A stretch of 64,000 bases of DNA from Bacteroidota bacterium (GTDB taxonomy: Bacteria; Bacteroidota; Bacteroidia; Cytophagales; Cyclobacteriaceae): the NCBI GenBank assembly GCA_018267275.1, contig JAFDYV010000002.1, positions 186,001 to 250,000 of the forward strand. The letters run 5' to 3'. A program made the position numbers and the translations under genes. Numbering within the stretch: position 1 is the first letter of the stretch; every line of letters starts with the position of its first letter. Under the pieces are notes generated by a model. It worked only from the letters and a program-made list of their open reading frames with translations. It was not told the origin of the DNA and ran no database searches. Below are positions 1-64,000 of the stretch, piece after piece.

Positions 1-46
1 TCAGAGCCTTTACTTATCTGAATTGGATTAGTATTTTTACGGTTAT

Positions 47-1267
47 ATGCCCGACACCCTTCTTCGGAAAAAGCTTGAAAAGAAAGAGCTCGAACTCAAT
101 GCATTGCTCGAAATCACGCAAGCGATTAACAGCAACGTATCAGAAGATTCCTTGTACAAGATTTTCAAGTTCACACTTAGATCTAATTTACAACTTACAA
201 AATTGGCATTGTTTGTACGCGATGCTGTTTGGAGTTGCAAAGTAAACTTCGGCACCAAGCTCAACTTCATGAAAGTGAAGCTTGATAGCCGATTTGAGAT
301 GGTGAAAAAAATCCACCAACTGGAAGAGTTTGATCAATGCGACTTCCATGAATTTGACATGGTAATTCCCATCTCTCACAAAAGCGAGACGTTGGCGTTG
401 GTGTTTGTGGGTGGCCTACATCACCAAAGTAATTCGCCCGAATTGGAAGAAAATGTAAAATTCATTCAGGCGCTGAGTAACATCATTGTGGTGGCCAACG
501 AGAATATGAAACTTGCCACCCAGCAATTACAGCAAGAGGCGTTTCGCAAAGAATTAGAAATTGCCAGTGATGTGCAGCAGTTCTTGTTTCCTGAGAAACT
601 ACCGAACACCGAGCATCTGAAAATTGAAGCGAGCTACTTGCCGCACGATGTTATTGGTGGTGATTATTATGATTACATCCCCATCAACAAAAATCAATTT
701 TTGATTTGTGTTGCCGATGTGAGTGGTAAAGGAATACCCGCGGCTTTGATGATGAGTAATTTTCAGGCATCGCTCAGAACCTTGTTACGGCAAACGCCCA
801 ATTTGACAGAAATTGTTGAAGCGCTCAACTACCAGGTGTTCGATAATGCCAAGGGCGAGAAATTCATTACCTTTTTTGGGGCAATTTATGACATCAACTT
901 GCGAACCATGGTGTATGTCAACGCGGGTCATAACCCTCCGTTTCTTTTCGAGAAGGGAAAAGGTGTAAGGCAGTTGGAAGAAGGCAGTACTGTGTTGGGT
1001 GCCATGCATCCGCTGCCATTCATTAACGAGGGCTTTATTACCGATTTGGCAGAGTTCACGCTGTTAGCATATACTGATGGATTGACCGAGACCGCTAACG
1101 ATGAAGGACAAGAATTTGGTCAGGAGGCGCTACGGGCGTATTTTGAAAAAAATCATCAAAAAGATTTGCGCACCATGCATCAAGACATCATCGTTCAGTT
1201 GGATGGATTTAAAGGCCGCAACAGTTACCGCGATGACATTACGTTATTAACCTGCCGCGTAGAGTGA
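47..1267 (+). CDS. SpoIIE-type PP2C serine phosphatase with N-terminal sensor region
   Basis: Predicted cytoplasmic protein serine/threonine phosphatase of the SpoIIE/RsbU class, which normally dephosphorylates an anti-sigma-factor antagonist in a partner-switching pathway. A charged helical N-terminus (about residues 5-40, coiled-coil-like) leads into a GAF-like region (about 40-155) and a linker with ELEIASDVQQFLFP. The PP2C domain fills the rest. Metal-binding aspartates are visible as D206 (GGDYYD), D224 (VADVSGKG), D344 (YTDGLTE) and D396/D397 (DDITLL), so the enzyme looks active. No anti-sigma kinase or antagonist gene lies next to it, so its target is unknown. It overlaps the next gene by 4 bp (GTGA), which suggests a shared transcript with the envelope-carbohydrate genes that follow. 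Family assignment is confident; the signal sensed is not visible. Confidence 0.88.
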   Translation: MPDTLLRKKLEKKELELNALLEITQAINSNVSEDSLYKIFKFTLRSNLQLTKLALFVRDAVWSCKVNFGTKLNFMKVKLDSRFEMVKKIHQLEEFDQCDFHEFDMVIPISHKSETLALVFVGGLHHQSNSPELEENVKFIQALSNIIVVANENMKLATQQLQQEAFRKELEIASDVQQFLFPEKLPNTEHLKIEASYLPHDVIGGDYYDYIPINKNQFLICVADVSGKGIPAALMMSNFQASLRTLLRQTPNLTEIVEALNYQVFDNAKGEKFITFFGAIYDINLRTMVYVNAGHNPPFLFEKGKGVRQLEEGSTVLGAMHPLPFINEGFITDLAEFTLLAYTDGLTETANDEGQEFGQEALRAYFEKNHQKDLRTMHQDIIVQLDGFKGRNSYRDDITLLTCRVE

Positions 1268-1938
1268 TAATTTTTCGAACACCTGCGTTTCTCCGATTTT
1301 TTTTTCCGAACCTCCTTTGGCGTGTTTCTACAGAAGCAAAAGAAATTTACTTAACATTTGATGATGGCCCAGTGCCGGGTCCCACTGAGTTTGTACTAGA
1401 TCAGCTAAATCAGTTCAATGCAAAAGCTACATTTTTTTGTATTGGAGATAACATCCGCAAACATCCTGCTATTTTTTCTTGGATTGTAAACGAAGGTCAT
1501 ACCATCGGTAACCATACTTTCCACCATTTGAAAGGCTGGGGTACTTCAACTGAAAAGTATGTGGCCAATGTTGAGTTATGCAGCGTTGAAATTTATAAGC
1601 AGTCGTCTATCATCGAGTCATTGGCTACCGACCACCAATTACTCTTCCGCCCGCCCTATGGCAGAATCCGCTCAAAGCAAATCAACGCACTGGCGTCAAA
1701 GTATAAGATTGTGATGTGGGATGTACTGACTTCTGACTATAATCAATCGCTTTCGCCTGAAAATTGTTTGCGAGGCAGTCTTCGCGCCACACGGCCCGGT
1801 TCCATTGTAGTTTTTCACGATAGCCTCAAGGCCGAAAAAAACCTTCGGTATGTATTGCCGCGTTTTTTACATGAGAAGGCGCAGCAGGGTTTTATTTTCA
1901 AATCGCTTTCTTACAGCGTTGCCTCACACCAGCCATGA
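1264..1938 (+). CDS. Polysaccharide deacetylase (NodB homology domain)
   Basis: Predicted carbohydrate esterase family 4 enzyme that removes N-acetyl groups from a polysaccharide such as peptidoglycan or an exopolysaccharide. The NodB motifs are intact: TFDDGP at residues 31-36 (catalytic and metal Asp33/Asp34), the metal-binding H-x3-H pair H84/H88 in IGNHTFHHL, and RPPYG near residue 128. A short hydrophobic N-terminus (RTPAFLRFFFPNLLW) could be a membrane anchor or poor signal sequence. The start is GTG, set by the 4-bp overlap with the phosphatase stop, and the stop overlaps the following glycosyltransferase start. At 224 aa it is a minimal one-domain deacetylase. Pairing with a glycosyltransferase points to synthesis or trimming of a surface glycan, which is inference from context. 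Confidence 0.88.
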   Translation: MIIFRTPAFLRFFFPNLLWRVSTEAKEIYLTFDDGPVPGPTEFVLDQLNQFNAKATFFCIGDNIRKHPAIFSWIVNEGHTIGNHTFHHLKGWGTSTEKYVANVELCSVEIYKQSSIIESLATDHQLLFRPPYGRIRSKQINALASKYKIVMWDVLTSDYNQSLSPENCLRGSLRATRPGSIVVFHDSLKAEKNLRYVLPRFLHEKAQQGFIFKSLSYSVASHQP

Positions 1939-2990
1939 AGGTTTTAGTAGCGCCACTTGATTGGGGACTAGGTCATGCTACTCGGTGCGTGCCCATTATC
2001 CAAGAACTCGTTAGGCAGGGACATGAAGTGGAGGTGGCATCCAGTGCTGGTGCCTTACGATTATTGCAAATAGAGTTTCCGCAGTTAGAGTTCTTTGAGT
2101 TGCCTTCTTATCACCCCGAATATTCCTTGTCTTCGAACCTGCTACCTAAGCTCATCCGCCAAAGCAAAAAGTTTTTCAGCGCCATCAAACAAGAGCACTT
2201 GCTGATGGAAGAAATTGTGAAGGCACGCGCTATCGAGGTCATCGTCTCCGATCATCGGTATGGGTGTCATTCGGGTAAAACCAAAAATATTTTTGTTACG
2301 CACCAAGTCAATTTTCAGTTCCAAGGTTTTTGGAAAGTGGGTGGCGGCCTTTTCAATTCTTGGCATCATCACAATATGTTGCCGTTTCAAGAAATCTGGA
2401 TTCCAGATTTGCCGGGGTCTTTGCTATCGGGCGATCTTTCTCGCAGTAGTTTGCCAAATTGCAAATACGTTGGCCTCCTGTCACGGTTTCGCGAACCAAG
2501 TTTGCAAGAGATACAATATGACTTATTGGTGTTGATTTCTGGGCCTGAGCCACAGCGCTCCATTTTTGAACGAATAATGAAATGGGAGGTTTCAAAAACG
2601 AATTTTAAAGTGCTGATTGTGAAAGGTCAAGTGGGTCTCAAGCAAAACAACCTTACCCAGCACCAAATTGCCGAGGTAGATCACCTTCCTGGCGATGAAT
2701 TGCAGCAAGCCATTGAACAGTCAAAATTTATCGTTTGCCGATCGGGTTACAGCAGCTTAATGGATTTGGCCAGACTGAAAAGGAAGAATGTGTTGTTAGT
2801 GCCTACTCCGGGGCAGCCTGAGCAAATCTATCTGGCCAACATATTGAACAATAAAAACCTTATTCATTCGGTGTCGCAACACAAAATTTCGCTTGAGGAG
2901 GACCTACGTTTAGCAAGCCAGTATAAAGGTTTCGGGGAGCTGGTCGAGCAAGATTTGTTGCAGGCTGCAGTAGCATCAATCGATTCATAA
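1935..2990 (+). CDS. MurG/GT28-like glycosyltransferase
   Basis: A 351-aa protein with a two-domain glycosyltransferase B look. The N-terminus MKVLVAPLDWGLGHATRC is the family's glycine-rich acceptor-side loop. The C-terminal half carries the GT28-like donor-site signature (FIVCRSGYSSLMDLARL, then VPTPGQPEQIYLA), comparable to the nucleotide-sugar site of MurG and related enzymes. No signal peptide or membrane segment is obvious, so it probably acts at the cytoplasmic face of the membrane. It starts inside the deacetylase stop codon (ATGA overlap), so the two are almost certainly co-translated. The sugar donor and acceptor cannot be told from sequence. This looks like the uncharacterised Bacteroidota glycosyltransferase family rather than MurG itself. 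Confidence 0.75.
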   Translation: MKVLVAPLDWGLGHATRCVPIIQELVRQGHEVEVASSAGALRLLQIEFPQLEFFELPSYHPEYSLSSNLLPKLIRQSKKFFSAIKQEHLLMEEIVKARAIEVIVSDHRYGCHSGKTKNIFVTHQVNFQFQGFWKVGGGLFNSWHHHNMLPFQEIWIPDLPGSLLSGDLSRSSLPNCKYVGLLSRFREPSLQEIQYDLLVLISGPEPQRSIFERIMKWEVSKTNFKVLIVKGQVGLKQNNLTQHQIAEVDHLPGDELQQAIEQSKFIVCRSGYSSLMDLARLKRKNVLLVPTPGQPEQIYLANILNNKNLIHSVSQHKISLEEDLRLASQYKGFGELVEQDLLQAAVASIDS

Positions 2991-2996
2991 ACGTGT

Positions 2997-3004
2997 TACC
3001 TTTG
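2997..3004 (+). promoter_or_regulatory. -7 box TACCTTTG, leaderless geometry
   Basis: Matches the Bacteroidota TAnnTTTG element and ends only 4 nt before the ATG of the diacylglycerol-kinase-like gene, so a transcript would begin at or next to the start codon. No good TTG -33 element is visible at the usual spacing. Confidence 0.5.
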
Positions 3005-3008
3005 TGAG

Positions 3009-3356
3009 ATGAGACGTCTCTTTAAAAGTTTTGGCTTTGCAATTAACGGCATGTTTACGGCTTGGCGCGAACAACTCAATTTGAAAATACATGCTGCAAT
3101 AGCCTTTCTTGTTTTGATATTAGGATGGCAAATGCGCATTTCGAAATATGAGTGGTATGTAGTGATTCTTTGCATTGGGGTGGTTCTTGCAGCAGAGCTA
3201 TTCAATAGCGCGATTGAAAAATGGGTGGACTTAGTGCAGCCACAAAGGAATGAAACCGCAGGAAGAATGAAAGACATTTCTGCCGCTGCCGTATTGGTGG
3301 TTGCTTTGGCAGCTGCGGTAGTCGGTGCGATTATTTTTTTTGACAAGTTATTTTAA
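3009..3356 (+). CDS. dgkA: Diacylglycerol kinase family protein (DgkA/undecaprenol kinase-like)
   Basis: Small integral membrane lipid kinase of the DgkA family. In Gram-negative relatives it phosphorylates diacylglycerol; in Gram-positives the same fold phosphorylates undecaprenol. At 115 aa it has the family length and three hydrophobic helices (about 28-45, 49-66, 92-110). Conserved residues are present: E21/N24 in REQLN, the active-site helix AAELFNSAIE (E63, N66, E70) and KD at 88-89 before the last helix. Its promoter box sits almost on the start codon. It is separated from the preceding glycosyltransferase by only 18 bp but appears to have its own promoter. Which lipid it uses cannot be decided here. 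Confidence 0.88.
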   Translation: MRRLFKSFGFAINGMFTAWREQLNLKIHAAIAFLVLILGWQMRISKYEWYVVILCIGVVLAAELFNSAIEKWVDLVQPQRNETAGRMKDISAAAVLVVALAAAVVGAIIFFDKLF

Positions 3357-3383
3357 CCACGTCTCTTAAAAAATCAAATCAGG

Positions 3384-3411
3384 AATCTGAAATCTGAAAT
3401 CTTAAATTCTT
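3384..3411 (+). repeat. Heptanucleotide tandem repeat before tatD
   Basis: Four 7-nt units, AATCTGA, AATCTGA, AATCTTA and AATTCTT, end 2 nt before the tatD ATG and occupy its ribosome-binding region. Two other heptamer arrays lie at gene edges in this window (18420-18454 and 35509-35532), with a different core. Confidence 0.75.
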
Positions 3412-3413
3412 CA

Positions 3414-4181
3414 ATGTCTTTTTGGATCGACACGCACGCCCACATCTACTCTGATGAGTTTAAGCCCGATAGGCAAGACATGCTGAGTCGTGCCGTTGAA
3501 GCTGATGTTCAGCGCATTTACATGCCGAACATCGATCACACATCAATTGATAATATGTTGGAGTTGGAAGCGAAGTCAGCGGGTGTTTGTGTGAGTATGA
3601 TGGGCTTGCACCCCTGCTACGTAAAAAAGGAATTTGAGAAAGAACTCTATTTGGTTGAAGAATGGCTCGGCAAGCGCAAGTTTGCTGCCGTGGGCGAGAT
3701 AGGCACCGATTTGTATTGGGACAAAACCTTTTGGGGCCAGCAACAAGAGGCATTTAAAGTGCAGGTGGGATGGGCGAAAAAATACCGACTTCCCATTGTG
3801 ATTCATTGTCGCGAATCAATTGATGAAACCATTCAATTGTTGGAACCCATGTTGGATGGTGAACTCACGGGTGTATTTCATTGCTTCTCGGGCTCAGTAG
3901 AGCAAGCGAAGAAAATCATGGCGATGGGATTTTATCTAGGCATTGGAGGGGTGGCCACCTTTAAGAATGGAGGCTTGGATAAAGTACTTCCGGAAATTGG
4001 ACTCGAGAAGTTAATCTTGGAAACCGACAGCCCTTACTTGGCTCCGGTTCCGCATCGCGGCAAGCGAAATGAACCGGCATACCTTCCACTTGTGGCGCAA
4101 AAGATTTGCGATTACAAAAAAATAAGTGAGCAACAATTAAAAGACGTTACCTTCGCCAATGCGAATCGACTTTTTTCATGA
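3414..4181 (+). CDS. tatD: TatD family metal-dependent hydrolase
   Basis: Cytoplasmic TIM-barrel hydrolase of the TatD family, known as a Mg-dependent 3'-5' exonuclease or DNase. All metal ligands are visible: HxH at H8/H10 (DTHAHIY), E95 (VGEIGTDL), H131 (VIHCRES), H156 (GVFHCFSG) and D205 (ETDSPYLAP). At 255 aa it is full length. The ATG follows directly on a heptamer repeat, so the Shine-Dalgarno is unusual or absent. The last codons overlap the asparaginase start by 4 bp, giving a translationally coupled pair. The role is quality control or degradation of DNA by family; nothing in the context makes it more specific. Confidence 0.92.
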   Translation: MSFWIDTHAHIYSDEFKPDRQDMLSRAVEADVQRIYMPNIDHTSIDNMLELEAKSAGVCVSMMGLHPCYVKKEFEKELYLVEEWLGKRKFAAVGEIGTDLYWDKTFWGQQQEAFKVQVGWAKKYRLPIVIHCRESIDETIQLLEPMLDGELTGVFHCFSGSVEQAKKIMAMGFYLGIGGVATFKNGGLDKVLPEIGLEKLILETDSPYLAPVPHRGKRNEPAYLPLVAQKICDYKKISEQQLKDVTFANANRLFS

Positions 4182-5245
4182 CTACCTACCGAACTGTCAG
4201 CATTAATACCGCATCGCCAAGCCCCGCACAAGCGAAAATTATGATTGTGTACACGGGCGGTACGTTCGGCATGGTGCGCAATAAAGAAGGCTCACTGATC
4301 CCATTTGACTTTGCATCGATTCTGGAACATTTGCCCACGCTCAAGAACTTATTTTTAGACCTGACGGTCGTGTCATTTGATGATCCCATCGATTCATCCA
4401 ATATTCAGCCTACGCATTGGCAAACGATTGGGCAAATTATCAGTGATCACTATCAGCAACATGATGGTTTTGTGGTGCTCCACGGTACAGATACAATGTC
4501 GTTCACAGCCTCTGCCCTCAGTTTCATGCTACAAGGCTTAGCCAAGCCTGTCATCTTTACGGGCGCGCAGTTGCCAATCAGCGAACCGCGGTCTGATGCG
4601 CGAGAGAACTTAATCACTTCATTGGAGATTGCAGCAGCGAAAAAAGACGGTCAACCGCTTGTGCCCGAAGTTTGCGTTTTTTTTGATTACGAGTTATTGA
4701 GGGGCAACCGTAGCAAGAAAGTAGAAAGCCGTCACTTCGATGCATTTGAATCCAGCAATTACCCTGTGCTGGCCAAGGCGGGTGTTGCTATCGACTATAA
4801 TTACAACGCCATTCATGTGCCGCGGGCGGGTCGTGTGTTCAAATTGAGGTCGGGGTTCAACAACCAAGTGGCAGTGCTGAAGTTTTTCCCAGGCATTAGC
4901 GAGGCGACTGTCTCGGCAGTGGTGGCCACGCCTGGCTTGCAAGCTTTGGTCATTGAAACCTTTGGTTCGGGCAATGCACCTGCATTGGGCTGGTTAAAGA
5001 AATTGCTGGCCAAAGCAATTGACCAAGGATTGTTGGTGTTGAACATAACGCAGTGTGGGGGGGGCAGGGTAGAGCAAGGAAAGTATGAGACCAGCCAATG
5101 GTTGAAGGAAATTGGTGTGATCAGTGGTGCCGACATGACGTTGGAGGCGGCCGTTACCAAGCTGATGATATTATTAAGTGAGCAGGGGCTGGAAAAAACC
5201 AAACAGTTAATAGGGAAGCCATTGGCTGGCGAGTTGACCGTATGA
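4178..5245 (+). CDS. ansA: Type I (cytoplasmic) L-asparaginase
   Basis: Hydrolyses L-asparagine to aspartate and ammonia. The two catalytic motifs are intact: YTGGTFGM with nucleophile Thr29 after a roughly 20-residue leader, and LHGTDTM with T104/D105. There is no signal peptide, which with the 355-aa length fits the type I cytoplasmic enzyme rather than the periplasmic type II. The start codon lies inside the tatD stop. The N-terminal 20 residues (TTYRTVSINTASPSPAQ) are longer than in the E. coli enzyme, so a later start is possible, but no good internal ATG precedes the catalytic loop except the Met at residue 22. Downstream the next feature is a broken tRNA-Ser end on the opposite strand. 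Confidence 0.92.
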   Translation: MTTYRTVSINTASPSPAQAKIMIVYTGGTFGMVRNKEGSLIPFDFASILEHLPTLKNLFLDLTVVSFDDPIDSSNIQPTHWQTIGQIISDHYQQHDGFVVLHGTDTMSFTASALSFMLQGLAKPVIFTGAQLPISEPRSDARENLITSLEIAAAKKDGQPLVPEVCVFFDYELLRGNRSKKVESRHFDAFESSNYPVLAKAGVAIDYNYNAIHVPRAGRVFKLRSGFNNQVAVLKFFPGISEATVSAVVATPGLQALVIETFGSGNAPALGWLKKLLAKAIDQGLLVLNITQCGGGRVEQGKYETSQWLKEIGVISGADMTLEAAVTKLMILLSEQGLEKTKQLIGKPLAGELTV

Positions 5246-5261
5246 TTTCTAAATAAAAACT

Positions 5262-5281
5262 GCGGAGAGGGCGGGATTCGA
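5262..5281 (-). pseudogene. 3' end fragment of tRNA-Ser
   Basis: Twenty bases identical to the 3' end of the intact tRNA-Ser (T-loop into acceptor stem, discriminator G and the next base). Upstream sequence then diverges into a palindrome, so this cannot fold as a tRNA. Confidence 0.8.
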
Positions 5282-5283
5282 CC

Positions 5284-5311
5284 TGCCCTCTGAAGCTTTA
5301 GCGAAGGAGGG
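5284..5311 (-). repeat. Palindrome A beside GIY-YIG gene 1
   Basis: Minus strand reads CCCTCCTTCGCTAAAG then CTTCAGAGGG. It shares the core CTCCTTCGC(T/C)AA(A/G)GC with the palindromes at 5637-5664 and 6018-6047 and is fused directly to the tRNA-Ser 3' fragment. Confidence 0.65.
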
Positions 5312-5341
5312 ATGCTCCGCGAAATTCCAGAGGCGTTCTCA

Positions 5342-5578
5342 CTATAAAAAATGCTTATTCCTAAATGCAATCCCGGAGCCAGACTTCAAGTACTTTTCAA
5401 AAGCGAAAGCATGTTCTTTGGTTGTAAAGGCGCAATAAAAGACTAATTCAACAGGAAGACCAGTTTTGGTGTATTCGACATGTCCGTGATTGTGTCTTTC
5501 TAACCTTTTGTGCAGGTCATTTGTGCAGCCCGTATAAAAAGTTTCATCAGCGCAGCGCAATATATATACGAACTGCAT
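5342..5578 (-). CDS. GIY-YIG domain nuclease-like protein 1
   Basis: A 78-aa single-domain GIY-YIG protein of the UPF0213/YhbQ type. It has VYILRC (GIY position), FYTGCTNDLHKRLERHN (YIG position followed by the conserved Arg) and a glutamate in FEKYLKSGSG. The ATG at 5578 is chosen over an upstream in-frame TTG, because the family begins M-x-x-V/A-Y-I/V-L. It is only distantly similar to the second GIY-YIG protein on the other side of the tRNA, so the two are not a recent duplication. It ends in LKSGSGIAFRN-type sequence common in these proteins. It probably cuts or binds DNA; a link to insertion at tRNA-Ser is inferred from position only. Confidence 0.8.
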   Translation of the reverse strand: MQFVYILRCADETFYTGCTNDLHKRLERHNHGHVEYTKTGLPVELVFYCAFTTKEHAFAFEKYLKSGSGIAFRNKHFL

Positions 5579-5636
5579 TATCAACTTGTATTAGTTTTTA
5601 GCGTAGGCTATTAGATTTTAATCTCGAATAACTTAA

Positions 5637-5664
5637 TCCTCCTTCGCCAAGGCTACGGAGGATC
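5637..5664. repeat. Palindrome B between tRNA-Ser and GIY-YIG gene 1
   Basis: Outer arms ATCCTCC/GGAGGAT pair perfectly over 7 bp around a core TTCGCCAAGGCTAC. It is the cleanest of three related palindromes in this locus and lies 3 nt beyond the tRNA-Ser 3' end, so it could also act in tRNA 3' processing or termination. Confidence 0.75.
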
Positions 5665-5667
5665 AAG

Positions 5668-5754
5668 CGGAGAGGGCGGGATTCGAACCCGCGATACCCT
5701 TTCGAGTATACACACTTTCCAGGCGTGCTCCTTCAACCACTCGGACACCTCTCC
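5668..5754 (-). tRNA. tRNA-Ser (anticodon GGA)
   Basis: Complete class II tRNA of 87 nt. Acceptor arms are GGAGAGG and CCTCTCC with discriminator G. The D arm contains GTCCGAGTGGTTGAAGGAG. The anticodon stem-loop is CACGC-CTGGAAA-GTGTG with anticodon GGA at 5718-5720, then a long variable arm, and a T arm GCGGG-TTCGAAT-CCCGC. The 3' CCA is not encoded. It would read UCC and UCU serine codons. It is flanked on both sides by GIY-YIG genes and by broken copies of its own ends. Confidence 0.96.
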
Positions 5755-5759
5755 AAAAT

Positions 5760-6002
5760 TCAAATTATTCCCTTTTCTTTCAAGTAAAGATAGCCGCTAA
5801 TGGACTTAAAGAACCTCTCTCGCCTTGTTGCCTCTGCTCGAGTTTGGTATTCCTCGAAATAATGCAATGCCCAAGGCCGCCTGCCTTTCGTATACTTTAC
5901 TTTTCCAGAATTGTGTTCATTAAGCCGTTTGCCTAAATCTTCGGTGCTACCATAGTAGTGAGTTTTGGTTGATTCACTTCTCAATACGTAGGCGTAGAAC
6001 AT
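5760..6002 (-). CDS. GIY-YIG domain nuclease-like protein 2
   Basis: An 80-aa single-domain GIY-YIG protein: YAYVLRS (GIY), [17 protein letters not shown] (YIG plus conserved Arg) and a C-terminal [19 protein letters not shown] with the likely catalytic Glu. The stop codon lies only 6 bp from the 5' end of the tRNA-Ser on the same strand, so tRNA and nuclease may share a transcript. Sequence identity with the other GIY-YIG protein of the locus is low (roughly one third by eye). Upstream of its start is a palindrome and then a 21-nt piece of tRNA-Ser 5' end. A homing-like role is plausible but unproven. Confidence 0.8.
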
Positions 6003-6017
6003 AACTTAAGTTTAAGT

Positions 6018-6047
6018 TGCTCCTTTGCCGAAGGCATCCCTTCGGGA
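6018..6047. repeat. Palindrome C upstream of GIY-YIG gene 2
   Basis: Minus strand CCGAAGG-GATG-CCTTCGG forms a 7-bp perfect hairpin with a 4-nt loop, continuing into CAAAGGAGC. It shares the CTCCTTYGCC core with the other two palindromes and joins directly to the tRNA-Ser 5' fragment. Confidence 0.7.
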
Positions 6048-6068
6048 CAACCACTCGGACACCTCTCC
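6048..6068 (-). pseudogene. 5' end fragment of tRNA-Ser
   Basis: Twenty-one bases identical to the first 21 nt of the intact tRNA-Ser (acceptor 5' arm through the D-loop). Four A/T-run flanking bases upstream also match. It then breaks into the palindrome instead of the D-arm 3' half. Confidence 0.82.
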
Positions 6069-6221
6069 AAAAAGGCCACAAAGAAATGGATTAATACGGT
6101 TTTAATCTACCCGCTCTGGCCTATTTCTGTCCTTTTTCTGTGACTTTATGCCTACTTAATGATTGTACTCAGCGCAGTGAAAGAAATAATCGATGGTTTT
6201 TTAGTTTTTTTTCCAAATTCT

Positions 6222-6252
6222 TGCGAGGAAATGGGCAAAACCTTTAATTTTG
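6222..6252 (+). promoter_or_regulatory. Promoter of the exbB operon
   Basis: TTG at 6222-6224, a 20-nt spacer and TAATTTTG at 6245-6252 match the Bacteroidota primary-sigma consensus (TTG-N19/20-TAnnTTTG). This leaves a leader of roughly 25 nt to the exbB ATG. Confidence 0.7.
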
Positions 6253-6284
6253 GCCACTTCAAGTTTTATCATAAACCTTAAACC

Positions 6285-7085
6285 ATGAAAAAATTAGTAA
6301 CGATTCTAGCTTTCTTCGGAGTGCTTGCATTTGGCGCTTCAAAAGCGTTGGCGCAAGCTGACTCTACACAGGCTGCTACCGAAGCAGCCGCACCTGCAGC
6401 ATCATCTGTGACTGAAACCCCTGCAACTGATGCAGCGGCTGCAGAAGAACAATCATTCCACCAAGTATTGAAGCAGAAGTTCATCGATGGAGGTCCTCCC
6501 TTTATGTGGCCGATTTTGATCGTGTTCATTTTGGGCTTGGCCATTGCCATCGAAAGAATTATTACCCTGAATATGGCAACCACCAACACCAAGAAGTTGT
6601 TGAGCCAGATTGAGGATGCGCTTGCAAAAGGTGGCGTGGAAGCAGCTAAAGACGTTACCAAAAATACCCGCGGCCCTGTGGCTTCTATCTTCACACAAGG
6701 TTTAATGCGCTCAGGCGAAGGTGTGGACATGGTTGAAAAATCAATCGTATCTTATGGTGGTGTTGAGATGGGTCGCCTTGAATCAGGTTTAATCTGGATT
6801 TCGTTGTGTATTTCACTCGGCCCTATGTTGGGATTCTTCGGTACTGTTGTGGGGATGGTGGACGCGTTTGAAGCCATCGAAGCTGCCGGAGATATCTCTC
6901 CTTCTATCGTTGCCGGTGGTATGAAAGTGGCCTTGATCACAACCGTAGGTGGTTTGATCGTGGGTATGGTGCTTCAAGTTTTGTACAACTATTGCGTATC
7001 TAAAATCGATAGCTTGGTAAACAGAATGGAAGACGCCTCTATTTCATTGATTGACATTTTGGTAAAGCACAAACTTTCTAAATAA
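6285..7085 (+). CDS. exbB: MotA/TolQ/ExbB proton channel family protein
   Basis: Inner-membrane proton-channel subunit that, with ExbD, turns the proton gradient into force on TonB- or TolA-like proteins. After a cleavable-looking signal peptide (cut near ALA|QAD, residue 23) comes an Ala/Thr/Glu-rich segment (about 24-56) and then TM1 at about 74-94 (PPFMWPILIVFILGLAIAIERI). The typical TolQ/ExbB TM2-TM3 block follows, with LGPMLGFFGTVVGMVDAF and GGMKVALITTVGGLIVGMVLQVLYN. At 266 aa it is longer than E. coli ExbB because of the N-terminal extension. It is first in a tight operon with a small membrane protein and two ExbD genes and probably powers TonB-dependent import such as that of the receptor encoded at 12697-14925. 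Confidence 0.92.
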   Translation: MKKLVTILAFFGVLAFGASKALAQADSTQAATEAAAPAASSVTETPATDAAAAEEQSFHQVLKQKFIDGGPPFMWPILIVFILGLAIAIERIITLNMATTNTKKLLSQIEDALAKGGVEAAKDVTKNTRGPVASIFTQGLMRSGEGVDMVEKSIVSYGGVEMGRLESGLIWISLCISLGPMLGFFGTVVGMVDAFEAIEAAGDISPSIVAGGMKVALITTVGGLIVGMVLQVLYNYCVSKIDSLVNRMEDASISLIDILVKHKLSK

Positions 7086-7092
7086 GAAAAGT

Positions 7093-7425
7093 ATGTTAGA
7101 TTCATTGATTTCACCCGGTTTGTGGGTTTGCTACGTGCTTATCGGCCTTGCCTTAGTGGCATCGGTGGGTATGCCGTTGGTAAATGCCATCAAGCACCCG
7201 GCCGACTTGTTGAAATCCGTTATTGGCATCATCGCGATTGTGGTATTGTTTGGCGTGGCATATGCCTTGTCTGACGACACCGTATCTGCGCGTTATGCTG
7301 CCATGGGCGGAGATGCACTCGGCTCGAAGCTAATTGGCGCAGGCTTGATCACGTTCTATGTAGCGTTGTTCATTGCCGCCATTTTAGCAATCGTTTCGTT
7401 GGTAAGAGATATTATCAATAACTAA
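7093..7425 (+). CDS. Small three-helix membrane protein of the ExbB/ExbD operon
   Basis: A 110-aa protein with three hydrophobic segments (about 10-32, 41-59, 82-106) and a short polar stretch between the second and third (DDTVSARYAAMGGDALGS). I recognise no named domain. It sits 7 bp after exbB and 16 bp before the first exbD. By genomic context it is likely an accessory of the proton-channel complex, found in the same place in other Bacteroidota. There are no catalytic motifs. Its role, for example as a scaffold or assembly factor, is inference only. Confidence 0.8.
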   Translation: MLDSLISPGLWVCYVLIGLALVASVGMPLVNAIKHPADLLKSVIGIIAIVVLFGVAYALSDDTVSARYAAMGGDALGSKLIGAGLITFYVALFIAAILAIVSLVRDIINN

Positions 7426-7441
7426 AAAGAAAGAGAGTTAA

Positions 7442-8002
7442 ATGGCACGTGCAACGCCCGAAATTCCAAACGCCTCAATGGCCGATATCGCGTTCTTGTT
7501 GTTGACCTTCTTTTTGGTGACTACAACAATCAACAACGATAAAGGGTTGAGCATTGGTTTACCTCCGCCTCCTGATCCTAACCAAGAGCAGGAAGTAAAG
7601 ATGCAGGAGAAGAATATTTTTAAGATTCAGGTTAACTCGTCAGACAACTTGCTGGTAGAAGGCGAACCGATGTCGGATGTCAGTGGCTTGAAGGAGATGA
7701 TCAAAAAGTTTATCACCAACAAAGGTGTAGACCCAGCCAGCTCCGAAAGCCCCGAGAAAGCAGTTATCTCTTTCAAGACCGACCGTGGTACAAGCCACAA
7801 GCGGTTTGTTGAGATTCTGGACATCTGCCAAGGTGCGTACTACGACATCTATGCCGAACAGGCGGGTGTTACCAACAAAGAGTTTCGCGAGGCGGCATCG
7901 AGAATCGGTCAGGACCCGGAAGCAAAGGCTATTTATGAAAAGGGCCGCGCAGGGTATCCGATGCAGATTTCGATTGCAGAACCAACTAAAGTGGGGAATT
8001 AA
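7442..8002 (+). CDS. exbD: Biopolymer transporter ExbD (first copy)
   Basis: ExbD/TolR-type subunit with a short cytoplasmic N-terminus, one membrane helix holding the proton-carrying Asp15 ([19 protein letters not shown]), and a periplasmic domain. At 186 aa it is longer than the usual 140 aa. The periplasmic part begins with a proline-rich stretch ([13 protein letters not shown]) and ends with an extra C-terminal segment after [19 protein letters not shown]. It is followed 11 bp later by a second, different ExbD. Bacteroidota often pair two ExbD paralogues with one ExbB, so a mixed complex is likely. Confidence 0.92.
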
Positions 8003-8013
8003 ATTATCGCATT

Positions 8014-8481
8014 ATGTCGAAGTTTAAAAAGAAAGCGGAAGTAAAGCAGGAAATTCCAACCTCGTCAATGCCCGATGTGGTGTTCATGTTGTTGTTTTTC
8101 TTCATGGTAACTACCGAAATGCGTGAAACTACGATTCACGTAAAGCAACAGATCCCCAAGGCTTCTCAATTGCGAAAACTGGAACGCAAAACGTTGGTAG
8201 CAAGCTTGTATATAGGCGAGCCAACCAAAGCGGAAGATGGTAAAGACGCTAAGATTCAAGCCAATGATGTATTCATCGACACCAAGGAGATCATCAAGTG
8301 GGTGAATGAAGAAAAATCTAAGCTTGAAGAAGTGGAACGCGAGCAAATCACTATCGCCCTAAAGGTTGACAGTGAATCAAAACGCGGAATTATTGCTGAC
8401 GTAGAAACAGAATTGCGCAAGGGCAATGCCCGCAAGATTTTGTACACTGCGCTCGACAATTCAAAAGTTACAAAGAACTAA
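8014..8481 (+). CDS. exbD: Biopolymer transporter ExbD (second copy)
   Basis: Second ExbD/TolR subunit, 155 aa. A basic N-terminus (SKFKKKAEVKQE) precedes the single membrane helix with Asp21 (SSMPDVVFMLLFFFMVTT). The periplasmic domain contains VFIDTKEIIKWVNEEKSK and the C-terminal RKILYTALDNSK helix. It differs clearly from the first copy in the periplasmic half, so the two are not interchangeable duplicates. It is the last gene of the operon and is followed by a strong intrinsic terminator. Confidence 0.92.
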   Translation: MSKFKKKAEVKQEIPTSSMPDVVFMLLFFFMVTTEMRETTIHVKQQIPKASQLRKLERKTLVASLYIGEPTKAEDGKDAKIQANDVFIDTKEIIKWVNEEKSKLEEVEREQITIALKVDSESKRGIIADVETELRKGNARKILYTALDNSKVTKN

Positions 8482-8500
8482 TTTTTCAAGGTTTCTTATA

Positions 8501-8534
8501 CAAAAGCCCCGAGCAATCGGGGCTTTTGTTTTTT
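8501..8534 (+). terminator. Intrinsic terminator of the exbB-exbD operon
   Basis: Stem of at least 10 bp (AAAAGCCCCGA / TCGGGGCTTTT) with a GCAA tetraloop followed by a run of T. The region up to the next gene at 8654 shows no other clear element. Confidence 0.92.
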
Positions 8535-8653
8535 ATAGCAAGGCGGAGAATGAAACAGTCCTGGAGCAACCAGCTTTGTCAACGAAGTATATCCTTGCCT
8601 TTGAAATAGAATATCATTTCACTGAGTTTTGATTATATTGACTTGTATTTTAC

Positions 8654-9943
8654 ATGATCGAAAAGAACAATCCAAAAATCATACGCGGCTGGTGCCTATA
8701 CGATTGGGCCAACTCAGTTTACTCGCTGGTGATTACTTCAGCTATTTTTCCTGTGTACTATCAGGCCGTAGCCAAGGGTGCCGATGGCAGCGATGATGTT
8801 TCATTTTTGTGGTGGGAAAAAATTCCAAACTCGGCACTTTATTCTTACGCGTTATCCTTTTCTTTTTTGTTGGTAACGCCACTATTGCCATTGCTATCGG
8901 GTGTGGCAGATTATGCTGGCCGAAAAAAAATTTTTATGCGGATGTTCTGCTTTATTGGGGGGTTGGCTTGTATCGGCATGTTCTTTTTCGAAAAATCGAA
9001 CTTGGGGTGGGGTATTGCCTGCATCGTTTCTGCCAGCATTGGCTACTCTGGCAGCTTGGTATTTTATGATGCTTTTTTGCCTGAGATTGCTACTGAAGAC
9101 CAATTCGATCGAATCAGCGCGAAGGGATACTCATGGGGCTATTATGGCGGTGTCGTTTTGCTGGTGCTATGTTTGGGTTTGATACAGTTGCACGGTGTGC
9201 TGGGTGTTGCAGAAGGAACCATGGTGCGGTTATCATTTTTGTTGGTAGGCGTGTGGTGGATCGGGTTTGCGCAAATCACGTTTGCTGTGCTTCCCGAAGA
9301 AGTGCGAAAGGCAAAAGCAACCTTGGCAAAAGGGTACGAAGAGTTGATGAACGTCTGGAAGAGTTTTTCGCACAATCCTGATCTAAAAAAATATGTGCTC
9401 GCCTACTTTTTCTTTAACATGGGCGTACAAACCGTCATGTACATGGCAGCCACCTTCGGTGCTAAAGAGCTAAAGCTACCGGACACAAAGTTGATCCTCA
9501 CCATCTTGGTGATTCAATTGGTAGCGGCCTTGGGTGCCCATGGTTTTGCACGACTCTCTGGTAGCTTGGGAAACAAAAACGTGCTTATCATCATGATTGT
9601 GTTTTGGGTGTTTATCTGTTTTGGTGCGTACATGGTTCAATCAGAATACCAGTTTTATGCGCTTGCATTTGCAGTAGGTATCGTAATGGGCGGAATTCAG
9701 TCATTATCAAGGGCAACCTACTCTAAGTTGATTCCACAGAATTCAATCGATAATGCTTCTTACTTTTCCTTTTTCGATGTCACCTTTAACCTGTCTATTG
9801 TGGTGGGCACCTTTAGTTATGGATTTATCGAGCACGTGACGGGTAGCATGCGGAATAGCACGCTTGCCATTGCAACATTTTTTGTGATAGGACTGTTGGT
9901 GTTAACACAGGTTCGGGCACAATCGATTGTAAAAAAAGCATGA
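8654..9943 (+). CDS. MFS transporter, UMF1 (Atg22-like) family
   Basis: Inner-membrane permease with about 12 hydrophobic helices over 429 aa. The N-terminal signature RGWCLYDWANSVYSLVITSAIFPVYY is typical of the UMF1 family, related to eukaryotic vacuolar amino-acid exporter Atg22. It also has the MFS loop between TM2 and TM3 (SGVADYAGRKKIFM). A long central loop (PEEVRKAKATLAKGYEELMNVW) separates the two six-helix halves. The substrate of bacterial members is not established. The gene ends inside the start of a LolD-like ATPase (4-bp overlap), so it belongs to the same transcript as the ABC system, although a functional tie is uncertain. Confidence 0.88.
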   Translation: MIEKNNPKIIRGWCLYDWANSVYSLVITSAIFPVYYQAVAKGADGSDDVSFLWWEKIPNSALYSYALSFSFLLVTPLLPLLSGVADYAGRKKIFMRMFCFIGGLACIGMFFFEKSNLGWGIACIVSASIGYSGSLVFYDAFLPEIATEDQFDRISAKGYSWGYYGGVVLLVLCLGLIQLHGVLGVAEGTMVRLSFLLVGVWWIGFAQITFAVLPEEVRKAKATLAKGYEELMNVWKSFSHNPDLKKYVLAYFFFNMGVQTVMYMAATFGAKELKLPDTKLILTILVIQLVAALGAHGFARLSGSLGNKNVLIIMIVFWVFICFGAYMVQSEYQFYALAFAVGIVMGGIQSLSRATYSKLIPQNSIDNASYFSFFDVTFNLSIVVGTFSYGFIEHVTGSMRNSTLAIATFFVIGLLVLTQVRAQSIVKKA

Positions 9944-10581
9944 TCAAGACCAGTAATGTAAGCTACGCCTATAAGACCGGCTCGTCACTCCAACTTCCGG
10001 ATGTGGAGGTGCGCGCGGGGGAGCCATGCCTGTTATTGGGTGATTCAGGCAGTGGCAAAACCACATTGTTACACCTGATGGGGGGACTGTTGCGTATGCA
10101 GCAAGGCAGTATTTTTATTGCCGGCACAGATATTTCGCGACTCAACGAGGCACAGTTAGATCATTTTCGCGCCAAGCATTTGGGCTTTGTTTTTCAACGC
10201 AATCACCTGATCGGTGCTTTGACCGTAGCTCAGAACATCGCCATGGCGCCATATTTGGCAGGAAGCAAGATCGAGCAGGCGCGCATAGTCGAAGTGTTGG
10301 AGGAGTTGCAACTCAAGGAGAAACGAAACGCCCGAATTTCTGAGCTGAGCCTCGGGCAAGCACAACGCGTTGCTATTGCGCGGGCGGTGATCAACAAACC
10401 CGCGTTGATTTTAGCAGACGAGCCCACTTCTTCCCTCGATGATACCAACTGCATGCGCGCGATTCAATTGCTTTTGCAGGTGGCCGAGCATCATCAAGCG
10501 GCACTGCTGGTGGCAACGCACGATCAACGTCTTAAGAATGTGATCAAACAACAAATTCAACTCAAAGCTCAAAATCAATAA
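9940..10581 (+). CDS. ABC transporter ATPase, LolD/MacB-like
   Basis: ATP-hydrolysing subunit of a type VII (LolCDE/MacB/FtsE class) ABC system. Walker A is GDSGSGKTT at about 34-42, the Q-loop FVFQRN is near 84-88, the signature is LSLGQ (136-140), Walker B is LILADEP with D160/E161, and the switch His is in THD. At 213 aa it is a minimal ATPase. It is followed 2 bp later by an FtsX-like permease and then by a DUF3299-like protein. The ATPase-permease-DUF3299 order matches the Zur-regulated PA4064-PA4066 group of Pseudomonas aeruginosa, which suggests a metal-homeostasis role rather than lipoprotein sorting. This is inference from synteny. Confidence 0.9.
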   Translation: MIKTSNVSYAYKTGSSLQLPDVEVRAGEPCLLLGDSGSGKTTLLHLMGGLLRMQQGSIFIAGTDISRLNEAQLDHFRAKHLGFVFQRNHLIGALTVAQNIAMAPYLAGSKIEQARIVEVLEELQLKEKRNARISELSLGQAQRVAIARAVINKPALILADEPTSSLDDTNCMRAIQLLLQVAEHHQAALLVATHDQRLKNVIKQQIQLKAQNQ

Positions 10582-10583
10582 CC

Positions 10584-11813
10584 ATGAATTTGTTTGTATT
10601 GGTTTGGAGTTATTTAAGAAGCAAGCCGCTGAATACGCTCCTGAATATTCTCTTGGTTGGTTTGGGTATTGGCGTGATCACTGTGTTGATTTTGTTCAAG
10701 AACCAGTTGGGCGAAAAAATTGGGAACACATCCAAGGGTGTTGACTTGGTAGTTGGTGCTAAAGGCAGCCCCTTGCAATTAATACTTTGCAATCTGTTTC
10801 ATATCGATTTTCCCACAGGCAATATCAAACTGGTAGATGCTGAAAAGCTGGCGAACCATCGCCTGGTGAAAAATGCCATCCCTCTGGCGCTAGGTGATAG
10901 CTACCAAAACTACCGGATTGTAGGAACTACCTCGGCATATACTGCCATCTATAGTGCGCAGCTTGGCGAGGGTAAGTGGTGGACAAGTGATTTGGAAGTG
11001 ACCGTTGGTGCAGCAGTTGCTGACGCGTTGAGATTGAAATTGGGTGCTCATTTTGCGAGTTCGCATGGCCTCTCAAAAGAAGGGCATGCTCATGAAGAAG
11101 CCGAATACAAAGTTGTAGGCATATTGAAGCCAACGGGTTCGGTAATCGATAACCTAATTCTAACAAATGTTTCAAGCGTTTGGAAAGTGCATGAAGAATC
11201 GCGCGACAGCGTGGTAATGGCTAGTCGTTTTTCCAACCTTCTTCAAGCCAATGTCGCGAATGACAGCACCCGTGAAATCACCTCGTTACTGATCAAGTAC
11301 AAAAACCCCATGGCTGCTATTCAGTTGCCGCGCATGATTAACTCACAAACTAATATGCAGGCGGCATCGCCCGCATTTGAAACTGCTCGCCTGTACTCCA
11401 TTATGGGAGTGGGCACGGATGTGCTAATGGGTTTTGCTTACGTTCTCATTTTTATTTCCGGGCTGAGCATTTTTATTGCACTGTACAATTCACTTAAAGA
11501 GAGACAATATGATTTGGCCATTATGCGTAGCATGGGTGCAAGCCGTGCAAAGCTGGTGTGGAGCGTGATAATGGAAGGAATGACCTTAACGTTATTTGGC
11601 GCCTTGTTGGGTTTAGCATTGGGCCATCTGGTGCTGTGGATTTTTACAACCTGGATACCCGAGGGTGCCAAAGGCGGATTTACAGGTGCTGTGTGGTATG
11701 CCGAAGAACTACTAGTTTTGTTGGGGAGTTTGTTGTTGGGAGTGCTTTGCTCTTTGTTACCGGCCTGGCGCGCCTATCGCACCGATATACATCAGGTGCT
11801 GGCGGGCGGTTGA
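10584..11813 (+). CDS. FtsX/MacB-like ABC permease with His-rich loop
   Basis: Membrane subunit of the ABC system: one N-terminal helix (about 17-37), a large extracytoplasmic domain (about 40-275) and three C-terminal helices with the FtsX pattern (GLSIFIALYNSLKERQYDLAIMRSMGAS). The periplasmic domain contains a histidine-rich patch, SSHGLSKEGHAHEE (about 157-172), suitable for metal binding. At 409 aa it is the normal size for a single permease, which would dimerise. Members of this fold do not usually pump small solutes but act mechanically on periplasmic or outer-membrane partners. Together with the DUF3299-like neighbour this supports a metal-linked envelope function, not yet demonstrated. 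Confidence 0.88.
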   Translation: MNLFVLVWSYLRSKPLNTLLNILLVGLGIGVITVLILFKNQLGEKIGNTSKGVDLVVGAKGSPLQLILCNLFHIDFPTGNIKLVDAEKLANHRLVKNAIPLALGDSYQNYRIVGTTSAYTAIYSAQLGEGKWWTSDLEVTVGAAVADALRLKLGAHFASSHGLSKEGHAHEEAEYKVVGILKPTGSVIDNLILTNVSSVWKVHEESRDSVVMASRFSNLLQANVANDSTREITSLLIKYKNPMAAIQLPRMINSQTNMQAASPAFETARLYSIMGVGTDVLMGFAYVLIFISGLSIFIALYNSLKERQYDLAIMRSMGASRAKLVWSVIMEGMTLTLFGALLGLALGHLVLWIFTTWIPEGAKGGFTGAVWYAEELLVLLGSLLLGVLCSLLPAWRAYRTDIHQVLAGG

Positions 11814-11823
11814 TTGAAAATGA

Positions 11824-12285
11824 ATGAAATTTAGAAACACAGTTATGTTGAAAAGATTGTTAATGTTAACCTTGCTCATTAGCCTCGCTTCGTGGGGCTA
11901 TGGACAAACCGAGGGTTGGAGTTTGTTTGCAAAGACAAAGTTTGAAACGAAGTACAACGAAAAAGCGGCTGAGTATTTCCTTACGCCTAATTTTCCGGCT
12001 GAACTAAAGTCAATGGTGGGGAAGGAGATTGATTTAGAAGGGTATTACTTGCCCATTGATGTGGCTGGCAACGCTTACATTGTGATTTCTAAATTTCCTT
12101 ATAGCCAATGTTTTTTTTGTGGCGGTGCTGGGCCCGAAACGATTGCCGAGGTTACATTCAAAACAAAGCCTGAAAAGTTTGAAGCGGATCAGTTTATCCG
12201 AGTGAAAGGGAAGCTCAAGCTAAACGAATCGGATGTGGACCATGTGAATTTTATTTTGGTGGATGCGATTCTAGTCAAGAAATGA
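11824..12285 (+). CDS. DUF3299-like secreted protein
   Basis: A 153-aa exported protein. The first Met may be at residue 1 or at the internal Met9 (MLKRLLMLTLLISLASWGYGQ), which gives a cleaner signal peptide cut after GYG. The mature part shows an OB-like pattern: MVGKEIDLEGYYLPID, then a Cys pair CFFCGG (C96, C99) and ADQFIRVKGKLKLNESDVDHVNF. DUF3299 proteins have the same layout (G-x-x-v-x-l-x-G-y-x-x-P-l-d) and occur beside LolD-like and FtsX-like genes in Zur-regulated proteobacterial clusters. The Cys pair could bind a metal or form a disulfide. It overlaps the next gene by 4 bp. Confidence 0.72.
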   Translation: MKFRNTVMLKRLLMLTLLISLASWGYGQTEGWSLFAKTKFETKYNEKAAEYFLTPNFPAELKSMVGKEIDLEGYYLPIDVAGNAYIVISKFPYSQCFFCGGAGPETIAEVTFKTKPEKFEADQFIRVKGKLKLNESDVDHVNFILVDAILVKK

Positions 12286-12707
12286 AGAGACTACTTTTGA
12301 TATTGTTCCTTGGTTTCAATTCTATTGTGCATGGGCAGACGGCAAGTTTTGAATCTGAATCACAATTTGTATTGAAATATTTGAGTCGCTATGAAAACCT
12401 TTCATATAGTCTTGTTCGCGGAAGAGTGTTCAGACACGGCAAAGTAGTTAAAGCTCAAATGGTAAATGACTCTTCTAAACAACAACCAATTGTACTTGTC
12501 CACCGAGTTTTTAACCGAGCAAGTTTACTGGAGGAGTTGCGTTACAAAGCAGGTCACCTGCGCATCACCGTAGTCAAAAGAGACGGTAAGTTGTTAACTG
12601 TAAAAATAAAGGACAATTGGGATCGGAAAAGGCCAACTTATTTCTTGATGGTAGACAAATACGTCAAGACAAGAAAAGGTACGTTTTTTAACAAGTCTAC
12701 CGAATAG
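12282..12707 (+). CDS. Secreted protein of unknown function
   Basis: A 141-aa protein with a clear signal peptide (MKRLLLILFLGFNSIVHGQ). The mature part is basic and looks all-beta (SYSLVRGRVFRHGKVVKAQ, HLRITVVKRDGKLLTVKIKD). I do not recognise a family. Its ATG lies in the stop of the DUF3299-like gene, so it is the last member of that operon. Its 3' end overlaps the convergent TonB-receptor gene by 11 bp, so the two transcripts run into each other with no terminator between them. Confidence 0.72.
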   Translation: MKRLLLILFLGFNSIVHGQTASFESESQFVLKYLSRYENLSYSLVRGRVFRHGKVVKAQMVNDSSKQQPIVLVHRVFNRASLLEELRYKAGHLRITVVKRDGKLLTVKIKDNWDRKRPTYFLMVDKYVKTRKGTFFNKSTE

Positions 12708-14925
12708 TCCACCGCACACCCATCATTCCTCTTAATCCCTGCATGGGTGCATAGTTGTAGCTCGCATCGAATGAGTAACCATTGGGGTTATCTACCCCTA
12801 CGTTCTTGTCGAATGGATCAAACGGCCTGAGCAATGGATTTTCGGGTAAGAAATTCAGCAGGTTTTTTACACCGGCATATATTTCCAAATTTTTATTGAT
12901 TGGCTTCGTCACCTGCATATTCATGATAGTGAACCATGGCGAAGTTGCCGACCGGAAGTCGTTGGGCACCACCGGCAAATGCATGGGGCCATACGTGCGG
13001 CCCGTGAGATCAAAAGCCCAACCGGACTTTGGCAATGCATAACTAATAGCAAAAGTGCCCGAAAACGCTGGGGCATGCAATTGCGGGATTTTCTCACCAC
13101 TTTCATTCTTCAAAAATACATCCATCCACGTGGCACCTGTAATCACCTTGAGGCCATTTGTAAAAGCCACATCTGCGTTCAATGTGAGTCCTTGTGATAG
13201 CGCATACCCTTTCAAGTTATCGTAAATGATTTTGTTGGGGTCACTCAGAAAATCGCCTACAATTTTGTTGGTGAAATAGGTGTAGAATAGGCTGCCATCT
13301 ATATTCACGTAGCCACTTTGAAACGCGATGTTCTTGGCATAGTTTAAGTTCACGTTCCACGAGCGCTCAGGTAGCAAATCATTTTTTACTTCCACTTGCC
13401 GAAAACCAGACAGTGCAGCATGCTCTTCTGTAAATAAGTTAACGACCCGGTAGCCACTGCCGCTTGTCAGGCGGATCGTGTTCAATGAGTTGGGTGAAAA
13501 TTTCAAGCTGAGCCTTGGTGTCACAATCGAGCCGTGTAGGTTGTGTTGGTCATAACGCACACCGGCAAGTGTGGTAAAGCGTTGCGACCATTTGATTTCA
13601 TCCTGCACAAAGATACCCGGCAACAGTGTTACGGCAGGATGGTTTTCTCCATTTGGACGTGCCGTGCCAGCGGTGTTGTCATCGTAATAGGTAAACCTAA
13701 AAGGAGTACCGCTTAGAAGATCGTGTTTCCCCAATTTCTTTGACCACCGCAATTGTGCGAATGACGTGTGCTGATCGCCAACGAAATAGGTTTGGCCATA
13801 ATATGAATCTTGAAAGTGATGGTTGTAAGAAAAGTCGAACTGCAGGTCTTCTTTCGTATTGAACTGATACGTGCCGATCAACTCACCTCGTCTGGTCAGT
13901 ATGGACTCGCCATAATACACATCGGAGCCGCGGTATTTTTCCGTCCATTGCAGTTCGCCACCCCAGCGGTTTTCATATATGTACCTTGCAGCGATTGAAA
14001 AGCGTTTGCCTGACGCTCTGTGAAAATTCCATTTGTTAAACAGCGAGACACGGTTTTGCAGCGTAACATCGGTGAAGTTGTCATTGTTTACATCCCATTT
14101 TTGATCGAAGTTGAAATAATTGATCCCCAGCATCGCAGATGATTTCTTCACGCGAAAGGCGGTAGATACATCTGTATTGTATTCTCCCATCGAAGTGCCA
14201 AAAACATCCAGTTTCAATTTGGGTGCTGTGCTTGGATCTTGTGTGATGATGTTAATGACACCCGCTACAGCCTCAGATCCATACAACGTGGAGCCAGGCC
14301 CTTTCACTACTTCAATACGCTTTACCAGACTGTTGGGTATACCGAACAGGCCGTACACGGTTGCCAAACTGCTCACGATGGGCATACCATCGATCAAAAT
14401 CATCGTGTAGGGGCCTTCCAACCCGTTGATGTGGATGTCGCCCGTGTTGCACACGTTGCAGTTAATTTGCGGCTGCACACCATTCACCATGTTGAGCGAT
14501 TCAAATATGCTGGGCGTGGGATTTTTTGTGAAAAGGGCGGGTGAGTAAACTTCCACCGGTATTGACGAATTCATTTTGGTAACCTCTTTCATGGTACCTG
14601 TAATCACCACTTCTTCTAACTGCTTGGCATCTTCGTCAAGCGCCACCGAAATGGTGTTGTTTCCTGCTACTAAGATCACATCAATGCTACGCGGTACGTA
14701 GCCAATAGAAGACACTTTCAGGGTTACCTTACCCAATGGCAGGTTGGCTAAAGTGAATCGTCCTTCTGCGTTGGTGGTGGTGCCGATTGACGTCTGTAGC
14801 ACTTGTATATTGGCAAATTCGACCGGTTGGTTTTGGTGGGTTACACTACCCGAGAGGCTTGCAGTTTGTGCCCAGCCTGTTAAGCTGTCAAATAATAAAA
14901 CCGCAAAAATCAGCCGCAAACACAT
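12697..14925 (-). CDS. TonB-dependent receptor with carboxypeptidase-like N-terminal domain
   Basis: Outer-membrane beta-barrel importer. A signal peptide (cut near WAQ) precedes a carboxypeptidase regulatory-like domain (about 21-105, SLSGSVTHQNQPVEFANIQV...), a short TonB-box-like stretch (LEEVVITGTMKEV) and the plug. The plug contains an unusual Cys pair, INCNVCNTGDIHI, then GPYTMILIDGMPIVSSL and the YGSEAVAGVINIIT motif; the barrel follows to the terminal MGVRWTIR. Total 742 aa, complete. The two plug cysteines recur in a subgroup of Bacteroidota receptors near metal genes. A perfect palindrome overlaps its promoter, pointing to metalloregulator control. The substrate (metal ion or siderophore-like complex) is inference. 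Confidence 0.92.
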   Translation of the reverse strand: MCLRLIFAVLLFDSLTGWAQTASLSGSVTHQNQPVEFANIQVLQTSIGTTTNAEGRFTLANLPLGKVTLKVSSIGYVPRSIDVILVAGNNTISVALDEDAKQLEEVVITGTMKEVTKMNSSIPVEVYSPALFTKNPTPSIFESLNMVNGVQPQINCNVCNTGDIHINGLEGPYTMILIDGMPIVSSLATVYGLFGIPNSLVKRIEVVKGPGSTLYGSEAVAGVINIITQDPSTAPKLKLDVFGTSMGEYNTDVSTAFRVKKSSAMLGINYFNFDQKWDVNNDNFTDVTLQNRVSLFNKWNFHRASGKRFSIAARYIYENRWGGELQWTEKYRGSDVYYGESILTRRGELIGTYQFNTKEDLQFDFSYNHHFQDSYYGQTYFVGDQHTSFAQLRWSKKLGKHDLLSGTPFRFTYYDDNTAGTARPNGENHPAVTLLPGIFVQDEIKWSQRFTTLAGVRYDQHNLHGSIVTPRLSLKFSPNSLNTIRLTSGSGYRVVNLFTEEHAALSGFRQVEVKNDLLPERSWNVNLNYAKNIAFQSGYVNIDGSLFYTYFTNKIVGDFLSDPNKIIYDNLKGYALSQGLTLNADVAFTNGLKVITGATWMDVFLKNESGEKIPQLHAPAFSGTFAISYALPKSGWAFDLTGRTYGPMHLPVVPNDFRSATSPWFTIMNMQVTKPINKNLEIYAGVKNLLNFLPENPLLRPFDPFDKNVGVDNPNGYSFDASYNYAPMQGLRGMMGVRWTIR

Positions 14926-14944
14926 CTTCTTCAGTTTAGACTAG

Positions 14945-14952
14945 CAAATTTA
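14945..14952 (-). promoter_or_regulatory. -7 box of the TonB-receptor gene
   Basis: TAAATTTG on the minus strand, 20 nt before the ATG, matching TAnnTTTG. No TTG is present at the normal distance; that position is taken by the edge of the 22-bp palindrome. Confidence 0.55.
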
Positions 14953-14975
14953 ATTAATTCGTTTAATAAAAAATA

Positions 14976-14997
14976 AAATTTAGATTAATCTAAATTT
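14976..14997. promoter_or_regulatory. Perfect 22-bp palindromic operator-like site
   Basis: The half-site is AAATTTAGATT followed directly by its exact reverse complement. It lies 23 bp upstream of the -7 box of the TonB receptor, over the -33 position. The size and TTAG...CTAA character resemble DtxR/MntR/IdeR-family operators. No such regulator gene is in the window. Confidence 0.65.
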
Positions 14998-15116
14998 ATT
15001 TGCCAATGATTCGCTGATTAACAGACTGCAACGCGCAAAATATTTGAAAAGCTTTCTGTGAGTGTGTTCACCTACAGGAGCATATTCGAACAAAAAATCT
15101 GCGAATCTGTGGCTAG

Positions 15117-18113
15117 CTACCTAGCCTGCACCTCAAAAAAATCAGGGTTTTCGCGCACGTAGGTGTTAAAGCCCCGGGCGGTCATCAGCTTGCGCAGTTT
15201 TTCTAGCGCTTCTTCCGATTCTTCGTCAAAGCCAAGCACTGCGGCTTCCTTCACATACACTTTCAATAGCTTGATTGAATTCGGCTTTGCCAACAATCCA
15301 TTTACGATCACGCCATAAGGCTTCAGTCGATCAGTGGTGTCTTTCAAAAAATAGCGCGCTGTAGCAATTGCAATCTCCTCCGATTGAATGGTAGCATTGG
15401 AGAGAAACTCAAAATTTACTTTTGCCTGTTGTTGATCGCCATCGGCTTCTGCTAGCAACGCGCGGAAGTAGCTTGCGTACACAGGCCTTTCGGTGAAATC
15501 AACAGTAGCTAGTTGTTGCTTAAGGGCTTTCCAGTTTTCTTGTTGTGCCGATATGAGCAAACTAAAGAATTGAATGTCCTCAAACAGCTTTTTATTTGTG
15601 AGCTTTAAACCCTTGATTTGTTGCAGGGTGGCGATCGATTCATCCATGTTATCCAATGCAAAATGCCGCCTGCTGCGCGCCAATAGCAAACCTGCCTTTG
15701 TGTTTGCGTCTGAAATTTCATTGACTATTTTACCAAACGCAATAGTGTCGCTTAATGGGATTCGATAGCGTGCGAAAATACTTTTTGCTTCATCGTCAAG
15801 GCCGGTAATTTGGTTGAGATTGAGATCCAACGCCTCCAGTATTTTTTGTGACCTTTTTGCCACAAGGGTATCTTGATTAATACGCAGCTCCGCTAACAAA
15901 GGAATCGCTTTTCGGATACTGTCGGCTTCCAGCCAACTGATGGCCTGTAGCCATTGCGCATCTTGCACACCTTTTTCACTCGCTATTTTGAAATAACGTG
16001 CGGCCGTGGCGGGATTTTCTTGCTGCAGCAGCCAAATGCCTAATTGGTAAAAGTATTTTCCTGTGCCAGAGCGGTAAGCAATTTCGCGCATCAGCTCACC
16101 CGCTTTTTTTGACATGCCTTGGTGGTAGTAACTGGTTGCAATGGCGGCTTGCAAGTCGTCTTTAAATGTCTCGTTGGCACGTTTCCGCGAAAGCGTTTCT
16201 GCTTTTCGCAAGATAGCCGTGTCAATACTTCTGCTTTGGTTTACCAAATAGTTTACCATCAGCACAGCTTCCTTTACTGATAGCGCTGTGTCGGTTGGAA
16301 GTTGATAAGACAGTGCTAACGAAGTGCCCTGCACATTGGCAAGCGCTAAGGCGTTACTTCGCGCAGATGGTTTGTTTGACTTCAATAAAGCAAGCAGTGA
16401 ATCTGCAGGGAAACGCAATTGAAATTTCGCTGCAGCCGCCAAGAGATTTGTTTCTGCGGCTTCTTTGGTGATTTTATTTTGCCGCGACTGATTGAAATAA
16501 AAAAGGGCAGAGTCACGGTTTTGCAACTTTACATAAGCCAGCCCCAGGGCATTTTGTAAACGACTGCTGGCGGGTATTTTTTTCAGTCCTTCTTGCAGCA
16601 CCAATGTTTGAGCCAAAGGGTTGCCACCGGCCGCGTACAAGTCGGCCAAGTTGATAAAGCCAATTTCGCTCGGGCTGTTTTCGGCAATGGTCGCCAACGC
16701 CAATCGGGCTTTGGCAGGATCTAGCTGCTGCGTGTACAGCGTACCCAATGCCAAGTGGGCGTGGTGGTTTTGATTTCGGTAAACCAGCGATTTTTTGTAG
16801 TAGCCCTCGGCCGCTGTGAATTCGCCCCTTTGCCATGCCAAGTCACCTTGCGCATTGTAGTGTCCCGCATAAGTTTGGTCGATGTAAGAGCCCCAGGTAG
16901 ATGCAAATGACAAAAACGCAAACGTAGCGATGGCAGCACCAGCACGGAACGTGAAGAATGGCATGGTGTCGGGCTTGTAAAGTATTTTATGCACCGGTAG
17001 GTTAGCCAACAACATGGGTGAGAAATTGGCTGTTACGTACACTACAAAAATAAGCCCGTAACCTAAGTGGGCATACAAGATCAAGTCTTGCATGGTATCA
17101 ATCAAGGTGTTGTTAGCAGTTGCAAACAATAACACTAAAAACGAAAAACAAATCATCATTAAACTTAGGCATGCCAGAACAGCCAGAACGGGAGATGATA
17201 GAAAGTCTTCATACAAGGGCTGTCGCCTGTTGAAACCCCACACCGCCAGTACGGCCGACACTGTGAGTAAAAAAAATGAGTTGATGATCCAGAAACTGAT
17301 GCTCAAGTGACCTTCTTTGACGAGATAAGACACAAAGAGATTCACCAAGTAAATTCCGGAAATGGTGTAAAAATGCAATGCGCTTTTACTTGGATTCTTT
17401 GTTTGCGTAACAATATCAACAAACAGCGCAATGATTTCGTGCGACACAAAAAAAACAAACAGCAGCGCAAGCACCGTGCCCGTGATGATGCTGTTGGCCG
17501 ACAGTTGCAAGAGGGGGTATGCCACGTTGCTGCCCCACAAAAACACAAAGCAAAGTACTGCGCCTATTGCCTGAAACACAACCCATCGCACCCAGAAAGA
17601 CGTTTCGCTACGAAACGCCTGAAAGTAAAAGCCCGCAACAGCAAATACTGCCACGATTGAGAAAGTGGGCAGTCTGTTGTCAAGACTGAATAATTGCAGC
17701 GATTCCAGGTTGAGGCCAATCAGCCATAAAATCAGCAAACTCATTCCAACGAAAAACGAAAACCTTTTAAGGGTGGTGATAATGGCTGCAATGGTGAGTA
17801 CGCCTATGCTTAAGCATGCAAGAAAAAAATAATAAGCAAAATTTACCGGTTGTAGTGTGCTGCCCAAGTATGATTCGAACAGCACCAGACTGCTGATGGG
17901 CTCGTGCACTTCAAATGGCCCCACTAAAAAACTGTTGCCGTTGCTATCAATGGTTTGTATCTGTTGCAGTTCTTCCCAACTAAATGCGGAAGGAGATTCT
18001 ATCAAGTAAATCGACCAAAAAGCAAGTGCACTCAGAATAGTTATTGCGCTTAACAAAAAGAACAGGTATTGGTAGGTTTTTGCCCACTCTCGCCAAAATG
18101 CCAACGCTCGCAT
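15117..18113 (-). CDS. Polytopic membrane protein with C-terminal TPR repeats
   Basis: A 998-aa protein. The N-terminal 420 residues hold about 12 hydrophobic segments separated by short loops. The remainder is helical with tetratricopeptide repeats, clear at HLALGTLYTQQLDPAKARLALA and LQNALGLAYVKLQNRDSALFYFN. There are no catalytic motifs. Such membrane-TPR proteins usually organise envelope complexes, with the TPR part on one side of the membrane. It begins 18 bp after gatC and is probably expressed with it, although no functional link is known. The long TPR part is rich in Ala, Leu and Ser. Its function is unknown. Confidence 0.85.
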   Translation of the reverse strand: MRALAFWREWAKTYQYLFFLLSAITILSALAFWSIYLIESPSAFSWEELQQIQTIDSNGNSFLVGPFEVHEPISSLVLFESYLGSTLQPVNFAYYFFLACLSIGVLTIAAIITTLKRFSFFVGMSLLILWLIGLNLESLQLFSLDNRLPTFSIVAVFAVAGFYFQAFRSETSFWVRWVVFQAIGAVLCFVFLWGSNVAYPLLQLSANSIITGTVLALLFVFFVSHEIIALFVDIVTQTKNPSKSALHFYTISGIYLVNLFVSYLVKEGHLSISFWIINSFFLLTVSAVLAVWGFNRRQPLYEDFLSSPVLAVLACLSLMMICFSFLVLLFATANNTLIDTMQDLILYAHLGYGLIFVVYVTANFSPMLLANLPVHKILYKPDTMPFFTFRAGAAIATFAFLSFASTWGSYIDQTYAGHYNAQGDLAWQRGEFTAAEGYYKKSLVYRNQNHHAHLALGTLYTQQLDPAKARLALATIAENSPSEIGFINLADLYAAGGNPLAQTLVLQEGLKKIPASSRLQNALGLAYVKLQNRDSALFYFNQSRQNKITKEAAETNLLAAAAKFQLRFPADSLLALLKSNKPSARSNALALANVQGTSLALSYQLPTDTALSVKEAVLMVNYLVNQSRSIDTAILRKAETLSRKRANETFKDDLQAAIATSYYHQGMSKKAGELMREIAYRSGTGKYFYQLGIWLLQQENPATAARYFKIASEKGVQDAQWLQAISWLEADSIRKAIPLLAELRINQDTLVAKRSQKILEALDLNLNQITGLDDEAKSIFARYRIPLSDTIAFGKIVNEISDANTKAGLLLARSRRHFALDNMDESIATLQQIKGLKLTNKKLFEDIQFFSLLISAQQENWKALKQQLATVDFTERPVYASYFRALLAEADGDQQQAKVNFEFLSNATIQSEEIAIATARYFLKDTTDRLKPYGVIVNGLLAKPNSIKLLKVYVKEAAVLGFDEESEEALEKLRKLMTARGFNTYVRENPDFFEVQAR

Positions 18114-18131
18114 GAATGTGTTTAATTTATA

Positions 18132-18419
18132 TTATTCCAAAACTTTCGGAACCCTAAAATATTGTGCGTCTTTTTTTGGCGCGTTGGCCAAGGCTTTCTC
18201 GCGGTTCAGATGAGGTTTGTTTTCATCTTCGCGCAGGGCATTGATCTCGTGACTCATTGTAACGAGGGGTTCCACGCCTGTAGTGTCTACTTCCTTCAAT
18301 TTTTCAACAAACGCGAGCATTTGGTTCATGTCGTTCAGCATTTTGTCTGTATCTTCTTCCTTCATCTCTAATCGAGCTAGGTGCGCTATTTTTTGAAGTG
18401 TTTGTTTGTCGATGGACAT
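18132..18419 (-). CDS. gatC: Asp/Glu-tRNA amidotransferase subunit GatC
   Basis: Small subunit of the GatCAB complex that converts Glu-tRNA(Gln) and Asp-tRNA(Asn) to the amide forms. At 95 aa it is full length. The N-terminal helix IAHLARLEMKEEDTDKM and the C-terminal stretch GVEPLVTMSHEINALREDE (about 45-63) are the family hallmarks, and the end LANAPKKDAQYFRVPKVLE is typical. gatA and gatB are not adjacent, as is common in Bacteroidota. The start codon abuts five heptamer repeats, so translation initiation must use repeat sequence or no Shine-Dalgarno. Confidence 0.93.
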   Translation of the reverse strand: MSIDKQTLQKIAHLARLEMKEEDTDKMLNDMNQMLAFVEKLKEVDTTGVEPLVTMSHEINALREDENKPHLNREKALANAPKKDAQYFRVPKVLE

Positions 18420-18454
18420 AAGGTAGATGTTGGAAGTTGGATGTTCGAAGTTAG
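18420..18454 (-). repeat. Heptanucleotide tandem repeat abutting gatC start
   Basis: Minus strand: CTAACTT, CGAACAT, CCAACTT, CCAACAT, CTACCTT, then ATG. Five units of period 7, with AACTT and AACAT alternating, directly join the gatC start codon. The same unit recurs at 35509-35532. Confidence 0.78.
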
Positions 18455-18478
18455 AGGTGGGAAACTAGGTTTTAGAGG

Positions 18479-19219
18479 TTAAAGAGCTTGTGAATATTTT
18501 CTGTTCAGTTCTGCATCGATAATGTTGAAAACTTGGTTTTTCAGTTGTTGTACGTTATCAAGCGTCAAGCCTTTTGTTTCGATGGGCTCGTGAAAGATTA
18601 CCTCCACGCGGCCCCAGTGCAAACGCAACTGTTTTTGGTCGGGCAAAATTATCCAATTATTGGTAATGGTAACGGGCACTACGGCAACTTGTTTTTCGAT
18701 GGCTGCCCGGAAGGCGCCATCTTTAAAATGTACCATGCGTGGTGGATGTTGAGTGATGATGCCTCCCTCCGGGTAGATTACCAAGCTTTTGCCCTCATCC
18801 AAGGCCTTCATGCTCGCCAACAATGTGCTAGAGCGACTTTTTAAGCTTTGCCGATTGACGGTAATATGCAGTTTGCGGTACATAAATCCAAACAGCGGAA
18901 TTTTCTCCATGTCATTTTTGCCCACAAAAATGGTGTTGATGGGGTTGAGACCCATGGTGGGGATATCCAGGTATGAAAAGTGATTGGGACAGAATACATA
19001 TTGCTTGCTTTTGTTGAGCGGAGCCTTGCATACTACGCGATAGGGGAGAAAGGTGAAAATGAAAAGACCCTTTGCCCACCAGCGGTTGATGATACCAACT
19101 AAAAAAAAGCGTTTGGGAAAAATGATGGGGATGAGAAGCAGCGGAAACAAGATAATGAAGAGGAGTAGAAACACAACAAATCCGTAAATGGTATGGAGTG
19201 TGCGTAGGGCAACTTTCAC
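18479..19219 (-). CDS. plsC: 1-acyl-glycerol-3-phosphate acyltransferase (PlsC-like)
   Basis: Membrane-bound acyltransferase that adds the second acyl chain in phosphatidic acid synthesis. The catalytic NHxSYxD motif is present (N79-H80-F-S-Y-L-D85), followed by the substrate-binding IYPEGGI (E151). A hydrophobic N-terminal region (about 10-35, then 40-60) anchors it. At 246 aa it is the usual size. The start is GTG, 37 bp downstream of a well-formed promoter on the same strand. It is separated from gatC by a repeat-containing gap of about 60 bp. The substrate could also be an ornithine- or lyso-lipid, since these enzymes are hard to tell apart. Confidence 0.88.
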   Translation of the reverse strand: MKVALRTLHTIYGFVVFLLLFIILFPLLLIPIIFPKRFFLVGIINRWWAKGLFIFTFLPYRVVCKAPLNKSKQYVFCPNHFSYLDIPTMGLNPINTIFVGKNDMEKIPLFGFMYRKLHITVNRQSLKSRSSTLLASMKALDEGKSLVIYPEGGIITQHPPRMVHFKDGAFRAAIEKQVAVVPVTITNNWIILPDQKQLRLHWGRVEVIFHEPIETKGLTLDNVQQLKNQVFNIIDAELNRKYSQAL

Positions 19220-19256
19220 AACGTTTGCTGGATTTTTGGGATGTTTGTTATGGAAG

Positions 19257-19287
19257 CAAAGTTATTTCGTTATAGGCACTAAAACAA
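19257..19287 (-). promoter_or_regulatory. Promoter of the plsC-like gene
   Basis: On the minus strand TTG (19287-19285), a 20-nt spacer and TAACTTTG (19264-19257) fit the Bacteroidota consensus. The leader to the GTG start is about 30 nt. Confidence 0.7.
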
Positions 19288-19328
19288 GGGAAGGCAGCGG
19301 ACGAGAAGTTATGAACGGCCCGAGCTGC

Positions 19329-19362
19329 GCAAAGCCAGCCACTCGGGTCCGCTTTGCGCAAG
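19329..19362. repeat. Imperfect palindrome upstream of cassette-like gene
   Basis: GCGCAAAG and CTTTGCGC pair perfectly over 8 bp, with CCCGAG/CTCGGG at 19320-19346 offering a competing stem. It lies between the plsC promoter and the GTTGGCGGT boundary motif and could be the folded body of an attC-like site. Confidence 0.5.
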
Positions 19363-19391
19363 TTTGGCCGCAGAGTTGCGTATATTTGGGA

Positions 19392-19400
19392 GTTGGCGGT
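19392..19400 (+). repeat. GTTGGCGGT boundary motif, left copy
   Basis: It is the exact reverse complement of ACCGCCAAC at 20151-20159, on the other side of the lipoprotein gene. It is also identical to 63065-63073, which sits in the same place before another accessory gene. It starts 19 nt before the ATG. Confidence 0.65.
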
Positions 19401-19410
19401 CATTTTAGTA

Positions 19411-20145
19411 ATGAAGACAAAGTTTCAATATATCATCCTCGGACTGACACTATTGAGTTGCTCAGAGCCATACGACAAATTATCTGGAAAAAATCTTTAC
19501 ACTTACACTAGAAACTCGGACTTCTTTCCGAGCGGAATAAATCAAAATGAGACCTTTTACTCTGACAGGTTTGCAGACATACTTAGACAGCTAAGCGAGA
19601 AAAGCCTCGCAGACAAGTATCGTGGACATGAAATCATACGACTGACCGTAATACAGTCATTTAGAAATCATTTTACCATCATCATTGAAAGAACCGACAA
19701 TGGTGTGCAACTTACAGAGAAGGAAACATATCGAGACTCTAGACCTGTTGACAACGGAGATACTACTAAATTAACATACGACATTATTGAGTTTGACTCG
19801 TTGGCTGGAAAATACATGGAAGTGAGAAAACACTTACCTATGGGGACGAATCCAATTGAAATCGAAACTGCCAGAAAAGTTATTGACCCTATAATAAAAA
19901 AAAACTCGACAAAATTAAAATCAAACGACTGGAATACCCTCTGCAAAACTTTGGACAGGACTTCATTTTGGGAAATGTATACAGCTGACAGCGTACACGG
20001 TTTTGACGGAAATCACTTCATACTTGAAACACACACTCGAGACGGGTACTATGTTGTAGACAGGTGGAGTCCGAAAGAGGGTGATTTCAAAATAATCACC
20101 GACTACATTATTGGACTTTCAAGTTACAAGGACGACAGTAACTAA
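19411..20145 (+). CDS. Cassette-like lipoprotein of unknown function
   Basis: A 244-residue protein from the chosen ATG, which gives a good lipoprotein signal (ILGLTLLSC|SEP). An in-frame upstream ATG at 19354 would add an N-terminus lacking sense as a signal, and it lies upstream of a TATATTTG promoter-like box (19381-19388). The mature part is polar and I recognise no domain (SDFFPSGINQNETFYSDRF, TKLTYDIIEFDSLAGKYMEV, DGYYVVDRWSPKEGDF). Codon use is more A/T-rich than its neighbours. It stands alone between two genes facing the other way and is bracketed by 9-bp inverted GTTGGCGGT/ACCGCCAAC motifs. This suggests it was acquired as a gene cassette. The function is unknown. Confidence 0.72.
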   Translation: MKTKFQYIILGLTLLSCSEPYDKLSGKNLYTYTRNSDFFPSGINQNETFYSDRFADILRQLSEKSLADKYRGHEIIRLTVIQSFRNHFTIIIERTDNGVQLTEKETYRDSRPVDNGDTTKLTYDIIEFDSLAGKYMEVRKHLPMGTNPIEIETARKVIDPIIKKNSTKLKSNDWNTLCKTLDRTSFWEMYTADSVHGFDGNHFILETHTRDGYYVVDRWSPKEGDFKIITDYIIGLSSYKDDSN

Positions 20146-20150
20146 AACGA

Positions 20151-20284
20151 ACCGCCAACATGTGTTTGCGCCAGGCGGGGCGACAGTGCGTTTTGAAAGT
20201 GTTGTGCTTTTCAGTTATTTTATCACGTGGGAGAGAACGCAGGTTCTAACTCCCCACCCGAACGCAAAGCCCGAAAACGTTCGC
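20151..20284 (+). repeat. attC-like folded site after the lipoprotein gene
   Basis: ACCGCCAAC, 5 nt, TTTGCG (20165-20170), a roughly 90-nt middle, then CGCAAA (20263-20268) and GTTCGC (20279-20284). The paired outer and inner boxes and the total length of about 130 bp resemble an integron attC site. The R'' to L'' spacer of 5 nt fits; the L' to R' spacer (10 nt) is too long. No integrase is in the window. Confidence 0.42.
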
Positions 20285-20289
20285 TTTAC

Positions 20290-22014
20290 CTATATCCTCG
20301 CCTGATACGTATACAACTCGAAATACCTTCCTTTCTTTTCAATTAGTTCTTCGTGTTTGCCACGTTCTTCAATGCGGCCGTCTTCAATCACTAAAATTTG
20401 ATCCGCTTGGCGGATGGTGCTAAGACGGTGGGCAATCACAAACGTAGTGCGCCCCTGCATCAACGTCTTCAAGCTGTTTTGGATATAGCTTTCGCTCTCG
20501 GTATCTAAGTTAGATGTAGCTTCGTCTAAAATCAAAATGCGGGGGTTGGCCAGTATGGCGCGGGCAATGGCAATGCGCTGCCGTTGCCCACCCGATAACT
20601 TTACACCACGTTCGCCAATCACGGTATCTAAGCCTAACTCAAAACGATCGGTAAACTCGTTCACAAAGGCAGCCTTCACAGCCATTTGTAAATCCGCATG
20701 GGTGGCATTAGGCCTTGGGAACAAAATGTTCTCGCGGATGGTACCTTCAAATAAAAAATCATCTTGCAGCACCACGCCCAACTGGCTGCGGTAGCTGTCC
20801 AAAGAAATCTTACTTTGGTCAACTCCATCAATCGTTATGGTGCCCGTTTCCGGATTGAGGAAGCTGGCGGCAAGGCCAGCAATAGTTGTTTTGCCCGAGC
20901 CCGATGTGCCCACCAAAGCGGTGACAGAACCGGCTGGTGCCGTGAAGCTGATGTTCTTCAGCACGGGCTTACCTTCCTCATAGGAGAAAGAAACATTTTT
21001 GAACTCGATTTCACCTTTAACACTACCCAACTGGATGGTGCGCTCAGTGCCGTCATCTTCTACCGGGGTGTTCATCAATTCTTCGGTGCGGTCTAATCCC
21101 GCAAATGCCTCCGTGAGCTGGCTGCCGATGTTACTCATTTGTACGATCGGTGCAATCATGAATACCATGAACATGGTGAATTGCAAAAAGTCTCCCGCGG
21201 TGAGCTTGAAGTGGCCGCTTAGCGCCATAATGCCCACGCTGGCCAGGCCCACTAAAAACGTTCCTAAGTTGGTGACCAAACTGGTGGAAGTAAGACTTTT
21301 CTTTACGTTGAGGAACAACTTTTCAACCCCCGCCTCAAACACTTTTATTTCTTGTGGTTCTGCGTTGAAGCCTTTGATGACCCTCACTCCGTTCAATGTT
21401 TCGGTTAAACGGCCTGTTACTTCGGCCGTTATTTTTCCACGCTCGCGAAACACGGGGCGGATGTAGGCAAAAGCCTTTAGTGTCACTACGCCAAAAATGC
21501 CCATCGGCAATAAGATGAACAACGTCATCCATGGGTTGATGTTGATCAAAAAACCAACCGAAATAATGGCCGTTAAAATGCCACCGATCAATTGTACCAA
21601 CCCTGTGCCCACCAGGTTGCGGACACCTTCTACATCGTTCATCACGCGCGATACCAGCGCCCCCGATTTTTGGTTGTCGAAAAACCGAATCGGTAGTCGC
21701 AACAAATGCTTTTGCACCTTTGAACGGAGCTGAGAGATGAGGTGCTGTGCTTCAACACTTAAAATGCGAGTGAGCAAATAGGAGGTAGCGGCTTGTACCA
21801 ATATCGCTGCTGTCACCATCACTAAAAGCATAGGCAACTTTTCCATATCGCCCTTCACCAAAATGTCGTCCATAAATGGTTTGGTAGCCCACGGGGGCAC
21901 CAAGCCTGCGGCCCGGCTAATCACAATCAGAATGAGCCCAATAAATAGTAGCTTTTTGCGCGGCCATATAATTGTTTTGAAAACCTGGCCGATGGTCACT
22001 TTCGCTTTAGACAT
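20290..22014 (-). CDS. ABC exporter, fused permease-ATPase (MsbA-like)
   Basis: Half-transporter of the exporter class. Six membrane helices occupy about residues 15-310. The C-terminal ATPase carries Walker A (GTSGSGKTT), signature LSGGQRQR, Walker B (ILILDEATSNLD) and switch IAHRLST. At 574 aa it is complete and would work as a homodimer. The family exports lipids (MsbA), drugs or peptides, and sequence alone does not say which. There is no operon partner. Its 3' end touches the attC-like region described above. It is followed upstream by a 320-bp non-coding stretch that contains a large inverted-repeat element. Confidence 0.93.
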   Translation of the reverse strand: MSKAKVTIGQVFKTIIWPRKKLLFIGLILIVISRAAGLVPPWATKPFMDDILVKGDMEKLPMLLVMVTAAILVQAATSYLLTRILSVEAQHLISQLRSKVQKHLLRLPIRFFDNQKSGALVSRVMNDVEGVRNLVGTGLVQLIGGILTAIISVGFLININPWMTLFILLPMGIFGVVTLKAFAYIRPVFRERGKITAEVTGRLTETLNGVRVIKGFNAEPQEIKVFEAGVEKLFLNVKKSLTSTSLVTNLGTFLVGLASVGIMALSGHFKLTAGDFLQFTMFMVFMIAPIVQMSNIGSQLTEAFAGLDRTEELMNTPVEDDGTERTIQLGSVKGEIEFKNVSFSYEEGKPVLKNISFTAPAGSVTALVGTSGSGKTTIAGLAASFLNPETGTITIDGVDQSKISLDSYRSQLGVVLQDDFLFEGTIRENILFPRPNATHADLQMAVKAAFVNEFTDRFELGLDTVIGERGVKLSGGQRQRIAIARAILANPRILILDEATSNLDTESESYIQNSLKTLMQGRTTFVIAHRLSTIRQADQILVIEDGRIEERGKHEELIEKKGRYFELYTYQARI

Positions 22015-22143
22015 AAAAAAAAGAGGTAATCAGGATTTGGAACAGTTCAACTAAACCCCGTAGACGTAAAGTAAGTTCATTTTAGTGTAATGATGTTTGG
22101 ATTTTGGGTATTTGATTTGTTGATTGAGAAAATTTGTAATAAC

Positions 22144-22284
22144 CCGATTCTACCCTCACCCCAGGGAATTCGCAAATGAATCTACGTCTGCTGCCCCTCT
22201 CCCGAGGGAGAGGCGAAAATAGGTACTGCGTGGAGACGGGTATTTTTTGGGGTGAGGGAGATAAGATTGATTTTACGGAATCGG
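22144..22284. repeat. Nested inverted-repeat element (MITE- or cruciform-like)
   Basis: Three nested inverted repeats: CCGATTC (22144) with GAATCGG (22278), CCCTCACCCC (22153) with GGGGTGAGGG (22249), and an inner hairpin CCTCTCCC-GA-GGGAGAGG (22196-22213). The rest of the 22015-22334 gap is A/T-rich with no visible gene. Confidence 0.68.
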
Positions 22285-22334
22285 ATTTTGGGATTGAATT
22301 TCGGTATTGAAAAATAAAATTTAACAGTTTGTCG

Positions 22335-24503
22335 ATGCTTAGACTAATTGGCCTTTTGTTGCTCACCAGCTCTTGTTTGGCGCAGCCTTTCACCGCAGAT
22401 GAAATCAATGCCTGGAAAAAACAAGCCGCGAACGTGACCATTGTTCGCGATATGTGGGGCATTGCCCATGTGTACGGAAAAACTGATGCCGATGCAGTTT
22501 TTGGTTTGCTTTACGTGCAATGCGAAGACGATTTTGAACGCGTTGAAATGAATTATGTTACTGCACTGGGGCGCCAGGCCGAGGTGGAGGGGGAAGGTAA
22601 ACTTTACCATGACCTGCGCGTGAGGCTGTTTCAAGACAGCACCTTGGCGATAAAACTTTACAAAAATGTGGGCGCGGAAATGAAGCCTCTGATGGAGGCA
22701 TTTGCTGCGGGCGTGAATTTTTATCTGCACACCCATCCGCATGTAAGACCAAAATTACTACAGCGATTTCAGCCGTGGATGTGTTTGCTTTTTAGCGAAG
22801 GCAGTATTGGTGGCGACATTGAGGCCGTTTCTGTCAACAAGTTGAAAGACTTTTATGGTGATGGATCACCCGTTAAAATCGAAGAGGTAAACAACGATGA
22901 TGGATTTGAACCTGAACCAAAAGGTAGCAATGGGTTTGCCATTGCACCCAGCAAAAGCGCAACAGGCAACGCGTTGTTTCTCATCAATCCGCATACTTCA
23001 TTTTATTTCCGTCCAGAAATACACGTGAATAGCGAACAAGGTCTGAACGCGTACGGGGCGGTAACGTGGGGCCAGTTTTTTATTTACCAGGGATTCAATG
23101 AGAACTGCGGTTGGATGCACACCACCAGCCAAGCCGATGTGATTGATGAGTATTTAGAGACGGTTGTTAAGAAGGGAGACTCCGTTTACTATAAATTTTC
23201 TACGGGGTTGAAGCCCATGAAAACGACCAAGGTATTGCTGAAAGTAAAGACCACCGATGGCTTCGTGCAAAAAGAATTCAAAGTTTATTACACACACCGC
23301 GGGCCTGTAATTGCAAAAGAGGGAGACAAATGGATGAGCATTCGCATGCTGCAAGAACCAATCAAAGCACTTACACAGTCTTTTCAGCGCACAAAATCGA
23401 GAAACCTTGCTGACTTTAAGAAGGCCCTAGACTTGCGAACCAATACTTCTAACAACACCGTTTACGCAGATACCCAAGGCAACATCGGCTATTGGCATGG
23501 CAATTTCGTACCGAAACGAAATACACAATTTGACTTTAGCAAACCGTTGGATGGCACCAACCCGTTGGTCGATTGGAGAGGCATCCATGCCTCTAATGAA
23601 ACCGTGCAGTTTCTTAATCCTGCCGCAGGTTGGTTGCAAAATTGTAACTCTACACCAGTCACAGCAGCCGGTCCAAATACATTTGATAAGAAAAAGTTTC
23701 CAACATACATGTGCCCTGACGCAGAAAACCCAAGGGGCACGAATGCCGTTCGGGTGTTATCGCGCGAAAAAGCTTTTACACTTGATAAGTTGATAGCGGC
23801 CGCCTATGACACTTACCTGCCGGCATTTGAAAAACTTATTCCTTCGTTATTATCTGCGTATGCAAAGCAATCCAAAGGCAATGAACTTTTGCGTTTGAAG
23901 TTACAGGATCCAATTCAACTGCTCGAAAAGTGGGATCGAAATTATAGTGCCACGTCTGTGCCTACCACGCTGGCGATTTTTTGGGGCATGGAATTACGGC
24001 AACAAGTAACTTCGGCAGGTGGACAATGGGACATTATTGAAGCGATGGCAAAAACAACTGATGATGCGAAAGTAAATGCGCTGGCAAAAGTACTTGAAGA
24101 TTTAAAACGCGATTACGGCACCTGGCAAATTGGTTGGGGCGAGGTAAACCGGTTTCAGCGGCTGACGGGAAAAATCAACGAGACGTTTGATGACAGCAAG
24201 CCTAGTTTGCCCGTGGCGATGACATCATCTTTTTGGGGTTCATTGGCTGCTTACGGAAGCAGGCGTTTCGAAGGAACCAAAAAGATGTACGGCTATGTAG
24301 GAAATAGCTTTGTGGCAGTGGTGGAATTTGGCAAGCGCATCAAAGCAAAATCGTTGCTTGCCGGTGGAGTGAACAATAATCCGAAGAGTGCACACTTTGC
24401 TGACCAAGCAGCCCTATATTGTCAGGGCAAATTCAAAGATGTGCTTTTTTATAAAGAAGACGTCTTAAAAAACGCAGAGCGACAATACAATCCGGGCAAC
24501 TAA
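22335..24503 (+). CDS. Penicillin acylase family (N-terminal nucleophile) amidohydrolase
   Basis: Secreted Ntn-hydrolase of the penicillin/acyl-homoserine-lactone acylase family, which cuts amide bonds of acylated amino compounds after self-cleavage. A signal peptide (MLRLIGLLLLTSSCLAQ, possibly a lipoprotein at Cys15) is followed by the alpha subunit region, a spacer, and the new beta N-terminus at Ser198 in EPKGSNGFAIAPSKS. The beta subunit contains NPHTSFYFRPEIHVNSEQGL and EYLETV and runs to the end. At 722 aa it is of normal length. The ATG at 22335 is preferred over a TTG two codons earlier. The true substrate, such as an N-acyl-homoserine lactone or an acyl peptide, cannot be told. The gene stands alone, convergent with the next. 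Confidence 0.9.
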   Translation: MLRLIGLLLLTSSCLAQPFTADEINAWKKQAANVTIVRDMWGIAHVYGKTDADAVFGLLYVQCEDDFERVEMNYVTALGRQAEVEGEGKLYHDLRVRLFQDSTLAIKLYKNVGAEMKPLMEAFAAGVNFYLHTHPHVRPKLLQRFQPWMCLLFSEGSIGGDIEAVSVNKLKDFYGDGSPVKIEEVNNDDGFEPEPKGSNGFAIAPSKSATGNALFLINPHTSFYFRPEIHVNSEQGLNAYGAVTWGQFFIYQGFNENCGWMHTTSQADVIDEYLETVVKKGDSVYYKFSTGLKPMKTTKVLLKVKTTDGFVQKEFKVYYTHRGPVIAKEGDKWMSIRMLQEPIKALTQSFQRTKSRNLADFKKALDLRTNTSNNTVYADTQGNIGYWHGNFVPKRNTQFDFSKPLDGTNPLVDWRGIHASNETVQFLNPAAGWLQNCNSTPVTAAGPNTFDKKKFPTYMCPDAENPRGTNAVRVLSREKAFTLDKLIAAAYDTYLPAFEKLIPSLLSAYAKQSKGNELLRLKLQDPIQLLEKWDRNYSATSVPTTLAIFWGMELRQQVTSAGGQWDIIEAMAKTTDDAKVNALAKVLEDLKRDYGTWQIGWGEVNRFQRLTGKINETFDDSKPSLPVAMTSSFWGSLAAYGSRRFEGTKKMYGYVGNSFVAVVEFGKRIKAKSLLAGGVNNNPKSAHFADQAALYCQGKFKDVLFYKEDVLKNAERQYNPGN

Positions 24504-24568
24504 CACTTCTGAGATTAGCAAATTCAGTCAGTTATTCTGGTATCTGACTGTTGAATGATGTGAATGTG

Positions 24569-24877
24569 TTACGCGCTTTTTTGAAGCCTATCCCACTCTT
24601 GCATTTTTTTTATTTTCGATTTTTCATCGCTGGTGAAAGTGGTCATTTGGTCGGCTTCTTCCAGGTTGGTGAAAAACCGCAAACGATATCTTAATATCGT
24701 TTTGCTTCCAATTGCAATTTTGAATTCGTGCAGCTTTGCCAAATTATCTATCCAAAAAAGTGACAATCCATTCTCTTCTGTTCCGGGTAAGAATGAAAAT
24801 CCAGACTTTTCTAGCTGAGAGATGACTTCGCGTTCAAACCCAACTTTGCCTTTTATGTATACGGTGCTCCAACTCAT
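24569..24877 (-). CDS. Conserved small protein of unknown function
   Basis: A 102-aa soluble, charged protein, MSWSTVYIKGKVGFEREVISQLEKS..., with a mixed alpha/beta pattern and a basic C-terminus (SDEKSKIKKMQEWDRL). No signal peptide or known motif is seen. It probably belongs to a Bacteroidota-only family. It sits alone between the penicillin-acylase gene (convergent) and the ABC-F gene (same strand, 56 bp upstream of this start). A weak hairpin (CAGTCAG / CTGACTG at 24525-24550) lies between the two convergent ends. Confidence 0.65.
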   Translation of the reverse strand: MSWSTVYIKGKVGFEREVISQLEKSGFSFLPGTEENGLSLFWIDNLAKLHEFKIAIGSKTILRYRLRFFTNLEEADQMTTFTSDEKSKIKKMQEWDRLQKSA

Positions 24878-24933
24878 GATCGGTTAGAGAACGAGTATCG
24901 GTGAAAAATAGTTGCAGTTAACAAAACCATTGA

Positions 24934-26598
<1,665 letters not shown>

Positions 26599-26643
26599 CT
26601 AGTTTCTAAAATTCGAAAACAGAAAAGGTACTTTTTATCTAAT

Positions 26644-28041
26644 CTATTTCGGTTGCGGAGGATCAGCGATGTAAGACTTTGTTTTTTTGAGCGAGTGCAT
26701 TTTTTGAAGTTGCGTTTCGCCAAAGTTGTTTCCGTCACCCTTAAATAAAACTCGCCAAATCTTTCCTTTTTTTGATTCGGAAATGTATAGTGACCCATCG
26801 GGTCCTTCGGCCAGTCCCATTGGCCGGTAGCGTGCTTCTTCCATCGTTTTAAGCGTATCGCGCCCGGCAAACCCGTCTGCAAAAACTTCCCAATCACCTT
26901 TTGGTGCACCGTTTTCAAACGGAACAAAAGCCACTACATAACCTGCCTGCGGAAAAGGCGCTCGGTTGGTAGATCCATGGAAAGCAACAAATGCTCCGTG
27001 CTTGTAGCGTCCGGGAAATTGGCTGCCGTTATAGAACAGTAAATCATTGGGTGCCCAATGGGCAGGAAAGCCCATCAAAGGCATTGCATATTTGTCAGTG
27101 GATTTTTTTCCATCTCCACCATACTCAGGTGCGATCATTCTTTTCTTTTGAAAGTGGTCGTAGTAGGTATATGGCCACCCATAGTCTTCACCTTTAGAAA
27201 TCTTCATAAACTCTTCAGATGGCAATACGGCATTGTGCCATTTACTAAAGTTTTTGGGTGAATGTGAGTGAAGGTAATCGCGCCCATGCAGCACGGCATA
27301 AAGACTGTTTGTTTGGTCGTTCCAAGTCATGCCTACGATGCTACGCAAGCCGGTGGCGTACAGCTCGCCTTCCGTTTGCGCTTGATTTGGTTTGTTCGCA
27401 TCAAACCTCCAAATACCGCTGAAGCCATTGAGCTGCGGACACGGGTCGAATCCTTTTATGTTGGCGTAGTTGGTACCTATGACGGTTGACCAGTCTTCGC
27501 ATGTGTTGGTTGGCGCGCTGAAAGTAACATATAAATTGCCCAGTTTGTCGAACGCCAATGTCTTTGCGTTATGCCATCGTAGTGGACTATAATCAATCAC
27601 GATTGTCTCAGGTTGGCCTTTTGGAATTAGATTGGATGGGTCAAGTTTTTGGCGGTACACAACCAATTCTGAACTGAAATACAGGTAGCCATTGTAAATG
27701 CGCATGTCGGTTGCAAAACTTCCATCGTTCGGATAATCGCCAAATCTTTGAATCATATCGGCTTTGCCGTCTCCGTCAGTATCGCGTAGTGCCACATTGC
27801 CTTGACTACCTTTTGATATCCGTAGCTTCGCATAAATATCACCGTTCAGATTGACCGCGATGTGGCGCGTGGGCCCCACGCTGTCGGCTACTACCAAAGC
27901 CCTAAAGCCGTCAGGTAACACTAGTCCGCCATCATCTTGATCGGGCTGTAGAATGATTGTCTTTCCCTCCTTTTTTTGCCCGCAACCGATCGTTGTTAGT
28001 ATAGCAAATAAGACTGCCAAAGTTTTTTTAAGAGGTACCAT
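26644..28041 (-). CDS. Sorbosone/glucose dehydrogenase-like beta-propeller lipoprotein
   Basis: A 465-aa exported lipoprotein (ILTTIGC|GQKK) that folds as a six-bladed beta-propeller of the L-sorbosone/PQQ-sugar dehydrogenase superfamily. Visible features are NGDIYAKLRI, the calcium-loop-like DTDGDGKAD, NAKTLAFDKLGNLYVTFSAP, a tryptophan-rich blade (GEDYGWPYTYYD) and GLAEGPDGSLYISESKKGKIWRV near the end. No CxxCH haem site is present, so electrons, if any, must go to another carrier. It lies 8 bp after the VOC gene on the same strand and probably shares its transcript. The substrate is unknown; many members oxidise sugars but several have no shown activity. Confidence 0.85.
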   Translation of the reverse strand: MVPLKKTLAVLFAILTTIGCGQKKEGKTIILQPDQDDGGLVLPDGFRALVVADSVGPTRHIAVNLNGDIYAKLRISKGSQGNVALRDTDGDGKADMIQRFGDYPNDGSFATDMRIYNGYLYFSSELVVYRQKLDPSNLIPKGQPETIVIDYSPLRWHNAKTLAFDKLGNLYVTFSAPTNTCEDWSTVIGTNYANIKGFDPCPQLNGFSGIWRFDANKPNQAQTEGELYATGLRSIVGMTWNDQTNSLYAVLHGRDYLHSHSPKNFSKWHNAVLPSEEFMKISKGEDYGWPYTYYDHFQKKRMIAPEYGGDGKKSTDKYAMPLMGFPAHWAPNDLLFYNGSQFPGRYKHGAFVAFHGSTNRAPFPQAGYVVAFVPFENGAPKGDWEVFADGFAGRDTLKTMEEARYRPMGLAEGPDGSLYISESKKGKIWRVLFKGDGNNFGETQLQKMHSLKKTKSYIADPPQPK

Positions 28042-28049
28042 CTGACTTT

Positions 28050-28463
28050 CTAAATACGGTTATTTTGGGCGGAAGTGCTTTGCTCAATCAAATCCCACAG
28101 ATTTCCATACAAATCTGAAAAGACAGCTACCGTTCCATACGTCTCTGTGGAAGGAGGGCGTACAATATTCACATTATGTTTGATGAGGTTTTCGTAGTCG
28201 CGATGAAAGTTGTCGGTGTGCAGGAACAAAAACACACGCCCACCTGACTGGTGCCCTACTTGTGCTAGTTGTTCCGAACCCACAGCCTTTGCAAGTAACA
28301 ATTTGCATCCGTTTGAACCCGGTGGAGCGACCAGCACCCACCGTTTTGTTTCGGTGAGAGGTGTATCTTCCACCAGGGCAAATTTTAACTTCTTTACGTA
28401 AAACTCAATCGCCTCGTCATAATCGCGAACCAAAAGCGCAATATGGGCGATATGCTGTTTCAA
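28050..28463 (-). CDS. VOC superfamily protein (glyoxalase/dioxygenase fold)
   Basis: A 137-aa single-module VOC protein: HIAHIALLVRDYDEAIEFYVKKLKF is the typical opening, and the end AVFSDLYGNLWDLIEQ gives the C-terminal metal Glu. The first motif has His at residue 6 (HIAHIAL). The start is a TTG placed 2 nt after the stop of the upstream gene, which makes it translationally coupled. The substrate is unknown; the family includes glyoxalase I, extradiol dioxygenases and fosfomycin-resistance proteins. Confidence 0.87.
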   Translation of the reverse strand: MKQHIAHIALLVRDYDEAIEFYVKKLKFALVEDTPLTETKRWVLVAPPGSNGCKLLLAKAVGSEQLAQVGHQSGGRVFLFLHTDNFHRDYENLIKHNVNIVRPPSTETYGTVAVFSDLYGNLWDLIEQSTSAQNNRI

Positions 28464-28465
28464 TT

Positions 28466-29701
28466 TTATTTGTTGGCGGTGGCGCCCCTTTCCTTCGAGA
28501 ACAACATGTAGTTCTGCTTTTTTGTACTCCAGTGGTAGCCAAGCGAGAAGGGGAGTGGCTGCGCTTTTGAAGCACGGTAGGCCGAATCCAAATCGGTTTG
28601 GTAAAGCTCAGAACTAAAATCTTTCACAGGTTTGACGTATTCACCAAAGAATGTGCCCTTCCAATTCAGCTTGTTTTTAACGTAGCGATAGGGCATGCCT
28701 GTGTCATCTTGAAAAATAGCATGGCTGTTGCTCACCAATAAATCCTTGATTTTCGTGAATGCGTCTTTGTGCATGAGGTAAGAGGCAGACTTCACAAATG
28801 AATTGAATGGCGCAAGATTATTTACGAACTTGACGAAACCCGGCCGGTCTTTGAGCCCGCCATTTGAAATGCTAATAGAGAAGTAATAAAGTGTTTTGAT
28901 TTCTTTCGTGCTACGGTCGCGGAAGATAATTTTTACACAGGGCGTTTTTTGCCAGTTGATTTTTTTAGCGCCAACTTCCGTTTCGTTGCCTAGTGAATCT
29001 ATTGTTATAAATTTTTGAGAAAGCAGTTCGTGGTTTGTTCGTTCGATGAAGAAGTATAACGCGGGCAACACACCCTTTACCTGTTTTAGGTCCTTCTCCA
29101 TGTGGTTGGTGATGAAATAACTTTTGTTGAAGATATCTCTTAGAGAATGCCCCAAGCTGTCCAAAAACTCATCTCTGAATTTTTCTGAGCTAGCATCCAA
29201 TGCAACTACTTCGCGGATGGGCTCGAGCGCGGCAAGAACATATTTTGGTGCGCGGGGAAATAAAAAGTTGGCGTGGAGAAAGTCAGGACCCGAAAACGGA
29301 TAGAACAAAGTAAGTGAATCTTCAATTGACTTTGAGAATACGTCTTTCTCCCATGTAGCAATTTTGCTCAACCTGGTATCGCTCATTTTTTTCCAGTTGG
29401 CATCCATTGATTGTTTGTATTCAATCCAGTACTTATCTTTCTCAAGAGCTGAATAAGAGGACTCATAAAGTTGAGGCAACCCAGCAATGAAACGGGCAGC
29501 ATTGTCTAACACGGTATCCTTTTCTATTTGAACCGGTGGTGCGACATTTTCAGTAACAGTTGAATCAATTTGCAGCGTGGCGGTCGAATGCACTTTGGTG
29601 GAGTCGGTAGTCACGGCTTCGGCAGATTGGCGCTTACTGGAGCAATTGAAAAATATTGATAAACAAAGGGTAACTAAGACATTAATGGCAAGCTTTTTCA
29701 T
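28466..29701 (-). CDS. Lipoprotein of unknown function (411 aa)
   Basis: A lipoprotein signal peptide is clear (VTLCLSIFFNC|SSKRQ). After a Thr/Ser/Val-rich stretch (about 25-60) comes a soluble domain with no motif I can name (AARFIAGLPQLYESSYSALEKDKYW, DFLHANFLFPRAPKYVLAALEPI, VKIIFRDRSTKEIKTLYYFS). It is followed 2 nt later by the VOC gene and preceded 8 bp by the amino-acid permease, so it forms part of a four-gene minus-strand cluster. It probably faces the periplasm or the cell surface. Confidence 0.75.
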   Translation of the reverse strand: MKKLAINVLVTLCLSIFFNCSSKRQSAEAVTTDSTKVHSTATLQIDSTVTENVAPPVQIEKDTVLDNAARFIAGLPQLYESSYSALEKDKYWIEYKQSMDANWKKMSDTRLSKIATWEKDVFSKSIEDSLTLFYPFSGPDFLHANFLFPRAPKYVLAALEPIREVVALDASSEKFRDEFLDSLGHSLRDIFNKSYFITNHMEKDLKQVKGVLPALYFFIERTNHELLSQKFITIDSLGNETEVGAKKINWQKTPCVKIIFRDRSTKEIKTLYYFSISISNGGLKDRPGFVKFVNNLAPFNSFVKSASYLMHKDAFTKIKDLLVSNSHAIFQDDTGMPYRYVKNKLNWKGTFFGEYVKPVKDFSSELYQTDLDSAYRASKAQPLPFSLGYHWSTKKQNYMLFSKERGATANK

Positions 29702-29709
29702 TTCAGTAT

Positions 29710-31014
29710 TTATAGTTCAGGTTGTTTTGGTTTAGCGACAGCAAAATAAACGATTAATCCGGGAATGACGGTGCCCAGCGAATAGAGGATGACTTTGTAG
29801 TCATTCACCGTCACGTAATAAATCATCCAAATAGTGCAGACCGTAAATATGATGGGTGGAAAAGGGTAAAACGGAACACGAAACGGGCGTTGCTCCAAAC
29901 TATACTGCTTGCGTAAAACAAATATCCCCAGTACGGTTAACATCGAAAAAATAGAAAGACTAACCGATATATATTGAATGATTTCTTTGAATGAACTAAC
30001 GAGTACCAAAAAAATTGACCAGGCTGCTTGTGCCAGTATTGCCAAATAGGGCATATCATATTTGTTTTTGGCGGCAAAGGTTTTGAGTTTTGGATAGTCG
30101 TCACCCATTGCTTCCAAAACACGGGGGCCGGCAATGGTCATGGCGCTAAGCGTGGAGAGCAAAGCGATACTGAATATCCCTGAAAACACAGAGCCAATTT
30201 CAGTACCCATCAGTTTAACAGCCACTACATTTCCAATATCATTCTTGCCATTCAGTTCGTCAAAACTGGCCGTGTACAAAAACATGGCATTGAGTGATAA
30301 ATAGACAACAACTACCACCAACGTGCCGATGATGAGCGACTTCGGTAGATTCTTGGTGGGATTCTCCAAGTTGCCTGCGATATAGGCGGCCGCATTCCAT
30401 CCAGTGTAAGCGTAAACCACAAACACAAGTGAAATAGCAAAGCTTGCGCTGGTAATCAATGCCCAATCCCCCGATTGAGGTAAAAAACTGATCTCTGACT
30501 TTGGCCCCGCAATAAAAAACGGTGCGATGCAGAAAAATACAATGAGTAGTAGCTTGGTGCCCGTTAAGATATTCTGTGCCCTGCCACCGGTTTTTACCCC
30601 AAACCAATGGATACCAGAAACCAATACGATGGCAGCCACAGCGATTATTTTTCCGTTGATGTTAAGCAGCGAAGAAGAATACTCGGCAATGGCAATGGCA
30701 ACTGCCGAAATGGCGCCAGCGAAACCAACCAGCAGGCTCATCCATCCGCTGACAAAACCCAATGCGGGGTGAAAAATTTTGCCGAGATACAAATACTCAC
30801 CCCCGGATTTTTTTAGCGTAGTTGATATTTCTGCATACGTGAACGCCCCTGACAACGCAACTACCCCGCCTACTGCCCACAATAGCAGAATTGCAAAACC
30901 CGATGGGAGTGGACCTACCTGGTAGCCCAACGAGGTGAACACACCAGTGCCGATCATATTGGCTATCACCAAAGTAATGCCCACGCTTAACGTGTATTTG
31001 TTTTTTTCTGACAT
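29710..31014 (-). CDS. Amino acid permease (APC superfamily)
   Basis: A 434-aa integral membrane transporter with about 12 helices. The TM1 unwound-region motif is IANMIGTGVFTSLGYQ, and the conserved TM3 segment is SGAFTYAEISTTLKKSGGEYLYL. The organic-substrate pocket type is that of APC amino-acid/cation symporters or exchangers. It heads a minus-strand cluster with a lipoprotein, a VOC protein and a sorbosone-dehydrogenase-like protein, but these may simply be co-transcribed. The amino acid taken up cannot be named. Confidence 0.9.
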   Translation of the reverse strand: MSEKNKYTLSVGITLVIANMIGTGVFTSLGYQVGPLPSGFAILLLWAVGGVVALSGAFTYAEISTTLKKSGGEYLYLGKIFHPALGFVSGWMSLLVGFAGAISAVAIAIAEYSSSLLNINGKIIAVAAIVLVSGIHWFGVKTGGRAQNILTGTKLLLIVFFCIAPFFIAGPKSEISFLPQSGDWALITSASFAISLVFVVYAYTGWNAAAYIAGNLENPTKNLPKSLIIGTLVVVVVYLSLNAMFLYTASFDELNGKNDIGNVVAVKLMGTEIGSVFSGIFSIALLSTLSAMTIAGPRVLEAMGDDYPKLKTFAAKNKYDMPYLAILAQAAWSIFLVLVSSFKEIIQYISVSLSIFSMLTVLGIFVLRKQYSLEQRPFRVPFYPFPPIIFTVCTIWMIYYVTVNDYKVILYSLGTVIPGLIVYFAVAKPKQPEL

Positions 31015-31077
31015 GCGCGCTTTTACAAGCGGGAAAGTTGAAGATTATTTGCCGGACTGGCAAACGGCCAAGCACCC

Positions 31078-31113
31078 CCAAATAAAGAAAGGCTACCTCT
31101 CGGCAGCCTTTCT
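31078..31113 (-). terminator. Intrinsic terminator of the fasciclin gene
   Basis: On the minus strand AGAAAGGCT / AGCCTTTCT form a 9-bp stem with a 10-nt loop, followed by TTATTT. Confidence 0.85.
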
Positions 31114-31139
31114 CACAAGAACCTGTTTCCCGGGAAGGA

Positions 31140-31727
31140 TTACATTTTCTTAGGAACCAAAACTTTGTTTGTCATGTGTACCACACCATTGGTAACGGCA
31201 ACATCTGGGTTGGTCACTTCGGCACCACCCACATACACTTTACCATCTTTCAACTGAACTTTGATTTTTTCGCCCTGAAGTGTAGTTAACTCTTGGCCAT
31301 CTTTCAAATCGGCCGCCTTTACTGTTCCGCCAACTACGTGGTATTTCAATACGTTTTGCAACTTTGACTTATTCTCAGCCTTCAACAGCATGTCAACTGT
31401 TGATTGGATAGCCGCAAATGCATCGTTTGTAGGGGCAAATACAGTCAATGCATCGGTACCTTTCAATACATCAACCAACTCGCCTGCTTGCAATGCCGCT
31501 ACGAGCGTGCTCAGGTTAGGTGTGTTGATGGCAGTCTCTGCAATTGACTTAGGGAGAGCAGCAATTGAGTCAGCCTTAGCTTTTTCGCGTGCTACTGAGT
31601 CTGCTCTGCGCACTGAATCTTGCTTTGCTTTTTCCTTAGCAGCTTTGCCACCATCGCCACAGCTTGTAACGATTACCGCAAATGCTGCAAAAATTCCGAC
31701 TAAAAGAAGTGATTTTTGGGTTTTCAT
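31140..31727 (-). CDS. Fasciclin (FAS1) domain lipoprotein
   Basis: A 195-aa surface lipoprotein: signal MKTQKSLLLVGIFAAFAVIVTSC|GD, a lysine/alanine-rich linker (KAAKEKAKQDSVRRADSVAREKA in part, about 27-55), and one FAS1 domain with ALTVFAPTNDAFAAI and LKYHVVGGTVKAADL and an NGVVHMTNKVLVP end. FAS1 domains mediate adhesion to matrix or other cells. The ATG at 31727 is chosen because it starts the signal peptide; 22 upstream in-frame residues have no such character. A TATTTTTG box (31780-31773, minus) lies about 46 nt upstream. It is a single-gene unit with its own terminator. Confidence 0.92.
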   Translation of the reverse strand: MKTQKSLLLVGIFAAFAVIVTSCGDGGKAAKEKAKQDSVRRADSVAREKAKADSIAALPKSIAETAINTPNLSTLVAALQAGELVDVLKGTDALTVFAPTNDAFAAIQSTVDMLLKAENKSKLQNVLKYHVVGGTVKAADLKDGQELTTLQGEKIKVQLKDGKVYVGGAEVTNPDVAVTNGVVHMTNKVLVPKKM

Positions 31728-31845
31728 AGTTTGTTTTGTTTTTCCGACCGATTGTTTAGTTTTTTCAGGCTGCAAAAATAACAGTAAGTACACCAGATTG
31801 TTTAATTGTATTGTAAAAAAAACGTTAACCTTTGGTTTACGTTTT

Positions 31846-32865
31846 TCAAAACGAAAATGAGACTTTGTTAAACACTTGCTGGCGAAGGCCCATTACTCTC
31901 ATTTCGATGGTTGGCTCGCTGCCCTTCCAGTCTATTTGAATGATACCAAAGTTTTTTTGGATTACCAGTTCGCCTATTCTGAACTCGTTATCTTCTTTCC
32001 ACGGCTCTGCCCACGTATGGGTAAGGCCGCTAGAGGTAAACTCATAAAGTGCTTTGCCATTAGCCATTTGAGTTTTTGAAAACTCTGCGATATGGCGGTC
32101 TCCACTAATTAAAATGATATTCTTCCCGCTTTCACTTAACAACGACAACAACCTTTCCTTTGCGTTCGGCAGGTTTGCCCATTTTTCAAACCGGTGCTGC
32201 CGTGGCAGTACTTGTATACTCGAATTCACAATCACCACTTTTGCCGAAGTATTTTTCAATTCTTGCTTTAGCCACGCCCACTGGTGTTCGCCCAACATGT
32301 CTCCACTTAAATTGGGCAGCATGCGATACATTTTTTTGCCGCTAAGCGTGTCAACATAATTTTCGCGCAAAACGGTATCTCGAAACGTGCGCGTGTCCAA
32401 ATTGATGATTTTGATTTTCTGCTTTCCGCGGCCATACTCAACGGAATTATAAATCCCCTCATGGTGCCGCACGGGATTATTTTTGTCGAATCCTAAGAAA
32501 TCCATGGCCAGCTGCTGACTTTGTTTTTTTAATCCATAGTTCTTGCCACCATCGTTCACACCGTAGTCATGGTCGTCCCACGTGCCGGTCACTTGGCATG
32601 TAGCAATCAGCCGTTGGTAGTCAGCATTTGATTTCTGTTTTTGATAAAGTGCCGGCCGCCCCGCAGGATTCTTAAAATCTGAATAAATATTATCCCCTAC
32701 CCATATCCAGACGTCTGGGTGTTGCGCGATGATTTCATTCCACATTTCTTGCGTTCGGTCTTGGTCGTTACAAGAGCCAAAGGCTATCAAAAAACGATTA
32801 TTTTGCGCAATTACATTTGCCGCGATCGAACTGCATAACAGCACCACAATGGCTTTTTTCATCAT
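31846..32865 (-). CDS. PhoD-like phosphatase
   Basis: A 339-aa secreted metallophosphatase of the PhoD family, which releases phosphate from phosphodi- or monoesters. The signal peptide is cut near VIAQ. Metal-binding motifs are visible in order: FGSCNDQ, WVGDNIYSD, TWDDHDYGVND and SGDRHIAEF. A promoter with good spacing lies so near the ATG that the mRNA may be leaderless. It is divergent from the CocE-type hydrolase, with under 100 bp between starts. Confidence 0.9.
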   Translation of the reverse strand: MMKKAIVVLLCSSIAANVIAQNNRFLIAFGSCNDQDRTQEMWNEIIAQHPDVWIWVGDNIYSDFKNPAGRPALYQKQKSNADYQRLIATCQVTGTWDDHDYGVNDGGKNYGLKKQSQQLAMDFLGFDKNNPVRHHEGIYNSVEYGRGKQKIKIINLDTRTFRDTVLRENYVDTLSGKKMYRMLPNLSGDMLGEHQWAWLKQELKNTSAKVVIVNSSIQVLPRQHRFEKWANLPNAKERLLSLLSESGKNIILISGDRHIAEFSKTQMANGKALYEFTSSGLTHTWAEPWKEDNEFRIGELVIQKNFGIIQIDWKGSEPTIEMRVMGLRQQVFNKVSFSF

Positions 32866-32869
32866 GCCG

Positions 32870-32900
32870 CAAATGTAATGATGCTTTTAAAACCACTCAA
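32870..32900 (-). promoter_or_regulatory. Promoter of the PhoD-like gene (leaderless geometry)
   Basis: Minus strand TTG (32900-32898), a 20-nt spacer and TACATTTG (32877-32870). The ATG begins 4 nt after the -7 box, so transcription would start at about the start codon. Confidence 0.68.
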
Positions 32901-32911
32901 CAAAATCCTGG

Positions 32912-32941
32912 TTGCGTGGCGATCTGTTATTATTAACTTTA
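32912..32941 (+). promoter_or_regulatory. Promoter of the CocE/NonD gene
   Basis: TTG at 32912-32914, a 19-nt spacer and TAACTTTA at 32934-32941, one base from the TAnnTTTG consensus, 20 nt before the chosen ATG. It overlaps the divergent PhoD promoter region. Confidence 0.5.
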
Positions 32942-32961
32942 ATCCGAAAACCTTTACAGAA

Positions 32962-34869
32962 ATGAAAAAATTTATTCTAAGTGTGATGTTTTGCGGGATA
33001 ACGCAAATGGTGTTAGCTCAAATACCAGACTCCGTATATGTAAAGCAGAACTACGAAAAAGTGGAGGTTCAAATCCCCATGCGCGATGGAATTAAGTTGT
33101 TCACAACTATCTATTCGCCAAAAGACAAATCCAAAACTTACCCCATATTGATGCAACGCACATGCTACAGTGTAGAGCCGTATGGGCCTACCAGAATGGA
33201 GAAGAGCCTGGGTCCTTCACCGTATCTGATGAAAGATGGGTACATTTTTGTTTACCAAGACGTGCGTGGGCGATGGATGAGTGAAGGTGAATTTGATAAC
33301 ATGCGTCCTAATATTCCGGGCAATGACCGCAAGAATAAAACCGCTATTGACGAAGCCTCTGATACTTGGGATACCATCGACTGGTTGATAAAAAACGTAA
33401 AGAACAATAATGGCCGTGTGGGGCAATGGGGAATTTCTTACCCTGGTTTTTACACAGCAGCGGCCATACCCGATGCACACCCCGCTCTCAAGGCATCATC
33501 GCCACAAGCACCCATTTCTGACTTCTTCTTTGATGACTTTCATCACCAAGGCGCTTTTTTGCAAAGTTACCTTGCCGCTTTTGCAGTATTTGGCTATCAA
33601 CATGAAAAGCCAACCGACAAGAGCTGGTATGACGATAAGATTATGCGCTTTTACGCTCAACAGCCTAAAGATGGTTATGACTTTAATTTGCGCATTGGGT
33701 CGCTAAAGAATGCAACCGAAAAATACCATGCAGACAACTTCTTTTGGAAACAAATTATAGACCACCCCAATTATGATGAATTTTGGCAAAAGCGAAACCT
33801 GTTGCCACACCTTACCAATGTAAAACATGCCGTGATGACGGTGGGTGGCTGGTATGATGCTGAAGACTTGTACGGTCCGCTCAACATTTACAAGCGCATC
33901 GAGGGCTCAAGCCCAAGCACCTACAATACCATTGTGATGGGACCCTGGAGCCATGGTGATTGGGCGCGTGAGCGCGGTTACCAACAAGTGAATCATATTT
34001 ATTTTGGTGATAGCATTTCTACCTTTTATCAACGGGAAATAGAGCGCAAATTCTTTCATTCGGTCTTAAAAGAAAATGCGCCACCCAAATTGCCAGAAGC
34101 CTATATGTACGATTGCGGCCTGAAAGTTTGGAAGCAATTTTCGCAGTGGCCGCCAAAAGAAGTATTGCCAATGAAATTGTATTTCGGAGAGAACGGCAAG
34201 CTGTCTTTGAATCAACCGACAAAAGCCGATGCGGTTTTTGAATACGTGAGCGACCCGGCTAAACCGGTCCCTTACACCTCACAAACGGAGGGTCTGGTTT
34301 TCACTCCGCGCAGGTTTATGACTGACGATCAGCGTGAGGCCTCGCGCAGGCCGGATGTTATCACTTTTGAAACAGATGTGTTGACGCAGGACGTGGCGTT
34401 GGCGGGTGAGATACTTGCAAAGCTCAAAGTGTCGATGACGGGTACAGATGCTGATTTTATTGTGAAGTTGATAGATGTTTACCCCGACAATGAGCCTAAT
34501 GATCCCAAGCACAACCCAAATAACATTGTGATGGCTGGCTACCAGCAATTGGTAAGGCACGAAACATTCCGCGGCCGCTTTCGCAATAGTTTTGAAAAAC
34601 CCGAGCCATTTGTCCCTAATCAGATTACGGATGTCAATATCAAGTTGCAAGACATCCTTCATACGTTTAAGAAAGGCCATCGCGTCATGGTGCAAATACA
34701 TAGCACCTGGTTCCCTTACATCGATCGCAATCCGCAAAAATATGTAGACAACATTTACAAAGCAGATGATAGTGATTTCATAAAATCAACGATACGTGTG
34801 TATGGCGCGTCAGTGGTGGAGATTGGTGGGGGAGAGAAACTACACGCAACGGTAGATACCAAGAAATAG
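32962..34869 (+). CDS. CocE/NonD family hydrolase (X-Pro dipeptidyl-peptidase-like)
   Basis: A 635-aa exported serine hydrolase of the family that includes cocaine esterase and Xaa-Pro peptidases. The signal peptide is MKKFILSVMFCGITQMVLAQ. The chosen ATG gives a proper signal and lies 20 nt after a promoter; an in-frame upstream start adds 28 residues that would lie partly in the promoter. The catalytic Ser159 is in GQWGISYPGF and the His in GPWSHGDWARERGY. The C-terminal jelly-roll domain (about 420-630) has the family's beta-rich look (ITFETDVLTQDVALAG, DFIVKLIDVYPDNEP). It may degrade peptides or acyl esters outside the cytoplasm. Confidence 0.92.
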   Translation: MKKFILSVMFCGITQMVLAQIPDSVYVKQNYEKVEVQIPMRDGIKLFTTIYSPKDKSKTYPILMQRTCYSVEPYGPTRMEKSLGPSPYLMKDGYIFVYQDVRGRWMSEGEFDNMRPNIPGNDRKNKTAIDEASDTWDTIDWLIKNVKNNNGRVGQWGISYPGFYTAAAIPDAHPALKASSPQAPISDFFFDDFHHQGAFLQSYLAAFAVFGYQHEKPTDKSWYDDKIMRFYAQQPKDGYDFNLRIGSLKNATEKYHADNFFWKQIIDHPNYDEFWQKRNLLPHLTNVKHAVMTVGGWYDAEDLYGPLNIYKRIEGSSPSTYNTIVMGPWSHGDWARERGYQQVNHIYFGDSISTFYQREIERKFFHSVLKENAPPKLPEAYMYDCGLKVWKQFSQWPPKEVLPMKLYFGENGKLSLNQPTKADAVFEYVSDPAKPVPYTSQTEGLVFTPRRFMTDDQREASRRPDVITFETDVLTQDVALAGEILAKLKVSMTGTDADFIVKLIDVYPDNEPNDPKHNPNNIVMAGYQQLVRHETFRGRFRNSFEKPEPFVPNQITDVNIKLQDILHTFKKGHRVMVQIHSTWFPYIDRNPQKYVDNIYKADDSDFIKSTIRVYGASVVEIGGGEKLHATVDTKK

Positions 34870-34879
34870 GCGCCAAAAG

Positions 34880-35527
34880 ATGGAGTTTATTCCGCCAGAG
34901 ATTGAGCGTTACTGTTTGGCACACACCGCTGAGGAGTCTGATCTGCTCAGAAAAATAAATCGAGATACACATGCCGAGGTGCTGATGCCTCGAATGGTGT
35001 CTGGGCATTTGCAAGGTCGATTTTTGGCAATGGTGTCGCACATGGTGCGACCGCATCGTATTTTGGAGATTGGCACTTATACCGGTTACTCTGCCTTATG
35101 CCTGGTTGAAGGTCTAGTTCACGAAGGTAAAATCGTCACTATCGACATTAATGAAGAATTAGAGACGAGGGTGCGCAGCTACTTTAGCCAATCGCCATTC
35201 CACAACAAAATTGACTACCGCATTGGCAATGCTGCCCATATCATCCCCACGTTAAATGAAATTTTTGATTTGGTATTCATTGATGCCGATAAAGAAAACT
35301 ATGCGTTGTACTATGACTTGATAGTTGATAAAGTAAGGCCGGGAGGCGTTATCATTGCCGATAATGTACTATGGAGCGGCAAGGTGCTGCAAGAGAAAGC
35401 TGATAAGGACACCCGAGCCATTCAACAGTTCAATCAAAAGGTTCATGCAGACAGCCGTGTAGAAAATTTTTTGTTACCGCTTCGAGATGGTTTGATGATT
35501 ATTCGGAAGCTAACTTCTAACATCTAA
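34880..35527 (+). CDS. SAM-dependent O-methyltransferase (CCoAOMT/COMT-like)
   Basis: A 215-aa class I methyltransferase of the caffeoyl-CoA/catechol O-methyltransferase family. It has the SAM-binding loop ILEIGTYTGYSALCL, an acidic residue after the second strand (IVTIDIN), the metal-site VFIDADKENY and ADNVLWSGKV. The last residues (KLTSNI) are encoded by a tandem heptamer repeat that also contains the stop codon, so the C-terminus has drifted or been extended by the repeat. The start is 10 bp after the upstream gene's stop, so they may share a transcript. The substrate is unknown. Confidence 0.88.
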   Translation: MEFIPPEIERYCLAHTAEESDLLRKINRDTHAEVLMPRMVSGHLQGRFLAMVSHMVRPHRILEIGTYTGYSALCLVEGLVHEGKIVTIDINEELETRVRSYFSQSPFHNKIDYRIGNAAHIIPTLNEIFDLVFIDADKENYALYYDLIVDKVRPGGVIIADNVLWSGKVLQEKADKDTRAIQQFNQKVHADSRVENFLLPLRDGLMIIRKLTSNI

Positions 35528-35532
35528 CTTCT
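35509..35532 (+). repeat. Heptanucleotide tandem repeat covering the OMT stop codon
   Basis: CTAACTT, CTAACAT, CTAACTT, CTA: period 7 with the same alternating unit as 18420-18454. It encodes the last residues of the methyltransferase and contains its TAA stop. Confidence 0.82.
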
Positions 35533-35567
35533 AGCCGTCAAACGCTTCTTACGTCAAAACTTTTCTC

Positions 35568-35575
35568 TACCTTTG
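35568..35575 (+). promoter_or_regulatory. -7 box of the lytic transglycosylase gene (leaderless geometry)
   Basis: TACCTTTG ends 5 nt before the ATG. The same TACCTTTG occurs at 2997-3004 before the dgkA-like gene. No clear TTG at -33. Confidence 0.55.
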
Positions 35576-35580
35576 CTACA

Positions 35581-37380
35581 ATGAGATTTTTTGCAGCCGC
35601 ACTCATTTTTTTTGGAGCTGCTGCCTCGCATGCACAAGCTCCACAAGTGCCTCATAAAATGCATTTCGCTGATATGACGCTCGCCATCCGCGATGACGCC
35701 AGACGCGAGATTCAGCATGACGTAGATGCACTTACACGCCACTCCCGTTACTTTCAAATGAAAGTGGAGCGAGCCAAAACATATTTTCCGCTTATCTCGA
35801 AAATATTTGAAGATGAGGGACTTCCAGACGACTTTAAGTATTTGGTCATCCAAGAGAGTTCGTTGGTACCCGATGCAGTATCTGTATCTAATGCAGTTGG
35901 TTTTTGGCAGTTTAAAGATTTTACCGCCATGAGTATGGGCCTTCGTGTTGATGGCGAGGTAGACGAACGCATGAATATTGCATCGGCAACACGTGGAGCG
36001 GCAGCCTACCTCAAGCAAAATAATGCCCAGTTTGATAATTGGTTGCTGGCATTGCAAGCCTACCAAATGGGTGCTGGCGGCCTAAAACGAAGTGTGGGCG
36101 ACCAACATTATGGCAAACGCCATATGGAGATCACGTCAGAGACATACTGGTACGTAAAAAAGTTTATCGCCTACAAGGTAGCTTTTGAAGGTGCAATAAA
36201 AGGCGAACCGCAGCAAAAAATTTATGTTTTTGAGTCAAAGAAAGCGCGCACACTGGCCGAACTGGCGACCGAACTAAAGCTGGATGAATCAACGCTGAGA
36301 GAATACAATAAGTGGGCGTTGCGCGGCCGTATACCTGACGACAAGAGCTATGTGGTGATTGTACCCACCTCGCAGCCCATGCAAGACTTTGGTTCATTGA
36401 CGCTTTCGTCCGACAAATCGAGTAGGGCTAAGCCGTTAGCGGCCAAATCCGCCCAGGCACGGCCCGATGTTAGGTTTGTGAATGGGCTACGCACTGTAAA
36501 GGCACTGAAGGGAGAGTCGTTAGTGGCGTTTACCGATCGGGCGGGTATTACCCTGTCGCGATTCCTGAAGTTTAATGAGATTTCGATTGATCAAACATTG
36601 GAAGAGGGAGCCTATTACTTTTTGGAGAAGAAGAAGTCCAAAGGTGAGGTAATGGTGCACAAGGTAAAACCAGGCGAAGATTTGTGGTCTATTTCTCAGT
36701 TATACGGAATCCGCGTAACCAAACTAGAAAAATGGAACAGAAGGTCGCGCCACGAAAAGTTAGACATTAATGCGATCGTCAAGCTAAACCCAAAAGCAAC
36801 GATTGATTACGAACAAGCCCCGCAACGCCCGTCAGTTGTGCCTGCTGTGGTGCCGGTTGTGACGGAAGTGAGTGACGTACCAACTTCGCAGCAAAGTTTG
36901 GGCGAACCAGACTCGTTTAATTGGGAAATAAAAGCGGGGGAAGCAAAACCGACTATCGCGGCAAATGCTGACACAGTTAGGTCGAAAAATGAAATATCCC
37001 AAGATGCTGTCGTGCCTGGCAACGATGAGGCTACCCATATGGTGCAGAAAGGCGAGACGCTTTACTCGATTGCCAAGCTGCATAGCATAGCGGTGACGGA
37101 CATATTAAAATGGAATGAAATTTCTATTAATGCTGGCTTGAGTATCGGTCAAAAACTTTTCATAAAGGAGCCGGCCAGCTCAAAAAAGGTACATACCAAT
37201 CAATCGATTGAAGTTCTTGCCGCTAAACCAGAGGAGAAAATACATAGAGTAGGTGATGCAGATACATTGTATAGTATTGCCCGGCAATATGGGGTGACAA
37301 TCAAGGACTTGATGGATTGGAACCAGCGAAAAGATTTGACAATAAAGCCGGGTGAAACTTTGAAGATCATTCAGAAGTAA
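35581..37380 (+). CDS. Lytic transglycosylase with LysM repeats (MltD-like)
   Basis: A 599-aa exported murein hydrolase. After the signal peptide (cut near SHAQ) comes an SLT-type catalytic domain with the acid Glu92 (VIQESSLVPDAVS), then SNAVGFWQFKDFTA and AYQMGAGGLKRSVG. The C-terminal half carries LysM modules: KVKPGEDLWSISQLYGIRV (about 361), MVQKGETLYSIAKLHSIAV (about 487) and RVGDADTLYSIARQYGVTI (about 559), with a weaker earlier one near 305. It breaks the glycan strand at the MurNAc-GlcNAc bond in peptidoglycan. The three LysM modules would tether it to the sacculus. It has its own promoter and is followed by a response-regulator gene. Confidence 0.93.
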   Translation: MRFFAAALIFFGAAASHAQAPQVPHKMHFADMTLAIRDDARREIQHDVDALTRHSRYFQMKVERAKTYFPLISKIFEDEGLPDDFKYLVIQESSLVPDAVSVSNAVGFWQFKDFTAMSMGLRVDGEVDERMNIASATRGAAAYLKQNNAQFDNWLLALQAYQMGAGGLKRSVGDQHYGKRHMEITSETYWYVKKFIAYKVAFEGAIKGEPQQKIYVFESKKARTLAELATELKLDESTLREYNKWALRGRIPDDKSYVVIVPTSQPMQDFGSLTLSSDKSSRAKPLAAKSAQARPDVRFVNGLRTVKALKGESLVAFTDRAGITLSRFLKFNEISIDQTLEEGAYYFLEKKKSKGEVMVHKVKPGEDLWSISQLYGIRVTKLEKWNRRSRHEKLDINAIVKLNPKATIDYEQAPQRPSVVPAVVPVVTEVSDVPTSQQSLGEPDSFNWEIKAGEAKPTIAANADTVRSKNEISQDAVVPGNDEATHMVQKGETLYSIAKLHSIAVTDILKWNEISINAGLSIGQKLFIKEPASSKKVHTNQSIEVLAAKPEEKIHRVGDADTLYSIARQYGVTIKDLMDWNQRKDLTIKPGETLKIIQK

Positions 37381-37444
37381 CCAAATTTTTTTTTCTTATT
37401 TTGCCGAATTCTTACTCGGCTTTGGTAAGTAAATTTGTGAACAA

Positions 37445-37474
37445 TTTGAGAATAATGAGATTAAGGTACATTTG
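37445..37474 (+). promoter_or_regulatory. Promoter of the response-regulator gene
   Basis: TTTG at 37445-37448, an 18-nt spacer and TACATTTG at 37467-37474. This gives a leader of about 60 nt. An inverted repeat (GCCGA...TCGGC, 37403-37423) lies upstream in the gap from 37381 to 37540. Confidence 0.6.
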
Positions 37475-37540
37475 CGTAACATTTGCTGTGCGCAAGATGT
37501 AGTTGATTGAACAAACAGTGATTTAACGAAAAAAGGACAG

Positions 37541-37957
37541 ATGGTTGAAGCAGCTACGAAAGTCTTGGATTTGGTGATGTTGGTAGATGATAACGACACT
37601 GATAACTTCATCAGCAAGCGCATCATCGAGATTACTAAATTTTCTAAACGGGTAGAAGTAAAGAGCTCTGGCAAGAGTGCATTGGATTATTTGAAAACGC
37701 ATGAGAACGATGCCGAGAACTTACCCAGCATTATTTTCTTAGACATCAACATGCCCATCGTTGATGGATTTGTTTTCTTGTATGAGTTTGAGAAGTTTGG
37801 AGAGTTGGTGCGCAACAAATGCAAAGTGATTATTCTGTCCAGTTCAGATAACAAGCGCGATATTGATAAGATTGTCAATAACAATTTCGTCATCAAGTTC
37901 ATTACAAAACCCCTTACCGAGGTGGCATTGGACGAAATCAAGATCAATAACATATAA
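37541..37957 (+). CDS. Single-domain response regulator
   Basis: A 138-aa stand-alone receiver domain without an output domain. The acidic pair D16/D17 is in MLVDDNDTDN, the phosphoacceptor D68 in IIFLDINMP, the switch Ser in ILSSSDNKRD and the conserved Lys in FITKPLTE, so phosphorylation should work. Such isolated receivers pass phosphate on or act by protein contact. No histidine kinase is next to it. It is preceded by its own promoter and lies downstream of a lytic transglycosylase, which may be coincidence. Confidence 0.92.
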   Translation: MVEAATKVLDLVMLVDDNDTDNFISKRIIEITKFSKRVEVKSSGKSALDYLKTHENDAENLPSIIFLDINMPIVDGFVFLYEFEKFGELVRNKCKVIILSSSDNKRDIDKIVNNNFVIKFITKPLTEVALDEIKINNI

Positions 37958-37964
37958 AAGTTTA

Positions 37965-37972
37965 TACTTTTG
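37965..37972 (+). promoter_or_regulatory. -7 box of the DUF3078 gene
   Basis: TACTTTTG matches TAnnTTTG, 24 nt before the ATG. No -33 TTG at the usual distance. Confidence 0.45.
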
Positions 37973-37996
37973 TGTTTGGATTAAAACCAAACACCT

Positions 37997-38923
37997 ATGA
38001 AAAAACTTTTTACCCTTCGTTTTTCCTTTTTTCTATTATTTGCATTGACGTGTTTTCTGTCGGTTGATGCGCAAATAATCAAAATTGATACCCTCACCCA
38101 TTGGAAGAAGACATTCCGTGCAGGTCTCAATCTCAATCAGGCTGCGTTTTCGAGCAACTGGAAAGCAGGGGGTGTTAATTCAATTGGCTTTAATGTCCTA
38201 TTAAACTACAAAGCCAACTACAAAAAAGACAACCACTCCTGGAACAATGAAATTGACCTGTTGTATGGCATGGTGAACAATGCTGGCCAGGGTTATCGCA
38301 AAACGCTGGATAGGATATTCTTGGATACCAAGTACGGTCGCGCCATCAACAATAAGTGGGATTTCTCCGCTTCGGCTAACTTTTTATCGCAATTTGCGGG
38401 AGGTGAAACCTACGCAAAAGATAAGCAGAACAGAGATTCTGCCACTTTGATTTCGGATGCTTTTGCACCTGCTTACTTGACTGCTGCCCTTGGCTTTGAG
38501 TACCACCCGGTGCCGTACTTTAAATTGCGGTTATCTCCTTTTTCGCCAAGGGTAACTTATGTGAATAATGTTAACCGTTTTGTAACTGCGGCTAACCCAA
38601 CCCCGTATGGTGTGAAGCCTGGTGAAACCACCCGCATTCAATGGTTTGCCTTTCAGGCGCTGGCTGAATTTGACAAAGACATCGCAAAGAATCTGAATCT
38701 GAAATGGCGTTACATCATGTTTTTAGATTATGAAAAGTTGCAATTCGAGCGCATTGACCACCGGTTGGATTTGACGATGACAGCGCGCGTGGGTAAGTTT
38801 GTGACCACCTCACTTGGTTTTATTGGCATGTATTTCTACGATCAAGATAAGTCCTTTCAAACCAGCCAGGCTTTGAACATAGGACTGGCGTATACCTTTC
38901 AGAATTTTGAAGAAAAGAAGTAG
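37997..38923 (+). CDS. DUF3078 outer-membrane-like protein
   Basis: A 308-aa exported protein (signal cut near VDAQ) that begins the mature part with IDTLTHWKKTFRAGLNLNQAAFSSNW, the recognisable DUF3078 opening. The rest alternates polar and hydrophobic residues in a beta-barrel pattern (WNNEIDLLYGMVNNAGQGY, WDFSASANFLSQFAGGETY, LTAALGFEYHPVPYFKL) and ends in FQNF, giving a C-terminal aromatic residue close to the end. It is typical for Bacteroidota outer membranes. The role is unknown. A terminator follows. Confidence 0.88.
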   Translation: MKKLFTLRFSFFLLFALTCFLSVDAQIIKIDTLTHWKKTFRAGLNLNQAAFSSNWKAGGVNSIGFNVLLNYKANYKKDNHSWNNEIDLLYGMVNNAGQGYRKTLDRIFLDTKYGRAINNKWDFSASANFLSQFAGGETYAKDKQNRDSATLISDAFAPAYLTAALGFEYHPVPYFKLRLSPFSPRVTYVNNVNRFVTAANPTPYGVKPGETTRIQWFAFQALAEFDKDIAKNLNLKWRYIMFLDYEKLQFERIDHRLDLTMTARVGKFVTTSLGFIGMYFYDQDKSFQTSQALNIGLAYTFQNFEEKK

Positions 38924-38948
38924 CTGTTTTTTTTTCTTGACATCAAAA

Positions 38949-38981
38949 GGACTCGTTTTTTCAAGACGGGTTCTTTTTTTT
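38949..38981 (+). terminator. Intrinsic terminator after DUF3078 gene
   Basis: GGACTCG pairs with CGGGTTC (7 bp including two G-T pairs) around an 11-nt loop and is followed by eight T. Confidence 0.8.
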
Positions 38982-38992
38982 ATTTTCCCATC

Positions 38993-39505
38993 ATGATTCA
39001 AGTTCGATTGGCGCGTTACGATGAGCTGGCTGCGATGCTAGAAGTGGCCATGCTTTCATTTGAAGAAACATTTGCCCCTCACAATACCCGCGAGGATATG
39101 GACATCTTTTATCGCGATAACTATACGTTAGAAAAAATGCAGCAAGAATTTCGCCAACCGAATACTGCATTATTTTTAGCCTTGGATGAAGAAAGGGTAT
39201 TGGGTTTTGTAAGACTGCGCAAGAATGACGAAGTGAAGGAAAAGCTTGGAGATTCTACCCTTGAGTTGCAGCGTCTATACATCCATCCCCAGCACCAAGG
39301 AAAGAGAATTGGCAGCCTTTTGATGGAAAAAGCACTTGAATATGCCAAAGGCTTGAAAGTTGATTGGATGTGGTTAGGCGTTTGGGAGCGTAATTTCAAT
39401 GCACAAAAGTTTTACGCAAAGTGGGGTTTTGAACGATTTGGCGAACACACTTTTTTACATGGAACCGACCCACAGATTGACTGGCTATTGAAACGAAAAG
39501 TTTGA
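38993..39505 (+). CDS. GNAT family N-acetyltransferase
   Basis: A 170-aa acetyl-CoA-dependent acetyltransferase. The acetyl-CoA-binding motif A is LQRLYIHPQHQGKRIGSLLMEKALEYA (about 84-110), and the C-terminal strand-helix NAQKFYAKWGFERFGEHTF is typical. At 170 aa it is complete. The start is 12 nt after the terminator of the DUF3078 gene with no clear promoter between. The acceptor may be a protein N-terminus, an amine or a small molecule; it cannot be told. Confidence 0.9.
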   Translation: MIQVRLARYDELAAMLEVAMLSFEETFAPHNTREDMDIFYRDNYTLEKMQQEFRQPNTALFLALDEERVLGFVRLRKNDEVKEKLGDSTLELQRLYIHPQHQGKRIGSLLMEKALEYAKGLKVDWMWLGVWERNFNAQKFYAKWGFERFGEHTFLHGTDPQIDWLLKRKV

Positions 39506-39545
39506 AGATTTTTTATTTTACTTTTAAGCATTAAAACCAACCCCT

Positions 39546-41108
39546 ATGTCGCAAGAGAAGTTTGTAGAGGCAATCAACAAGTCATATACCGTAAACGGCC
39601 CGTCCATTTATTTGGGAGCGGGCGTTCTGGATGGCCAAATTGTGGCCGAAGCGAAGGTAAACTTGTCGTTAAAAATGATGAACCGCCATGGCTTAGTGAG
39701 TGGTGCCACTGGATCCGGAAAAACGCGCACGCTGCAGTTGTTGGCTGAACAACTTTCTTCTGCTGGTGTAGCGGTGTTCATGCCTGATATGAAAGGCGAT
39801 GTGAGCGGCATGGCAAAAGAAGGTGCCATAAACGAAAAGATTGCCGAGCGAACAAAAGCCATTGGGCTTGATGGTTACAAACCTGCTGGTTTCCCCGTAG
39901 AGCTCTATTCGTTGAGTGGTAAGTTGGGTGCACAAATGCGTGCCACTGTTACTGAGTTTGGCCCGGTTTTATTGAGTAAGATATTGGAATTGAATGAAGT
40001 GCAGAGTGGTGTGATGATGATCTTGTTCAAATATGCCGATGATAAAAACTTGCCTATTGTCGATCTTAACGATTTGAAAAAGGTACTGAACTACCTTTCC
40101 GAAGGCGAGGGCGCTGCGGAAATTAAAGAAAGCTATGGGAAGATTTCTCCGGCTACAGCCAGCACGATTCTGCGGAAGATCGTAGCATTAGAGCAACAGG
40201 GCGTGAGCCAACTCTTTGGCGAGAAGTCCTTCGACATAGAAGATCTGATGGAGAGAGTTGATGGGCGTGGCGTGATTAGCTTGTTGAATGTTTCAGATGT
40301 TCAAAACCAGCCAGCAATTTTTTCTACGTTCATGCTTTCGCTGTTAGCTGAACTATACCAAAAATTACCAGAGGCGGGCGACCTTGACAAGCCTAAACTT
40401 GTGTTTTTCTTAGACGAAGCGCACTTGCTTTTCAAAGATGCCCCTAAAGCATTTATGGACCAGATTGAGCAGGTGATTCGACTGATTCGATCGAAAGGTG
40501 TCGGTGTATTCTTCTGTTCGCAGATGGTGCAAGACATTCCGCCCACTGTATTATCTCAACTCGGCAATCGCGTGAGCCATGTGATACGCGCCTTTACGCC
40601 CAATGATGTAAAAGCGTTAAAAGAAACAGTGAAGACTTTTCCCACATCTGCGTTTTACGATATGGAAAAGCAGTTTACCCAACTGGGTATTGGCCAAGCA
40701 TTTGTTACGGTGCTAAATGAAAAAGGTATTCCCACCGAAACGGTGACGGTACATTTAGCGCCACCCGCTTCATTTATGGGGCCGTTGAGCGAGGCCGAAT
40801 ATAAAACCCTCTTGGAAAGTTCTGACATGTATAAAAAATACAAAGACACCGTTGATCCAGAGAGTGCGTTTGAAATGCTTTCTGAGAAGGTAAAGGCCAG
40901 CCAACAAAAGCAAGAAGAAGAAAAGCAAGAAGAACAACGGGCGAAAGAAGAGGCAGTTGAGACAAAGTCTGGAAGAACCGGAAAAAGTACTCTGGAGAAA
41001 GTGCTCACGTCACCCATTACGAATCAAATCGGCAAATCGCTGGTGCGCGGTGTTTTTGGAGTTTTGTTCGGCACGCCCCCACGCCAAACCAGAAGAAGAG
41101 GTTGGTAA
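39546..41108 (+). CDS. HerA-like ATPase (DUF853 type)
   Basis: A 520-aa FtsK/HerA-superfamily ATPase without a membrane part. Walker A is GATGSGKT (53-60) and Walker B FFLDEAHLLF (D290/E291); the arginine-finger region lies in LIRSKGVGVFFCSQ. A C-terminal coiled segment (KASQQKQEEEKQEEQRAKEE) precedes a short basic tail (TPPRQTRRRGW). HerA proteins act as hexameric translocases on DNA, often with NurA nuclease; no NurA is adjacent, and this DUF853 branch has no clear partner. A cysteine-cluster gene follows 6 bp later. Confidence 0.88.
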   Translation: MSQEKFVEAINKSYTVNGPSIYLGAGVLDGQIVAEAKVNLSLKMMNRHGLVSGATGSGKTRTLQLLAEQLSSAGVAVFMPDMKGDVSGMAKEGAINEKIAERTKAIGLDGYKPAGFPVELYSLSGKLGAQMRATVTEFGPVLLSKILELNEVQSGVMMILFKYADDKNLPIVDLNDLKKVLNYLSEGEGAAEIKESYGKISPATASTILRKIVALEQQGVSQLFGEKSFDIEDLMERVDGRGVISLLNVSDVQNQPAIFSTFMLSLLAELYQKLPEAGDLDKPKLVFFLDEAHLLFKDAPKAFMDQIEQVIRLIRSKGVGVFFCSQMVQDIPPTVLSQLGNRVSHVIRAFTPNDVKALKETVKTFPTSAFYDMEKQFTQLGIGQAFVTVLNEKGIPTETVTVHLAPPASFMGPLSEAEYKTLLESSDMYKKYKDTVDPESAFEMLSEKVKASQQKQEEEKQEEQRAKEEAVETKSGRTGKSTLEKVLTSPITNQIGKSLVRGVFGVLFGTPPRQTRRRGW

Positions 41109-41114
41109 CGAACA

Positions 41115-41693
41115 ATGACTATGACGCTTCCTGAAAAAGTACAAGCGGTTGAAGCGGTATTCAACAAGTTAGATCAAGAAATAGCCTCTTTTCAAAACTG
41201 GTCTGGCTTGCATTGTAAGTGGGGCTGTGGCAAATGCTGCTTCAAACCGGATATTGAAGCTACCATTTTAGAATTTTTGCCTTTTGCTTTTCACCTGCAC
41301 CAAAGCGGCCTGGCCGATCAATGGCTGTCGGAAATTATCGCAACAGATTCTTCGATATGTTTGATCCTCAACCCCACTCAAGCAGGGGCGGGCTTATGTT
41401 CAGAATATCCCCATCGCGGCATGATCTGTCGATTGTTTGGTTACTCGGCCCGCACCAATAAATACGATAAAAAAGAGTTGGTCACTTGTCAGATTATCAA
41501 AACTGAGCAAGCAGAGAATTTTCAAAACGCGGACTCTAAAATTGGGGAAGGGGCGGATATTCCCGTGATGAGTCAGTACTATCTGCAACTACACAGCATC
41601 GATTTTGAACTCACACAGAAGTTTTACCCCATCAATACAGCCATTCGCCATGCCATAGAAACGGTGCTGAGTTATTATGCCTATCGGGAATAG
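41115..41693 (+). CDS. YkgJ-type cysteine cluster protein
   Basis: A 192-aa protein with the cysteine pattern of the YkgJ/Fe-S-cluster-like family: CKWGCGKCC (C34, C38, C41, C42) and later CSEYPHRGMICRLFG. These cysteines probably bind an Fe-S cluster or zinc. There is no signal peptide, so it is cytoplasmic. It follows the HerA-like ATPase by 6 bp and is probably on the same transcript. The biochemical function is unknown. Confidence 0.87.
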   Translation: MTMTLPEKVQAVEAVFNKLDQEIASFQNWSGLHCKWGCGKCCFKPDIEATILEFLPFAFHLHQSGLADQWLSEIIATDSSICLILNPTQAGAGLCSEYPHRGMICRLFGYSARTNKYDKKELVTCQIIKTEQAENFQNADSKIGEGADIPVMSQYYLQLHSIDFELTQKFYPINTAIRHAIETVLSYYAYRE

Positions 41694-41785
41694 TGACCAA
41701 CGCCAAAGGGTATTATACTAGGTTACATTGTTGGCACCAACTTTGATTAATTAATCACTAATTTTACACTTCTAAACTCCTCGCC

Positions 41786-42355
41786 ATGAAGTACATACTT
41801 GGATTTCTATTGACGTTGGCTTTTTTGGGTTTGTTTGGGCAAACCGAAGAAGTCAAGCCTGCTAAAGTAAATTGGCTCACGTTCGAAGAGGCTGTTGAAA
41901 AATCAAAGACTGAAAAGAGAAAACTCTTTATTGATGTTTACACCGATTGGTGTGGCTGGTGTAAGGTGATGGACAAAAATACTTTTGCCGACCCTACCAT
42001 TGCCAAGATGCTGAATGAAAAATACTATCCTGTAAAATTCAATGCTGAGCAGCGTGAAGACGTGGTTTTTCAGGGCACCACTTTCAAATTTATTCAGCAG
42101 GGCAATTCGGGAGCTCATCAACTGGCAGCTGCTTTATTGAACAATCAATTGAGCTATCCTACGGTAACCTTTATGGAAGAAGACTATTCTGGTGTTTATC
42201 CGATTCCGGGGTATCGCAAACCAGAAGAATTCCATCCGTTACTGGTATTCTTTTTGCAAAACGAGCATAAAAAAGGAGGTAACGCGTATACCGATTTTTT
42301 GAAGACCTACAAGTCACCTTACGCTACGCAGACCAAACAAGAAGGGGGGCATTAA
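41786..42355 (+). CDS. Exported thioredoxin-fold protein
   Basis: A 189-aa protein with a signal peptide (MKYILGFLLTLAFLGLFGQ) and a thioredoxin active site WCGWCKVMDKNTF (C56, C59). It has the wider thioredoxin-like pattern (AKMLNEKYYPVKFNAEQ and YPTVTFMEEDY with the cis-Pro). It likely works in the periplasm as a disulfide reductase or shuffler. The C-terminal 40 residues are an extra charged segment. Its stop overlaps the convergent CHRD-like gene by 4 bp. The 93-bp leader upstream (41694-41785) shows no standard promoter. Confidence 0.9.
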   Translation: MKYILGFLLTLAFLGLFGQTEEVKPAKVNWLTFEEAVEKSKTEKRKLFIDVYTDWCGWCKVMDKNTFADPTIAKMLNEKYYPVKFNAEQREDVVFQGTTFKFIQQGNSGAHQLAAALLNNQLSYPTVTFMEEDYSGVYPIPGYRKPEEFHPLLVFFLQNEHKKGGNAYTDFLKTYKSPYATQTKQEGGH

Positions 42356-42855
42356 TTGCTGCTACAAACGCCCACAGCAGCCCGGCCGTTGGGGCTGGAA
42401 ACAGCGGAACCAATATTTCCTGCTGCCAGTATCACATCTTTTGAGGGGCCTGAATCGGATAAGTGTACCTTAATACATGCTTTTAGTTTCACAAAGTCTG
42501 CGTAAGCAATCTTTGTTTCATCGGCCAATTGTGCCACATTCGTTTCACTCTTGCCAGCATTGGCAGCCAATGGACTTAACAAGGCGGCTACAGGCGCACC
42601 CGCCACGCTCAGGTCGCCTAAGTGCAAATGCACTGGATATTTTGCATCGCCCGAGGTTCCGCTTAAATCAACCAGAACCACCGTGCTTCCATCCTTCTTT
42701 TCTTTTAACGTTGCCGTGCCCGACACAGCATATGATGACCCTGGCTGCAGCGCATAAGTTACCTGATTGCCAGTGAATTCACTGATTTGTTCACTTTTTT
42801 GACAAGAAATCAGGCCAAATACTGCAACGCCTAACCCCAACATGATTGCCTTCAT
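42352..42855 (-). CDS. CHRD-like lipoprotein
   Basis: A 167-aa lipoprotein (FGLISC|QKSE) with a small beta-rich domain: SYAVSGTATLKEKKDGSTVVLVD, YPVHLHLGDLSVAG and KACIKVHLSDSGPSKDVILAAGNIG. The HLHLGD element and the general layout resemble CHRD (chordin-type) domains of Bacteroidota surface proteins. The ATG at 42855 gives a proper lipoprotein signal; an in-frame start 31 codons earlier does not. It is convergent with the thioredoxin gene and its 3' end overlaps it by 4 bp. Confidence 0.72.
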   Translation of the reverse strand: MKAIMLGLGVAVFGLISCQKSEQISEFTGNQVTYALQPGSSYAVSGTATLKEKKDGSTVVLVDLSGTSGDAKYPVHLHLGDLSVAGAPVAALLSPLAANAGKSETNVAQLADETKIAYADFVKLKACIKVHLSDSGPSKDVILAAGNIGSAVSSPNGRAAVGVCSSN

Positions 42856-42917
42856 ACCTTTTTTGTTTGATCTGTTAAAGTTAATCGAAAAAATTGCCAG
42901 TTCAATCATTAACCCAT

Positions 42918-42925
42918 TAGCTTTG
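42918..42925 (+). promoter_or_regulatory. -7 box of the first LPP20-type gene
   Basis: TAGCTTTG fits TAnnTTTG and lies 64 nt before the GTG start, giving a leader of about 60 nt with a small TGCC...GGCA hairpin. No firm -33 element. Confidence 0.4.
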
Positions 42926-42989
42926 TTTGCCGTTTTTGGCATGGGCATTGATTCAGTCTGTTAAAACGCTTAATAACCCCGTTTAGTTT

Positions 42990-44363
42990 GTGAAACCCAC
43001 CTTCCTTTTATGCTTGTTGGCGGCTGCTTGTAGCCCTGCGGTAAATACTTCTTTAAAAAATGATTTGCAGAATACTAAGCCGACATGGCTGTCAGCCAAG
43101 CCCGACCAATCTTTTTACTACATCGGTATCGGACACAGCACCAAAACCGGCACCAACAACTTTGTGCAGGAAGCCAAAAAAAGTGCGTTGGAAGACTTAG
43201 TTTCTGAAATAAAGGTAAATGTATCTGGTACTTCAGTGTTGAGCCAGATTGATGCCAACAAGGAGTTTCAGGAAAAGTACGAGCAGATCATTAAGACCAC
43301 CGCGGCTGATGAAATAGAAGAATTTGAGCAAGTTGATTCTTGGCAAGACGATCGAAACTATTGGGTGTATTATCGATTGTCAAAACAACGGTATAAAGAA
43401 ATTAAGGACGAACAAAAGCGGAATGCCGTCAGCATTGGATTGGATTTTTTCACCAAGGCAAAGCAGGCCGAGCGGAATAATGATCCTGTTTTAGCCTTGG
43501 GTTTCTATTACCAGGGTTTTCGAGCTATTGAAAAATACTTGGCGGAGCCCATTCGATTGGAGTTTGAAGGAAAAGAAATTCTGTTGACCAGCGAAGTGAT
43601 TGCCAGTATGCAAATGCTGTTGGATAAACTGGAGATAGCCGTTACCCCTTCAGAAGTAACGCTGAACCGTAGGGTGTCAATCGATGACCAATCGTTTACA
43701 GCAAAAGCTTATGACAAAGCTTCCAAAAAGAAGATTGCCGACTTGCCTTTGCGCGCAACGTTTGAGAAGGGTGCTGGCAACGTGTTTCCGGATTATAAAA
43801 CGAATGCCGAAGGAAGTGCGAAAATTCTGTTAACCAAGATTAGCTCCCGAGATTTAGAACAAACGGTGTCGATAAAGGTGAACCCGTTGAGTTTTGCTGG
43901 TGGAACAGCCACGAAAATTGATTCGCTGGTGGTGCAGAAATTGGTGGTACCAAGGGCCACGATCTTACTGAATGTGCAGCGACCGTTGGTTTATGTATCG
44001 TCTGTGGAGCGGAGCCTTGGCAATGTAAAATCAACGCAACAGGTTACTAATAAGATAAAGAATTATTTGGCAAATGCGGGTTTTGAATTTACCGATCAAA
44101 AGAACAAGGCAGAATTGGCTTTGGATGTGGATGCCAATTCAGAAAAAGGAGCAGTTTCAGGCAGTATTTTTATCACTTATGTTACAGCCGTAATTCGCGT
44201 TTCTTCCGTAAAGGACAACAAAGAAATTTATGCCACTACTCTGGATCGGGTAAAAGGCTTCAGTTTGGACTTTGAGCGATCTAGCCAAGAGGCATATAAC
44301 AAATCGCTGGAAATACTAGAAAAAGAGAAGCTGCCGGAATTATTAAATTCGATTTTACAATGA
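42990..44363 (+). CDS. LPP20-family lipoprotein (457 aa)
   Basis: Begins at a GTG that gives an immediate lipoprotein signal (FLLCLLAAAC|SPAV). The N-terminal half has the LPP20 look: IGIGHSTKTGTNNFVQEAKKSALEDLVSEIKVNVSGTSVL, a repeated-segment fold seen in bacterial envelope lipoproteins. The second half is beta-rich with domains such as RATILLNVQRPLVYV and GAVSGSIFITYVTAVIRVSS, and ends in a helix. It is followed by a smaller LPP20-type lipoprotein in the same direction. It may be part of an outer-membrane complex; the function is not known. Confidence 0.8.
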   Translation: MKPTFLLCLLAAACSPAVNTSLKNDLQNTKPTWLSAKPDQSFYYIGIGHSTKTGTNNFVQEAKKSALEDLVSEIKVNVSGTSVLSQIDANKEFQEKYEQIIKTTAADEIEEFEQVDSWQDDRNYWVYYRLSKQRYKEIKDEQKRNAVSIGLDFFTKAKQAERNNDPVLALGFYYQGFRAIEKYLAEPIRLEFEGKEILLTSEVIASMQMLLDKLEIAVTPSEVTLNRRVSIDDQSFTAKAYDKASKKKIADLPLRATFEKGAGNVFPDYKTNAEGSAKILLTKISSRDLEQTVSIKVNPLSFAGGTATKIDSLVVQKLVVPRATILLNVQRPLVYVSSVERSLGNVKSTQQVTNKIKNYLANAGFEFTDQKNKAELALDVDANSEKGAVSGSIFITYVTAVIRVSSVKDNKEIYATTLDRVKGFSLDFERSSQEAYNKSLEILEKEKLPELLNSILQ

Positions 44364-44444
44364 TTTAATTAGGAAAAAACTAATCTAAAAACTGTGGCCT
44401 GTAAATTGCATTAACTAAATTGCTAACTAAATAACTCAACGTTT

Positions 44445-45014
44445 ATGAAAAGAATCGCAAATTATTCACTGGTAATAGTAGCCGCAGCTGCCCTATTGTT
44501 TGCAGGTTGCAAAGCCAAGCAAAAGACCCCTGATGGTGAGAAAGAAGTAGTGGTACCTTGCTCAGGTCCTGATTTCTTTACCAACAACAAAGTTTTTAGG
44601 GCTAATTCCATTGGTGAGAGCATGGATCAAGTGACTTCAAAAAAGAAGGCGTTGACAAATGCTAGAAATGAACTGGCGCAATCCATCCAGACAACTGTAA
44701 AGACAGTTACTGATAACTATACCAATTCACGTTCTATGAACCGCAAGGAAGAATTGGAGCAGAAGTTTGAGCAATTGAACCGTGAAGTGGTAGACCAAAC
44801 GTTGCAAGGCGTGCGCACCATTTGCGAAAAATTAGTGCAAACAAAAGATGGTAACTACAAAACTTATATTGCGATCGAACTGTCGGCTGATGAATTGGTA
44901 AAGCAATACAACCAACGTTTATCTACTGACGACCGTTTGAAAATCGACTACGACTACGAGAAGTTTAAGGATACTTTCAACCAGGAAATGGAAAAGCGTG
45001 CCAAAGGGAATTAA
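44445..45014 (+). CDS. Small LPP20-type lipoprotein
   Basis: A 189-aa lipoprotein (ALLFAGC|KAKQK). It carries FFTNNKVFRANSIGESMDQVTSKKKALTNARNELAQSIQ and DGNYKTYIAIELSADELVKQYNQR, the short form of the LPP20 domain, with a heptad-rich middle (KEELEQKFEQLNREVVDQ). The neighbouring larger protein contains the same kind of domain, so the two likely work together or descend from one another. An intrinsic terminator follows. Confidence 0.82.
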   Translation: MKRIANYSLVIVAAAALLFAGCKAKQKTPDGEKEVVVPCSGPDFFTNNKVFRANSIGESMDQVTSKKKALTNARNELAQSIQTTVKTVTDNYTNSRSMNRKEELEQKFEQLNREVVDQTLQGVRTICEKLVQTKDGNYKTYIAIELSADELVKQYNQRLSTDDRLKIDYDYEKFKDTFNQEMEKRAKGN

Positions 45015-45038
45015 CCAGTGCACCGCATAGTAAAAAAG

Positions 45039-45066
45039 CCCGGCCCGAAAGGTCGGGATTTTTTTT
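45039..45066 (+). terminator. Intrinsic terminator after the LPP20 pair
   Basis: CCCGGCC / GGTCGGG stem (7 bp, one G-T) with loop CGAAA, followed by a T run. Confidence 0.88.
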
Positions 45067-45072
45067 GTTAAT

Positions 45073-45103
45073 GCTGAGCGTCACCGAAGCATCTCACCAT
45101 TTT
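45073..45103. repeat. Remnant of a dispersed intergenic repeat
   Basis: ATGCTGAGCGTCACCGAAGC followed by ATCTCACC matches the style of the TGCTGAGC-GAAGCATCTCA repeats widespread in Bacteroidota intergenic DNA. Only one copy is visible here, and the following 45104-45212 has nothing else I can name. Confidence 0.4.
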
Positions 45104-45212
45104 CTTTCATACTGGAGGTTTACTCGCCTGCCAACGCATCTTGTTGGGTGCGCCCCCTTCAGAATTTAATCCTTGCTTGGGTTTTTAGCTATATACCTGC
45201 TAAATTTCGAAG

Positions 45213-45629
45213 ATGGCCGGTTATTCAGAGAAGCCTTTGTTAAAAAAATTAGGTTTAGCGGAGAACAATGCTGCCTACTTGAGCAACGCGCCACAAGAAT
45301 ATTTCGATTGGGTTTCACCTTTACCAACAGCAGTAACTTTCAAAATCCGCCCGGCAAAACAATCCATACACTTTGCTCATATTTTTGTCACCAGCCAAAA
45401 AGAATTTGAGACCGCATTTCTCAAAGCAAAGCCATTGTTGTTGGACACCGGAATGTTGTGGGTGTCTTGGCCGAAAAAAGCATCGAAAATAAACACTGAT
45501 TTGGACGAAAATATCATCCGCCACTTTGGGTTGAAGAATGGTTTGGTAGATGTAAAAGTCTGTGCGGTAAGCGAGGTGTGGTCGGGGCTGAAATTTGTGT
45601 ACCGCATAAAAGACCGGAAATCGAAATAA
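45213..45629 (+). CDS. DUF3052 family protein
   Basis: A 138-aa soluble protein opening with MAGYSEKPLLKKLGLAEN, the DUF3052 signature. It is a small alpha/beta protein with IFVTSQKEFETAFLKAKPLL and MLWVSWPKKASKINTDLDEN, ending in VCAVSEVWSGLKFVYRIKDR. No catalytic residues are obvious. It lies 12 bp before the aminotransferase start and may be expressed with it. The function is not established. Confidence 0.83.
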   Translation: MAGYSEKPLLKKLGLAENNAAYLSNAPQEYFDWVSPLPTAVTFKIRPAKQSIHFAHIFVTSQKEFETAFLKAKPLLLDTGMLWVSWPKKASKINTDLDENIIRHFGLKNGLVDVKVCAVSEVWSGLKFVYRIKDRKSK

Positions 45630-45640
45630 AATATACCGTT

Positions 45641-46909
45641 ATGTTGGATAGAAGAACACTTCTAAGAAGCCTTAGTCTTTCGGCCGTGGCGCTCCCTTTT
45701 TTTAATGATGACGCGCATGCAAATGAGTTATTGCAACCTGACGACCCAAAGTTTTGGGCGAGCGTGCGCGATCAGTTTATGCTTTCAAAAGACAAAGTGT
45801 TTTTCAATTGCGGTACGGTGGGCGTAATGCCTAAAGTGGTTGTCGATAAGATGACGGAACACGCTCGTTATCTGGCAACCGATGTTGCCGATTGGGCCTA
45901 CAAAGACGACAACAAAGAGCAGTTCATTAGTGGGTACAACAACTTAATCCCCATTCGTACCAAAGTTGCCAAATTACTGAATTGCGAGGTGGCCGAAATT
46001 GCCATGACAGACAATGTTACCCATGGTATGAGTTATGTTGCCAACGGCCTCACCTTTCAATCTGGCGATGAAATTTTAACCACTGACCAAGAGCATGGCG
46101 GTGGCCAGTCAAGTTGGAAATTGAAAGAAAAGAGATTTGGAGCTGTTTTTAAAACCGTTGCCATCGGTAAGCCTATCAACAGCTCCGCTGAGGTGTTTGA
46201 TACAATTGTAAAGGCATTTACACCCAAAACGAAAGTACTCATGCTTTCGCACATGATTTCGGGCAGCGGTGCCATTTTGCCCGTAAACGAACTGTGTGGT
46301 GAGGCAAAAAAGCGAGGCATCTTTACCGTATTAGATGGCGCGCAAACCATTGGGCAAATTAAAATTGATTTGAAAGAGATTGATTGCGATGCCTACTTAG
46401 GTTGCTTCCACAAATGGATGGGTGCACCTTGCGGTACAGGGTTTATGTTTGTAAAATCAGAGCATTTAAAAAATCTTTGGACAACGGTGGCTAGCTATCG
46501 GTGGGATGACCATGCAGATGAAGGCTTTCGATTTACGCAACGTGGCACGGGCAATTTTTCGGTGTTGTTTGGTTTGGAAGCTGCCCTTGATTTTCACTTT
46601 CAGCTAGGCCCCGAGAGAGTTTACGAGCGCATCAAGTTTTTGGGCAACCGGTTAAGAGATGGCTTGCGGGCAAATAAGAAAGTCAAGATCTTCTCGCCCA
46701 AAGAAGAAGCCATGTGTGCCGGAATTACGCTTTACAACATCGAGGGCATGACGGGTGCGCAATTGCAAGATGCCTATTGGGCAAAGGCCAAAATGCGCCC
46801 TCGCTCGCAGGGAGATGTATTCGGAGTGCGTCATTCGACCCATATATTCAATAGTGAAAATGAGATTGACAGCGCAATAAAGATTGTGAACGAACTATCC
46901 ACTCGATAG
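45641..46909 (+). CDS. Class V aminotransferase with Tat-like signal
   Basis: A 422-aa PLP-dependent enzyme of the class V fold (isopenicillin-N epimerase/cysteine-desulfurase-like). The PLP Lys258 is in GCFHKWMGAP. An N-terminal DRRTLLRSLSLSAVALPFF looks like a twin-arginine signal, so the folded, cofactor-bound enzyme may be exported. The ATG at 45641 is chosen because it gives the signal; a longer in-frame reading overlaps the DUF3052 gene. Substrate binding includes TTDQEHGGGQSSWKL and TGNFSVLFGLEAAL. It could be an epimerase, aminotransferase or desulfurase; the location is a guess from the signal. Confidence 0.86.
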   Translation: MLDRRTLLRSLSLSAVALPFFNDDAHANELLQPDDPKFWASVRDQFMLSKDKVFFNCGTVGVMPKVVVDKMTEHARYLATDVADWAYKDDNKEQFISGYNNLIPIRTKVAKLLNCEVAEIAMTDNVTHGMSYVANGLTFQSGDEILTTDQEHGGGQSSWKLKEKRFGAVFKTVAIGKPINSSAEVFDTIVKAFTPKTKVLMLSHMISGSGAILPVNELCGEAKKRGIFTVLDGAQTIGQIKIDLKEIDCDAYLGCFHKWMGAPCGTGFMFVKSEHLKNLWTTVASYRWDDHADEGFRFTQRGTGNFSVLFGLEAALDFHFQLGPERVYERIKFLGNRLRDGLRANKKVKIFSPKEEAMCAGITLYNIEGMTGAQLQDAYWAKAKMRPRSQGDVFGVRHSTHIFNSENEIDSAIKIVNELSTR

Positions 46910-46942
46910 AGTATTTGAATCGAAAGTTCAGTAATAAGGCTG

Positions 46943-46950
46943 TATTTTTG
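46943..46950 (+). promoter_or_regulatory. -7 box of hrpB (leaderless geometry)
   Basis: TATTTTTG fits TAnnTTTG and ends 5 nt before the ATG. A TTTG lies 25 nt upstream, which is longer than the usual spacer. Confidence 0.5.
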
Positions 46951-46955
46951 GCTTT

Positions 46956-49421
46956 ATGTCTGGGTACCCCATTCTCGAAGTAATTCCTGAACTGAAAAGG
47001 AAACTGAATGATACTCCCATTATAATTCTCCAAGCCCCCCCGGGCGCAGGTAAGTCAACGGTTTTGCCGCTTGAGTTATTAAACGAGACTTGGTTAAGAA
47101 ACCAAAAAATCCTGATGCTGGAACCCCGCAGGCTGGCGGCTCGTTCGGTGGCGTTGCGTATGGCGGATTTGCGGAACGAAGAAGTCGGCAAAACCATTGG
47201 CTATCAGGTTCGCTTCGAGAACATGACCAATGCCAACACGCGTATCGATGTGTTGACAGAAGGGATTTTAACACGAAAGATTCAAAGCGATAGTTCGCTC
47301 GAGGGTGTAGGCCTGGTGATCTTCGATGAATTTCACGAGCGAAGCTTGCATGCAGACCTGGCGTTGGCGCTGTGCCTGCAGGTGCAACAGTTGCTGCGAG
47401 AAGACCTGCGCATTTTGATTATGTCGGCCACTTTGGAAAGTGAAAAGTTGGCATGGACATTGAAAGCGCCCGTTATCACTAGTACCGGTAGGCAGTTTCC
47501 GGTGAAGATTGAATATCAAACTCCCGCCCGCGATGCCTCGATTGCAGATTCGGTGACGCATGCAATTAAAAAGGCTGTTAAAGAACAAAACGGAGATTTG
47601 CTTGTGTTTTTGCCAGGTGTGGGGGAGATCAAACAAGTAAGTGAACGCTTTGCAAATGAAAGTTTTGTTGTATTGCCATTGTACGGAGATTTGCCTTACA
47701 AACAACAACAAGAAGCGATTTTGCCTTTAACCAATGGATCGCGCAAAGTGGTGTTGGCCACGACAATAGCCGAAACATCGCTTACGATTGAAGGGATTAC
47801 CACGGTAATTGATTGCGGGTACACGCGCGCACCAAAGTTTGATCCGCGCAGTGGCCTCACAAAACTTGAAACGATTCGAGTAGCAAAAGATGCGGCTAAC
47901 CAACGCGCTGGTAGGGCGGGCCGGTTGGGCCCAGGCGTTTGTTACCGCTTATGGCCGGAGGCAACGCATCAACATTTAAGGGCATCAAGGCAGCCCGAAA
48001 TAGTAGAAGCCGATTTGTCTTCGTTCGTGTTGGAGCTTGCCAGTTGGGGCGTTAACGATGTTTTTGAATTGAATTGGATTACCCCTCCGCCTGTGGGTGC
48101 TATCAATCAAGCGGTTGAATTGCTGAATGACTTTGGCGCATTATACGGGAAAAGAATTACCGAACGGGGCAAGCAGATATTAAAACTTCCTACCCATCCG
48201 CGGATTGCCCACATGCTGCTTTGTGCTTTGAATACGAACCTTGCCATCGACATTGCCGCGATTCTTGAAGAGCGCGACCCATTGCCGAAAGAAGTGGGTT
48301 CTGATTTGAGTTTGCGAGTTGAGATACTGCGTAAATGGAGGGCCAACGAGAAAGTAAATGCGGATCGAAACGTTTTGCAACGAATAGAAAGATTGGCCAC
48401 ATCGTGGCGGAAGATATTTAAGACTACGGCTGACAACTCGATAGTCGCGGATACCGATGTAGGCGCGCTATTGATGGAAGCGTACCCAGAGCGCGTGGCC
48501 CAGCAAATTGACAAGCAGGGTTATCGTTACAAATTGGTTAATGGAAGGGTCGCCAAGCTGCCAGAACATGATGCACTTCACCGGGATAAGTGGCTATGCA
48601 TCGCACAGTTGGATGCGGGGCATACAGAAGGTAAGATTTTTTTGGCCGCGCCTGTGGCGGAAACAGATGTGGTGACCCGTACGACAGAAACAGAAGTGGT
48701 AAAATGGGATAGCGATCGCAGCATGGTGGTAGGAGTTGTAGAAAAGCGACTGGGAAATTTAGTGGTGTCTTCAAAAGTAATGGCTAGCATTTCAGATGAT
48801 CAACGTACCAATACACTTTTGCTGGCGTTGCGCGAAGAAGGACTGAAACTGATTGGGTGGGGCGATAACGAGCGAGAATGGCAAGCACGTGTGGTGAGCT
48901 TGGCCAAATGGCGTGCAAATGAAAACTGGCCTGATGTATATGATGACGCCTTGATTGCCCGTGCGCATGAATGGCTTGCTCCTTTTTTGACAGGTATTTC
49001 AAAACGGACAGACTTACAAAAGCTTGACCTGCATGCCATCGTACAAACCATTCTGCCTTGGGAGTATAGCAATCGATTTGAACAGCTTGCACCTTCAAAA
49101 CTGCAGGTGCCGAGTGGGTCGCACATCAAAATTCAGTATAGTATCCACGGAGATACTCCCAAAATTGAAGTTCGGCTGCAAGAAATGTTTGGCTTGTTAG
49201 AAACACCGACCGTCAACGAAGGGCGCACAAAAATTATGTTGCACTTACTCTCACCTGGTTACAAACCCGTGCAAGTGACCCAGGATCTGAGAAGTTTCTG
49301 GCAGACCACCTACCATGAAGTGCGCAGTGAGTTGCACAGACGTTACCCGCGTCATCATTGGCCTGAAGACCCATGGACTGCCGAAGCGGTGAGGGGAGCA
49401 GTTAAGAGAAGTAAGCAGTAG
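46956..49421 (+). CDS. hrpB: ATP-dependent helicase HrpB
   Basis: An 821-aa DEAH-type RNA helicase homologue. Walker A is APPGAGKST (GAGKST at 30-35), followed by MLEPRRLAARSVALRMA, the FDEFHERSL box (D124), IMSATLES and the motif VI AGRAGRLGPG. The C-terminal HrpB-specific domain (about 480-821) ends in YPRHHWPEDPWTAEAVRG, a family signature. It is a full-length, intact gene with its own promoter. In Bacteroidota the function is poorly known; in other bacteria hrpB is dispensable and linked to mRNA or ribosome metabolism. Confidence 0.95.
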   Translation: MSGYPILEVIPELKRKLNDTPIIILQAPPGAGKSTVLPLELLNETWLRNQKILMLEPRRLAARSVALRMADLRNEEVGKTIGYQVRFENMTNANTRIDVLTEGILTRKIQSDSSLEGVGLVIFDEFHERSLHADLALALCLQVQQLLREDLRILIMSATLESEKLAWTLKAPVITSTGRQFPVKIEYQTPARDASIADSVTHAIKKAVKEQNGDLLVFLPGVGEIKQVSERFANESFVVLPLYGDLPYKQQQEAILPLTNGSRKVVLATTIAETSLTIEGITTVIDCGYTRAPKFDPRSGLTKLETIRVAKDAANQRAGRAGRLGPGVCYRLWPEATHQHLRASRQPEIVEADLSSFVLELASWGVNDVFELNWITPPPVGAINQAVELLNDFGALYGKRITERGKQILKLPTHPRIAHMLLCALNTNLAIDIAAILEERDPLPKEVGSDLSLRVEILRKWRANEKVNADRNVLQRIERLATSWRKIFKTTADNSIVADTDVGALLMEAYPERVAQQIDKQGYRYKLVNGRVAKLPEHDALHRDKWLCIAQLDAGHTEGKIFLAAPVAETDVVTRTTETEVVKWDSDRSMVVGVVEKRLGNLVVSSKVMASISDDQRTNTLLLALREEGLKLIGWGDNEREWQARVVSLAKWRANENWPDVYDDALIARAHEWLAPFLTGISKRTDLQKLDLHAIVQTILPWEYSNRFEQLAPSKLQVPSGSHIKIQYSIHGDTPKIEVRLQEMFGLLETPTVNEGRTKIMLHLLSPGYKPVQVTQDLRSFWQTTYHEVRSELHRRYPRHHWPEDPWTAEAVRGAVKRSKQ

Positions 49422-49478
49422 GCAGTCTGCAATGGGCAGGTTTTAATCCGCAATTAACTGCGGATTGGTTATTCAAAC

Positions 49479-51410
49479 TTAAACTTCAAACGCACTCCTA
49501 TAAAAACCACCTTCCTGCACATACTCCAGCAGCTTGGTGTAGAAGGGGTGAGCACCTAGCGTTGCGCTGTCGCCAATCATTATTAATTTTTTCTTGGCGC
49601 GCGTCATGGCCACGTTTGTTCTGCGGATGTCGTTTAGAAAGCCTACTTCTGCTTTTTCATTGCTGCGAACAAAGCTGATCACAATCACATCGCGTTCTTG
49701 CCCTTGAAAGGCATCAACGGTATTAATAGAAATAAGTTTGTGAAGTGGCTCCAAAACGGGAGATGCTTCTGCCAAAGTATGCAGATAATCTACCTGCGCC
49801 CGATAGGGCGTGATGATAGCCATGGTTATCTTTTCATCCAACCAAGCCTCAGGGCCAATCTCTTCGATGAGTTTTTCCACTAATTGCATCACCAAATTGC
49901 CTTCCTCCTTATTTAAACGACTCAGCGTTTCGGGGTCTTGCTCTTCATTGTAACCACAACCGGCTGTGTCAATAAATTCAATAGGGGGCTGCGATGGCCG
50001 CAACAATTCTTTTTTAACCGACTCATGCGCAATCAATCCCTTCTCGTAAAAATAATCAGATGAAAATTTCATGATGGCCTCGTGCATACGGTATTGCACT
50101 TGTAGCATTGAAGATTTCTCGGGGTGTCTGGCAATACCTTTTTCAAAAAGCGTTTTCTCGAGCCCCTGCCTGGCCGCGTCAATTGATTTGATGGTGGGCG
50201 GCAGTTGATGGTGGTCGCCAGCAAATATTACCCGATGAGCTTTTAAGATAGGAATCCAAGACGCGGGTTCTAGCGATTGCCCGGCTTCATCAATAAATAG
50301 GGTTTTGAATTTTCGTCCCCTCAATGTTTGGTGAGCCGACCCAACTAGTGTGCACGCAATTACGTCACTCGACTGCAGCAAATCATTGGTGATGTAAAAT
50401 TCAAGCATGTCGGCATCAGACTTTAGCTGTTTTGCTTCCTCGCGAAGTAGTGCACGTTCGGTGCGCTGTGCATGGCCATAGTTGCGTTTGTATTTGCCGG
50501 CTTGCGCCTTTACCTGTTCGAGCTTTTTGCGCAGTGCGCGCAACTCGCCAAAGTGACTATGCTCGGCAATTCGAGCGTCCAATGTTTTGCTCAATGATTG
50601 CTCCGTTACGCGAGCCGGATGGCCGAGTCGTAACACGGAGAGTTTTCGGTCGCTTAACTTCTCCACCAGTAAGTCGATAGCTGCATTGCTTGGTGCACAT
50701 ACCAATACCTGACCTTCATTTTTTACCGTGTGCAGAATAGCTTCCACCAACGTGGTTGTTTTGCCTGTGCCGGGAGGGCCGTGGATAAAAGCAACATCGT
50801 GGGTGTCAATTATTTTTTGCAGTGCTTTTTGTTGACTGTCGTTCAGAACAGATGATAATGGATGCTGAATGCTGGGGATTTGGCCTCCGGCATCTCGCAC
50901 CGAGTATCCAGCATCGCCCAACATCACCTCCCTCAACTCCGCCACCCGATTTTCCTCCGCTTCGATCACTTTCTTCAGCGCGTAGTCCATCTCGCGGTAG
51001 CTCACTTCATCAAACATTACATCGATGCCGAGTGAGCCTCCGTCAATCCAGTCGGTTAAGTCTTCGCCATTTAAAGTAATTACCATTAAGTTGTCGCGCA
51101 CGTAGTTAACCACTCCCGTTTGGTAATCGCGCTGTGGTTTGCTTTGGGCGTTCGAGAAAACGCTTACCACTTTTCCGCTTTGAAAGGCGTGCGGTTGTTC
51201 GAGGTGTGTAGCACGTTCCAGTTCAACAATGATTCTTTCGCCTGTGCCAATGTAGTCGCTCTTCAACCGGACGGGGTACCATGTAACACCTTCTTTTACC
51301 CGTGCATGCAGTGGCCGTTGTAAAACCTTTTGCCGGTATTGTTCTTGGTCTGCCTCTTTTTCGAGGCGCAGCAGTGCTTGGGTTTTTAATAGTTGTTCGC
51401 GGGCGCTCAT
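49479..51410 (-). CDS. UPF1/IGHMBP2-like SF1 helicase
   Basis: A 643-aa superfamily 1B helicase-like ATPase. An N-terminal OB-like and stalk region (about 1-180) precedes Walker A HGPPGTGKTTTL, then CAPSNAAIDLLVEKL, the Walker B TLFIDEAGQSLEP and the late motifs AGDHHQLPPT, DAFQGQERDVIVISFVRSN and NVAMTRAKKKLIMIGD. It is close to the helicase family of IGHMBP2 and UPF1, which unwind RNA or DNA 5'-3'. The start overlaps the uracil-DNA glycosylase stop by 4 bp (ATGA), so the two are co-expressed. Confidence 0.92.
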   Translation of the reverse strand: MSAREQLLKTQALLRLEKEADQEQYRQKVLQRPLHARVKEGVTWYPVRLKSDYIGTGERIIVELERATHLEQPHAFQSGKVVSVFSNAQSKPQRDYQTGVVNYVRDNLMVITLNGEDLTDWIDGGSLGIDVMFDEVSYREMDYALKKVIEAEENRVAELREVMLGDAGYSVRDAGGQIPSIQHPLSSVLNDSQQKALQKIIDTHDVAFIHGPPGTGKTTTLVEAILHTVKNEGQVLVCAPSNAAIDLLVEKLSDRKLSVLRLGHPARVTEQSLSKTLDARIAEHSHFGELRALRKKLEQVKAQAGKYKRNYGHAQRTERALLREEAKQLKSDADMLEFYITNDLLQSSDVIACTLVGSAHQTLRGRKFKTLFIDEAGQSLEPASWIPILKAHRVIFAGDHHQLPPTIKSIDAARQGLEKTLFEKGIARHPEKSSMLQVQYRMHEAIMKFSSDYFYEKGLIAHESVKKELLRPSQPPIEFIDTAGCGYNEEQDPETLSRLNKEEGNLVMQLVEKLIEEIGPEAWLDEKITMAIITPYRAQVDYLHTLAEASPVLEPLHKLISINTVDAFQGQERDVIVISFVRSNEKAEVGFLNDIRRTNVAMTRAKKKLIMIGDSATLGAHPFYTKLLEYVQEGGFYRSAFEV

Positions 51411-52075
51411 GTTGCTGATAAAGCCCGCAAATATAAGTCAATGTACTCTTCTATTTTCTTGCGTTTGTATTGCATGATGAAGCGCGGATGAGGGAGCGGG
51501 GTCAGGACTTTAAAAAAATTGTGTTGCCGATTGAGATCAAGTAAGTAGTCATAGTTTTTTCCTTCCCCCAGCACAAACGCTTGTGTTTGTTTGAGCCCCC
51601 ATTGCAACTGTTTTTTCAAGCTCTCGATGATGAAGGGTTCTACTTTTTCTTGTAGTGGCCGCTCATCATAATAGTTGATGTTTTTTCCGCCTTTGGTAAA
51701 ACCCAATGGACATACCGAGGTAAAATAGAACGACCCGTAGAATCGGTTGACGCCACCAAACCGCTCAATCACTTTGAAGATGAATTCTGAACTCAGTTCG
51801 TGTTTCTTGGGCAGGTTGTTTTTGATGCCACAGTATTGTTCTAAGTTAATTGGGTCAGCAAATGGAACGCCTGTAAGCCCCGCACCCAGCCGGCCGGGGT
51901 TGATGCCTAAGATAACATGACGTGTTCGATTGTCATTGTAATACTGATTGTAAAAAGCCCTGCTCAAATGTTCGGTAGTAACGTCCTTAAATGGATTTAA
52001 TACGTGTATGCCCTTTGGCAACTTTGCTGATAGGTCGAGTGACGAGTTGAATTGGTTGATGAGGTTGCTGAGCAT
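51407..52075 (-). CDS. SMUG2-like uracil-DNA glycosylase
   Basis: A 222-aa member of the uracil-DNA glycosylase superfamily with the SMUG2-type pattern: ILGINPGRLGAGLTGVPFADP (motif 1) and LPHPRFIMQYK (motif 2 His region). It would remove uracil or related damaged bases from DNA. It has no Fe-S cysteines. The stop overlaps the UPF1-like helicase start by 4 bp, so base-excision and helicase functions are translationally linked. A DUF2177 protein gene precedes it by 3 bp. Confidence 0.85.
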   Translation of the reverse strand: MLSNLINQFNSSLDLSAKLPKGIHVLNPFKDVTTEHLSRAFYNQYYNDNRTRHVILGINPGRLGAGLTGVPFADPINLEQYCGIKNNLPKKHELSSEFIFKVIERFGGVNRFYGSFYFTSVCPLGFTKGGKNINYYDERPLQEKVEPFIIESLKKQLQWGLKQTQAFVLGEGKNYDYLLDLNRQHNFFKVLTPLPHPRFIMQYKRKKIEEYIDLYLRALSAT

Positions 52076-52078
52076 TTT

Positions 52079-52507
52079 TTATGAACGACCCAAGAAATAA
52101 ACCACCAATCCACCCACCACGCCTTGTACTGTTCCCCACGCAAGATCAATCAATGAAATCCACAACGGCCAGCCCTTTACAAAAGAGAGATTTGTGAAGT
52201 CATAGCAAGTGTAAAATGCTAATCCGATAAAGCCGCCCGTCAACATTGCCGTTGCCAGCCGATTATCGAGTTGCAGTGCCATGCTCACCACTACTGATAT
52301 CGCAATAGTAATAGCGAGCTGTGCAATCAATCCATGTGGAATATTGAACGTAATTTTTCCATCTGTATCTAGACTTGCCAGGTAGCCCAACGCCTTTCGG
52401 TACCAGGGCGCAGCCACTACTGACAGCCAAATGATGTCCAATGCAATGAAAACCACCGCAGCAATAGCTGCGGTCTTTAAGAATTTCAGCGTAAACAAAA
52501 AACTCAT
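52079..52507 (-). CDS. DUF2177 membrane protein
   Basis: A 142-aa protein with four hydrophobic helices (about 9-31, 57-78, 85-104, 117-139) and the DUF2177 signature (LDIIWLSVVAAPWYRKALG, YTCYDFTNLSFVKGWP). It is an integral membrane protein of unknown role. It overlaps the patatin gene by 4 bp and is followed 3 bp later by the glycosylase gene, so it is part of one minus-strand operon. Confidence 0.87.
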   Translation of the reverse strand: MSFLFTLKFLKTAAIAAVVFIALDIIWLSVVAAPWYRKALGYLASLDTDGKITFNIPHGLIAQLAITIAISVVVSMALQLDNRLATAMLTGGFIGLAFYTCYDFTNLSFVKGWPLWISLIDLAWGTVQGVVGGLVVYFLGRS

Positions 52508-54786
52508 TGCAGCAGTTGTTTTAGTTTCATCAGTTCAGATTTATTCTTTTCTGAATAGACGTTATTGACGATTCCTTCTTTTTCGCGCGTGGTCAATCGC
52601 CAGCTCAAAGAAGCGCGTGCATTGTTTTGCCGGATGCTGTCCATACCCTGCAGCAGGTCTACATAACTTTCTGCCTGATATTGGATATCCACGCGGTCAA
52701 TCGGAGCTTTCAGCCAATCATGCGCTTGCCCCAACAGCAAATCGCCATTGATGTCTTGAAAGTTTTCGAAATTGTTGTACACCGAGCTGATGGGCTGCGT
52801 GATGGCATCCAATATCGTTTGCCCTTTTTTGGGTTGTACGTCTGGCACTTTGGGTGAATCTCGTATCGACACTACTACCACACCGCTGGTGTTTTCGCGA
52901 ATCCAATCTTTGAAGGCATACATAAATCGAACGGCATCAATGATTCCGAAATTATCAGAGATGCCAGCGTCCATCATCTCGATAGGCGGATCGGTGGGCA
53001 ACGTGGTGTTTGGGGTGATATAAGGAAAGGTAGCGCTCATTCGCAGTGCTGAAAGAAAGCGCAAGTTGGGAGCATCTTGCTCTTTGAAAAATCGTTGGAA
53101 GTCAACACCACTGAATTTTTCCAATGAGTAGTTTTGAAAATTTTCAAGTTCGGCATTCATGAAGCTCACAGGCCGCGATGCAATATAGATTTTACGTCCA
53201 TCGTTCACGACAGTAGGGGTGAGAATAACCATCGGAACCAACCCCTTCATTTCAAAATCACGGTAATAAGAGATGGGATGGTCCATCAGCTGCTCAGTAA
53301 TCTTGTTGAGTTGGTCTTCAAATGTGTATGCCCGGTCTTTCTTGTAAAGCTTGTCGCCATACTCAAATCGTGTAAAGCCTACGAACAGGTCGTTGGCTAG
53401 CAAGCTGAAAATCAAAGGATTTAGGTTATCACTGCTAATCATTTGCCGATGCAGGGCATGATTTGGTCTAGTGGGTTCGTCTAATTTTTGTCGGAGCTTG
53501 AGTTCTCGGTAATAACTTGCTCCAATCAACCCGCCTGAGGCGCCTGTGATCAAAACAGCATGCTCGGTGCTGGCACCGTTACTAAGACTGTCAGCGGTTT
53601 GCAGTGCATTCAAAGTCCACAAAGCGGCACGCTTGCCACCGCCACTTACGCAAACAAAAACCATTTTTGGTTTGTGCTCTGGTGCAAACTTATTGCGCCA
53701 ATTATTGAGATGTTGCAATTCTGTTCGCTTGTCTTCATTGATGATGGCGGTGTCGGCTTGAAACTGTAACGTGTCGGCATCGTATCGTGCGGGCATTTGG
53801 CCATAATCAAGTCCAAAGGCTTCGTATTTTTTGGTAAAGAAGTCTTCGCCTTGTAAGTAGTTGATGAAGAGAAAAACAACCAGCCCAGCCGTGGCCGACC
53901 ACTCGTCAAACCAATACGCAAAAGCCCCAAAGGCCATTACTGAAATGGTCAAAAAAATCATAAAGCTGGCGGCTGCCGGAAGTTGAAAGGCAGGATAATC
54001 TTTGAATACACCCAATAACAGCACTGCTGCAAAAATGAATGCCTCGATCACCACGAGATTAAAATGATTTTGATCAAACACCTGAAGAATGGTAGACTTA
54101 TCGTAGAAGCTTGTGTCTTCCACGGAGTTTACGCGAAGTCGGCTGTCCAGGTAATTGTCTACACGCACTTGTTTCTTTCGCGCGATGTCCAACTTTTTCA
54201 TGGCACTTGCCCGCGTTACGGTTACGTTTTGTTTGATTTTTTCATCGATGCGGCAGACTACATACTTGAAAATATCTTTGTTGGTAAGACGGAAGTATAT
54301 GGCAAAGAAAAGCGTCATCGCTCCGTATCCGGCCAGCAATCCCGAAATCCGCTCGGCCAACTGCGCGGTGGTACAATGTTCATTGTTGATTTGGAAGCCA
54401 ACGATTTGATAGATAAACGTCCCCAAAAAAATGATGGGGATGATGCTGTTGTTGATGACAAATTTTTTGAACGGATTGGGCAATGTGCCCACAAAAGAAA
54501 ATCGATGGCCATCGGATATATAGCCGGTGATGTGAAATGCCATACTGAACCCGGCCGTCATCAAGCCGAGGAAGAAGAAGCTGGCAAAGTTTACTTTGTT
54601 GAGATATTCAGGGTCGAGGAACAGATAGGGGATGCCCAGCAGTTTGCCAAAGCTGCCAGTAATCATCGCAAACAGGATTATCCAACATAGCATCAAGACG
54701 TGATTGCGTCTGATGTTGTTCAGCAAAAGTTGAATGGGAAATGAATAATAGAACCGAGGCCACCAGAGGTATAGTTTGCGTGTCAT
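52504..54786 (-). CDS. Membrane-anchored patatin-like phospholipase
   Basis: A 760-aa protein with two parts. The N-terminal 330 residues have about eight hydrophobic segments (for example VLMLCWIILFAMITGSFG, VVIEAFIFAAVLLLGVF). A patatin catalytic domain follows, with the oxyanion loop VFVCVSGGGKRAA, nucleophile Ser in LITGASGGLIGASYY (around residue 418) and the catalytic Asp in MDAGISDNFG (around 607). The serine-aspartate dyad would hydrolyse acyl esters of phospholipids. Fusion to a multi-helix membrane domain is unusual compared with soluble patatins. It is first in an operon with DUF2177, glycosylase and helicase genes. Confidence 0.88.
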   Translation of the reverse strand: MTRKLYLWWPRFYYSFPIQLLLNNIRRNHVLMLCWIILFAMITGSFGKLLGIPYLFLDPEYLNKVNFASFFFLGLMTAGFSMAFHITGYISDGHRFSFVGTLPNPFKKFVINNSIIPIIFLGTFIYQIVGFQINNEHCTTAQLAERISGLLAGYGAMTLFFAIYFRLTNKDIFKYVVCRIDEKIKQNVTVTRASAMKKLDIARKKQVRVDNYLDSRLRVNSVEDTSFYDKSTILQVFDQNHFNLVVIEAFIFAAVLLLGVFKDYPAFQLPAAASFMIFLTISVMAFGAFAYWFDEWSATAGLVVFLFINYLQGEDFFTKKYEAFGLDYGQMPARYDADTLQFQADTAIINEDKRTELQHLNNWRNKFAPEHKPKMVFVCVSGGGKRAALWTLNALQTADSLSNGASTEHAVLITGASGGLIGASYYRELKLRQKLDEPTRPNHALHRQMISSDNLNPLIFSLLANDLFVGFTRFEYGDKLYKKDRAYTFEDQLNKITEQLMDHPISYYRDFEMKGLVPMVILTPTVVNDGRKIYIASRPVSFMNAELENFQNYSLEKFSGVDFQRFFKEQDAPNLRFLSALRMSATFPYITPNTTLPTDPPIEMMDAGISDNFGIIDAVRFMYAFKDWIRENTSGVVVVSIRDSPKVPDVQPKKGQTILDAITQPISSVYNNFENFQDINGDLLLGQAHDWLKAPIDRVDIQYQAESYVDLLQGMDSIRQNNARASLSWRLTTREKEGIVNNVYSEKNKSELMKLKQLLQ

Positions 54787-54867
54787 TATATATTCCCGAA
54801 AATAGTTGTTTTTTTTTAAAAAGCGATCTTAATGTTTGTTGGAATTTAGCATTTTTAACTTTTGGTA

Positions 54868-57800
54868 ATGACCGACAAGCCCTTTCATATCTACCGCTCT
54901 TCTGCTGGCTCGGGCAAGACACGCGTGCTGGCCCGCGAGTACATTCAGTTAGCGTTGCGCTACCCCGATTACTTCAAGTATATCTTGGCAATGACGTTCA
55001 CCAACAAGAGTACGCAAGAGACGAAGGATCGGATTCTACATTACTTGCATGATTTTGCCAACGACAAAAGTCAGGATCTTGCAGCTGAGATCATTGAACA
55101 ATTAGAGCAAGAGGGTTTTAAATTGCCCCCGGCCGAGCTCAAACGAAAAAGTGCCGAGATCCTTTCGTTGCTGCTGCATCGCTATTCCGAATTTTCGATT
55201 AGCACCATCGATGCGTTTTTTCAACGCGTGATTCGATCGTTTACGCGTGAGACCGGGTTGTTGGGAAATTTTCGGCTGGAAGTGGAGAATGATTTGGTGT
55301 TGGAGGAAGTGGTCAATCTTTTGATGGATGAGCTGAGCCACGATGATCAGTTGCGCAAATGGGTGCTTGATTTTTCAGAGGAGAAATTGGAAGAGGGTGA
55401 GAACTGGGACATCCGCAAGTTGTTGCTTGATTTTGCCAGTTTGATAAAAGATGAATCGTTCAAGAAGATAGAGGAAGAAGTTTTGCGGGTAACGGCTGAC
55501 AAAGATTTCTTTAAGTCGTTTAGGAAGAAACTCAATGATTCAATTTACCCATTTGAAAAGCATGTTGAGCAAAAGGCGAGTCAATTGTTGAGTGAGTTTA
55601 AAGAGAAGGGCCTTACTGTGACGGATTTCAAACATGGAAACAGCGGAAGTGTTTATTCATTTTTAAGAACTATTTCAGTTTCGATCGGTAATCTGAAAAG
55701 TGAAACACTGCTTCCGAAGACTCGTGTTCGCGCGGCTCTAGAAGATGTGGAGGAGTGGCCTCAGGCTAAGTCTCCCCATCATAGTTTGATCATCCAAACT
55801 GCAAGAGCGCGATGGCAACCTCAACTATCCGCGTTGGTTGAGTACATCGAGCAAAACTTTAGAAGCTACCAATCGGCAAAAGCCGTAGTAAAAAATTTGT
55901 ATTCGTTTGGACTGCTGGCGGATATCATTAGAATTCAAAAAAAGTATTTAAGTGAAGAAAATCTGTTGCTCTTGTCAGATGCGCCCAAGTTTTTGAATGT
56001 GCTGATGCGCGAGCAAGACACTTCGTTTATTTATGAGAAAGTAGGTTCATTTTATCGCCACTACTTGATTGACGAATTTCAGGATACCAGCGGTTTGCAA
56101 TGGGGTAATTTGTTGCCGCTGGTTCAAAATGGCATTGCGCAGAACTATAAAAGTCTGATTGTAGGCGACATCAAACAATCAATTTATCGATGGCGTGGTG
56201 GCGATCTTTCCATTTTGCAACAAAAGGTAAAGAGTGATGTCAATGAATTGCAGATATCAACGCATACACTCGATACCAACTATCGCAGCGATGCGAATAT
56301 TGTAAAGTTTAACAATTCTTTGTTTAAGACTGCTGCCGAACTGGTTTCAAAGCAAACGGGCGATGAATTTCCCAAACAAGCGTATCAAGATGCTGAGCAA
56401 GAGCCTTACAAAAATCCAGCGCAAGGCTATGTTAATATCCAATTCTTAAATGGTAAGGCCGAGGAAAAATCTTTTAGCGAAACAGCATTGGATCGCCTGC
56501 CAAAGCTATTTGAGGATTTGCAAAGCCAAGGCGTGAATGTTCAAGATATTGCCTTTTTAGTTCGTGATAATAAAGACGGACAAAAGATCGCTGCCCGATT
56601 TATAGAGCACAAAGCAACCGCAGACACAAGCAAATTCAAGTATGATGTGGTGTCAAACGAATCGTTGATGTTGTATCGGGCACCCTGTATTGTGGTGCTG
56701 ATCAACGCACTCCGCGTCATTGCAGACCCTAAAGATTTGATTGCACGCGCCAACCTAGCATATGAATACCAAAAAATCTGGCCGACCCAAACATTTGTCG
56801 ATTTGAATGAAATCTTTGCTGACAGCAAAACGAAGAGTTTTAGTAACTGGACGCCCGCTTCTTTCATTCACCACCGAGATTACTTGAGTGCGCTGTCATT
56901 GTTTGAGATGGTCGAGAACCTGATTCATCTTTTCAACCTGGGACAATTGCCCAATGAAGTCATTTACATACAGTCGTTTCAAGATTTGGTTCAGGAGTTT
57001 ACCCAGCGAGAGAAAAGTGATTTGGCCTCTTTCTTGGATTGGTGGGAGTTGAACAAAGAAAAAAAATCCATACAGGTAGCGGGCGGTATTGAGGCGGCTC
57101 AAATCATCACCATTCACCGCGCGAAAGGCTTGCAGTTTAAATACGTGATCATTCCTTTTTTAGATTGGGACCTGGGCCATGGCAGTAAGGCCCCATTGCT
57201 TTGGGTACAATCGAAGCATGCGCTATTCAAGGAGGCGGGTTTTATTCCGGTGAAGTACACCAAGGAATTGGCTGATACTTTTTTTGAAGAGCAATATGCA
57301 GAAGAAACCAGGCGCATCCAATTGGATAATTTGAATTTGCTTTACGTAGCCTTCACCCGTGCTGAGAAAGGCTTGATCGCCTTTGCTCCTTTGGGCGAAA
57401 GCTCGGAGTCAAAGCGCGTAGGGCAATTGGTCTTGAATTGCATCAAAGTCAATGAACAATTGAGCGCGCAATTCCGCGAACAGGAGCAACAACTTTTAAT
57501 AGGATCGATTATTCCCTCTTCGCCAAGAGTATCCGAGCACCATGTGGTGTCGTTGAAAAACTATACCGTTTCGCAATGGCGCAATCGACTCGCGATCCGC
57601 AAAAGAGGGGCCGACTACTTTCAACCGGGTGAGAGGCGCGCGAAGGTAAATCAAGGTATTTTAGTCCATAGCGCATTGGCGAAAATCAGCTCCCGTCAAA
57701 AGTGGCAAGACGAGTGGAAGTCAATCATCAGCACAGGCGAGTTAGCCCAGGAAGATTGCGCAGTGGTGGAAAAAGCATTGAGTTGGCTAATCTATGAACC

Positions 57801-58065
57801 AGCGCTTGCCCCATTGTTTGATCCACAGAATTCCCACAAAACGGAAGTGGCGTTATTTCTTCAGAACGGTGAGGAGAGGCGAATTGACCGTATCTCATTT
57901 AACGATAAACAAGTTTGGTTGCTTGATTACAAGACGGGAGAAGAGTCTTCTGCCGACTCAGAGCAAGTTAAAGAGTATGTCGAGGTATTGAGAAAAATGC
58001 ACTATCAATGCATGGGCGCGTTTCTGGTCTATATTAGTGATGCTAGAATATTGGAGGTGCGATGA
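54868..58065 (+). CDS. AddA/RecB-like helicase-nuclease
   Basis: A 1065-aa UvrD/Rep-type (SF1A) helicase. Walker A is SSAGSGKT (K17), then ILAMTFTNKSTQETKDRIL, ISTIDAFFQRVIRSF, the Walker B region LIDEFQDTSGLQW, VGDIKQSIYRWRGGD and motif VI LYVAFTRAEKGL. A PD-(D/E)xK nuclease lies at the C-terminus (LLDYKTG with D1020, K1022). The ATG at 54868 is chosen over a TTG two codons before. With the AddB-like partner it should process double-strand DNA ends for recombination. It is divergent from the patatin operon and overlaps its partner by 4 bp. Confidence 0.92.
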   Translation: MTDKPFHIYRSSAGSGKTRVLAREYIQLALRYPDYFKYILAMTFTNKSTQETKDRILHYLHDFANDKSQDLAAEIIEQLEQEGFKLPPAELKRKSAEILSLLLHRYSEFSISTIDAFFQRVIRSFTRETGLLGNFRLEVENDLVLEEVVNLLMDELSHDDQLRKWVLDFSEEKLEEGENWDIRKLLLDFASLIKDESFKKIEEEVLRVTADKDFFKSFRKKLNDSIYPFEKHVEQKASQLLSEFKEKGLTVTDFKHGNSGSVYSFLRTISVSIGNLKSETLLPKTRVRAALEDVEEWPQAKSPHHSLIIQTARARWQPQLSALVEYIEQNFRSYQSAKAVVKNLYSFGLLADIIRIQKKYLSEENLLLLSDAPKFLNVLMREQDTSFIYEKVGSFYRHYLIDEFQDTSGLQWGNLLPLVQNGIAQNYKSLIVGDIKQSIYRWRGGDLSILQQKVKSDVNELQISTHTLDTNYRSDANIVKFNNSLFKTAAELVSKQTGDEFPKQAYQDAEQEPYKNPAQGYVNIQFLNGKAEEKSFSETALDRLPKLFEDLQSQGVNVQDIAFLVRDNKDGQKIAARFIEHKATADTSKFKYDVVSNESLMLYRAPCIVVLINALRVIADPKDLIARANLAYEYQKIWPTQTFVDLNEIFADSKTKSFSNWTPASFIHHRDYLSALSLFEMVENLIHLFNLGQLPNEVIYIQSFQDLVQEFTQREKSDLASFLDWWELNKEKKSIQVAGGIEAAQIITIHRAKGLQFKYVIIPFLDWDLGHGSKAPLLWVQSKHALFKEAGFIPVKYTKELADTFFEEQYAEETRRIQLDNLNLLYVAFTRAEKGLIAFAPLGESSESKRVGQLVLNCIKVNEQLSAQFREQEQQLLIGSIIPSSPRVSEHHVVSLKNYTVSQWRNRLAIRKRGADYFQPGERRAKVNQGILVHSALAKISSRQKWQDEWKSIISTGELAQEDCAVVEKALSWLIYEPALAPLFDPQNSHKTEVALFLQNGEERRIDRISFNDKQVWLLDYKTGEESSADSEQVKEYVEVLRKMHYQCMGAFLVYISDARILEVR

Positions 58066-60851
58066 AAACATTTTTACAAGGACTAGCCGAAACGATTGCC
58101 CAAGACTATCCCGAGTGGGACAAGTTAACCGTGGTATTCCCCAATCGCAGGGCTGCGTTGTACTTTAAAAATGAATTGCGCAGAAACCTGACTGCCCCTA
58201 AGTGGGTTCCTTCGATTTTGACAATTGAAGAGTTCATCTCTTCTTTTTCTGGTCTGCAAGTGGCTGACAAGTTCAATCTTATTCTACGATTGTATCAGTC
58301 ATATAAACAGGTAAATGCCAACACAGAGGGCATTGACAAATTCTATTACTGGGGTGAGATGCTGCTGCGCGACTTTGAAGAATTAGATAAGTATCTCGTT
58401 CAGGCAGAAGATTTGTTTCGGGATGTGAGTAACTTAAAAGAAGTTGAGCAGTACTTTGATTACCTCACCGAAGAGCAGAAAACGTTTCTTCAGGATTTCT
58501 GGGAGACAGTAGAATTTTCTTCACCGGAAACAAAAGCTCGTTTTCTCAGCCTTTGGAAAAGCCTGCTCCCCGTATACAAGCATTTTGTTGAACGTTTGCT
58601 AGCGGATGGAATCGGCTACGAAGGATTGATCCATCGCAAAGCGTGGGAGAGAGTGGCTGCGGAAAAACCCGGGTTTTATAAAAATCAGATTGTGTTTGCC
58701 GGGTTTTACGCGCTCACGCGTGTAGAAGATAAAATCATGAGTTGGTTTGTACAAAACCAGCAAGCAAAAGTGTATTGGGATGAAGACGATTTTTACGTCA
58801 GCAAAGAGTATCGCGAGGCTGGCAACTTCTTTCGATTGTATCGTGCGCATCCGATTTTAAAAGACACATTTCCGAAAAAAGCTCCGCAGAGTCTTTCAAA
58901 CGAACGAAAAATTACGCTGCTAGGTGTTCCCCAAAAGGCAGGACAGCCCAAGTTATTGGCGCAATACCTAAAAGAACTCAAGCCCGAAGACTACGAAAAG
59001 ACGGTGGTGGTGCTGCCGGACGAGAGCATGTTGCTGCCTGTGCTTTATTCGTTGCCCAGCCAATTGACTGCCATCAACGTTACGATGGGCTACCCACTCG
59101 TACAAACACCTTTCTTCTCCTTCATCGATTTTTTGTTTGATTTACATCGAACGAAACGCAAAGACGAGTTTTACTATCGTCACGTCTTCAACTTGTTGAA
59201 CCATCCTTATCTCAAAGCTATTTCCGCCAGCCAGGTTGGTCAAATGCAAGAGATGATTAAAAAAGGCAACCGCGTGCATTTGGATGAGCAGTTTTTTGAT
59301 TCTGGCGATTCGTTCATCGCGGCAGTCTTTAAAAACGTAGCTCCGGCAAACCTTTGCGCGCATTTACTGGATTTGATTGAGCAACTGGCCGTTCAGCCGG
59401 TGGGCACTTTGTTTGAAAAGGAGTTTGCTTTTTATTTTCATCGTCAGCTTACCAAGTTGAAAGAGCTGACTGCCCAAGAGCCCATGGAAATTGAAATGGT
59501 GCAAAAGCTGTTTCGTCAAATGATGCGATCTGAGAAAGTACCGTTCTCAGGCGAACCATTGAAGGGCATTCAGGTGATGGGCGTGCTTGAAACGCGCAAT
59601 CTTGATTTTGAGAATGTGTTTGTGCTGTCGCTGAACGAAGGCATGTGGCCTGCATCTGCCAAGCAAGGCTCGTACATTCCTTATTCTGTTCGCAAGGCGT
59701 ATGGTCTCCCAACGTATCAGCATCAAGACTCGATGTATGCGTATCTGTTTTACCGATTGCTGCAGCGCACGCAAAAAGCTTCGCTTTTTTATAATACCGA
59801 GCCAGATGTTTTGGGAATGGGCGAGATGAGCCGCTACCTCAACCAAATCATCTATGATACGGGCTGGCCGTATGAACGAAGACTGTTGCATAGCCCCGTT
59901 TCCATTAAGCAACCCCAACCCATTAGCATCCCGAAAGATGCCAGCGTGCTTGACAAACTGACACGCTATGAAGGGCAAGACCTTACGCCTTCATCGCTCA
60001 ACAATTACCTAGATTGTCGCTTGCTCTTTTATTTTAAGAACGTAATCGGATTGAAAGAGCCCAATGAAGTGGAAGAAACGGCCGATGCCCGCGTGTTCGG
60101 CAATATCTTCCACGAAGTGATGTATTCATTTTATAACGACTTAAAACCCGTTAGAGGTCAGTGGTTGGTGGAGGAGATGCATTTTGAGAATTTAAAAGAG
60201 AAGCTGGATGCGCTTATCGAACGAGCCTATCGAAAACATTTTTCGTTAACTGATAAAAGAGAAGTGACTTACGAGGGGCAGCAACTAGTGGTGAATGAGA
60301 TGGTGAAGAAGATGGCGATAAAAGTACTTGAGAGAGACAAGACCTACGCGCCATTTGCCATTGAACTATTGGAGGTCAATAGCTTCAATACTAAATTTCC
60401 GTTGTCGGCTAATCAGGCGGTGGCGCTGGGTGGCAAAATTGACCGAGTTGATCGAAAGGAAAACCAGGTGCGAATTATCGATTATAAAACAGGCAAGGAT
60501 TTAAATGACTTTAAATCGGTGGCTTCCCTTTTTGATCGTGATGATGCCAAGCGAAACAAAGCGGTGTTTCAAGCCATGATGTATGCTTGGGTGTATGCGC
60601 GAAAGATTTCGGGTAGCTATGTATTGCAACCCGGACTAATGAACCGAAAGGAACTCTTCAAAAATAATTTTCAATACGGCTTGCGGATTGATGGGCAACG
60701 AATGGAGGATGCGCATCGGTACCTGCCCGAATTCGAAGATCATCTGCTGAAACTCCTTAAGGAAATATTTGAGGCAAAAACACCCTTTGATCAGACCGAT
60801 GATTTAAAGAGGTGCGAATATTGTGCTTTTAGGGGGATATGTAGTAGATGA
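58062..60851 (+). CDS. AddB-like PD-(D/E)xK nuclease
   Basis: A 929-aa partner of the AddA-like protein. The C-terminal nuclease has GGKIDRVD (D794), VRIIDYKTG (D807, K809) and four cysteines placed like the AddB Fe-S cluster: C652 (YLDCRLLFYF) and C918, C921, C927 at the very end. The N-terminal region has a degenerate helicase-like part (FPNRRAALYF) without a Walker A GKT, so it probably lacks ATPase activity. It starts in the stop of the AddA-like gene. Together they form a two-subunit AddAB-type end-resection machine. Confidence 0.9.
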   Translation: MKTFLQGLAETIAQDYPEWDKLTVVFPNRRAALYFKNELRRNLTAPKWVPSILTIEEFISSFSGLQVADKFNLILRLYQSYKQVNANTEGIDKFYYWGEMLLRDFEELDKYLVQAEDLFRDVSNLKEVEQYFDYLTEEQKTFLQDFWETVEFSSPETKARFLSLWKSLLPVYKHFVERLLADGIGYEGLIHRKAWERVAAEKPGFYKNQIVFAGFYALTRVEDKIMSWFVQNQQAKVYWDEDDFYVSKEYREAGNFFRLYRAHPILKDTFPKKAPQSLSNERKITLLGVPQKAGQPKLLAQYLKELKPEDYEKTVVVLPDESMLLPVLYSLPSQLTAINVTMGYPLVQTPFFSFIDFLFDLHRTKRKDEFYYRHVFNLLNHPYLKAISASQVGQMQEMIKKGNRVHLDEQFFDSGDSFIAAVFKNVAPANLCAHLLDLIEQLAVQPVGTLFEKEFAFYFHRQLTKLKELTAQEPMEIEMVQKLFRQMMRSEKVPFSGEPLKGIQVMGVLETRNLDFENVFVLSLNEGMWPASAKQGSYIPYSVRKAYGLPTYQHQDSMYAYLFYRLLQRTQKASLFYNTEPDVLGMGEMSRYLNQIIYDTGWPYERRLLHSPVSIKQPQPISIPKDASVLDKLTRYEGQDLTPSSLNNYLDCRLLFYFKNVIGLKEPNEVEETADARVFGNIFHEVMYSFYNDLKPVRGQWLVEEMHFENLKEKLDALIERAYRKHFSLTDKREVTYEGQQLVVNEMVKKMAIKVLERDKTYAPFAIELLEVNSFNTKFPLSANQAVALGGKIDRVDRKENQVRIIDYKTGKDLNDFKSVASLFDRDDAKRNKAVFQAMMYAWVYARKISGSYVLQPGLMNRKELFKNNFQYGLRIDGQRMEDAHRYLPEFEDHLLKLLKEIFEAKTPFDQTDDLKRCEYCAFRGICSR

Positions 60852-60870
60852 AAGAAGTAAAACAGTTGAA

Positions 60871-61581
60871 ATGAAAAGGGCATTTTTAACAGCAGAATGG
60901 AGAAAATTAGCAATCGCAAATTATGCAGTTGATCAGTCATTGCTAAAGCCATACCTTCCTCACAAAACCGAATTAGATTTGTGGGACAATACTTGCTATG
61001 TCAGTTTAGTCGGATTCATGTTTTTAAACACGAAACTCAAAGGAATTCGTGTCCCATTTCATTCAAACTTTGAAGAAGTCAATCTCCGTTTTTATTGCAG
61101 GTACAAAGAAGGTAATGTATGGAAGCGAGGCGTAGTCTTCATCAAGGAAGTTGTGCCTAAGCCAGCGTTGACATTGGTGGCCAATCTCATATACAAGGAG
61201 AAATACGAAACCATGCCGATGTCGCATTCTTGGAAGTTGGCGAATGACCGGTTGTCGGTTGAGTACAGGTGGGAAAATAAGCAATGGAACTCAGTACGGG
61301 TGAATGCCCAATCAATCGCTAAAAATATTTTAGCGGGCAGCGAAGAAGAATTTATTACCGAACATTTTTGGGGTTACACTAAGCTTACTGATACGAAAAC
61401 ATCAGAATACGGGGTAGAACATCCTACGTGGCAAGTTTACCCAATTATCGATTTTCAGATTGATGTAGATTTTGACGCAACGTACGGCTCAAACTTTCGA
61501 TTTTTAAAAAATGAGATTCCCAAGTCGGTGTTTTTAGCAGAGGGTTCTGAAATAGTGGTGAGAGATGGAAAATTGATTTGA
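60871..61581 (+). CDS. DUF2071 (YqjF-like) protein
   Basis: A 236-aa protein with the DUF2071 pattern: WRKLAIANYAVDQSLLKPYLPHKTELDLWD at the N-terminus, CYVSLVGFMFLNTKLKGI, and YRWENKQWNSVRV. The ATG at 60871 is chosen because an upstream in-frame start would overlap the AddB-like gene. No catalytic residues are known for the family. It sits 19 bp after the AddB-like stop and may be expressed with it. The function is unknown. Confidence 0.82.
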   Translation: MKRAFLTAEWRKLAIANYAVDQSLLKPYLPHKTELDLWDNTCYVSLVGFMFLNTKLKGIRVPFHSNFEEVNLRFYCRYKEGNVWKRGVVFIKEVVPKPALTLVANLIYKEKYETMPMSHSWKLANDRLSVEYRWENKQWNSVRVNAQSIAKNILAGSEEEFITEHFWGYTKLTDTKTSEYGVEHPTWQVYPIIDFQIDVDFDATYGSNFRFLKNEIPKSVFLAEGSEIVVRDGKLI

Positions 61582-61635
61582 CGACTAATGGCATAAATGA
61601 ACTATGAAACTTATTAACCTATCAAATTAATCGAC

Positions 61636-61643
61636 TATGTTTG
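61636..61643 (+). promoter_or_regulatory. -7 box before the nhaC hairpin
   Basis: TATGTTTG fits TAnnTTTG and lies 2 nt before a perfect 15-bp hairpin. A transcript from it would start within the first arm of the hairpin. No good -33 TTG. Confidence 0.45.
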
Positions 61644-61645
61644 CA

Positions 61646-61678
61646 AGTCGTCTGACCGCTTAGAGCGGTCAGACGACT
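61646..61678. repeat. Perfect 15-bp inverted repeat at the nhaC start
   Basis: AGTCGTCTGACCGCT, loop TAG, then the exact reverse complement. It ends 4 nt before the ATG of the NhaC-type gene and leaves no room for a normal ribosome-binding site if folded. It could regulate translation, end the upstream transcript, or be a dispersed palindrome. Confidence 0.8.
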
Positions 61679-61682
61679 GATT

Positions 61683-62978
61683 ATGAATAATAACTCCGGT
61701 AGGTTTTGGGCGCTCACACCTTTGTTGGTTTTTATTTTTGTTTACCTCGGCACTTCGCTGCTGCTGAATGATTTTTATAAGGTGCCCATTTTGGTGGCAT
61801 TTTTGTTTTCGGCTATTGTGGGTTTTGTGTTGTACCCCAAAATAACCTTTCACGATAAGATTGAAGAGTTTAGCAAAGGCGCGGGCGACTCGGGCATTAT
61901 GCTGATGATTTTGATTTTCTTGCTGGCAGGCGCGTTCGCAGAGGTGAGTAAAACGATAGGCGCGGTGCAGTCTACCATCAACTTTGCTTTGTCTTACGTG
62001 TCGCCCAGTCTGTTGATTGGTGGCTTGTTTTTAACGGCTTGCTTTATTTCGCTTTCGTTAGGTACTTCCGTGGGCACCGTGGTGGCACTTGCGCCTATCG
62101 CTGCAGGTATCAATGAATCCGTTCCCGGCACGTTGGCAGTAGGCCTTGCGGCTGTGGTGGGCGGTGCCATGTTTGGCGATAACTTAAGCATGATTTCAGA
62201 CACCACCATTGCGGCCACACGCACGCAAGGCGTGGAGATGCGTGCGAAGTTTAAAGTAAACTTTTGGATTGCCCTGCCGCCCGCCATTATTACTTTTCTA
62301 CTGTATGCATTTACTACTAATCTTCCAACGCAGTCTGCGGCTGTTTACGAATATTCGTTTGTCAAAATCGTTCCGTACCTGTTTATTTTTATTGCTGCCT
62401 TATTGGGCATGAATGTGATTTGGGTGTTGATATCGGGTATTTTTCTTTCCATGGTGATTGGCTTTTTTGTGAGTGACCTCACGCTGTGGCCGATGATCAA
62501 CGCGCTCAACACGGGTATGGCGTCCATGTTTGAATTGAGTTTAACGTGCATCATCATTGGCGGCATTGTGGGGCTCATTCGCTACTACCGCGGCATCGAT
62601 TATATTTTGCACCATGTATCACGACATGTAAAAAGCAGCAGGGGAGGCGAGTTGGGCATTGCTTCGCTCACGGCTTTGGTCAATGCCACGCTGGCCAACA
62701 ACACCATTACCATTTTGATTGTGGGGCCACTGGCCAAAGACATTGCCGATAAAAATGGTATTGACCCACGCAGAAGCGCCAGCATCCTCGATACCATTTC
62801 ATGTTTCGTGCAGGGGCTGTTGCCCTATGGTGCACAGATGTTGGCGGCACTGGCTGTGGCTCACCAGATAATAGGGCCATTTGATATCATGGCTCATCTT
62901 TATTACCCGTATTTGTTGGGATTGAGCACGCTGGTGTTTATTTTTATTCAGAAAAAAGAAGTAACATTTAGTAGATAG
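61683..62978 (+). CDS. nhaC: NhaC-family Na+/H+ antiporter
   Basis: A 431-aa integral membrane antiporter with about 11-12 helices. The signature region is GTSVGTVVALAPIAAGI and GGAMFGDNLSMISDTTIAATRTQG (about 153-180), as in NhaC-type exchangers. The later conserved half has ATLANNTITILIVGP and LPYGAQMLAALAVA. It would exchange Na+ (or a substrate such as malate/lactate in some members) for H+. It is preceded by the strong hairpin described above, which may control its translation. It is the last complete gene of the window. Confidence 0.92.
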   Translation: MNNNSGRFWALTPLLVFIFVYLGTSLLLNDFYKVPILVAFLFSAIVGFVLYPKITFHDKIEEFSKGAGDSGIMLMILIFLLAGAFAEVSKTIGAVQSTINFALSYVSPSLLIGGLFLTACFISLSLGTSVGTVVALAPIAAGINESVPGTLAVGLAAVVGGAMFGDNLSMISDTTIAATRTQGVEMRAKFKVNFWIALPPAIITFLLYAFTTNLPTQSAAVYEYSFVKIVPYLFIFIAALLGMNVIWVLISGIFLSMVIGFFVSDLTLWPMINALNTGMASMFELSLTCIIIGGIVGLIRYYRGIDYILHHVSRHVKSSRGGELGIASLTALVNATLANNTITILIVGPLAKDIADKNGIDPRRSASILDTISCFVQGLLPYGAQMLAALAVAHQIIGPFDIMAHLYYPYLLGLSTLVFIFIQKKEVTFSR

Positions 62979-63064
62979 CCTAAAATCGGCCTCATATTTT
63001 AACGTATCGCTTAAAGCCCACTAGAAATGGTTGGCTTTTGGTAGTTTTATGGCTTGAATAAATA

Positions 63065-63073
63065 GTTGGCGGT
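63065..63073 (+). repeat. GTTGGCGGT boundary motif, second copy
   Basis: It is identical to 19392-19400; with flanks, AGTTGGCGGT then (C or A) ATTTTA is shared over 17 positions with one mismatch. It lies 13 nt before an ATG, as in the first copy. A possible small stem (AAAGCC...GGCTTT) lies upstream. Confidence 0.6.
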
Positions 63074-63086
63074 AATTTTAAATTTC

Positions 63087-64000
63087 ATGAAGATTCGGTT
63101 GGCATTAATCATTTCAGCCTTAGCTAACATAGGACTTTTTTTATTCATTTACTTCCAACGCAGAACGACACCACCTCCATTTGACCCATTTCATATCAGA
63201 ACCGACTTTAAGTACTCCGACTTGCTTTCGGACGGATATGCTAAAGTTCCAGTTGACGTTCTAATGGTGGGTAAAACTGTTGGCACCTTGACAATAAACT
63301 ATCAAGTTTCTGAAGAAGATGGTAGCGTCTATTACCGCATCGCGACAATCCAAACAGGAATGAGAGAAGTGGACACTTTAAAAATTTATAAAATCATAGA
63401 GTCATATGATGCTGACATATTAATACTGCCTGGGACGAACATCAAAACAACAAATGCCCCTCCGTTAACATCAACTTTTTATGTCAAGCACAGGTTGAAC
63501 AAGCAGATTTTTGAATGTTACCTGACAAGAGCAGAGAATGATAACTATAATATTGAAACGGAGTTTGAAAGCCCTTTGAAAAATGACAGCCTGATTGAAA
63601 GGGAAAAATACTTCTGGTTAAATCGAGAGAATCGCTTTGGCCCTGATACATTGATTTTTGATGATGGTCTAACTTTAATTCGGAATTTCTGGAACTGGAG
63701 TAAGGAGGGAGAAGAAAAAATATTTAGAGCAAATGGGATATTAGCACTGATTAGAAATTACAACGACTGGACTCTACAAAATACTATATGTTACTATGAA
63801 GATGGCTCAATAGAATATGATGTCTTATCTTATAACATGACTGGAACAAGCACTTGGTGGTATCCGACTGGAGTTAAAATGGAGACAATTGAGTATAAAG
63901 ATGGAAGAAGAAATGGTCGACATGTTACATATTATTCCAATGGAAAAGTGAAGACAAGTGGACAATACATCGGGGGTTTCTACGACAGGGGAATAAAAGA
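63087..64000 (+). CDS. MORN-like repeat protein, cut by the window end
   Basis: Open reading frame of at least 304 codons without a stop before the edge, so the C-terminus is missing. The N-terminus is a hydrophobic segment (LALIISALANIGLFLFIYF) suited to membrane anchoring. The later part has two MORN_2-type repeats, WWYPTGVKMETIEYKDGRRNG and YYSNGKVKTSGQYIGG, as in the YwqK family of antitoxin-like proteins. The middle (LIREKYFWLNRENRFGPDTL region) shows no motif. It follows a GTTGGCGGT motif shared with the lipoprotein gene at 19411 and is likewise A/T-rich, pointing to an accessory origin. The function is unknown. Confidence 0.78.
   Translation, partial: MKIRLALIISALANIGLFLFIYFQRRTTPPPFDPFHIRTDFKYSDLLSDGYAKVPVDVLMVGKTVGTLTINYQVSEEDGSVYYRIATIQTGMREVDTLKIYKIIESYDADILILPGTNIKTTNAPPLTSTFYVKHRLNKQIFECYLTRAENDNYNIETEFESPLKNDSLIEREKYFWLNRENRFGPDTLIFDDGLTLIRNFWNWSKEGEEKIFRANGILALIRNYNDWTLQNTICYYEDGSIEYDVLSYNMTGTSTWWYPTGVKMETIEYKDGRRNGRHVTYYSNGKVKTSGQYIGGFYDRGIK

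Follow-up and report, generated by a model that had tools for sequence, protein, structure and literature searches.

Small GIY-YIG nuclease genes on both sides of a tRNA-Ser gene in Bacteroidota point to candidate homing elements that rebuild their target

Phage T6 SegB is a free-standing GIY-YIG homing endonuclease which cuts inside tRNA genes, has a motif, RAWTSGAAC, that reads as the T-loop sequence on the opposite strand (GTTCSAWTY), and drives recombination and tandem amplification (PMC13096335). Tyrosine-integrase islands split a tRNA or tmRNA gene and restore it, with a displaced fragment marking the other end of the island (Islander, PMC4383910), and mobile group I introns with homing endonucleases are recorded for bacterial tRNA genes in a review (PMC3984707).

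This study concerns a block within the window, i.e., the whole stretch of 64,000 nucleotides analysed here (G000:C7:186001-250000, from a genome of 4.25 Mb), where an intact tRNA-Ser(GGA) gene and two small GIY-YIG genes, GIY1 and GIY2, lie between displaced tRNA ends. SegB is the nearest precedent, as it likewise has a GIY-YIG domain and its gene adjoins tRNA genes; however, it is phage-borne, whereas the present elements are chromosomal, encode bare proteins of ~80 aa and form isotype-specific clades, and SegB is not known to have a regenerated target with a displaced tRNA end, nor a palindromic module (PMC13096335). A regenerated target plus a displaced fragment is shared with the integrase islands, but those span many kb with an integrase, whereas here the inserts are ~0.3-0.4 kb with a GIY-YIG nuclease and no integrase, occur as 5′-side as well as 3′-side types, and have palindromes within the fragment. 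Similar to the tRNA group I introns (PMC3984707), a homing-nuclease gene sits in a tRNA gene whose function is kept, but here function would be restored at the DNA level and not by splicing; an Rfam scan of 5100-6300 found no group I intron in the block, only the tRNA and two sub-threshold unrelated matches. Judged from sequence, these units appear to behave as homing elements with island-style target regeneration, with an incomplete membership in either family. We consider it likely that the block arose when target-regenerating GIY-YIG homing elements entered one essential tRNA-Ser(GGA) gene twice, independently of each other, with inserts of ~0.3-0.4 kb, GIY2 lying at the 5′ side and GIY1 at the 3′ side.

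Read on the minus strand, the 5′ half of the block runs from the native promoter side (CCATTTCTTTGTGG, immediately upstream of the displaced 5′ fragment) through tRNA-Ser nt 1-21, a palindromic module and nt 22-28 to GIY2, and the 3′ half runs from the intact tRNA-Ser(GGA) through a hairpin, GIY1 and a hairpin module to tRNA nt 69-88 (Table 1). The first-pass annotation had described an intact tRNA-Ser(GGA) flanked by two distinct GIY-YIG genes, which ARAGORN, Rfam and PF01541 confirmed, and bounded by the two ends of a second tRNA-Ser whose middle is missing. These ends are indeed complementary and exact, comprising nt 1-21 and the last 20 nt, but the 3′ piece starts at nt 69 of the 88-nt tRNA, and part of the middle persists, as the 5′ remnant continues with nt 22-28 and the 3′ remnant carries a weak trace of about nt 27-36 ahead of its own hairpin module. 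Two exact direct repeats underlie the fragments, one of 25 nt (5734-5758/6048-6072, tRNA nt 1-21 plus 4 nt) and one of 20 nt (5262-5281/5667-5686, tRNA nt 69-88), and the fragments score 42 and 40, where shuffled controls reach ~20 at most. The window copy is the sole full tRNA-Ser(GGA) match of its genome, the next full-length match being 72% identical, and it is 100% identical to those of the congeners G023 and G035. The inserts hold no ORFs besides the GIY genes and no integrase, and for GIY1 the more probable start codon is ATG 5578, with TTG 5584 as the alternative. The hairpin after the intact tRNA resembles those behind tRNA-Ser in G030 and G025 and behind tmRNA-GIY loci, while the module class at the 3′ fragment, whose junction (GGGT^TCGAAT) lies in the T-loop, recurs at the same junction in G025 and at related junctions in G030 and the tmRNA loci.

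Table 1. Features of the tRNA-Ser(GGA) block, with positions numbered in the window
Feature	Position	Strand	Basis
Displaced 5′ fragment, original tRNA-Ser(GGA) nt 1-21	6048..6068	-	Exact repeat; upstream flank as at the intact gene in congeners
22-nt palindromic module TCCCGAAGGGATGCCTTCGGCA, between tRNA nt 21 and 22 of the 5′ fragment	6026..6047	-	
tRNA nt 22-28 (AAGGAGC), resuming past the module	6019..6025	-	Sequence reading
GIY2, 80-aa GIY-YIG nuclease, 5′-side (tRNA-Ser) clade	5760..6002	-	PF01541; tree; AlphaFold
Intact tRNA-Ser(GGA), 88 nt	5667..5754	-	ARAGORN; Rfam tRNA 56 bits
Element-type hairpin after the intact tRNA (CCTCCGTAGCC...GCGAAGGAGG)	5638..5661	-	
GIY1, ~78-aa GIY-YIG nuclease, 3′-side tRNA-Ser(GGA)/tmRNA clade	5342..5578	-	PF01541; tree
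Hairpin module CCCTCCTTCGCTAAAGCTTCAGAGGGCAGG at the 3′ fragment boundary	5282..5311	-	
Displaced 3′ fragment, original tRNA-Ser(GGA) nt 69-88	5262..5281	-	Exact repeat; junction common to other species

Both proteins match Pfam PF01541 (E 2.9e-14 for GIY1 and 1.1e-14 for GIY2), and in 42 sequences Y5, Y16, R26, H30 and K66 are invariant and E62 is near-invariant, which places them in the GIY-YIG superfamily. The AlphaFold model of GIY2 has a pLDDT of 96.9, and the nearest solved structures by sequence and fold are those of the UPF0213 family (1zg2, 1ywl) and the SLX1 structure-specific nucleases, from which the GIY elements differ in their tRNA link and putative mobility. I-TevI is a weaker match, and unlike I-TevI these proteins are bare ~80-aa GIY domains with no separate DNA-binding domain. 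A codon comparison places the ORFs under purifying selection, with pN far below pS, synonymous change saturated and amino-acid change limited. A PHROGs scan returned no family for the GIY protein, and searches of phages and plasmids yielded distant GIY proteins only (<60% identity) and no vehicle.

The association with tRNA genes extends far beyond the window. Five of the seven small GIY genes of the window genome adjoin a tRNA or tRNA fragment (Ser twice, Asp, Pro and His), and in a genus sample of 112 small-GIY loci from 41 congeners, with the tRNA context read by locus sampling, a tRNA lies within 250 nt at 77 loci, on the same strand at every one of them (77/77), covering 13 isotypes (Ala, Arg, Asn, Asp, Glu, Gly, His, Leu, Met, Phe, Pro, Ser and Val). 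Two further loci have the GIY gene directly downstream of tmRNA (L088:558-1500 and L061:1035-1799), with the junction GGGT^TCGAATCCC and a hairpin of the type found at tRNA-Ser(GGA); at the one locus of full length a displaced tmRNA 3′ end comes after the GIY gene, and the other begins the same fragment before the contig ends. About a third of the small-GIY loci have no tRNA link, and these are mostly members of a clade of longer proteins or lie at contig ends. Most of the genomes are drafts, and some contexts are lost from view where a contig stops at a tRNA locus. In other Bacteroidota, 23 of the 29 top matches have a tRNA on their own strand no more than 150 nt away, accompanied by fragments that score above the usual shuffle level, and at least one close GIY match occurs in 161 of 248 sampled genomes. 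Relatives of GIY2 in named genomes lie within 400 nt of a tRNA in 66 of 80 cases; this tRNA is always on the strand of the GIY gene, and in 58 cases it is a tRNA-Ser. The relatives are spread over Bacteroidota, Ignavibacteriota, Balneolota, Calditrichota, Chlorobiota, Verrucomicrobiota, one Joergenseniibacteriota genome and two records without phylum, many of these genomes being metagenome bins in which single phylum assignments may be wrong. The separate clade of longer GIY-YIG proteins, of ~97-145 aa (L001, L005, L054, L060 and others; about 23 members in the tree), occurs in one or two copies per genome with no tRNA near, and possibly has a different function.

The strong purifying selection, the orientation of the GIY genes along with the tRNA and the strong, partly covarying hairpins kept by the fragments would all suit a domesticated host function or a toxin-antidote pair, wherein the GIY protein cuts tRNA at the RNA level and the hairpin-bearing fragment serves as decoy or antidote. 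We regard this as unlikely, for the genes are patchily present, relatives have empty sites, outer copies decay, and the polarity of the fragments described below is not predicted by it; such a role could nevertheless exist alongside insertion.

Comparison of empty and occupied sites supports the first-pass reading that an insertion into the tRNA gene left an intact copy restored. In many congeners, for example G023, the same two genes, asparaginase and exbB, flank one unbroken tRNA-Ser(GGA) gene and a GIY gene is lacking, and hence the unbroken single tRNA-Ser for which the annotation had proposed a search of relatives is present at the same site. The conserved CCATTTCTTTGTGG... flank abuts the intact gene in congeners and the 5′ fragment in the window, where the end of GIY2 lies directly ahead of the intact tRNA; therefore, the 5′ fragment is the original 5′ end of the gene. 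The congener G030 has the intact tRNA, a decayed GIY1 relative and the 3′ fragment, the 5′ fragment being absent, and the two halves of the window block are thus separable. At tRNA-Val(UAC), eight species (G004, G063, G023, G036, G079, G003, G012 and G065) are empty, with promoter, tRNA and native terminator contiguous (..tcaagccgttac..gtaacggctttt and variants), whereas in the occupied site of G035 the same promoter and tRNA are followed by a different terminator (cctcag..ctgagg), a GIY gene, a fragment and then the native terminator, an arrangement repeated in G022 with a second, deleted copy. The insert of G035 measures ~336 nt, and its flanks, once joined, align with the empty sites at 155-166 identities over 204-207 columns. 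The gene is thus present in some alleles and absent from homologous ones at both tRNA-Ser(GGA) and tRNA-Val(UAC), as is the case for homing endonuclease genes. Single loci do not separate gain from precise loss: since recombination between both tRNA ends would excise the element precisely, a site that is now empty may once have been occupied. An apparently split tRNA-Ser in G005 proved to be a scaffold gap of N. The tRNA-Ser(GGA) of G030 (L035) has the variable arm TGGCGCCTTCAGCGCCA instead of the TATACTCGAAAGGGTAT of other congeners, the remainder being identical.

The same comparison bears on the main alternative of the annotation, a tRNA-GIY tandem array grown by duplication whose outer tRNA copies then decayed. 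Arrays of 2-5 GIY copies are common, those of G314, G030 and G016 being stacks of near-identical copies at equal spacing, and some fragments amount to an almost complete tRNA into which hairpins are inserted (tRNA-Ala, L070/L107), as an array would predict. However, duplication of the native unit would not put a foreign terminator behind the intact tRNA and the native one behind the fragment, so that the tRNA-Val sites contradict this alternative; moreover, the fragments retain the end that insertion predicts, and the junctions are constant within a clade. Duplication accounts for the copy number of the stacks but not for the first insertion, and the array is, in our judgement, quite improbable. 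In eight arrays the proximal and outermost copies are not in the same condition, and in seven of these it is the outermost copy that is broken and the proximal one that is intact; such an order would follow if each new insertion went into the intact tRNA and moved the older ones outward. The intact tRNA remains a potential target, which the frequent tandem stacks may reflect.

The polarity of the fragments follows the side of the nuclease gene: with GIY downstream of the tRNA, the displaced tRNA 3′ end lies beyond GIY, and with GIY upstream, the displaced 5′ end lies before it. At 3′-type loci the outer remnant scores above 100 shuffles in 49 of 54 cases, reaching the tRNA 3′ end in 40 and comprising the 5′ end only in none, and at 5′-type loci it does so in 20 of 23, starting at nt 1 in 16, with one exception; a fragment was undetected at 8 of the 77 tRNA-linked loci. 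Inner-side matches at 16 3′-type loci, mostly starting at nt 1-3, resemble additional 5′ fragments or what is left of stacked insertions. A tree of 125 GIY domains, drawn from a short alignment with many forks open, sorts by tRNA isotype (30 changes versus a shuffled mean of 82, with none of 200 shuffles as low). GIY1 falls with GIYs on the 3′ side of tRNA-Ser(GGA) and of tmRNA, and GIY2 with those on the 5′ side of tRNA-Ser(UGA), in a clade with L111 and L145; each kind also stands by itself at other loci, with relatives of GIY1 downstream of tRNA-Ser(GGA) and tmRNA and relatives of GIY2 upstream of tRNA-Ser(UGA). The breakpoints lie in tRNA loops and are constant within a clade and the same across species, namely GGGT^TCGAAT for Ser(GGA) and equally for tmRNA, GGTTC^GATTCC for Leu(CAA), GTTCA^ATTCC for Phe and TTCGA^GTCC for Leu(GAG/CAG), while among GIY2 relatives the core TTG^AA is common to the window (GGTTG^AAGG) and tRNA-Ser(UGA) (TCTTG^AAAA). 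At 13 of the 16 3′-type loci whose tRNA carries the T-loop motif GTTCSAWTY, the motif is destroyed in the fragment.

These assignments count against the supposition of the annotation, made on the grounds that both fragments are complementary ends of one tRNA, that one ~770-bp unit carrying both nucleases and the tRNA between them was inserted once. The two genes belong to different clades, each half is found alone elsewhere with its own GIY clade, and G030 carries the 3′ insertion only; therefore two one-gene insertions are the better account, and the single unit is very improbable. To our knowledge, 5′-end fragments with palindromes are not the usual signature of an integrase, which counts against a derivation from integrase islands. 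That the loci are integrase-driven tRNA islands shrunk to a GIY gene between both attachment sites is scarcely credible, since, beyond the shared signature of an intact tRNA with a displaced fragment (Islander, PMC4383910), the inserts are ~0.3-0.4 kb without integrase, the GIY gene is their constant part across isotypes and phyla, and the junction is predicted by the GIY clade.

In nearly all fragments the junction or its vicinity holds one palindrome or two, which are purely inserted or take the place of a tRNA arm, and the module class tends to track the GIY clade. Allowing up to three mismatches, the window module TCCCGAAGGGATGCCTTCGGCA has no second copy in its genome, and homologues with one or two mismatches lie in the tRNA-Ser(UGA) 5′ fragments of G005 and G059, the G005 module TCCCAAAGGGATGCCTTTGGCA showing a paired G-C to A-T change. 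In folding against shuffles, several modules (His, Phe, Leu and Arg) reach z of -3.3 to -4.5, while the two of the window (-1.5 and -1.0) do not stand out. A genome-wide REP family as the source of the hairpins received a mixed answer, TCCCG..CGGGA not being enriched in the window genome (22 versus a control of 25), whereas CCTGCC..GGCAGG is enriched across the genus and dispersed (up to 26 per genome versus almost none in the reversed control), many of its copies lying far from tRNAs. Related palindromes are dispersed through many of the congener genomes. We suggest, as the least certain part of the account, that the module is an element end that would also spoil the leftover target site. Palindromes occur near tRNA remnants in other settings as well. 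In a tRNA-Leu(UAA)/tRNA-Gly(GCC) cluster of the window genome (L229, G000:C9:365000-366800), three copies of TCCCGCTTTTAGCGGGA lie in or near tRNA-like remnants with no GIY gene, and the whole genome has four, these and one at L007. At the tRNA-Ser(GGA) of G007 (L025), a palindromic sequence of ~150 bp with no GIY gene separates the intact tRNA from a 3′ fragment, and is perhaps a non-autonomous or decayed element.

Based on these comparisons, which themselves show the insertion, the regenerated tRNA, the polarity, the target specificity and constant breakpoints of the clades and the spread over phyla, we propose that each of the two insertions brought an element with just one small nuclease gene. 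To one side of this gene lies a palindromic module, and to the other a duplicate of whichever tRNA end is located past the point of insertion. First, the nuclease would cut an unoccupied tRNA gene at a clade-specific site, GIY1 in the T-loop and GIY2 near nt 21/22, GIY-YIG homing enzymes being, as the annotation held, the likely agent. The break would be repaired on an element-carrying DNA template, presumably by homologous recombination, and the element thereby copied in. The tRNA would then be rebuilt from its own remaining part and the element-borne end, so that the host survives, and the original end would stay outside the nuclease gene as a displaced fragment. In the fragment the site is interrupted by the module, which may protect it from further cutting, while the rebuilt tRNA keeps its sequence. 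The elements would also move by horizontal transfer.

We lean towards regarding these units as an undescribed class of chromosomal mobile elements, i.e., one-gene GIY-YIG units of ~0.35 kb, every lineage of which is specialised for a given tRNA or tmRNA and for either its 5′ or its 3′ side; they would rebuild the tRNA on insertion, tag the remaining fragment with a palindromic module, stack repeatedly at the same tRNA, and be spread through Bacteroidota and neighbouring phyla. No account of such chromosomal elements was found in the open-access literature in PMC, and there is a fair chance that specialists would call them a new class. If this is right, it would account for the several small 'GIY-YIG nuclease family' genes present in so many genomes of Bacteroidota, it would exemplify a minimal answer to homing into an essential gene without an intron, namely carrying the missing end, and it would provide a naturally occurring collection of small candidate nucleases for tRNA genes, their targets being isotype-specific. 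Hairpin-bearing tRNA fragments are also open to mis-annotation as odd tRNAs: ARAGORN miscalls such remnants of tRNA-Asp and tRNA-Val (L004:1278-1352; L097:951-1019 and 1278-1346) as tRNA-Ala(CGC), tRNA-Met and tRNA-Arg.
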